In this document: piece by piece, positions 1 to 29,991 of the stretch | Layout of the letters: each line of letters opens with the position of its first letter | How positions within the stretch are numbered: the stretch's first letter is position 1 | IMG/VR virus record: IMGVR_UViG_3300020448_000027 | Location: 1-29,991 of that record | Strand: one strand, 5' to 3' | Length of the DNA stretch: 29,991 nt | Origin: a virus | Program-made: the position numbers and the translations under genes | The notes under the pieces: model-generated | What the model was told of the DNA's origin: nothing | Seen by the model: the letters and a program-made list of their open reading frames with translations, nothing else | Databases searched by the model: none

Positions 1-1155
1 AACGGCATCTGAGTAGCCCCCAGAGAGTCCTAAACACTCTGTGACGTATAAATTACCATTAAGCATCTTAACGCAGCTTATAGCGGTCTGATCTTTACCC
101 TTTCCTGATGGGTCAACAAACATAACTGACCCTGTATATTCTATAAAGTCACCAAATTCTTGGGCAGGTCGGTAAAATCTATCGCCATTGAACCCTACAC
201 ATTGGAGATCTGTAATGACATATTCGGGATTATTAGACCAAATAATTTTTTCTGGTGCAAATTCTTTATTTACAGAAGCAATTACTAGGTCGTTTATCTT
301 TAAAGGGTATCTATCTTGATCTGAAAGGGTTGTATCTAGTTGAAACTGTAGATTGAACCCAGAACGACCATAGGAAGCTTCACGTTCCATCAAATCCTGT
401 GCAGAGAACCTTATAGGGTCTACAGGGTCATTAGGCTTTACAATCCCTTCTGTAAGCTTTCTGCTGATAATAGGAGCAAGTCTATCTCCATAGTTGTTTT
501 TTAAGTATGGGTAACGTGCAGTCCATATTCTTGTTTCATATCCTCTTTCTTCCAGTGTTAGGTACACAGAGTTTTCTACTTGTGGTGTACCAAGAAAGGT
601 AATCTTGCCATTTGGTTTTAGTATCGCTTCAAATTCTTTTACAGCTTCACTGAGTTTGTCTCTCATGGGCTGTGTATAGGAATTATTCGGAACCTCTACG
701 TCATCTGCGATAACTTCATCTGCCCTAGCTCCTGACATCTGCCCTAAGACACCCCTAGAAGAGCATGAGGGAGCATGGTCGGCTTGTGCAGGTTTTACAT
801 CAAAACTAACCTTACTGTTTCTCTGGTCGTCTCTGGGTATCAAATCAGCAAGTATTGGCATCTCATTGATAAGACGCATGGTAAATGTAGTAAAGTTATC
901 GGCTCTATCTTTACTGGCAGATACGACCAAGAATTTTAGCTGTGGATTCATACGAAGTTTCCATACTACATAGGTAGATGTAATCCAACTCTTACCTACA
1001 CCACGAAATCCTTGTATGATTTTACGTCTTGCACCATATTGTAGATATTCAGCAATATCTAACTGAACAGGTGTAGGATCTGGTAGGTTTAGATGTCTCC
1101 AAGTAACGATTAAGAAATATCTAAAGTCCTGTAGTTTTTCTGGTAGTGGTTGCAA
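1..1155 (-). CDS. terL: Terminase large subunit (T7 gp19-like), partial, C-terminus outside window
   Basis: This is the DNA-packaging motor ATPase and nuclease, which pumps phage DNA into the prohead through the portal. 385 codons are visible and the gene runs off the left edge. Seen in the translation: Walker A GFRGVGKS at residues 49-56, Walker B with acidic VIADDVE at 147-153, and the first nuclease aspartate in FVDPSGKGKDQTA (D348). The N-terminal stretch DFRYFLIVTWRHLNLPDPT aligns by eye with the start of T7 gp19. There is no ATG or GTG before Walker A. The only plausible start is a TTG at 1155-1153 directly after the TAA of the small terminase and in the same frame. Expression is therefore probably by termination-reinitiation, or possibly by stop-codon readthrough. 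The family assignment is firm; the start is inferred. Confidence 0.95.
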   Translation of the reverse strand, partial: MQPLPEKLQDFRYFLIVTWRHLNLPDPTPVQLDIAEYLQYGARRKIIQGFRGVGKSWITSTYVVWKLRMNPQLKFLVVSASKDRADNFTTFTMRLINEMPILADLIPRDDQRNSKVSFDVKPAQADHAPSCSSRGVLGQMSGARADEVIADDVEVPNNSYTQPMRDKLSEAVKEFEAILKPNGKITFLGTPQVENSVYLTLEERGYETRIWTARYPYLKNNYGDRLAPIISRKLTEGIVKPNDPVDPIRFSAQDLMEREASYGRSGFNLQFQLDTTLSDQDRYPLKINDLVIASVNKEFAPEKIIWSNNPEYVITDLQCVGFNGDRFYRPAQEFGDFIEYTGSVMFVDPSGKGKDQTAISCVKMLNGNLYVTECLGLSGGYSDAV

Positions 1156-1386
1156 TTATAGATCAGCTAAAGGTACAGCATCTAGGTCTGGTAGGTTGTT
1201 CATAATCTCTTCCATTGGGTTGTTTTCTACAGGAATACACTCAATACCATTATCTTTTAAAAACTGTCTAGCTACGTTTAAATCACCTGCCTTTGCTTCT
1301 CCACTTTTTATCAGATCAAGTATATGTTTTGCTAACTCATAATGTATGGTCTTAAGTATTTCTAAGTTTTTATCAGGGTCTGGCAT
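1156..1386 (-). CDS. terS: Terminase small subunit
   Basis: A 76-residue protein directly upstream of and in frame with the large terminase. It is close in size to T7 gp18 (about 89 aa), which recognises phage DNA and recruits the large subunit. The sequence has a helical N-terminal half (HYELAKHILDLIKSG) followed by a segment like VARQFLKDNGIE and an acidic end. That pattern is familiar from marine podophage small terminases. The assignment rests on position plus this similarity. Its TAA stop is immediately followed by the TTG used by the large subunit, so the two are probably translated as a coupled pair. Confidence 0.8.
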   Translation of the reverse strand: MPDPDKNLEILKTIHYELAKHILDLIKSGEAKAGDLNVARQFLKDNGIECIPVENNPMEEIMNNLPDLDAVPLADL

Positions 1387-1413
1387 GATTACTAGCTGTT
1401 TTGTTTAATATAA

Positions 1414-1722
1414 TCACTTTTTAGTTGTATTGCCAAATAATACATACCTAACTTTACCTAGGAATCCTTGTTTTTGTAGCTTTCTATATTGTCTTAGTTC
1501 TCTCTCAAGGTGATAATTCCTAGTTTCTGTATCAGAGATTTTTATTAGTGCAGACATCAGCAGCATATCTTGTAACCTGACGTGTTTTACAAGATCACAA
1601 CAATAATCTTTGATAACAAAATCTGGTAATTGTTGAACCTCCCTGCATTTAAGTTCTATTTCAAGTTCTACTTCGGGAGGAGGATTACCAATAAGAACAT
1701 TAAAAAATTCTTTGTGGTTCAT
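1414..1722 (-). CDS. Hypothetical protein, 102 aa
   Basis: I do not recognise this protein. It begins MNHKEFFNVLIGNPPPEVE and is rich in charged residues. A central region contains two cysteines next to each other (DYCCDLVKH), and a predicted helical stretch follows (TETRNYHLERELRQYRKLQKQ) before a basic end. It could be a small coiled-coil or DNA-packaging accessory protein. Its start lies one base from the stop of the upstream 54-aa gene, and 27 bases separate it from the small terminase, so it belongs to the terminase operon. The function is unknown. Confidence 0.7.
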   Translation of the reverse strand: MNHKEFFNVLIGNPPPEVELEIELKCREVQQLPDFVIKDYCCDLVKHVRLQDMLLMSALIKISDTETRNYHLERELRQYRKLQKQGFLGKVRYVLFGNTTKK

Positions 1723-1723
1723 A

Positions 1724-1888
1724 TCAGTTTAGTTTTGGGAATAGTTGTTGCTCTAACATATCCACAGCACGATCATCTAACGTGTTGGTAGTTTGTTTGC
1801 AGATAGCTCTAAGCAGATCGACTACTAATCTTTTTACAGCAGTTGTGGTAAAGAACTTTAGTAATACTGGTTTAAGTATTTTAAGCAT
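1724..1888 (-). CDS. Conserved small hypothetical protein, 54 aa
   Basis: A short gene that starts at ATG 1888-1886 and ends in TGA at 1724-1726, just before the ATG of the next gene. The product is basic and hydrophobic at the N-terminus (MLKILKPVLLKFFTTTAVKR), then LVVDLLRAICKQTTNTLDDR, and ends PKLN. Small proteins of this shape, an MLK-LKP start followed by VDLL and an NT-DD segment, occur near terminase genes in marine podophages and cyanophages as far as I can recall; their role is not known. An amphipathic N-terminal helix suggests membrane or protein contact. No strong Shine-Dalgarno is visible. Confidence 0.7.
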   Translation of the reverse strand: MLKILKPVLLKFFTTTAVKRLVVDLLRAICKQTTNTLDDRAVDMLEQQLFPKLN

Positions 1889-1936
1889 GGTTTGTTTGTT
1901 TTTCCAAACATAGCATACGCTACTGTATCTTGCCTT

Positions 1937-2524
1937 TTATCCTACTAACCGCTTGCGATAACTTGTTTTATCTTCTTCGTAATTTATATTTAAGACAAAT
2001 CTTAATTTTGTATCAGTCTGCCATACACCAGCATGAAGTGCATCACCGTCAGCAATAACACATCTATTCGCTTCAGATTTTACAAACTCTCCATCTTTAA
2101 ACTGTGTACCTCCGTTGTTTGTATTTAAATAAAGAATTGCAATTTTAGGTTTAGCTATTAAATTTAATTCTGGAAAATCTGCATGATACATTCCTTGATA
2201 CGATTTGTTTTGACCCATTATGCAAATAGATCTCATCTGCCAAAGTTTTTTTATTTTTAAAAGTTTTTTAATGCTTTTAATACCTTGGTAATTAAGTTCG
2301 TAAGCATCTGAATATTCGATACCGTCTGCATGTCGGTTAAACAACATTGCTTGAGCTTGTATTTCTATAAAATTTTTGTTAATAGCTTCCATTGCATTTG
2401 CTGTAAATGGTAAGACTCTATAACTAGGGCTTCCCATTATTTGACATGAAAACTGTCCAAAAACCTCTGGCGGTAAGAAGTTGTCTATAACTTGGATGGA
2501 ATTACTTATTTGTACTTCTGTCAT
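1937..2524 (-). CDS. 2-oxoglutarate/Fe(II)-dependent oxygenase (prolyl-4-hydroxylase-like)
   Basis: A 195-residue enzyme of the 2OG-Fe(II) dioxygenase superfamily, the double-stranded beta-helix fold that uses O2 and 2-oxoglutarate to hydroxylate a substrate. The metal triad is readable: H114 and D116 in YHADFP, and H164 in DALHAG. R175 in LRFVLNIN is the probable 2OG-binding arginine, 11 residues after the distal histidine. Length and motif spacing fit small P4H-like phage oxygenases, which are common accessory genes in marine phages. The substrate is unknown; a virion protein, DNA base or host protein are all possible. It lies between the terminase operon and the plus-strand cassette and is the last gene before the strand switch. 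Confidence 0.85.
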   Translation of the reverse strand: MTEVQISNSIQVIDNFLPPEVFGQFSCQIMGSPSYRVLPFTANAMEAINKNFIEIQAQAMLFNRHADGIEYSDAYELNYQGIKSIKKLLKIKKLWQMRSICIMGQNKSYQGMYHADFPELNLIAKPKIAILYLNTNNGGTQFKDGEFVKSEANRCVIADGDALHAGVWQTDTKLRFVLNINYEEDKTSYRKRLVG

Positions 2525-2570
2525 TTGCCTAAATAGTTAATTATGTATAGTATGACTAATAAAAGTAATT
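2525..2570. promoter_or_regulatory. Divergent intergenic region, possible promoter(s)
   Basis: This 46-base AT-rich gap is the only place where genes diverge in the window, so the plus-strand cassette needs a start of transcription in or near it. On the plus strand there is a TATAGT hexamer at 2546-2551, preceded at short spacing by TTGCCT at 2525-2530, a weak sigma70-like arrangement. No clear Shine-Dalgarno precedes the ATG at 2571. This is an inference from gene orientation with only weak sequence support. Confidence 0.3.
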
Positions 2571-2810
2571 ATGGAAGATCAAGAACCTAGTAGAGTCGAA
2601 ACCATTGTCAAAGTTTGTGTACTTCTTTGGTCGGCAACGCTATTATCTCTTTCATACTACGAACCGCCATCTGGCAAAAAGATTGTAGATTTTGACCCGA
2701 CATTTATTGCAAGTATTTTCAGTGCTTCCACTGCGTCACTAGGATTTCAGATAAAAAAGAAAAAAGATACTATAGTAGATAATAAGAACTCTAAAGTAGG
2801 CATCAAATGA
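2571..2810 (+). CDS. Small membrane protein, holin-like, 79 aa
   Basis: First gene of the only forward-strand cluster. The 79-residue product has an acidic N-terminus (MEDQEPSRVE), a first hydrophobic segment at about residues 12-29 and a second at about 43-60 (FIASIFSASTASLGF). A lysine-rich tail follows (IKKKKD). Two membrane spans with a charged tail and this size are typical of phage holins, which permeabilise the inner membrane for lysis. Similar short proteins sit in this position in marine cyanophages, by my recollection. The holin role is inferred; no experimental-type motif proves it. Its TGA overlaps the ATG of the next gene (ATGA), implying translational coupling. Confidence 0.65.
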   Translation: MEDQEPSRVETIVKVCVLLWSATLLSLSYYEPPSGKKIVDFDPTFIASIFSASTASLGFQIKKKKDTIVDNKNSKVGIK

Positions 2811-3172
2811 AAAAACTACTCTTACTAGGTTTATTTTTAGTTGCACCTTGTTACGCAAACGGAGTACCAACTTGGAGTACTGGTTCTAGCAACCGCACAG
2901 AAAATACTACTCAGACTATAACTCGCAGCATAGTTACTCAGAAATATGGGTCTGCTCTAAATACTTGGGAAGGCTCTAATATTCAAGTTACCAGTGCTTC
3001 TAGTGGTGGTATTACTGATTCAGACGCAGTATTTACACCTTATACAACCTCTGCTGATTGGTCATTAAATGTGACTACCAGAGCAGCAGGGGCTAAAATA
3101 GAAGAAATCACACAGAATGACTCGATTACGACTACTAGCGTTATCACTTCTTTGTCTGTGTTTAGTCAGTAA
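2807..3172 (+). CDS. Predicted secreted protein, 121 aa, Thr/Ser-rich
   Basis: The product starts with a textbook signal peptide: MKK, a hydrophobic core (LLLLGLFLVAP) and a probable cleavage after CYA near residue 17. The mature part is very rich in threonine, serine and asparagine and low in charge, with alternating residues suggesting beta structure. I recognise the general type from marine cyanophages (signal peptide, then PxWS, then a Thr-rich body ending in SVF), where it is uncharacterised. Export to the periplasm points to a role in lysis or the host envelope. It overlaps the upstream gene by 4 bases and the downstream gene by 56 bases. Confidence 0.7.
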   Translation: MKKLLLLGLFLVAPCYANGVPTWSTGSSNRTENTTQTITRSIVTQKYGSALNTWEGSNIQVTSASSGGITDSDAVFTPYTTSADWSLNVTTRAAGAKIEEITQNDSITTTSVITSLSVFSQ

Positions 3173-3677
3173 GGCAAAGGCTGAAGGCGATACTAACGTA
3201 CAGGCACAGCCAAATGCTGTAGGTAATTCATCAATAATTAATCAGAATATGAATGTTAATAATGGAATGACAGGTAAGCAGCAGTTTGGAAATTTAGTAT
3301 GTAGTCAACCAACAATGTCATTCACTCCTTTTTATACAGGTAATGATGCAGAAAATACTGAAAGTGAAACGTATAGTATCAATGAAGGTTGGGGATTTCA
3401 GATGTCTTTTATGGTTCCTTTAGGAGTTAATAATAAGACCTGTCAAGATTTAGCAGACGTAAAGCTAAAACTAGCCAAAGAAGAACTAGACAAAAATATA
3501 CATGATAAGCAATTAGTGAGAGTTTTAAAGTGTTCACAACTTCACGCATCAGGTTATATGATTAACCCTAAATCAGAATTTGCTTATATCTGTAATGACG
3601 TAATAAATATTAGAAGTTATGTAAAAGCTAATCCTTCTTTGTTTGCAGATCCTTTACCTCCTTCTTCAGAACCTTAG
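3117..3677 (+). CDS. Predicted secreted protein, 186 aa
   Basis: Third gene of the forward cassette. It has an N-terminal signal peptide (MTRLRLLALSLLCLCLV) with likely cleavage after AKA near residue 22. The mature region holds NVNNG-type polar sequence, a conserved-looking core (CSQPTMSFTPFYTGND, then WGFQMSFMVPLG) and cysteines that could form disulfides in the periplasm. A charged helix (LKLAKEELDKNIHD) follows, then a C-terminal region with two further cysteines (LKCSQLH, YICNDV). Related proteins occur in marine cyanophages by my recollection; the function is not established. The start overlaps the previous gene by 56 bases. The last 50 bases overlap the 3' end of a gene on the opposite strand, so the two are convergent. 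Confidence 0.72.
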   Translation: MTRLRLLALSLLCLCLVSKAKAEGDTNVQAQPNAVGNSSIINQNMNVNNGMTGKQQFGNLVCSQPTMSFTPFYTGNDAENTESETYSINEGWGFQMSFMVPLGVNNKTCQDLADVKLKLAKEELDKNIHDKQLVRVLKCSQLHASGYMINPKSEFAYICNDVINIRSYVKANPSLFADPLPPSSEP

Positions 3678-4110
3678 TAAACATTTTCTTAAATGTTTTC
3701 TTGATAAAAGCCAGTACAGACTGCATAGCAATACCACCTGCTACGCTAACAACGCTTGCTGTACCTGCTGCTATTACACTTGACGCTATAACCTCTGGTG
3801 CAGGTATAGGCATTTCACCAAAAAAAGGTATATTAAAAGTAGCTACAGATTCAGATGATAAAGTTTCTTTGGGGATTGGCAGGTTTGTCGGTATTGTCTC
3901 TGGTGTTAGTTCTAACGCTTCCTCCGTTGAAGATGCTTTATCTTTTTCAGCAGAAGATCCCTGATCTCCCAGACCCGACTCAACTTGTTCCAGACTCGGT
4001 AAAAGAACTGGATCTAGATATGGAATCTCTGCCACAGGTGGATAAAAAATTGTTCTAGGTGGTACTAAGAAGTAATCTGTATCAGGCAGATTAATCTCAG
4101 GTATGTCCAT
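3628..4110 (-). CDS. Proline/glutamate-rich protein with C-terminal hydrophobic segment, 160 aa
   Basis: The N-terminal half is rich in Pro, Glu and aliphatic residues (MDIPEINLPDTDYF), followed by an acidic Ser/Glu linker. After PEV at about residue 110 comes a strongly hydrophobic, small-residue segment (IASSVIAAGTASVVSVAGG) that looks like a membrane span. A lysine-rich tail follows (FIKKTFKKMFTKVLKKEV). The layout of proline-rich head, one span and basic tail is familiar from cyanophage accessory proteins beside holin-like genes. The ATG overlaps the stop of the upstream 47-aa gene (TAATG), which supports translation. The 3' end overlaps the convergent secreted-protein gene by 50 bases. 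Function unknown; membrane association is inferred. Confidence 0.7.
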   Translation of the reverse strand: MDIPEINLPDTDYFLVPPRTIFYPPVAEIPYLDPVLLPSLEQVESGLGDQGSSAEKDKASSTEEALELTPETIPTNLPIPKETLSSESVATFNIPFFGEMPIPAPEVIASSVIAAGTASVVSVAGGIAMQSVLAFIKKTFKKMFTKVLKKEVKDLQTKKD

Positions 4111-4253
4111 TATTCTTCAGTTCTATCTTTAATAATTGCAGTTAGTTCAATAATTCTAGTTTTGCATTGGTTTATAACATTTTGTGCTTGGTTATGCTTA
4201 GTAATTACTTCTTGTAATTCAGCTTGCAATTCTTCAGTTGTAGATTTTGTCAT
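4110..4253 (-). CDS. Small coiled-coil protein, 47 aa
   Basis: A short gene held between two TAATG junctions: its ATG at 4253-4251 overlaps the stop of the upstream gene, and its TAA overlaps the ATG downstream. The product (starts MTKSTTEELQAELQEV) has heptad-like spacing of hydrophobic residues and many Gln and Glu, consistent with one helical coiled coil. A similar tiny helical protein precedes the proline-rich membrane protein in marine phages I have in mind. It could be a partner or chaperone of that protein; this is inference. Confidence 0.7.
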   Translation of the reverse strand: MTKSTTEELQAELQEVITKHNQAQNVINQCKTRIIELTAIIKDRTEE

Positions 4254-4546
4254 TATTCTGGTTTAGGATATTTAGCTTTTACAGGATCAATCATATCTGT
4301 TTTCCATTTGTCGATACCGTTGTGGTAGATATAGTCAAGTTGCGATCCCAAAGAAGGATAACCGTCTGGTTCAAATAATCTATCTGTTTGATATTTTAAT
4401 TTATTTAACTCTTCTCTTGCTTTTTTTACTTTCTCTTCATCATATTTAAAAGTGTTGCCATCTTTTTCAAAACACCCCTGTCCGTCTATTATTGTAAGCT
4501 CCATGTCGGGATAAGCGTGATAAATAGCTTCTTGGTCGTATAACAT
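4253..4546 (-). CDS. Probable tail fibre assembly/accessory protein, 97 aa
   Basis: The open frame extends to an ATG at 4648. The ATG at 4546-4544 is preferred because it forms a TAATG overlap with the upstream gene, as at neighbouring junctions, and avoids about 100 bases of overlap. The product begins MLYDQEAIYH. It has a central lysine/glutamate helix (EEKVKKAREELNKLK) and a C-terminal segment YPSLGSQLDYIYHNGID ending in YPKPE. That end (YPS-QLD-IYHNG-W then K-KYP) recurs in small proteins beside phage tail fibres and in tail-fibre assembly chaperones. The role in fibre folding is inferred from this and from position. Confidence 0.72.
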   Translation of the reverse strand: MLYDQEAIYHAYPDMELTIIDGQGCFEKDGNTFKYDEEKVKKAREELNKLKYQTDRLFEPDGYPSLGSQLDYIYHNGIDKWKTDMIDPVKAKYPKPE

Positions 4547-5052
4547 TAGTGTGCAATCTCCTGTATCATAAAAGTAGATGTGCCAACAGTAATATTCGGG
4601 CTTTGTCCAGTTATAAAAAGAGGCGCCCAAGTATATCGTGTAGCCCACGCAACTCTATATGTAGACGAAGTTGTATTGCTGGGGGTATAAAGTAACCGTG
4701 CAGTATTCATAAAGTTAAAGTGGTGTGTATGGTCGCTACTATGAGCAGACATATTGCAGTTAGAAATACCGTTATATATGGTTCCACCACTTCCTATGTT
4801 TCCTATCTGTGAGCCGTCCCTTTCAAATCTAAATCCAAACCCTGTAGCACCCCACCATCTTCCAGAAATGGGGGCGTGTACAGTTATAAGAAGTTGATTA
4901 GTAGAAGTTTCTGCTGCGTAGCTAGTTATTTCTAAACCTGTACTTACATAAGATGTGCTTGTAGTTGATGCTCTGGTATTAACAGTTTGAACTGTAGTCT
5001 TTATAATTCTACCTTCAGAAGAGTTAGTACCGTCTGCATAATATATAGCCAT
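4546..5052 (-). CDS. Putative tail fibre-associated structural protein, 168 aa
   Basis: A 168-residue protein directly downstream of the tail fibre, joined by a TAATG overlap. It is rich in Thr and Ser, contains a run like TVNTRASTTSTSYVSTG, aromatic Gly-rich stretches (RWWGATGFGFRF) and a His cluster (HSSDHTHHFNF). This looks like a beta-sandwich module of the kind found at the distal end of marine phage tail fibres (a 'VQTVNT...STSYV.TG' start). It may form part of the receptor-binding tip or a separate host-range protein. The structural role is inferred; no enzyme motif is visible. Confidence 0.65.
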   Translation of the reverse strand: MAIYYADGTNSSEGRIIKTTVQTVNTRASTTSTSYVSTGLEITSYAAETSTNQLLITVHAPISGRWWGATGFGFRFERDGSQIGNIGSGGTIYNGISNCNMSAHSSDHTHHFNFMNTARLLYTPSNTTSSTYRVAWATRYTWAPLFITGQSPNITVGTSTFMIQEIAH

Positions 5053-8000
5053 TATGATACCTCAATTAAATTAAACTTATACTTTTTGCCATTGCGTTTG
5101 TTAATCAAGAATAGCGACTCCTCTCCTTCTTGTATAGTATAACTTCCCCAAGTTCCGTCAACATCATTAGATGAACCTTCGTTAGATAAGTTAAGGTCAT
5201 TGGTGTAGATGTTTCTCCAACGATATGATGATGTACCTAAATCTGATGCGTTGTTACTACCGGGAAGTATATTTCCAGTGTTTGTTATTAAAGCTCTATT
5301 AGAACCACCAGTATCTCTAAAATATAAGTTACCTTGATATTGAAAATAACTATTACTTGGATCAGCTTGTATTTTTATACCACCATTATATTCTCCAGCC
5401 CAAGTACCAGCAGCAATACGAAAATCATTAGTAGAGGGAATCTGTACGCCAGTTGAAGCTGTCTCAAACTTTTTAGCGTTGTCGTGATATAACTCACACT
5501 GCCCATTTGCTACAAAAACAGCCATATTTTCGCTACCATCACCATTAAGAAAATGATGTCTAGTGTTTGAATAATAAGCTAAAGGATGACTAGAACTTTT
5601 AAGAACTGAAGATGAGCCATCGTGAAAAATTTGTAAGTCATCACCATTTCCAAATGTTACTTTGGAGTTATCTAAACCAGCAAGTTGTCCTGTCCATATA
5701 GCTCCATAACTTTTGGTTTCAAACTTTTTACTGTTGTCGTAATATAGCTCTACTGCTCCGTTTGCTACAGCATTAATCATGTCTTCGTCTGTAGTACTCT
5801 TAACAGTAAAGCCACCATTACCATTAGAAACTCTTATATTTACATCTCCATTAGTTTGTGTACTTCTGATAAATAAATCTCCAATACCATCATTATCAAT
5901 GTAAGAATGTACCCCAGAATGGTAAATATCTAGATCTTCACCTGTTCCAATTTTTATTTTATCGTTATCAGCCATGAGAATATCATTACCATTACTTGCT
6001 AAGTCACCGCCTAGCTGTGGTGAACTGTCGTTAACAACTTCTGTAGATATGTTTCCAACTGTTGTGTTAAGTGCAGCTATATCTACACCATCAACTGTTC
6101 CTGAGACTGTGATATTTCCTGTTACGTCAATACCAGCAGAAAAATCACAATTACCACTAATTGTTGTTTGACCATTAGAAGCTATAGTTAATCTGCCAGT
6201 ATCAGAGTCAATATCTTTAATAGCAAAAGTACCATCATCATTTTGGATATGAAAGTCGTTCTCGTTATTGCTATCATTTAAAACTAATTTAGGTTTTGTT
6301 CCAGTAATTGTTATATCGTTACTACCTAAAGTTCCTGTTGTGGCTATGTTTTGGTCAGATAATAAACTTACAATTTCACTAGCTGTTTGATCTGCTGTCG
6401 CACCTGTCTCAATACCATCTAACTTTGTACCATCAGTACTTAGATCACGACCATCTACGTTACCAGATACAACAATATTACCTGTCACAGAAGTTCCTGT
6501 ACTGGTAATTTCTATTTTTGTATTACCACCAGTTTGTAATTTTAAACTGCCTGTACCTTGATCGTTAATTACAGAATCACTACCGTTATGAAATATCTCT
6601 AATCCATCAGAACTTGTACCAAATATAGATTTTACGTTGTCGTTATGTATGTTACTACCAGTAAATGTGTTACCAGTAACAACAGCAAAGCTACCTGTAG
6701 CTGTTACACCATCTACCCAAGCACTACCTGTATAAACTTTAAGTGAATCAGATGTAGTGTTAAAAAATAAATCTCCAACATCTAAGCTATCTGTAGGGTT
6801 GCTTGCACCTATACGATATGTATTAGCAAAACTGTTAACGCTTGATATATTAGTTGCTACTGTGTTTACGTTAGTAATTGACCCACCAACATTATTTACA
6901 TTTGTTATTGCATTGCCAACTGTATTAACATTAGAGATTGATCCAGCAACTATACCAACATTATCATCAATAACATTTATGGTGTTACCCATAGAGTTAC
7001 CATGTGATGTGCAATAGTACTTAAGTGAACTAGGTGCGTTAGCTGCTACAACAATAACTACAGTTGCACCAGAATTGCCAGCAGTTCCGTTTGTTGTAAC
7101 TCCTGTAGTGTAAGAGTTGTCGCTGCTGTCTCTAAAAGCTAAAGGGTGTCCGCTATTGCTGCTGTCAGCTAAATTAAATGTATATGTTTTACCTCTAGCA
7201 AGTTTTAGTACAGGTGTTTGTACACTATCTATAAAGTATTTATTGCCACTTACGTTTTGTACTGTAACTGTAAATGTTTGGTTAGCACCTGCGGAGTTAC
7301 TTACGCTATTTACATTTGTGATGTTGTTACCAACATTATTTACGTTGGTCACGTTAGTAGCAACAGTATCCATATCACTAATAACATCAGCTACAGCTAG
7401 TGTGTTCATGTCACTTATAACATCAGCTACAGCCAACGTATTCATATCGCTAACAATATCTGCTGTCGCAAGGGTATTCATATCAGCAACAACATCTGTT
7501 GTGCCTAGTATTGCCATATCTGCTACTGCGTCAGCAGTTCCTAATCTGCCTATCTCTACAGCTTTACCAGCTACAGTTGTTACCTCTGTTGCTTTTGGTA
7601 CTAATCTATGAAATGAGTATGTATGAAGCGTGGTTGTAGATTCTACTAAAAATCCAAAACCAGAAGGTATAGTAGTTGGTACATCAGTAATAGTAATATT
7701 TGCATTATCAGCTACGTTACCATTTGCTACAGTTACAGTTGTACCACTAGGAACTAAGTTTGTAGTTGCTGCTTTAATACTTAATACTGCTGCTTGTCCT
7801 GTGACTCCTTGTGGGTTTACGTTTGGAAAAGCTTGTTCACTAGCAATAATAGTAAAACCACCAACATCATCTATAAGGTCAATTATTCTGTCATTTATAG
7901 CTGCGGTAGTTGCAATGGTTGTATCGTTATCTGGGAATGTTTGACCATCTTTTATTGTGTCACCAGTACTGATATTAAAAAATCTAGCGTCAGCAGCAGC

Positions 8001-9107
8001 AGAGGTTAAAAATGATGTGTCATTTGTGGTGGCTGAAGCTTGCTCACTTTCAGTAATAACAGCAGAAGGATTTAATTTTGCAGACGTTATTTCACCATCT
8101 TTAATCTCATTAACTCTTACAGCGTTTGCTGCTATGTGTTCATTATCTATAGCATCATCTTGAATATTATCTCCATCTATAATGTCGTTAGCTAGGTGTT
8201 CATGATCTATAGAACCAGCTACATAATGCTCTGAATTGATTACATCATTTTGAATATTATCACCATCTATAATGTCATTTGCTAAATGTTCATGATCTAT
8301 ACTGCCAGCTACATAATGTTCAGAATTGATTACATCATCTTGTATGTTATCTCCGTCAATGATGTCGTTAGCTAAATGTACATGATCTATAGACCCATCT
8401 ACATAGTGTTCTGAATTTACAGAGTTATCTGCTAATTTAGCTGACGTAACAGCGTCAGGTCCTAGTTCATTCGTAGTAACTTGTAAAGCACTAATATGTT
8501 GTGTATCAATAGATCTGTCTACATAATGTTCTGAATCTATACTGTCATCTGCAATTTTTGCGTTTGTAACAGCATCACCAGCAATCATTTGATTTGATAC
8601 TGTACCTGTATCTGCTGTAGTTATAAGTGTACCTGTAATATCAGGTACAGTAATTGTTCTATCAGCAGTAGGATCTGTTATTGCTAGTGTTGTTTCATTG
8701 TTATCATCAGTAGCACCTTCAAAAACTAAATTACCTGTAACTGTTTGCGAACCATCTCTTTTTACAAAATCATTAGTAAATTCTTGTTGAGCAAATAATA
8801 TTTGATCGCTATTGTTATCTAGATCTGTTTCTGTTAAAACACTACCATCTGCAAAATCTACTTTCTTTGCACTTATATCTGTATCTCTTGTAATTACAAT
8901 ATTAGCTGTACCACTTGGAGGTGTATTACCAGAAGTAAATTGTACTTGAGAACCAACAATATTATAGTGAGTACCTAATGTTTTAAGAACACCACCTACT
9001 TTTACATCAACTTCTGTGTTAGCTAAAAAAGCAAACGATATAGCAAAGTTATTTTGACTACCTGTACCATTATGATTTTGTGTAGTAGCTGTTGTGTTGG
9101 TAGCCAT
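5052..9107 (-). CDS. Tail fibre protein with T7 gp17-type N-terminal domain, 1351 aa
   Basis: Residues 1-110 match the T7 tail-fibre attachment domain: SFAFLANTEVDVKVGG, HYNIVGSQVQFTSG, then TDLDNNSDQILFAQQEF. This part should dock the fibre to the tail. There follow three 30-residue repeats (about 230-319; SEHYVxGSIDHxHLANDII), a disordered region, and five 12-residue repeats with xDMNT (about 522-581). Next come NVNxV-type repeats interrupted by a cupredoxin-like domain (about 606-712). The distal half has GDDLQIFHDGS and YDNSKKFET motifs typical of marine phage fibres, and a C-terminal end LFLINKRNGKKYKFN. At 1351 residues it is more than twice T7 gp17 (553). It is the main receptor-binding structure. 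Stop overlaps the next ATG (TAATG). Confidence 0.93.
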   Translation of the reverse strand: MATNTTATTQNHNGTGSQNNFAISFAFLANTEVDVKVGGVLKTLGTHYNIVGSQVQFTSGNTPPSGTANIVITRDTDISAKKVDFADGSVLTETDLDNNSDQILFAQQEFTNDFVKRDGSQTVTGNLVFEGATDDNNETTLAITDPTADRTITVPDITGTLITTADTGTVSNQMIAGDAVTNAKIADDSIDSEHYVDRSIDTQHISALQVTTNELGPDAVTSAKLADNSVNSEHYVDGSIDHVHLANDIIDGDNIQDDVINSEHYVAGSIDHEHLANDIIDGDNIQNDVINSEHYVAGSIDHEHLANDIIDGDNIQDDAIDNEHIAANAVRVNEIKDGEITSAKLNPSAVITESEQASATTNDTSFLTSAAADARFFNISTGDTIKDGQTFPDNDTTIATTAAINDRIIDLIDDVGGFTIIASEQAFPNVNPQGVTGQAAVLSIKAATTNLVPSGTTVTVANGNVADNANITITDVPTTIPSGFGFLVESTTTLHTYSFHRLVPKATEVTTVAGKAVEIGRLGTADAVADMAILGTTDVVADMNTLATADIVSDMNTLAVADVISDMNTLAVADVISDMDTVATNVTNVNNVGNNITNVNSVSNSAGANQTFTVTVQNVSGNKYFIDSVQTPVLKLARGKTYTFNLADSSNSGHPLAFRDSSDNSYTTGVTTNGTAGNSGATVVIVVAANAPSSLKYYCTSHGNSMGNTINVIDDNVGIVAGSISNVNTVGNAITNVNNVGGSITNVNTVATNISSVNSFANTYRIGASNPTDSLDVGDLFFNTTSDSLKVYTGSAWVDGVTATGSFAVVTGNTFTGSNIHNDNVKSIFGTSSDGLEIFHNGSDSVINDQGTGSLKLQTGGNTKIEITSTGTSVTGNIVVSGNVDGRDLSTDGTKLDGIETGATADQTASEIVSLLSDQNIATTGTLGSNDITITGTKPKLVLNDSNNENDFHIQNDDGTFAIKDIDSDTGRLTIASNGQTTISGNCDFSAGIDVTGNITVSGTVDGVDIAALNTTVGNISTEVVNDSSPQLGGDLASNGNDILMADNDKIKIGTGEDLDIYHSGVHSYIDNDGIGDLFIRSTQTNGDVNIRVSNGNGGFTVKSTTDEDMINAVANGAVELYYDNSKKFETKSYGAIWTGQLAGLDNSKVTFGNGDDLQIFHDGSSSVLKSSSHPLAYYSNTRHHFLNGDGSENMAVFVANGQCELYHDNAKKFETASTGVQIPSTNDFRIAAGTWAGEYNGGIKIQADPSNSYFQYQGNLYFRDTGGSNRALITNTGNILPGSNNASDLGTSSYRWRNIYTNDLNLSNEGSSNDVDGTWGSYTIQEGEESLFLINKRNGKKYKFNLIEVS
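6972..7292 (-). other. Cupredoxin-like domain within the tail fibre
   Basis: Residues about 606-712 of the tail fibre read as one compact domain: YFIDSVQTPVLKLARGKTY, then SNSGHPLAF, then LKYYCTSHGNSMG. The order and spacing of H654, C699, H702 and M706 fit the His-Cys-His-Met set of a type-1 copper site (C-x2-H-x3-M). Strands before it fit a plastocyanin/azurin-type fold. It sits inside a run of NVNxV repeats, as if inserted. Copper binding is inferred from the residues only; the fold could be kept for structure or adhesion without metal. Confidence 0.6.
7365..7544 (-). repeat. Five 36-bp tandem repeats in the tail fibre gene
   Basis: Residues about 522-581 are five 12-residue units of the form LATADIVSDMNT, with the last two internal copies nearly identical (LAVADVISDM). 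The regular hydrophobic spacing suggests a helical or triple-stranded coiled shaft. Confidence 0.85.
8150..8420 (-). repeat. Three 90-bp tandem repeats in the tail fibre gene
   Basis: Three consecutive 90-base units encode the 30-residue sequence SEHYVAGSIDHEHLANDI plus IDGDNIQDDVIN with few changes. Many third-position differences separate the units, so they are diverged in DNA but conserved in protein. A partly matching unit lies further upstream around residues 190-210. This probably sets the length of a rigid fibre segment. Confidence 0.9.
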
Positions 9108-9109
9108 AA

Positions 9110-12100
9110 TTAATTGCCTAGGTTTTTAATTTTTTCCAAGTTTTTAATTGTTGCTTTAGTAGTTTCATTGTTAATTATTTCTATGTTAGCAGAATATCTT
9201 TTAAATAATTCTCTATTTTCTGGCAAACGTAACCATTCATTTCTTGCTTTTACTTTATAGTCTGCCACTATACCTTTTATCTTTTTTGAAAGTATAGCTC
9301 TTGCATTGTCTTGAACACCAACCATAGTATCTTGATTGGTTGAATCAACTTCTTCACCCATAGCGGTTTTATAAAAAGCTTTATTCTCGGGTTTATTTAA
9401 CTCTTTGTATAATTTTACAATCAACCTTTGACCATCTTCTTTTGTATCAAAAGCCAAATACTTAATATAACTTGCATATTGTTTGCTTGTAAGTTCAATA
9501 CCACTTCCTTGTATTCCTTGTCTTCTCATAAAAAACTTTTTAGGTGATTGCAAAGATATGTTCAAGTCATTAATTACGCTAAGAACATAATTATCTTTTG
9601 TATTAGTAGCAGTAAAAGGATTTAAAATATCAAAGGTATCAGGTCCAAAACCACTAGGATATTCAACAACTGAACCTGTCAACCAGTTTCTATCAGGTTC
9701 TAAGTTTGCATTATAAAAAGGTATTGTTCTTGCTAATTCATTAAGAGTTTGTCTAAGACCTGTATTTACTTCATCTGCTGGATAATATGTAGTATCTAGT
9801 TTTGTTTTGTCTGTAGCTCTTTGAACTGATCTACCTAGTCCAGCAACAGGATTAATAATATTAGCAGCCCTTCTTGCTAGTAAAGTTTGCAAGGCATAAG
9901 GATTATGTATAGCTTCAGCAACTTCTGTAAGACCTCTAATGTAAGTTCTATCTGTTAGATTTCTTGCAATAGAAACAGTAAGTGCAGTAGCAAAATCATT
10001 ACTCTGTTGACTTCCTATTTGTCCTTCTATGTCTATAAAATCTGCAAGAAGCATAAAAGTACCAGACCAAGGATCAAGTCTTTTATAAGAAATATATTTA
10101 TATTTTGGTTTACCACTTTTTGTTAAAACTATTTCTCCATTTGAATCTCTTACAAGAAATCTAAATGAATATGGTTGCCAGCCTTCTTCTTTCTTTTGTT
10201 TTACTAATTGTCTATTTGCTTCTATTGAGTCTCCAAATCCTACAGTATTAGGACCACCACCTGTCATAGCTATTTCTGCAAAAGGATTTTCTATATCCCT
10301 AGCAATCAAACCAACTGAAACAGCAAATCCACCTCCTAAATACATTTCACCTCTAGCTCTTGCAGCGATATTAGGATCTGTACTTCTAAGTGCTTGCCTG
10401 TATTCTTTCATAAATAAATTTACAACAGGTGTATGTCTTATTTGTGTTTTAAAAATATTTACAGGAGTTCTTACAAAAGGAAAAACTATTCTTCCGTAAG
10501 GGTGTTGTGCAAAATTTTGTATTCTTCCAGCAATTCCTGTATTGTCTAATTCTTTTGTAAATGTAGCTTCAGCAGCAAAATCTTTAGCTTTCTTATACAT
10601 ATCTTGAATACTCTTTGGCATTTTTCCAACACTACCAGTATCAACAATTTTAAATACTTTCTTTGTTTGCTTTTGAATGTATTTTTTTAATTGATCTCCT
10701 TGTAAATTTTTTCTTATTCCTTGCTCCCAAGCTTCTGCTTTTACATAAGCTCTAAAGTTTACTTGTTTTAAAAACTCGTCTTCTGTAATTAGCATACGAG
10801 AACCGAAACCATTTATTCTTCTAAAGTTGTTGTAGATAGAAGGAAGCCAAGCATCAGCTAAAAACACATCAACAAAAGGTTTTACTGTTCCTCTAGTAAC
10901 AATATTCTGATCTGCAAAATTTCTTACATCTTCTGCATTTATATTTCTTGATACTCGTTGTGCATCTGAAACCATTGCACCTCTATCAAGTATATTTTCA
11001 TTTACCTTGAAAGCTTTACGAGCAATATTAAAAGCATCACCTAAAGATTCACCCATATATATAAATTGTTTCCAACCTTTTATAAATTCATCAGAATTAA
11101 ATTCTGGTTTAAATATTAAATTATCTCTTCTAGCTAAAAGTGTATCTGCAAAAGAAATATCCATATCTTTTCTAAAAACAACTTTTGCAGCACCAAGAGA
11201 TTGACTTAGTGGTTTTGATAAAGTATTTAAACTTGTAGATAAAAGGTTAACTATATGAGTAGGTGGACCGCTAAGAATAGAGTTGATAAATATTTCGTTA
11301 GTAAACTCTACACCTTTTAAAAGCAATCCTTTTTTTATCATGTGTTTCATAACTTCTGGATTACCCCCTGCTACGTTCAAGTATTTTGTAAGTCTTGTTA
11401 GAGCTAAAGCAGCTTCTTGATCTCCTTTCTCTACTAAATCAAAAATCTTATTAAAGGTTTCATCTATCTCACTTACTCCTACATTTTCAACAAAATCTCT
11501 ATTTATATTATTTATATTCTCTGTACCTCTTGATCTCCTACCAAAATCTTTAGCTTCTGTTACTGTATCTCTTAAATCACCTGCAATCCTTCTTGCACCT
11601 AAAGTTTGAGAAGTAAGAGAACTAACTCCTTTATTTAAGTAGACAAGACCTTTTAATACTTTTACTTCTTTCAAAAATGCTGGTTTTATTTCTTTTATTA
11701 AATCTGCATTTTTTGTAGCTATAGCATTATGCAAAGCAGCAGATAAATTAAAAACAGCTTCGCCATTTTTATTCATCATTTGATTTACAGATATAGTTGT
11801 AGCAGGTAAGTATTTTGGATTGTTTATTATCTTGCCATTTTTAGTTTTTTTGAAAGGACCAAATTCTTGCAAGAAAAATCTAGCAGCTTCTAAAGCTTCT
11901 CCATTTGTTTGTCTTTGAGAAGCAGCAAACATATCTCCTAAAGATACAGACCTAGCCCATTGCCCTAATTCATCTGTATCTCTAAAGTATTCAGCAATAT
12001 TTAAAAGACTATCTGTAAGTTCATCAATACCACCACCAGTTATGTTTGGGTTAAATGTAGATTCTATTTTGTCACCGACTTCTGGTACTTGTGTTGTATC

Positions 12101-13045
12101 TCCTATACCTTTTCCTTTCTTTACTTCTAAAGGTTTTACTAAATCAATAACTTTTTCATCTAATAACTCGTTACCAGCTTCATCAATACCAAGGTCTTTA
12201 AATTTTAATTTTCTTTTACGTTCTAAGGTTGATATAATTTTTGGAGCTAGAGGAGAATTTCTAAAACCTTTTAAACCCACAGCTAACCCTGTTAAAACTT
12301 CTCCTAAAATTGCACCACCAAAAGCTTTTCTAAGTCTTGCTTCTATAGGAGATATATCATCATCAGCTTTAAATACTGATGCTGGCATTTTCAAAACATC
12401 TATTACAGGTTCTAACGCACCTTCATATTCATCAACCATGTTGTAAAGGTTTTGTTCAAATGGATCTTCTACAACAAAATCTGTAAGAAAACCTGCAACA
12501 AGGTTTCTTGTCCAAGGGTTTTTAATACCTTTAAGACCTTTGGTAAAGATCCCCATAGGTAATAAGAATTGTGTTATGGCTTGTGGTATCTGAAAAAATG
12601 CACCATCATCTTCTCTTTCAAAATAACTGTAATCAATAAGGTCGTTATTGTCGTATGGATTACCTGCTAAATAATCATATATATCATCTGCAAACTCCAC
12701 AGTTTCGTTTATTGCTTTTAAAGGACCAGTAATAGCACCTCTAATTACTTGTGATGCTTTTGTCTTTTTTATTTCTTCATCTCTTTCTGTAAATTTTTCT
12801 TTTCCTTCATTAATAATTCGTGATCTGTTTTCTAATATTTCTTCAAAACTTCTTTGATCTCCTAAAAATTTATTATCAAAAAAATCTACTACACCTGCTT
12901 GGCTTTTGTTTATAACTTTGCTGACAGCAGATAGGGGTTGGTTATCAAACCTTTGAAACAAAGCGTCTGTTTCTGGTGTTTCTATTTTTTTCTTTTCTTC
13001 TTCCTCTTCATTATTTAGAAGATTATTGATGTTTGAGTCTGTCAT
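9110..13045 (-). CDS. Large internal virion protein (T7 gp16 equivalent), 1311 aa
   Basis: The position directly before the tail fibre and the length (1311 versus 1318 in T7 gp16) identify it as the largest internal core/ejection protein, which forms a channel for DNA across the host envelope. The N-terminus is very acidic (NNEEEEEKKK). The body is mostly charged helix, with moderately hydrophobic stretches such as GGFAVSVGLIA near residue 920. I see no SLT transglycosylase motif here, unlike T7 gp16; that activity sits in the upstream gene. A DNA- or membrane-contact role is inferred. The start is 1 base after the upstream stop (TAACATG). Confidence 0.82.
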   Translation of the reverse strand: MTDSNINNLLNNEEEEEKKKIETPETDALFQRFDNQPLSAVSKVINKSQAGVVDFFDNKFLGDQRSFEEILENRSRIINEGKEKFTERDEEIKKTKASQVIRGAITGPLKAINETVEFADDIYDYLAGNPYDNNDLIDYSYFEREDDGAFFQIPQAITQFLLPMGIFTKGLKGIKNPWTRNLVAGFLTDFVVEDPFEQNLYNMVDEYEGALEPVIDVLKMPASVFKADDDISPIEARLRKAFGGAILGEVLTGLAVGLKGFRNSPLAPKIISTLERKRKLKFKDLGIDEAGNELLDEKVIDLVKPLEVKKGKGIGDTTQVPEVGDKIESTFNPNITGGGIDELTDSLLNIAEYFRDTDELGQWARSVSLGDMFAASQRQTNGEALEAARFFLQEFGPFKKTKNGKIINNPKYLPATTISVNQMMNKNGEAVFNLSAALHNAIATKNADLIKEIKPAFLKEVKVLKGLVYLNKGVSSLTSQTLGARRIAGDLRDTVTEAKDFGRRSRGTENINNINRDFVENVGVSEIDETFNKIFDLVEKGDQEAALALTRLTKYLNVAGGNPEVMKHMIKKGLLLKGVEFTNEIFINSILSGPPTHIVNLLSTSLNTLSKPLSQSLGAAKVVFRKDMDISFADTLLARRDNLIFKPEFNSDEFIKGWKQFIYMGESLGDAFNIARKAFKVNENILDRGAMVSDAQRVSRNINAEDVRNFADQNIVTRGTVKPFVDVFLADAWLPSIYNNFRRINGFGSRMLITEDEFLKQVNFRAYVKAEAWEQGIRKNLQGDQLKKYIQKQTKKVFKIVDTGSVGKMPKSIQDMYKKAKDFAAEATFTKELDNTGIAGRIQNFAQHPYGRIVFPFVRTPVNIFKTQIRHTPVVNLFMKEYRQALRSTDPNIAARARGEMYLGGGFAVSVGLIARDIENPFAEIAMTGGGPNTVGFGDSIEANRQLVKQKKEEGWQPYSFRFLVRDSNGEIVLTKSGKPKYKYISYKRLDPWSGTFMLLADFIDIEGQIGSQQSNDFATALTVSIARNLTDRTYIRGLTEVAEAIHNPYALQTLLARRAANIINPVAGLGRSVQRATDKTKLDTTYYPADEVNTGLRQTLNELARTIPFYNANLEPDRNWLTGSVVEYPSGFGPDTFDILNPFTATNTKDNYVLSVINDLNISLQSPKKFFMRRQGIQGSGIELTSKQYASYIKYLAFDTKEDGQRLIVKLYKELNKPENKAFYKTAMGEEVDSTNQDTMVGVQDNARAILSKKIKGIVADYKVKARNEWLRLPENRELFKRYSANIEIINNETTKATIKNLEKIKNLGN

Positions 13046-13046
13046 G

Positions 13047-15629
13047 TTAGTTCTTTAAAAACTTTTTATAGGAGCCATTTTTGTATGCACCCCAAGCATC
13101 TAGTCCTTGCTCATCATATAGTCGCTTGGCTGCAATTACATTAATAATAGGATCATATAACTCTTCTTCAGATTCAATATCAAACACATCTAACAATCTG
13201 TCTTTATCATCTTTCATATTTAGTTGTAATAAACCTATAGAAAATTCTTTTTTCTTCTGTGGATCTAAACCTGATTTTACTGTATCAATCATAGGATTAC
13301 CTGCTGATTCTGCCATTGCTACAGCAGCCATAATTTTAGCAATCTCTGGCTCAAAACCTACAGCTAACAACATATCTTCTATCTTAGGTTGAGGTATTAC
13401 TTTTGTCTTGTCTGTATCTTTTAATATCACATTTAATGCTTTTATTTGATTATTTTTTACTTCTTTCATATTTACCCTTTCGACTATTGGCATAACTAAC
13501 TCTTGCCCTACTCTTATCATGTCTGGGTTAGTAAGATTATTAGCTTCCATAATTGCTTGTACTGATGAACCAAATTGATCTGCTAATTCACTTAAAGTAT
13601 CTCCTTGTTCTACTTCAACTGTAGTAGGTGAATCATCATCAGTAAAAGCACTAGCTTCTAAATTATCAGTATCTACCAATAGTTTCATTGGTTGATAAAC
13701 TCTTGGACCTTCACCGCCAAATCCATACTCACCTGTTTGTAAAAATCTAATTATTCGATCTGCTTCTGACTTTCCAACAATATTTGTAAAGTTCATTTTT
13801 GCTTTTTCTGCTACTACTTCTTCTAGCAACTTATCTCTATTTTCTTTTGTAATACCTCCCATTCTTGTTAGTTCTGCAATAACTCTTGATTCAACTGAAG
13901 GTAAAGCTGTGTTACCAAAGAAATCACCAGTTTCGTTATTGTTATTAGTTCCACCATCTGTAGCTACTCCTTCAAGTCCGCTTTGATTTTCATTTATAAA
14001 TTTTGTATTATTGTCAGTTTGTTCACTTGAAGGGTCTAGTTGTTTTTTTAATTTAGCTAGTAATTTAGCATCATATATACCTGCAAGTCTTTCATATTCT
14101 GCATTAATCTGTGCTGTACCTGCATTTTGATTAGATAATCTCCATTCTCTAAACTCTTGTTTAAATTCTTCAAGGTTTACTTTTACAAGATTTAATTGTT
14201 CATCTTTACCTATTGCAGAAAATATCTTTAATTCGGTATCTGATGTAAGTAAATTTTTAGATCTTCCTTCGTAAGTTACGAAGTAACTATTTAGAGGTGT
14301 TAAGACTCCTTTATCAACTGTACCTGCAAGACTCATTAAGCTATTTAGTCTACTTGTATTAAGATCATTTTTAACTGTACCTTCATCAAGATACCAAGCC
14401 ATAGCTGCTATTCTTGCATCTGATAATGTTTCATAGTTCCCTTCATTTATATTAAAAATTATTTGAGCATATTTTTCATTTGTATCACCATCTAAAACTG
14501 CTGCATTTGAAGCAAGTTTTGTTGCAATTAATGGGTTTGCTCTTTGTAATTCTTCTAATAAGTTAACTGCTTCCTCTCCTTTCCCTGTTGCATACAAAGA
14601 TGCAACATTCAACATACCTAATTCTATAGCTTCTTCTTTTTGTCTTTTTGCATCTGCCCTGTCTCTTCTATCTGATTTGTCTGTATAGTCTTCAACATCT
14701 TCTCGTAATTTATTTTCCATCTCAACGTAGTCAGGGTGGTCTAATAAAGTTAACTGTCCATTAGGACCAAAAGGAAATTGATCTGCACTTTTAAAAATTG
14801 ATAAAGCTAAATCTACATCACCAGTATCAAATCCAATTCTTTTTGCTTCAGCACTAAGACTATCTAATATTGTTTTATTGATAGCTGATCTATTTTTTGA
14901 ACTTAATCCTAATTTATTTATATCATTTTCAAATTGATCTATAGAAGCTGTTAATAATAAGAATTGATTTTTGCTTACATCATCTGAGTCTGGACCTGCT
15001 GTTTGAAAATTTATTATATTTTTAGCAAGACTAGAAGCATCAATTTTTAATTTTTCTACTTGAAACTCCTCATGTCTTTTTTCGTGAATGTCAGTTATTT
15101 TAGTTGTGGCATTTATAAGGTATGGAAAAAATTTTTTGTTGAAAGTATCACTATCTACATCACCTAAAGAATTTATAACTTCTGTTCTTGTTTCGTTTAA
15201 CCAATCTGAAAACTCTAATGAATCTAAAGAAAAGTTTGATAAAGGTACTCCATCTACTGTTGCATTTTCGTATTCAGTTTTAAATTTACTTTCTAAACCA
15301 CCACCTAAAATTGTAGCTTTTGTTCTTTTAAAAACCTTGTTATAAAGTCTATTACCGCTAAACAGTTTATTATCTCTTACATATTTAGATGCGTCAGCCC
15401 AATCGTTTGTTGAGCTATCTAAAGCATCATTCATTGCTTCTTCTGATATTTCTGCCCTTCTTTCGTCAATCTTAGTTTCTATAAACTTTTCTAATACTGG
15501 ATTTATAACCTTTAAAGTTTCGGCAAGTGCCATCATATTTGTTTTAGGCAAAACTTTAACAGGTTCTACAAACGTATCAACTGGTTGTGCAAACGATTGG
15601 TAAGCAGTACTTTGAAAACTTGATGACAT
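13047..15629 (-). CDS. Internal virion protein with LysM and lytic transglycosylase domains (T7 gp15 position), 860 aa
   Basis: The first 650 residues or so are helical and charged, like T7 gp15. Residues about 671-713 form a LysM peptidoglycan-binding module (VEQGDTLSELADQFG ... IRVGQELVMP). Residues about 753-860 are a soluble lytic transglycosylase (SLT) domain: catalytic Glu in AMAESAGNP (E774), GLLQ at 799-802, and a C-terminal YDPIINVIAAKRLYDEQG helix. It should cut the glycan strands locally at entry so the ejection tube can cross the cell wall. In T7 the SLT domain is at the N-terminus of gp16. Here it is at the C-terminus of the gp15 equivalent. Confidence 0.9.
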   Translation of the reverse strand: MSSSFQSTAYQSFAQPVDTFVEPVKVLPKTNMMALAETLKVINPVLEKFIETKIDERRAEISEEAMNDALDSSTNDWADASKYVRDNKLFSGNRLYNKVFKRTKATILGGGLESKFKTEYENATVDGVPLSNFSLDSLEFSDWLNETRTEVINSLGDVDSDTFNKKFFPYLINATTKITDIHEKRHEEFQVEKLKIDASSLAKNIINFQTAGPDSDDVSKNQFLLLTASIDQFENDINKLGLSSKNRSAINKTILDSLSAEAKRIGFDTGDVDLALSIFKSADQFPFGPNGQLTLLDHPDYVEMENKLREDVEDYTDKSDRRDRADAKRQKEEAIELGMLNVASLYATGKGEEAVNLLEELQRANPLIATKLASNAAVLDGDTNEKYAQIIFNINEGNYETLSDARIAAMAWYLDEGTVKNDLNTSRLNSLMSLAGTVDKGVLTPLNSYFVTYEGRSKNLLTSDTELKIFSAIGKDEQLNLVKVNLEEFKQEFREWRLSNQNAGTAQINAEYERLAGIYDAKLLAKLKKQLDPSSEQTDNNTKFINENQSGLEGVATDGGTNNNNETGDFFGNTALPSVESRVIAELTRMGGITKENRDKLLEEVVAEKAKMNFTNIVGKSEADRIIRFLQTGEYGFGGEGPRVYQPMKLLVDTDNLEASAFTDDDSPTTVEVEQGDTLSELADQFGSSVQAIMEANNLTNPDMIRVGQELVMPIVERVNMKEVKNNQIKALNVILKDTDKTKVIPQPKIEDMLLAVGFEPEIAKIMAAVAMAESAGNPMIDTVKSGLDPQKKKEFSIGLLQLNMKDDKDRLLDVFDIESEEELYDPIINVIAAKRLYDEQGLDAWGAYKNGSYKKFLKN

Positions 15630-15633
15630 AGTT

Positions 15634-16155
15634 TTATCCTGCGTTTAAGCTAAGTTGAGTTTGCAAGCCACTTGAAGCTGCACCCAATAATACTGATCCT
15701 AAAGAGGGTATTTGATTATATGCTTGTTGTGTTTGGCTTCTGTATTGATTTCTTATATTTTGATACTGTGCTTCTGTCTGCTGTATAGACCTTGTATGCT
15801 GTCTTCTTGCTGATTCTAATGATTGTCTAATAGATTCTCTATAGTTTGCTGCTTGTCTTTCATTGTCTTGTAGTATCAAACCAAAGCTTACACCTGATCT
15901 TTCTGAAGCTAAAAGTGAAGCTCTAGCTCTTAACGCATCAATACTTTTAGCAAATTTATCTTGTGCAGAAGTTTTTTCTTTATCACTCTGTTGCTCCATT
16001 AATGCTGCTTGTTTATTTCTTTTATCAGTTTCAGCATTGGCTACACCTGCCACTTCTACTTGATATGCTTGGTCAGCAGCGTCTTGTGCAGCACCACGCA
16101 TAGCAAGCCCTTGGAATAAACTTATACCAGCACTAGCAGCAACAAGACTACACAT
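15634..16155 (-). CDS. Internal virion protein (T7 gp14-like), 173 aa
   Basis: The product starts MCSLVAASAGISLFQGLAM, a small-residue hydrophobic N-terminus. A long Gln/Arg/Ala-rich helix follows (RASLLASERSGVSFG, RQHTRSIQQTEAQYQNIRNQYRSQ) and then a hydrophobic C-terminal segment (LGSVLLGAASSG). This layout is typical of gp14-family proteins, which are ejected first and insert in the outer membrane. Length is close to T7 gp14 (196). It lies in the correct slot between the gp13 and gp15 equivalents, 4 bases from the downstream gene. Confidence 0.85.
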   Translation of the reverse strand: MCSLVAASAGISLFQGLAMRGAAQDAADQAYQVEVAGVANAETDKRNKQAALMEQQSDKEKTSAQDKFAKSIDALRARASLLASERSGVSFGLILQDNERQAANYRESIRQSLESARRQHTRSIQQTEAQYQNIRNQYRSQTQQAYNQIPSLGSVLLGAASSGLQTQLSLNAG

Positions 16156-16608
16156 TTAGGCAATCCTCAAAAATTCATAAAATGGTTTTTCATGTTGTCC
16201 ATATTTTTCGTGATAATTTATAAAAACAAAACCGAGAGCTTCTAACCACTTTATAGCAGTATGATTCTCTGCATATACAAAATTATATAGGAGTTTATAA
16301 GATTTCAACAAACTGTCTATCCATTCTCTACCTTTTCTTATTAGTTGTATTTTATATTTTTTATTAGAAAACAATTCATCAGTACAGATCATAAATATAC
16401 AACCATCTTTACGCACTCCACATACCCCCATAGGTTGATCCTCGTCACCAGCTATTGTTAATATTGTTTTACCAAACAAATAAGACAAACGTAAGGCATC
16501 TTCTGGATCTTGTCCTGTTTGATATAAACCTTCTAATCTATCCATTTGTCTCATGTTTTGACATACATAATTAAGATCAGATAACTTTGATTTTCTTAAA
16601 TATCCCAT
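16156..16608 (-). CDS. Internal virion protein gp13-like with acetyltransferase-type fold, 150 aa
   Basis: The C-terminal half (YNFVYAENHTAIKWLEALGF then VFINYHEKYG) aligns by eye with T7 gp13 (NYVWVGNTSHIRFLKTIG). It also resembles the end of GNAT N-acetyltransferases, where an Asn and a GF follow an Ala-rich helix. T7 gp13 (138 aa) is needed to build the internal core. Whether any acetyl-CoA binding remains is not clear; I do not see a full R/Q-x-x-G-x-G/A loop (only a weak match, FMICTDELFSNKKYK). The start forms a TAATG overlap with the stop of the tail tubular protein B gene. Confidence 0.85.
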   Translation of the reverse strand: MGYLRKSKLSDLNYVCQNMRQMDRLEGLYQTGQDPEDALRLSYLFGKTILTIAGDEDQPMGVCGVRKDGCIFMICTDELFSNKKYKIQLIRKGREWIDSLLKSYKLLYNFVYAENHTAIKWLEALGFVFINYHEKYGQHEKPFYEFLRIA

Positions 16609-19064
16609 TAAGTTCTTCTACTCCTCATGTGAAATACTCCTTCATATTCTGCACTAGCTAACAATGTAGGCAAGAATGTATTGTTCTTTACATCTATATC
16701 TACTCTATCTGACTTGCTCATAATAGGCACTTTAAATGTACCTGTATCTAAATTAATTTGACCAATAGAAGCAGAAGCAGCACCAAGCAAACGACCAGTA
16801 AATTTATGTAGAGATGTATCTCTATTCTCAGGTGTTACTTCTACTTGAAAAAAACCAGAATCTTCATACTTAATATAAAAATGATGTATTTGTAATCGAC
16901 CACTTATAAGTTCAGTAGCACCGCCACCACCTTGAGTTAACCTTTGTTGACTAAACCTATAGTGCATTTCATAAGGTTCACCAATAATAAATTTACTATT
17001 TCTAAAGTCTCCTGTTGCTGTAATCGTAGAGGTAGAACCATTAGTAGTATTAGTAGTTGTTAGTACTTGTCCTGATACAAGAGTTCTTGTATTGCCTTGA
17101 GCATCTACAAAAGTGCTAGTTTCATTACTAGCAAGATACCTGCCAACAACATTCATGTTGGCTCTTAACCTATAAGGAACTGTAAATGTAGAAATACCAG
17201 TACCAGAGTTGTAAGCAACAGATACACCACTAGTAGCTTCAGTTACCTTGTGGTCTAGATGATATTCAAACTCTGCGTTAGGTTCTCTAAAATTAGTTTC
17301 AAACGGTATTTTTTCTAAGGTTACTTTATTAGCTTCTTCTATAACCATTATCAAATCAGTACCAATAAAATCAATATTTAAAATAGACCTATTGCTATTT
17401 ATTGTGTAAGTAAACCAAGCGTTTAAAGCTTTAGTAAACCCTTCACCATATAACCATCTATTTACATATAATTTATTTGGATTATCTGTACCAAGCAAAA
17501 CAAGAATATCTTGGTTATTAGATACTGCCATTTTAAAAATGCCACTTGGTATTAGTCTTGGTACATGAATAGTTGTGTTTGCAGCATCTTGAATTTGTTG
17601 ATTACCTGCAATAATATATTCTCTTATACCTGCAAAAGAACCTTTTTTAGTTAAAAAATAAATAGAAGAACCAGAACCTACAGGCTGTGCTGCTGCGTTA
17701 CTTTCAAATTCAGTTTGTACTAAGACGTTAGCTGTTGAAGGTGTAAGGTTATCTGCTGAACTTGATAATACAAATTGCGTTTGTTCAGAAAACAATATAA
17801 GTTTTTCTCCCATAGTTACTGCGTGTTTTAGTATTGCAACTTTTGTATGAGATGCAGCTACGTCTATAGGTTCAGTATCTAAAACTGATATAACTGTTTC
17901 TGGAAAAAAATTAAAAAAATCTGATACTGTTGAAAGTACAACATTATCTGCGGCAAGAAACCCTAATCTATTTCTAAAAAAAAATACGTTATTAATTTTG
18001 TTACCAATAAAAGAAGGGTCTGGTGCAGATACTAAATCACCAACAATACGTTCACCCCATTTGGGTAATGTATATGTCGTACCAGATATTGTATATGTAT
18101 CACCATCTACTCTTGCAAATCTAAAATTACCATCAGCTTGACGTATAAGAACGTGTGGCATTGTGTCGTAATTAAATTTAAAAGGTATGCCAGCTTCTAC
18201 TGTTTCTGACCATTGCCCTTCTTCAAAAGCATTTCCATTATTAGTCGTAAATTTAACGTAGTAATTATCAAAGTCTGTACCTTCATCACCCACAATCTCT
18301 ACTACATATCCATTAGGTGACACATTTGGAAGATCAGTAAATTGCTGTACTGTATTTTTTATTACTGTCATCTTGGTATTACCTTGAGAGTCACTACCAT
18401 CTATTGAAAAATTACTGCCATCATTTTTTTTGATGTGTATTACAGGACCATTTCTAGCAATTGTAAAACCTGTAAGACCAGAGTTCAAACCAGCAGTAAG
18501 GTCAGTAGCAACAGTTGTAGTTGAAAGAGGATCATTACCAGTAGTATCATCTGTTACTGTGACACCATCTACAGTTACAGAGTAAGTTGTTTTAGATGTT
18601 GCTTGATTTATAAATACTATCGCTTGCGTAATATTACTAGCACTATTTGATACCGCTGAGTCCATAGCAGGTGTAATACTCGTATTAACAACAAAGGTAA
18701 AGTCAGCAATAGTAACTGTCTTCATTACATTTCTAGGATCTGATGTATTTAAATAGTTTGTACCATCTGGTTTGTTTACTGTTAATGGTGTGCCATCTAA
18801 TTCGTAAACTTGTACATTACCATTGCTAAATACTGCTACATATTGTTCAGAAGCATCTCTGTTTATAGTTTGTATATGAACATTACCAAGAGTAGAACTA
18901 CTAATACCAGCTAAAAATTGAGATCCAGACCTTTTTGTAAGACCAAGAACAGGGTTACTATCAGCATTGTCCTGTATGTCAGCGTGGTCTGCTTGCTTCA
19001 AAGCATCAGAAGATTGCGATATACCTCTTAATAATGTAGGTATAGCTCTTGATATAACAGCCAT
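16608..19064 (-). CDS. Tail tubular protein B (T7 gp12-like), 818 aa
   Basis: Length (818 versus 794 in T7 gp12) and place between tail tubular protein A and gp13 identify it as the nozzle protein that closes the tail. Supporting sequence: the N-terminus AVISRAIPTLLRGISQS with KQADHADIQDNADSNP, typical of gp12 proteins; a segment FFFRNRLGFLAADNVVLS at about 361-378; and a C-terminal GVFHMRSRRT. The rest is beta-rich with many Thr and Asn. It follows tail tubular protein A after 2 bases. Confidence 0.93.
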   Translation of the reverse strand: MAVISRAIPTLLRGISQSSDALKQADHADIQDNADSNPVLGLTKRSGSQFLAGISSSTLGNVHIQTINRDASEQYVAVFSNGNVQVYELDGTPLTVNKPDGTNYLNTSDPRNVMKTVTIADFTFVVNTSITPAMDSAVSNSASNITQAIVFINQATSKTTYSVTVDGVTVTDDTTGNDPLSTTTVATDLTAGLNSGLTGFTIARNGPVIHIKKNDGSNFSIDGSDSQGNTKMTVIKNTVQQFTDLPNVSPNGYVVEIVGDEGTDFDNYYVKFTTNNGNAFEEGQWSETVEAGIPFKFNYDTMPHVLIRQADGNFRFARVDGDTYTISGTTYTLPKWGERIVGDLVSAPDPSFIGNKINNVFFFRNRLGFLAADNVVLSTVSDFFNFFPETVISVLDTEPIDVAASHTKVAILKHAVTMGEKLILFSEQTQFVLSSSADNLTPSTANVLVQTEFESNAAAQPVGSGSSIYFLTKKGSFAGIREYIIAGNQQIQDAANTTIHVPRLIPSGIFKMAVSNNQDILVLLGTDNPNKLYVNRWLYGEGFTKALNAWFTYTINSNRSILNIDFIGTDLIMVIEEANKVTLEKIPFETNFREPNAEFEYHLDHKVTEATSGVSVAYNSGTGISTFTVPYRLRANMNVVGRYLASNETSTFVDAQGNTRTLVSGQVLTTTNTTNGSTSTITATGDFRNSKFIIGEPYEMHYRFSQQRLTQGGGGATELISGRLQIHHFYIKYEDSGFFQVEVTPENRDTSLHKFTGRLLGAASASIGQINLDTGTFKVPIMSKSDRVDIDVKNNTFLPTLLASAEYEGVFHMRSRRT

Positions 19065-19066
19065 AG

Positions 19067-19675
19067 TTATCTAATTAAAGCACTAGAAGGATTGTAAGTA
19101 TCAAAGATACTGGTAAGTGAAGGATCACCTCTTAATAAATTATGATCTCCATTTGCTAAGTCTGTTTCCATAAGTATTGCTCTAGCTCTTTGCTCGTCTT
19201 GTTGTGTATAAGTTCTTAATGATTGGTCACTTACAAGTCTATCAACAAATTTTCTTGCAGCTTGTATATTCATATAGTGTCTAGCTGGTTCTGGTATTTC
19301 ATCAAAATCTCTAAAATAAACAACAGTACAAATTAAGTCTTCATCAAACTCATACTTATTGTTTTGTCTGTCATATAATTTTAAACCACGTTGTATAGGA
19401 TCAATAGTCGGGTGTTGATGTATATTAGCGTCTACTCTTAATACATTTGTAGGAATGTTTATTTGATTAGATCCATCTCTTGTAAGGGTTACATCTATCT
19501 CAGTATTAAAAGACCAGCCTTCTGACTGTACACTTTTATTAACTTCAGTAAGAGTTGACTGAGCAATACGAGCATCAACAGGAAGTGTACCAATAAGACT
19601 ATTGATAGGTGCTTCTCCTATGGCAGCAAGCATTATGTTGATACATTCAAGTTCTGTGGTTGCAGCTACAGCCAT
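19067..19675 (-). CDS. Tail tubular protein A (T7 gp11-like), 202 aa
   Basis: This is the adaptor ring between the portal and the tail nozzle. The product has ELECINIMLAAIGEAPINSL near the start, a motif found in gp11-type and other phage head-tail adaptors. The middle has VQSEGWSFNTEIDVTL and LRVDANIHQHPTID. The C-terminal half holds ARHYMNIQAARKFVDRLV and QDEQRARAILME. Length matches T7 gp11 (196). It is the first gene after the capsid terminator. A purine-rich AGGGG lies about 11 bases before the ATG, inside the end of a possible 23-codon frame. Confidence 0.94.
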   Translation of the reverse strand: MAVAATTELECINIMLAAIGEAPINSLIGTLPVDARIAQSTLTEVNKSVQSEGWSFNTEIDVTLTRDGSNQINIPTNVLRVDANIHQHPTIDPIQRGLKLYDRQNNKYEFDEDLICTVVYFRDFDEIPEPARHYMNIQAARKFVDRLVSDQSLRTYTQQDEQRARAILMETDLANGDHNLLRGDPSLTSIFDTYNPSSALIR

Positions 19676-19678
19676 TAT

Positions 19679-19750
19679 TTAGTACCCCTTTTTTTTAATC
19701 TTAAGTGAGTCTCTCCCACCTTTCTTTTTCTTCTTCTTTGAATGATACAT
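19679..19750 (-). CDS. Possible tiny basic protein, 23 aa
   Basis: A 23-codon frame lies between the capsid terminator and tail tubular protein A. The product is MYHSKKKKKKGGRD followed by SLKIKKKGY, almost entirely basic, with a SLKI motif also seen in other small proteins of this phage. The stop is 3 bases before the next ATG. There is no clear Shine-Dalgarno, and it follows directly on the terminator T-run, so its expression needs readthrough or a promoter I cannot see. It may be a real conserved micro-protein or just leader sequence. Confidence 0.45.
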   Translation of the reverse strand: MYHSKKKKKKGGRDSLKIKKKGY

Positions 19751-19756
19751 GGTAAT

Positions 19757-19788
19757 AAAAAAAAGGGTATCTAATAATAAGATACCCT
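19757..19788 (-). terminator. Rho-independent terminator after the major capsid gene
   Basis: Read on the minus strand, a stem GGGTATCT / AGATACCC with a 7-base AT loop is followed directly by eight T residues. With the flanking A-T pair the stem is 9 bp. It starts about 12 bases after the capsid stop. This matches the place of the T-phi terminator after gene 10 in T7, which lowers tail gene transcription relative to capsid. Confidence 0.9.
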
Positions 19789-19799
19789 ATAAATTGAAA

Positions 19800-21047
19800 T
19801 TAAGAAGCAGATAGCTTAATAGTAGCTGCACATTCTGGTCTTAGGATTCCATGACCAAGAGCGTATTTTGCAACCATCAGCGTTCCTTGGTATAAAATAC
19901 CGTAGTCAGAACCAGAGATCTCAGTTGTCATATCCATAAGTTTTACTGTTCCCACAGCAGATTTATGAAAAACCAACCCTATGGTTTTACTATCGTCACC
20001 TGAGTAAGTGTTGTTCGCACCACTTGGGTTAGATCCTACGTTACTTTGAGGTACGTTGTTTGACATCATGATGGGTATGCCAGCAACTTGTTGTACCTTA
20101 CCAGAAGCAAACGAACCATTACCCTGTGGGTTAAAGTCAACGTCTACAGTTCTTGTAGCAGACTCGGCAAGTTTGTAGTACTCAGCAGGTGGTAGTACAC
20201 AGAAACGATCTGTTGGAGGAATGTCTCTTTCATCAAATGTCTGTGCAATGTCATAGATAGCTGCTGCTATCTCATCACCTGTGACGTTTGCTGAAGCTGT
20301 ATTACCATTAGCAAGTGTTAATACAAGACCACCATTACCACCACTAAGAGTAGTAGAAGCTCTGGAAGCGTTTGCAATTTGCTTGGCTACGTTCTGGTCA
20401 TAGGTTCTGGCTAAAGCCTTTCCTAATTCATCAGCATAGGTAGCTCTAACGTCATAGTGATTCTTCAAGATTGTTAACCTAAAGGCTCTTTATCCTTTAG
20501 TTCTGCATCTTTGCCATTGATGCAGTTCAGACTATATCTTCAACCCTGTGGGTTGCAAGGCACTCGTGTCTCCGTTACTTAGTTTCCTATCGGGAGTTAG
20601 TCGTTGAACCTTCTAACTTGTAGGTTAGCTTGGCTGCTGATTGTCCTTTTTGTTGGAGGATTTCCAGCAATTCACCTTGTTATCTTATTGCTGTTACCAG
20701 CAAAAGGCTCTAATCATTTTAGAAAAAAGCTCATCTATGTTCGCTATAAAACTCTGTGCAATTAGAAGATCATCAATGTTGATAATCTTTTCGTTTGCCT
20801 TGATTTGGTTAGCACCAACAAGAGGAGTTCCTACTGTATGGTATGCAGCAGTAGCAGTTCCTAATACTGGAAACTGTGCTGACTTACCACTTGTGATAGT
20901 ACGAACTGAATGAAGTTGCTCGTTAAAAATGTTATTTCTAGCAAAAGCTGTAAGCACTTCTCCAGAAAACACTTTCAGAAACAAAGCGTCAAAGTCTGTC
21001 CCTGAATTATTCACCAAACCAAGTCTACTTGTCGTGGCGTTAGCCAT
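19800..21047 (-). CDS. Major capsid protein (T7 gp10-like), split by a group I intron
   Basis: The coding parts are exon 1, 21047-20727 (107 codons), and exon 2, 20465-19800 (221 codons plus stop). Together they make a 328-residue coat protein (T7 gp10A is 345). Exon 1 contains FLKVFSGEVLTAFARNN, TSGKSAQFPVLGTATAAYH and KIINIDDLLIAQSFIANIDEL. Exon 2 begins KNHYDVRATYADELGKALAR. The T7 protein reads AMNHYDVRSEYTSQLGESLA at this place, so the join IDEL/KNHYDVR restores the family sequence without a gap. Unspliced RNA would add 10 codons and stop at TAA (117 aa). A strong Shine-Dalgarno AAGGAG (21059-21054) precedes the ATG by 6 bases, fitting high expression. A terminator follows. Confidence 0.95.
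20466..20726 (-). ncRNA. Group I intron (261 nt, IA-like, no endonuclease ORF) in the major capsid gene
   Basis: Self-splicing intron. The conserved core elements are present in order on the minus strand: P (AATTGCTGGAAA), Q (AATCAGCAGCCAAGC), R (TTCAACGACTA) and S (AAGATATAGTC). Helices I can pair by hand: P1, exon GCTT with intron GAGC giving the U.G splice-site wobble; P2, TTGCTG/CAGCAA with a GTAA loop; P3, CAAGGTG (20679-20673) with TGCCTTG (20562-20556); P4, TTGCTG/CAGCAG; P5, TCCT/AGGA; P6a, CTAAC/GTTAG; P7, CGACTA with TAGTC; P8, CAACCC/GGGTTG; P9, CTGCATC/GATGCAG; P9.1, CTAAAGG/CCTTTAG. A CTCC/GGAG pair between R and P3' fits the P7.1 region of subgroup IA. The intron ends in the required G (20466). 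No protein gene fits inside. Confidence 0.95.
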
Positions 21048-21157
21048 TTCAAACTCCTTGATTAATGTTTAAATTTGAGTAACTAACTTCGTTTCAATCC
21101 TTTCTCTCAAGTGGTATCTGACGCATCAGGCACAAGGATATTTAGATTTCTACTCTG
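21048..21157 (-). promoter_or_regulatory. Leader region of the capsid gene with strong ribosome binding site
   Basis: A 110-base gap between the small basic gene and the capsid start. It ends in AAGGAG, 6 bases before ATG, the best Shine-Dalgarno match in the window. Further up there is a small palindrome (CTGA-TGCG-TCAG) and the purine-rich stretch TTGAGAGAAAGG, which might be a phage RNA polymerase promoter or an RNA processing site as found before T7 gene 10. No repeated promoter consensus could be established by eye. Confidence 0.45.
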
Positions 21158-21430
21158 TTAAGTTTTTACAGACCCACAATTCCACTTGCGTAGTGCAAGA
21201 GCTTTGCGAGTTAGCTTGCCATCTTTATCTTTTAATGGTCCTTTTGCCTTCGACATTCTTGCACAAAAAGATTTCCTTCTTGCTTTTTGTCTAGGAGAAA
21301 GACCTGTCTTTTTAGTAACAGGAGCTTGCAAGTTTCCACCTGTTGCTTGGTTATACTTCTTACGACCAGAAGCAGTCAAACCACCTGTGGGGTCTTTATC
21401 CTTCTTGGTAAGAGATACACCTTTAGACAT
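21158..21430 (-). CDS. Small basic conserved protein, 90 aa
   Basis: The product has TGGLTASGRKKYNQATGGN, then QAPVTKKTG, then a Cys-containing segment RRKSFCARMSKAKGPLKD and RKALALRKWNCGS. This set of segments is a recognisable small family in marine phages and in some bacteria, function unknown. The two cysteines and the many Lys/Arg suggest nucleic-acid or capsid contact. It is the last of five tiny genes between scaffold and capsid, 32 bases after its upstream neighbour. Confidence 0.8.
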   Translation of the reverse strand: MSKGVSLTKKDKDPTGGLTASGRKKYNQATGGNLQAPVTKKTGLSPRQKARRKSFCARMSKAKGPLKDKDGKLTRKALALRKWNCGSVKT

Positions 21431-21462
21431 AAAAAATGTAAGCTACTTAAAATATAACACCT

Positions 21463-21717
21463 TTACGCAATCTTTAAACTATTTCTTTTTTTTCTTCTGT
21501 GTTGGTAACTAATCTTTTTTGCACCTGTCTTTTCTCTTTTAAACCTAGCCTTCTCTTTGCTACTCATCTCACCTGTAGTCTTTGGTGTCTTACTACTAAC
21601 TCTTTTTGAAGGTCTACAAGCAGGGTAAGGTCTTCCCTTTTCATCTTTACCTCTACCACAATCTTTGCCTGTTTTGACATCAACCCACTTTTCTTTAAAC
21701 CACCTTTTTAGACTCAT
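21463..21717 (-). CDS. Small basic conserved protein, 84 aa
   Basis: The sequence opens MSLKRWFKEKWVDVKTG, followed by CGRG and GRPYPACRPSKRVS with two cysteines. It then has SKEKARFKREKTG and a very basic tail ending NSLKIA. The WFKEKWVDVKTGK-CGR and YPACRPS pattern is a known small marine phage/bacterial family of unknown role. The ATG overlaps the stop of the 50-aa gene upstream (ATGA). The C-terminal SLKI is shared with other small proteins here. Confidence 0.8.
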   Translation of the reverse strand: MSLKRWFKEKWVDVKTGKDCGRGKDEKGRPYPACRPSKRVSSKTPKTTGEMSSKEKARFKREKTGAKKISYQHRRKKRNSLKIA

Positions 21718-21866
21718 TTGCCTACTTGTTTCTGTGCTTTGTTGTGTGCAGCTTTGAATGAAGAACCTTCACGCATGAGCTTCTTCATCATATCCATGTG
21801 TTTTTTAGAATGATGCTCTGAATGCTTCTTCAGAGTTCTCATTTGACTAAGACTAAGCTTTGCCAT
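21714..21866 (-). CDS. Small His/Lys-rich protein, 50 aa
   Basis: The start is ATG 21866-21864 and the stop TGA 21714-21716. The product MAKLSLSQMRTLKKHSEHHS continues with KKHMDMMKKLMREGSSF and ends in AHNKAQKQVGK. It is one strongly basic helix with a histidine cluster. Tiny proteins of this form (LKKHS-HHTKKHM) occur beside marine phage capsid genes; role unknown. It overlaps the upstream gene by 14 bases and the downstream one by 4, so all are likely made from one message. Confidence 0.75.
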   Translation of the reverse strand: MAKLSLSQMRTLKKHSEHHSKKHMDMMKKLMREGSSFKAAHNKAQKQVGK

Positions 21867-21972
21867 TTTTCTTTTTCTTTAGTCTACGAACTAATAAAAA
21901 ATCTTCTTTGGTAAGTTTACCATCACCAGTTTTATCAAGATTCTTTTTTTGTTTGTCTGTTAGTTTTTTCAT
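21853..21972 (-). CDS. Tiny EF-hand-like protein, 39 aa
   Basis: The product is MKKLTDKQKKNLDKTGDGKL followed by TKEDFLLVRR and a basic end. The segment DKTGDGKLTKED fits the 12-residue calcium-binding loop of an EF-hand (D at 1, 3 by T, 5 by D, G at 6, hydrophobic at 8), though the last ligand is D rather than the usual E. A single EF-hand would need to dimerise to bind Ca2+ well. It overlaps the 50-aa gene by 14 bases in another frame. Calcium binding is inferred from the loop only. Confidence 0.65.
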   Translation of the reverse strand: MKKLTDKQKKNLDKTGDGKLTKEDFLLVRRLKKKKNGKA

Positions 21973-21974
21973 AA

Positions 21975-22121
21975 TTAAGTTTTGCGATAACCACCACCAC
22001 GTTTCTTGTAAGTTCTTACAAGCCAAGCATTGGCATAAGCAGAAGGATAGACTCTAAACTTCTTCTTTGCTTCTGATTTTACCTGTGAGTAAAGTTTTGG
22101 ATTTGTAGGTTTGTTAGCCAT
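21975..22121 (-). CDS. Small conserved basic protein, 48 aa
   Basis: The start ATG 22121-22119 overlaps the scaffold stop (TAATG). The product begins MANKPTNPKLYSQVKSEAKK, then KFRVYPSAYANAWLVRTYKK and a Gly-rich basic end. The segment KF-VYPSAYANAW-V-TYK is well kept in small marine phage and bacterial proteins of unknown function. Its place directly after the scaffold gene hints at a role in head assembly, which is inference. Confidence 0.8.
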   Translation of the reverse strand: MANKPTNPKLYSQVKSEAKKKFRVYPSAYANAWLVRTYKKRGGGYRKT

Positions 22122-22915
22122 TAGCCGAATACGTTAGAACCTGCTAAACGTGCTTTTACATTTTCCGTATAAGATACGTCTTTTTCCCAACGAGGATCAG
22201 ACATAGCAGTTACTACTTCTGACGTAGATCTAAATGGTGTAGGTCCACCTGTAGATGCACGACCTGAGTAAAGATTTGGTTCAACTCCCATAGCGTTATT
22301 GTATTGTGAATAGATACCTTGAACAGCCAACTTAATAGCAGGTCCATCTCCTGTATCAGTTAACTTGTTAAAGGCTTTGACATCATCAGCAGGTAGATTT
22401 TCTATAGCCCAAGAAACCATTTGCTGATAGCTTTCATCTCCACCTACTGAGTCTCTAATACCTTGTGCATCTACTTCACCTGCCATAGAAGCATTGCGTA
22501 GACCATCTAAATAGGTATCAACAATTTGTCTTGAAAAGCCAGCTTCACTTAGCTTGCTGTAATCGTCTTCAGTAATCTCATCACTCTCTGCAAAACGATT
22601 TGATATGTCTACTGGATCAATACCAACTTCTTCTAGTACAGAAGCAAGGCCATCTCCATAAAATTCTTCTGCATTAAATTCAGAATCGTTAGTTTCTGTT
22701 TCTTGTTCTTCTGTCTGTTCTTCTGCTACATTTTCTGGTTCTTCTTTGGTTTGATCTATAGCACCAAGCTTACCTTCGAGTTCTTTGTAGCTGTTTACCA
22801 TATCCGCAGCAGTTTTAAACTTACCTGCGATAAGGCCATTCTCATCTCTTAGACTTTCAATATCTTGTGAAGACATTGGTGGTGTCTCTGAAACATTTAC
22901 TTGTGATGAAGTCAT
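22121..22915 (-). CDS. Capsid assembly scaffold protein (T7 gp9-like), 264 aa
   Basis: A very acidic protein between portal and capsid genes, as in all T7-like phages. It begins with SSQDIESLRDENGLIAGKF and a region KTAADMVNSYKELEGKLG, the usual N-terminal helix of scaffold proteins. A long Glu-rich linker follows (EEPENVAEEQTEEQE), then an alpha-helical half and a C-terminal WEKDVSYTENVKARLAGS. The C-terminal helix should bind coat protein and direct prohead size. Slightly shorter than T7 gp9 (307). Confidence 0.9.
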   Translation of the reverse strand: MTSSQVNVSETPPMSSQDIESLRDENGLIAGKFKTAADMVNSYKELEGKLGAIDQTKEEPENVAEEQTEEQETETNDSEFNAEEFYGDGLASVLEEVGIDPVDISNRFAESDEITEDDYSKLSEAGFSRQIVDTYLDGLRNASMAGEVDAQGIRDSVGGDESYQQMVSWAIENLPADDVKAFNKLTDTGDGPAIKLAVQGIYSQYNNAMGVEPNLYSGRASTGGPTPFRSTSEVVTAMSDPRWEKDVSYTENVKARLAGSNVFG

Positions 22916-22927
22916 AGTGGTTTTCTT

Positions 22928-23086
22928 TTAACTATAGTGAATTGTACTGCCATGTCTAGTAGTGACATCACCAGACTTTTCAGGTACAGGGTTTTCTTCG
23001 TTAACACCTAGTTTGCTAACGATAGCTTTTTCAGAGACAAACTTTCCATCTTCATCTCTTTTTCTACTAGACTTTTTACTGGGCAT
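22928..23086 (-). CDS. Small hypothetical protein, 52 aa
   Basis: The start was set at ATG 23086-23084 because a GGAGG lies about 10 bases before it; a longer frame reaches 23122 but would overlap the portal gene more. The product MPSKKSSRKRDEDGKFVSEK continues with AIVSKLGVNEENPVP and ends GSTIHYS. The basic then acidic layout suggests a small head accessory protein. It overlaps the portal 3' end by 11 bases and stops 12 bases before the scaffold gene. Confidence 0.7.
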   Translation of the reverse strand: MPSKKSSRKRDEDGKFVSEKAIVSKLGVNEENPVPEKSGDVTTRHGSTIHYS

Positions 23087-24659
23087 CTTGAGGTTCCTCC
23101 GTTGGTAATTGTTGTGAAGCATCAGCTAATTTTTTAGGATCAACTAATGGTGAGCCTAAAGCAGCAGGTCCAAGACTTTGAATAAGCTGTTGTTGTTGTG
23201 CAACCTCTTGTTCTGCTTGGATTTGTTCTTGTGTTTTTACTAGGTTAGCAGTATCTATACCAATACTGGTAGCAAGGCGTTTGACCGCTTCATCTACATT
23301 GACGTATTGTCTCATTACATCTGGTCCTAAAGCTTGAGCTACAGTTCCTATAAACTCTATCAGTTTGTTTCTATCATTACCTCTACCAAGTCCTTGAAGT
23401 CCTGTCACTATCTTGGGTTTGACCAATTCATCAGGCAGCTTGGGAACCTTGCCCTGTCTTACCAGTAAGTGCATACGTCTTCTTAAATATGGTAGTTGAA
23501 ACTCTTGAGTCAAAATACTATAGATACCACCAAGACTATTCTCTAGTTCTTGTGCCATAAGATTTATCTCGGCTGCTGTCACTCTTTCTGCATCACGTTG
23601 TACTGATCTTGCCATTAAGAAAGCAAACTCAAGTCTTGCTTCTATTCTTTGTATTGCACTAAAAGCAACAGAGAAGTCTGCGCTTTTCCCAACTTGCATC
23701 ACACTTATATCTGCTGCGGTTCCTTCTCGCACGGCTCCATTCGGGGCTTGACTAATAGTTGCTGCCCTTGTGACCCCATTCGGATTTACAAGAAAAAGCG
23801 TTTTCGCACTGGCAGCAGCGCCTTCGATTATTGCTTGCATTAAAGACTCAAGACTAATTAAGTCTCCTCTGTATTCTTCAACATAACCTCTACCATAATC
23901 TTCACCATCAACCCTAATAAATCTAAGAGGTAGCCAAGGTGTTACATCTACTCTTGATCTACCATCTGTATTTGGTATCTTCTCTCCCTTACATTCTTGA
24001 AACCAAAAGACATCATCATTAATTCTTTTTATATGCGTATATATATCAAGGTCATCTGTCATTGTTTTAGCGTCATAGTTCTCTTTCTTCTTGATCTGTT
24101 CTAAGAAAGCAGCAGGTAAAGCTTGTGGGTGTATTGTTTCTTTAGTTAGTATTTCTAATACGTTACCTACTTCATCACGCTTACAAACAAACTTAGATAA
24201 TGGAAAGACTTTAAGACCTGCATCTGTTAGATATAACAAGACATTACCTGATACGACTAGATGTTTGATAGCTTCAAACATGGCAACCCTATCATTAGAT
24301 ATTTCTATCTGATTCATCAAAGCATTTTCTATTGTTCGTAGTCCTTTATCTATCTCACTCTGCATTTGTTCTTGCCCTTGCTTTCTTATCTCAAGAGCAT
24401 CTATTTCTAATTTAAAAAATGCTGTGCTTGGAGGAAGCAAAGTCATTAATAATTTATTTGACAAACTGTTCACACCACGACTACCAGTAGCTTGGAAGGG
24501 AGTCTTTATTCTCGCCCTTGTTCCTGATGTCTGTTCTGGTATCAAGCTAGGTATCGTTAGCTTTGAAGATTCTTTTGCTTCTCTATCATAGACAGATCTA
24601 CTACCAACAAGTGCTTCATACCTACCTGCTGCGGTTGTGCCTTGTGCCGAGTATTCCAT
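23076..24659 (-). CDS. Portal protein (T7 gp8-like head-tail connector), 527 aa
   Basis: Length (527 versus 536 in T7 gp8) and place before scaffold and capsid identify the dodecameric portal through which DNA enters and leaves the head. Supporting motifs: GRYEALVGSRSVYDREAKE near the start, IKTPFQATGSRGVNSLSNKLL, and PFFKLEI-like TAFFKLEIDA. In the middle there is WLPLRFIRVDGEDYGRGYVE, a well-kept block of this family. Then come SLMQAIIEGAAASAKTLFLV and AERVTAAEINLMAQELENSLG. The C-terminal third is Gln-rich (EQEVAQQQQLIQ), probably a helical barrel. Confidence 0.96.
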   Translation of the reverse strand: MEYSAQGTTAAGRYEALVGSRSVYDREAKESSKLTIPSLIPEQTSGTRARIKTPFQATGSRGVNSLSNKLLMTLLPPSTAFFKLEIDALEIRKQGQEQMQSEIDKGLRTIENALMNQIEISNDRVAMFEAIKHLVVSGNVLLYLTDAGLKVFPLSKFVCKRDEVGNVLEILTKETIHPQALPAAFLEQIKKKENYDAKTMTDDLDIYTHIKRINDDVFWFQECKGEKIPNTDGRSRVDVTPWLPLRFIRVDGEDYGRGYVEEYRGDLISLESLMQAIIEGAAASAKTLFLVNPNGVTRAATISQAPNGAVREGTAADISVMQVGKSADFSVAFSAIQRIEARLEFAFLMARSVQRDAERVTAAEINLMAQELENSLGGIYSILTQEFQLPYLRRRMHLLVRQGKVPKLPDELVKPKIVTGLQGLGRGNDRNKLIEFIGTVAQALGPDVMRQYVNVDEAVKRLATSIGIDTANLVKTQEQIQAEQEVAQQQQLIQSLGPAALGSPLVDPKKLADASQQLPTEEPQDAQ

Positions 24660-24660
24660 A

Positions 24661-24879
24661 TTAAGTTGGGTAGTTTAAATCTCCACTTTTACCGCCATCA
24701 AGCAATGGTATTTGTAACGATTTAGTTCCAGCTTTTCTACCCATAGCAATTTTTGTGTCAGCTTTCTTTTTCTTCTGTTGCTTACCAACAACAACAGCAT
24801 CAGCAGTTTCTTCTATAGGAGAATCAACTGGTTCGGGTGCTGGTGCAGGTGGTGGCTTGGGTCGTGATCCAAAACACAT
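24661..24879 (-). CDS. Small virion-type protein, 72 aa (MCFG family, gp7.3-like end)
   Basis: The product opens MCFGSRPKPPPAPAPEPVD, then an acidic part, a lysine run (QQKKKKADTK) and the end GRKAGTKSLQIPLLDGG. The C-terminal part resembles the end of T7 gp7.3 (GRKKARAGGKKSLSVARSSG), a small ejected tail protein, and lies just before the portal gene as expected for this region. The start MCFG is shared with its upstream neighbour, suggesting duplication. A virion role is inferred from these matches. Confidence 0.7.
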   Translation of the reverse strand: MCFGSRPKPPPAPAPEPVDSPIEETADAVVVGKQQKKKKADTKIAMGRKAGTKSLQIPLLDGGKSGDLNYPT

Positions 24880-24913
24880 AATAAATATTATTTTTTCCTT
24901 ATACTAGCATGAA

Positions 24914-25144
24914 CTAAATTAAAGTCTTCTTTTTAGTTTGCGTTAGCTTTTGTGCTGTAGCAATAGTTGGGTTAGAAAAGTTTTTAGTCTCTTTTTGTTT
25001 TGCAATCTTTAGTGAGTCTGCTGTTTCGGTTTTTTTCTTTTTCTCTTCTATACCTTCTTGTTCGCCTGTAATTACAACAGGGTCATTCTTGCTTTGATAC
25101 TTTGCAACTCTTGGTTGAGTACTGCCACCACCACCAAAACACAT
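24914..25144 (-). CDS. Small protein, 76 aa (MCFG family paralogue)
   Basis: It starts MCFGGGGSTQPRVAKYQSKN and has a middle lysine run (EEKKKKTETADSLKIAKQK). The layout, MCFG start then a KKKK run then an SLK/QI motif, repeats that of the 72-aa gene directly downstream. It probably arose by duplication. It may correspond to T7 gp6.7, another small ejected protein before the portal gene. Function not shown. It starts 2 bases after the stop of the upstream gene. Confidence 0.68.
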   Translation of the reverse strand: MCFGGGGSTQPRVAKYQSKNDPVVITGEQEGIEEKKKKTETADSLKIAKQKETKNFSNPTIATAQKLTQTKKKTLI

Positions 25145-25146
25145 AG

Positions 25147-25341
25147 CTAGTTCTCCAATACTCTATTAGTTAACATAGTTTCTTTTTGTCTTAGTTGTTG
25201 TTCAATAAGATATTCAACAACAGACCTCTGCCCTGCACGATACCACACTTCACGATCTGAAAGCGATAGGTCTGGGTGTCTGTTAGGAAATACAGCATCT
25301 AAAGCTTGTATAAGTTCGTCAGTAATTACAGGTAAAGACAC
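25147..25341 (-). CDS. Small conserved hypothetical protein, 64 aa (GTG start)
   Basis: The start codon is GTG at 25341-25339; no ATG is available nearby. The sequence begins MSLPVITDELIQALDAVFPN, followed by RHPDLSLSDREVWYRAGQRS and VVEYLIEQQLRQ. A DREVWY-AGQRSVV-YL pattern is typical of a small protein found before the portal region in marine podophages and cyanophages. It is the first gene after the terminator and possible promoter, so it opens the structural gene block. Function unknown. Confidence 0.75.
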   Translation of the reverse strand: MSLPVITDELIQALDAVFPNRHPDLSLSDREVWYRAGQRSVVEYLIEQQLRQKETMLTNRVLEN

Positions 25342-25364
25342 AAAAATTTAAGAGCTATCTCTAT

Positions 25365-25390
25365 ATTATATGTTAGTCTGTAGATAGCAA
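25365..25390 (-). promoter_or_regulatory. Possible promoter before the structural gene block
   Basis: On the minus strand a perfect TATAAT (25370-25365) is preceded by TTGCTA (25390-25385) with a 14-base spacer, short for sigma70. The following TATAGAGATAG resembles the initiation end of T7-type promoters. It lies just after the terminator and about 25 bases before the GTG start. Which polymerase, if any, uses it cannot be told from sequence. Confidence 0.35.
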
Positions 25391-25415
25391 GGAGTGGTTA
25401 CCTTGTTGCAACGCT

Positions 25416-25455
25416 AAGAAAACCTCAAGGGTGTGGTTCCTCTTGGGGTTTTCTT
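25416..25455 (-). terminator. Strong hairpin terminator after the exonuclease gene, possibly bidirectional
   Basis: Arms 25416-25429 and 25442-25455 pair over 14 bp including one G.T, with a 12-base loop. Each arm ends in an A or T run (AAAACC/GGTTTT), so a U-run follows on either strand. It overlaps the exonuclease stop codon. It separates the replication genes from the structural genes. Confidence 0.8.
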
Positions 25456-26189
25456 TATGGGTTCCAAAGTTTTACTTCTCCTGTATTGTAATCATAATCT
25501 CCTTCTCGCAGTATCCTTGTAAGCCTTGCGTTCAAGATAGCATCAGCAATCGTATAACCTTTCTTAGTGTATGTCTCCTGTACCTTAGACCATAGTGCTT
25601 CTTTGGTATCAGGTATATCGGCTAAAGTCTTTGAAGCTGTAACCATACCCATACCTTTGATACCTAGTATTCCGTCACCAGCATCACCAGCTAACGACAT
25701 CTCAAACCAATGTCTGTTTGCTTTTTTGTTTGTGATATGTTCTATCTCGTCATCAGCAATAAGTTTGCATGGTAGTGTTCTCATATCTTTATCAACTGAA
25801 ACTATTATCGGGTCTTTGTATCTGCCGTTGGTAGCAAGCAAACCTAATACGTCATCACCTTCTAAGTTATCATAAGATACAGTTTCATATTTTTCTTTTA
25901 CTTCTTTTATAACACTCTTAAGTGCAAGTGGTTTACGTTTACCTATCCTGTTGATCTTGTACTCAGGAAATATCTCATGTCGAAATGTAGGGTAAGAAGT
26001 AAAACACATAACTATGTCATGCTCACTGTCAGCAATAGTTCTATAAACATCTAATCTGTTTTCTATCAGGTTGAGTATGTCTCTTTCATCAGAGTGAAGA
26101 GTATGCTCCCAATCATTCCATCTTGTATCTTGCTCACAGGCACAGCAAGAATTGTAGATCAACCAATCAGCATCAATAAGTAAAGTCAT
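25455..26189 (-). CDS. 5'-3' exonuclease (T7 gp6-like, FEN family), 244 aa
   Basis: A structure-specific nuclease that removes RNA primers, helps recombination and degrades host DNA. Active-site acids seen: D6 and D8 in LLIDADW, E110/D112/D113 in LEGDDVLG, D133 and D135 in SVDKDMRTLP, and D169/D172 in AGDAGDG. A helix-hairpin-helix GIKGMGMVTASKTL follows. The end GEVKLWNP matches the T7 gp6 end (EIYLWRP). Slightly shorter than T7 gp6 (300). It follows the primase-helicase after 2 bases, with no DNA polymerase gene in between. Confidence 0.94.
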   Translation of the reverse strand: MTLLIDADWLIYNSCCACEQDTRWNDWEHTLHSDERDILNLIENRLDVYRTIADSEHDIVMCFTSYPTFRHEIFPEYKINRIGKRKPLALKSVIKEVKEKYETVSYDNLEGDDVLGLLATNGRYKDPIIVSVDKDMRTLPCKLIADDEIEHITNKKANRHWFEMSLAGDAGDGILGIKGMGMVTASKTLADIPDTKEALWSKVQETYTKKGYTIADAILNARLTRILREGDYDYNTGEVKLWNP

Positions 26190-26191
26190 AG

Positions 26192-27796
26192 CTAAATAAA
26201 ATCCTCATATACAACAAGCCGACCTGTCTTCTGGTCGTACAGTAATTTATCTACTTCTCCTGTCATACCAGTATGTCTTGATTTCAACACCTTTAGTTGT
26301 AATCGCTGTCTCTCACTAGCTTCTCCTGTTTGGTTTCTTGATGCAGATAGTACAACATCTGATAGTTGAAGAAGACTATGGCTACCTCTCAAGTCTGATG
26401 TATCAACCTCCCTACCCGACTCATGTGATTGTCCTTGTGGTCTGCGTAAGTGGCTGACCAATACAATAGCTATACCAGTTGCTTCACTTAAACTTCTTAG
26501 CTTGGTCATTATTATATCTATTGCTTTGCGTTCATTATCTAGTTCAAGACCAGACAAGACTATGCTTATGTGATCTAGTATGACTACCTTTACTCCATCA
26601 ACAGTAGCTAAATATCTTATCTGTTCTAGTAATACATCAGGTTCAAGACTACCAAAGTGGTTATATAAAAAAAGATTGCGTGTTGAGGTGAGGTTATCAA
26701 ACGCAATCCGCAGATCATCTTTAGTTATGACATCTTCATTTAAGTGCAAAGGAATGTTTAAGTCAATACCTACAAGACCTTGAAGAGTTCTTTGTACTGA
26801 TTCTTCCAACCCAATGTAACCAACCTTTAGCTTTCTTTTAAGGAAGTGATGGCATAGCTCCCTGCATATCGTGGACTTACCTGCACCACTAGCACTAGCT
26901 ACTGTAAATATCTGACTAGGAAACAAACCTTTTGTATATTCGTTCAGCTTTGGAAATGGAAAGTCTGATACAGGTTTACTTGTTTCTTTGGTAAATAAAT
27001 CCCAAGCGTCTGCTGCATTTATAAGAGAGTCAGGTCTTACTGGTCTAGCTTTCCATAGCCTATCTTTGACTAGCTCACTTTCTGCTGATACAAGATGATC
27101 GTTTATATCATTACGATCTAGTCTTGCTATGGCAACCTTACCCTTTGGTAAAACTTCCATACATTTATCTGCTGCTTTCATACCTGCAAAATCATTATCA
27201 AAACAAATAACAATACGACAAAAAGTATCAAGCCATTTGTAGTTAGCTGCTAGGTACTTGGCTGCTGATTGTACGCCTGACGGAATGGAGACACAGGGGA
27301 ACTTATTACCTTGTATCTGACTAGCACTCATGCAATCTATCTCACCTTCACAAACAGTTATAAATACAGAACCATTACCTCCATGCTGTCTCCAAAGATG
27401 CTGACCCCATAGCTGTACCTTTGACATATCTCCTATCCATATAAACTTCTTATCTTGAAAGCGTATGTGCTGTGCAACATCATTACCTTTCTGATCTTTA
27501 TATGTAGCTACTTGTACTGGCTGCCCTCTGTACTCTGCCTGTCCATAACCAAATAGTTCTGAAGTTTCTTTTGTGATTCCACGTTTGGGTAAAGCTATAG
27601 GTGTTACCTTCAACAACTTTGGGTTTGGTTTGTATATAGGAATGATCTTGGTGGTCACTTTCTTTTCTTTTTTGTTTGGGTAGTAGGTGTAGCCACAGTC
27701 CATAGTGAAACAATGGTGGTGTCCATCATCAAAGACTGCGCAGTTTTTTTTACCGCACTCAGGGCAAACTATTTTATTCTTGTACTGACTTTTCAT
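26192..27796 (-). CDS. Primase-helicase (T7 gp4-like), 534 aa
   Basis: A bifunctional replication enzyme. Residues 11-34 form a zinc finger (CPEC then C29 and C34) that reads the primer site. The Toprim primase core has CEGEID with E150 and CFDNDFAG with D200/D202. The RecA/DnaB helicase part has Walker A ASGAGKST (K307), VVILDHIS (D408) and VLVSHLRRP (H449), then DLRGSHSLLQLSD. Length is close to T7 gp4A (566). Its start overlaps the upstream small gene by 23 bases. Confidence 0.96.
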   Translation of the reverse strand: MKSQYKNKIVCPECGKKNCAVFDDGHHHCFTMDCGYTYYPNKKEKKVTTKIIPIYKPNPKLLKVTPIALPKRGITKETSELFGYGQAEYRGQPVQVATYKDQKGNDVAQHIRFQDKKFIWIGDMSKVQLWGQHLWRQHGGNGSVFITVCEGEIDCMSASQIQGNKFPCVSIPSGVQSAAKYLAANYKWLDTFCRIVICFDNDFAGMKAADKCMEVLPKGKVAIARLDRNDINDHLVSAESELVKDRLWKARPVRPDSLINAADAWDLFTKETSKPVSDFPFPKLNEYTKGLFPSQIFTVASASGAGKSTICRELCHHFLKRKLKVGYIGLEESVQRTLQGLVGIDLNIPLHLNEDVITKDDLRIAFDNLTSTRNLFLYNHFGSLEPDVLLEQIRYLATVDGVKVVILDHISIVLSGLELDNERKAIDIIMTKLRSLSEATGIAIVLVSHLRRPQGQSHESGREVDTSDLRGSHSLLQLSDVVLSASRNQTGEASERQRLQLKVLKSRHTGMTGEVDKLLYDQKTGRLVVYEDFI

Positions 27797-27962
27797 CTAA
27801 GTCTTTTCCATATATAACTCGTTCAAGAGATGACTTGGTTATGTATTCATTAAGGTGTATGTCAATCCATTCTTTACCATTAAATGCAACCCAAACAGCC
27901 CTTTGGTCATCAAACATAAGACAACCTGCTTTGGGATTTGGAGGTAGAGGAAATTTAGGCAT
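27774..27962 (-). CDS. Small hypothetical protein, 62 aa
   Basis: The open frame reaches an ATG at 28025, but ATG 27962-27960 gives a short 8-base overlap with endonuclease I and is preferred. The product is MPKFPLPPNPKAGCLMFDDQ then RAVWVAFNGKEWIDIHLNEY. I do not recognise it. In T7 this slot carries gp3.5 lysozyme; no Zn-amidase motif is found here. It overlaps the primase-helicase start by 23 bases, so it is probably coupled to it. Confidence 0.65.
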   Translation of the reverse strand: MPKFPLPPNPKAGCLMFDDQRAVWVAFNGKEWIDIHLNEYITKSSLERVIYGKDLDEKSVQE

Positions 27963-28317
27963 ACCATTCAGAGGGAATAAATTTGTCGCAGTATTGGAAC
28001 CCATGTCTCGTACACCATTTGGCATACGAGATAGAGTTCTTGGCTTTTGATAGTTTGGTCTTGCTGTTTTGAAAGCAAAACCTTATATCTAAGTCGGGTC
28101 TTGTCTCCTTAATAATAAGGTGTTTGCGTCTGTCTTCTTTTGAGAAGTAGCCCTTCGTTTCCACAATAAAATTGTTGAGGATAAAGTCAGGCCGATAGGT
28201 GCAAGTAATTTCATAGTCAACGCTGATAGTTTCATAGGTAAATACAATTTTCTTTTTGATTAAGTTGTCAGCAAACGAAGCTTCAAACTTACTTTTGTAT
28301 TTAGAAGTCGGCTGCAT
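27955..28317 (-). CDS. Endonuclease I, Holliday junction resolvase (T7 gp3-like), 120 aa
   Basis: It resolves branched DNA and helps break host DNA. With the start at ATG 28317 (GGGGGA about 8 bases before it), the T7 catalytic set is found: E12 in KFEASFA, D44 in YRPDF, E53 and K55 in IVETKG. Further matches are DRRKHLIIKETRPDLDIRF and CTRHGFQYCDKFIPSEW. A longer frame up to 28419 exists but lies inside the SSB gene and adds no family sequence. It overlaps the SSB end by 17 bases. Confidence 0.94.
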   Translation of the reverse strand: MQPTSKYKSKFEASFADNLIKKKIVFTYETISVDYEITCTYRPDFILNNFIVETKGYFSKEDRRKHLIIKETRPDLDIRFCFQNSKTKLSKAKNSISYAKWCTRHGFQYCDKFIPSEWYA

Positions 28318-28984
28318 TGGGTTGTTTCCCCCAATCACCTGTGTGTCCTGTAACTGTTTTTTCTTCATAACTACTTGGTGGTGCTGCTTCAAAGTCTGGG
28401 CTGCCTGTCCACTCAACATGATTTCTAACTATGACTTGTAAAGGTTGGCATCTTATACCGACACCATTAGCACCTGCGTCATAGCCACTACACTTCATAG
28501 ACATCTGGCCTTCTGTCATAGGACTAATCTTTTCATACTCTTTCTTTTCTTCGTCTGTCATAAGACGTAGAGGGTCTTCGTTTGCCCAGAAAGTAACAGG
28601 TGGATTAGTCCATACATCACCATTTTGTTTTACCCCACCAGCTTTCTTATTAGTCTTGATGACTAGGTATTCATCTTCTAAATAATAAGGTAGAGATGGT
28701 TCTCCAAACTTATTTTTTGTAAGGGTAAACTTTCTATCTGGATAGTATTCCTTTAATGAAACTTTCCATCTTTCAAGTAGGTCTTCTAGCTGTGAGTAGA
28801 TATGTTCTACTGCATCAACTTCTCTACCTTTGTCATCTTTCATCATTGTGCCTTTCTTTATAAGACACTCTGCTTTGTATTTCTTGACACCCTTGTACTC
28901 GTCAGGGGTTACAAGATATGAATACCTAAAGTTTGTAGGATTCGGTGTGACTATTTTAATAGTCTCTGGCTTGAGTTCTTCCAT
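28301..28984 (-). CDS. Single-stranded DNA-binding protein (T7 gp2.5-like), 227 aa
   Basis: It covers ssDNA and coordinates polymerase and helicase. Identified by place between RNA polymerase and endonuclease I and by length (T7 gp2.5 is 232). Seen: TPNPTNFRYSYLVTPDEYKG at the start, YKAECLIKKGT, PYYLEDEYLVIKTNKKAGG, and NGVGIRCQPLQVIVRNH in the OB-fold region. The chain ends in AADF, keeping the final Phe that is essential in T7 gp2.5, although the acidic tail is weak here (few Asp/Glu in the last 15 residues). Confidence 0.88.
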   Translation of the reverse strand: MEELKPETIKIVTPNPTNFRYSYLVTPDEYKGVKKYKAECLIKKGTMMKDDKGREVDAVEHIYSQLEDLLERWKVSLKEYYPDRKFTLTKNKFGEPSLPYYLEDEYLVIKTNKKAGGVKQNGDVWTNPPVTFWANEDPLRLMTDEEKKEYEKISPMTEGQMSMKCSGYDAGANGVGIRCQPLQVIVRNHVEWTGSPDFEAAPPSSYEEKTVTGHTGDWGKQPNAADF

Positions 28985-29015
28985 GTTTTTACCTTGGTTT
29001 GGTTTCCGTTTTATT

Positions 29016-29032
29016 GCGTCTATAAAAGACGT
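29016..29032 (-). other. Short hairpin between RNA polymerase and SSB genes
   Basis: CGTCT (29017-29021) pairs with AGACG (29027-29031) around a 5-base AT loop, extended by a G.T pair. It lies in the 73-base gap between the two genes. It is too weak and lacks a T-run, so it is more likely an RNA processing or mRNA end-protecting element than a terminator. Just before it on the minus strand is TATAGTAAGGGA, which resembles the start end of T7-type promoters. Confidence 0.4.
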
Positions 29033-29057
29033 TCCCTTACTATACCTTGATCTCTTG

Positions 29058-29991
29058 CTATGTAAATATATATGGTGCTGTCAACACATCTGTAATATCG
29101 TAGTCACCCATATCTAGTGCTGCTGGTAACTTACTTGTATCGCTTAATTGTTGTGTTGTTTGGTGGTATAAGTTATCAAGATTATTGTCACTATAAATCT
29201 TAAAGAAACTTTGCTTTACACATTCGATAAACCTTTGAAGCTCACTAGCTGGACTGCCATAGCAATCATGTATGACGCAAAAGTTTTTTAGTCCATGCTT
29301 GCTTGCTTCTACTAAACTCATGTGACAATGTGCAGCATCAAGACTGTGTATATAATTACTAGGAAAACCCTGTGCCTGTCTGCGTTTATCTACCTTAGTA
29401 GTATCAGGTTCAGCTAGACTTAGCCTGACGCTTGAGTTACTTAGTTTAGTCTTTACTCTTTTGACATCATTCTTGTAGTAGTTCTGTTGTACAAGAAACC
29501 CTGATGGTGTATGCCAAGAGATAGGTTTGTTTTCTTTATTGAAACATAACGCTGTAGTCTGCAAGTACTTCAATACCTCATAGCTTTCTGGGGTTACATA
29601 CTGAACAGCCTGTTCAATCATGGTTGCCAGATAAAAATTATTCTTAAAATTTTTTGCAACAAAAACATTTTCATTTACAAAGTATCTTTCTATGTAGTTT
29701 GCTATGCCGAATGTAGTTGAGTTATATGGAATCATAAGCACAGGTTTTTTTATAAACTTTCTTGTCAACTTGTCTTTCTGTACATACCAGATTGCAGCTT
29801 GCTCTGCTTTGTCATACTTCAGTAGCATCAATAGAACATCAAGTATTTGTTTATATAAATCCTGTTGTTGTTTTACATTTTGTAGGTTAACTTTGTTAGC
29901 TAAATGTCGATTAGATATAAGACCTGCTATGTGTTGGTAGCCATTGTTCGTACCATCAAGACAGCAAACATGATGTGATACATAGCCATAC
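29058..29991 (-). CDS. Single-subunit DNA-directed RNA polymerase (T7 gp1-like), partial, N-terminus outside window
   Basis: 310 C-terminal residues are visible, from the right edge. Motif A is CCLDGTNNGYQHIAGL (catalytic Asp, matches T7 D537). Motif B is LTRKFIKKPVLMIPYNS (matches T7 R627 to Y639, with Asn instead of the Gly after Tyr). Motif C is VIHDCYGSPA (matches T7 D812). The palm block RRQAQGFPSNYIHSLDAAH is also present. The enzyme should transcribe middle and late phage genes from its own promoters. The segment between motifs A and B is much shorter than in T7. Confidence 0.97.
   Translation of the reverse strand, partial: YGYVSHHVCCLDGTNNGYQHIAGLISNRHLANKVNLQNVKQQQDLYKQILDVLLMLLKYDKAEQAAIWYVQKDKLTRKFIKKPVLMIPYNSTTFGIANYIERYFVNENVFVAKNFKNNFYLATMIEQAVQYVTPESYEVLKYLQTTALCFNKENKPISWHTPSGFLVQQNYYKNDVKRVKTKLSNSSVRLSLAEPDTTKVDKRRQAQGFPSNYIHSLDAAHCHMSLVEASKHGLKNFCVIHDCYGSPASELQRFIECVKQSFFKIYSDNNLDNLYHQTTQQLSDTSKLPAALDMGDYDITDVLTAPYIFT

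Follow-up and report, generated by a model that had tools for sequence, protein, structure and literature searches.

A 29,991-base stretch of viral DNA, which we call the window, very probably belongs to an uncultured MPP-C-type cyanopodovirus whose lineage truly lacks a polymerase gene and whose DNA would be synthesised by a host polymerase (Pol III or Pol I), joined to the phage helicase by a contact other than that of T7. The lineage itself is already known. Cai et al. published it in 2022 with the missing DNA polymerase in their title, describing 18 isolates without the gene on Prochlorococcus MED4 and naming the clade MPP-C (PMC9860041), and the window adds one more uncultured member. New here, from sequence comparison, are the placement of the polymerase-less phages in one clade, the purifying selection on their replication genes and the altered C-terminus of their helicase.

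Gene content and relatives of the window

The window is a "linear" IMG/VR record cut at both ends. Because it begins within the gene for the terminase large subunit (TerL; 1-1155, minus strand, PHROG terminase families 1e-70) and stops within that for a T7-like RNA polymerase, of which the C-terminal part is present (29058-29990, minus strand, PF00940 9e-60), about 7-8 kb of the genome lie outside it. On the minus strand, RNA polymerase is followed by a gp2.5-like single-stranded-DNA-binding protein (SSB) ending in ...NAADF (28301-28984, phrog_112 1e-5), a gp3-like endonuclease I whose gene overlaps that of the SSB out of frame (27955-28419, PF05367 1e-36), a small ORF that is also present in P-SCSP2 (27774-28025, 61%), a T7 gp4-like primase-helicase of 534 aa (26192-27796) and, directly after it, a T7 gp6-like 5'-3' exonuclease of 244 aa (25455-26189). 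Pfam, PHROG and alignment all support the primase-helicase (DnaB_C 6e-21, Helic-prim_T7_N 3e-14, Toprim_2, phrog_239 2e-159), and its zinc-binding, Toprim (EGE..DND) and Walker A (SGAGKST) motifs are intact; the exonuclease matches 5_3_exonuc_N (2e-14) and the phrog_107 exonuclease family (2e-48). Beyond the exonuclease come three small ORFs, the portal gene (23076-24659, minus strand, PF12236 2e-77), with which the structural module begins, and lastly TerL. T7 and several pelagiphages carry a gp3.5 amidase/lysozyme gene between endonuclease I and primase-helicase, and this gene is missing between 27955-28419 and 26192-27796.

These genes mark the window as part of an uncultured cyanopodovirus of the MPP-C type, a T7-like member of the Autographiviridae. 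Family traits include the single-subunit RNA polymerase (PF00940 9e-60) and the T7-like order of modules, along with the portal, tube, nozzle, T7-like tail fibre N-terminus and T7-like terminase. The nearest isolate, P-SCSP2 (OM416780), has the same gene order, the same small genes around primase and exonuclease and the same absence of a polymerase, with 82% identity in the primase, 81% in the exonuclease, 94% in TerL over the part seen and 97-98% in the major capsid protein (MCP). The two are distinct species, with diverged ejection proteins and tail fibre and a group I intron in the capsid gene of the window. The host, inferred from P-SCSP2, is probably Prochlorococcus. The P-SCSP1 group (P-SCSP1u, OM416779) also lacks DNA polymerase and has the exonuclease directly after the primase, with a 4-base overlap in P-SCSP1u. 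However, P-SCSP1u is only 52% identical to the window in the primase, 56% in the exonuclease and 25% in RNA polymerase, and its TerL lies on the strand opposite to the window arrangement.

Other T7-like phages share the module but not the gap. The MPP-A/B cyanophages and P-RSP2 (Syn5, P-SSP7, P-RSP2) have SSB, endonuclease I, primase-helicase and exonuclease in a T7-like module, as the window does, but their primase and exonuclease genes flank one for a family A polymerase, and their helicase ends in ...DF. Coliphage T7 has the order RNA polymerase, SSB, endonuclease, primase-helicase, exonuclease and portal, and differs in having both a gene 5 polymerase and a gp3.5 amidase. At 30 kb, the window with its cut ends compares with 36.7-38.6 kb for relatives with redundant ends and 37-38 kb for MPP-C. 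A Pfam scan of window proteins, covering a genome fragment and part of its small ORFs, showed none of the auxiliary metabolic genes psbA, hli, nrd, talC, thyX and mazG. The P-SCSP1 group has no such genes. Among genome contigs searched for the host, the only matches were two phage contigs inside the metagenomic bin TMED161.

Several further genes were noted in the course of these comparisons. The capsid-gene intron of the window lies at 20466-20726 on the minus strand (RF00028, 82.5 bits, E 9e-20, Rfam span 20503-20730). The last base of the exon is U and that of the intron is G, and excision of the 261 bases restores a 328-aa protein with the identity to the P-SCSP2 MCP given above. The intron was not found in seven near-complete relatives. 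The annotated capsid gene of HTVC120P (19433-20607) is also split into two pieces, with about 190 bases between them, and no intron was detected there at the Rfam threshold. P-SCSP2 encodes, at 35301-36251 on the plus strand, an ArdC-like protein (ArdcN and MPTase-PolyVal domains), a possible anti-restriction factor. According to Cai et al., P-SCSP2 has no recognisable endonuclease gene (PMC9860041). At 5209-5628 (plus strand), overlapping its SSB gene, we find an unannotated ORF for endonuclease I that shares 76% identity with its counterpart in the window, a predicted gene that corrects the published description.

Absence of a DNA polymerase across the lineage

The stop codon of the primase-helicase and the ATG of the exonuclease are two bases apart (26190-26191), as the original prediction had read them. 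Its statement that T7 and its marine relatives keep the polymerase between these two genes was also borne out. In the polymerase-bearing marine relatives that were measured, the same junction is about 2.6-2.9 kb wide and holds the DNA polymerase gene, and the polymerase occupies this position in HTVC031P, CRP-361, P-RSP2, P-SSP7, Syn5, HTVC120P, HTVC019P and T7. Nor does a polymerase lie elsewhere in the 30 kb: PF00476 (DNA_pol_A) has no match in the 29,991 bases of the window and matches in 10 control genomes. A weak DNA_pol3_delta match within 13047-15629 (minus strand) was set aside as chance (E 0.02, 15 bits against a cut-off of 21); the 860-aa product of this gene is of the ejection type and contains LysM and lytic transglycosylase domains.

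We scanned viral contigs with the window primase, which returned 239 relatives (best 80 of 239 kept), and with the P-SCSP1u primase, which returned 27 loci. Among the matches listed, the exonuclease directly follows the primase in 100 loci with a readable junction, including the window, P-SCSP2 and P-SCSP1u, with either a 2-base gap or a 4-base overlap. The window is a single metagenomic contig, and the earlier analysis had named a deletion in one assembly only as a reason to doubt its reading. Such a recent deletion, or an assembly error, has negligible probability given the recurrence of the same junction in these loci from many samples and in the 18 sequenced isolates (PMC9860041).

Profile searches of the relatives agree. 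Across whole records, PF00476 matched none of 43 polymerase-less relatives and isolates and four of four polymerase-bearing controls. Family B and C polymerases were absent from ten records, mostly near-complete, and family X and Y polymerases and primase-polymerases from Pfam scans of selected ORFs. With six phage polymerases as tblastn queries, no polymerase-less locus gave anything at E<0.05.

Has the gene moved to the 7-8 kb that the window does not cover, whether in the early region or past TerL? The original prediction offered this as one of two options, the other being use of the host enzyme. The window is only a fragment, and T7-like early regions readily gain and lose genes, but relocation is extremely unlikely, and for the lineage as a whole it is refuted. 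No family A, B or C polymerase occurs in the complete isolates P-SCSP1u and P-SCSP2, nor in two relatives that look complete from their terminally redundant ends, which repeat over about 937 bp in G007 and about 100 bp in G005. A third, near-complete relative (G003, 37.1 kb) shares many proteins with the window at 96-99% identity. Its counterpart of the unseen stretch has no ORF longer than 284 aa besides RNA polymerase and TerL; the largest is an integrase of that length, accompanied by a small NrdR-type zinc ribbon protein and short ORFs. The polymerase just outside the window that had been named as a possible refutation did not turn up in these genomes. Near-complete relatives have no polymerase-size ORF left outside RNA polymerase, TerL and the virion genes. 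Because complete isolates and near-complete relatives lack the gene, we reject relocation off the contig; on the sequences compared, the absence is a property of the whole lineage and neither an assembly artefact nor a gene moved off the contig. The NrdR-type protein of G003 (12550-12783, minus strand, 77 aa, beside the integrase) has an N-terminal zinc ribbon scoring 7.6e-10, and may disturb how the host regulates ribonucleotide reductase, an enzyme absent from these phages.

A polymerase too divergent for profiles, for example within a giant virion protein, is the third option of Cai et al. (PMC9860041), and the giant virion proteins (1311 aa in the window, 1596 aa in P-SCSP2, 2563 aa in P-SCSP1u) indeed have no significant Pfam match. 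However, these proteins lie where gp14-gp16 are expected, between nozzle and tail fibre, the neighbour at 13047-15629 resembles an ejection protein in its LysM and transglycosylase domains, and no ORF in the replication module is of polymerase size. We regard a hidden polymerase as very unlikely.

The lineage without the gene appears to be single. In the primase tree, the window, P-SCSP2 and P-SCSP1u form a clade (support 100) apart from MPP-A, MPP-B and P-RSP2, and with 55 representatives all polymerase-less phages fall on one side of a single branch (support 100), in a quick, one-gene tree with several long branches and a T7 root. This placement is consistent with a single loss of the polymerase. 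Other marine T7-like clades, sampled in part by 209 loci from four further query lineages plus isolates, showed no independent loss.

Helicase C-terminus and selection on the replication genes

The T7-type replisome, a family A polymerase docked by an acidic, aromatic-ended helicase tail, is not what the window encodes. Its helicase ends in ...VVYEDFI, with no terminal Phe. The terminal Phe of gp4 itself belongs, as general background, to the docking tail; a limited literature search found no work on this residue. The gp4 helicase of T7 has an acidic C-terminal tail that docks on basic patches of gp5 (PMC8472574, PMC8835902, PMC12593628), and deletion of this tail lowers processivity about threefold (PMC8472574, PMC12593628) and abolishes cooperative fork binding (PMC8835902).

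Among the matches listed, a terminal Phe or Tyr is present in the helicase of 185 of 209 polymerase-bearing loci (mostly ...DF) and in none of the 100 polymerase-less loci, whose last residue is Leu (52), Ile (47) or Asp (1), as in YEDFI, YENDFADL, YENSFGDL and SDFFGEKL. These 100 loci are related, so that tail loss and polymerase loss coincide on one branch and count as a single event. By comparison, the terminal Phe of the SSB is kept in 71 of 71 polymerase-less loci. The change fits a helicase no longer coupled to a gp5-type polymerase. The helicase tail can be lost in phages that keep the polymerase, because one polymerase-bearing clade (L317 and kin, 21 loci) also lacks the C-terminal tail, and lacks it altogether, its helicases ending in ...TGRLTEMME, with TEMME or TEIME.

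Within the clade, dN/dS is 0.04-0.12 for the primase, 0.08-0.22 for the exonuclease and 0.13-0.24 for endonuclease I and SSB, with synonymous sites near saturation in the more distant pairs. The replication genes that were kept are under purifying selection and in use rather than decaying.

Could these phages instead be replication-defective satellites that use the polymerase of a co-infecting T7-like cyanophage? MPP-C and MPP-B phages do have host and waters in common (PMC9860041). However, one-step growth curves were obtained on MED4 with P-SCSP1a and P-SCSP1u in single-phage infection (PMC9860041), the genomes include complete modules for structure, packaging and transcription, and the helicase lacks the tail by which it would hold a gp5-type enzyme. 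We give such dependence almost no credence.

Probable replication with a host polymerase

With the alternatives weighed, use of a host polymerase by the phage is the most likely reading. Of the two options in the original prediction, relocation falls with the lineage-wide absence of the gene and use of the host enzyme stands by elimination. Cai et al. had likewise listed recruitment of host Pol I or of host Pol III alongside the unrecognised polymerase (PMC9860041). The phage primase-helicase, SSB, exonuclease and endonuclease I would prepare the fork and process it, synthesis would fall to a host DNA polymerase (Pol III or Pol I), and this enzyme would meet the helicase through a contact other than that between the T7 gp4 tail and gp5. 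A simple pattern search found no canonical sliding-clamp motif in the phage replication proteins. A more specific version, tentative and rather doubtful, is that the helicase C-terminus was rebuilt after the loss into a short, conserved tail whose Phe is internal and whose last residue is Leu or Ile (EDFI, NDFADL, NSFGDL, SDFFGEKL), and that this tail would dock a host replication protein (Pol III holoenzyme or Pol I) to form a hybrid replisome of phage T7-type helicase-primase and host polymerase.

Polymerase-less T7-like phages account for 43.5% of reads from surface-ocean cyanopodoviruses (Cai et al., PMC9860041), and they escape surveys that use polA as a marker. How a T7-type fork runs without a polymerase of its own is the question posed in that study (PMC9860041). 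The change in the helicase tail offers a concrete handle on it, since it predicts uncoupling from a gp5-type enzyme and supplies a short peptide that could serve as bait in the host.
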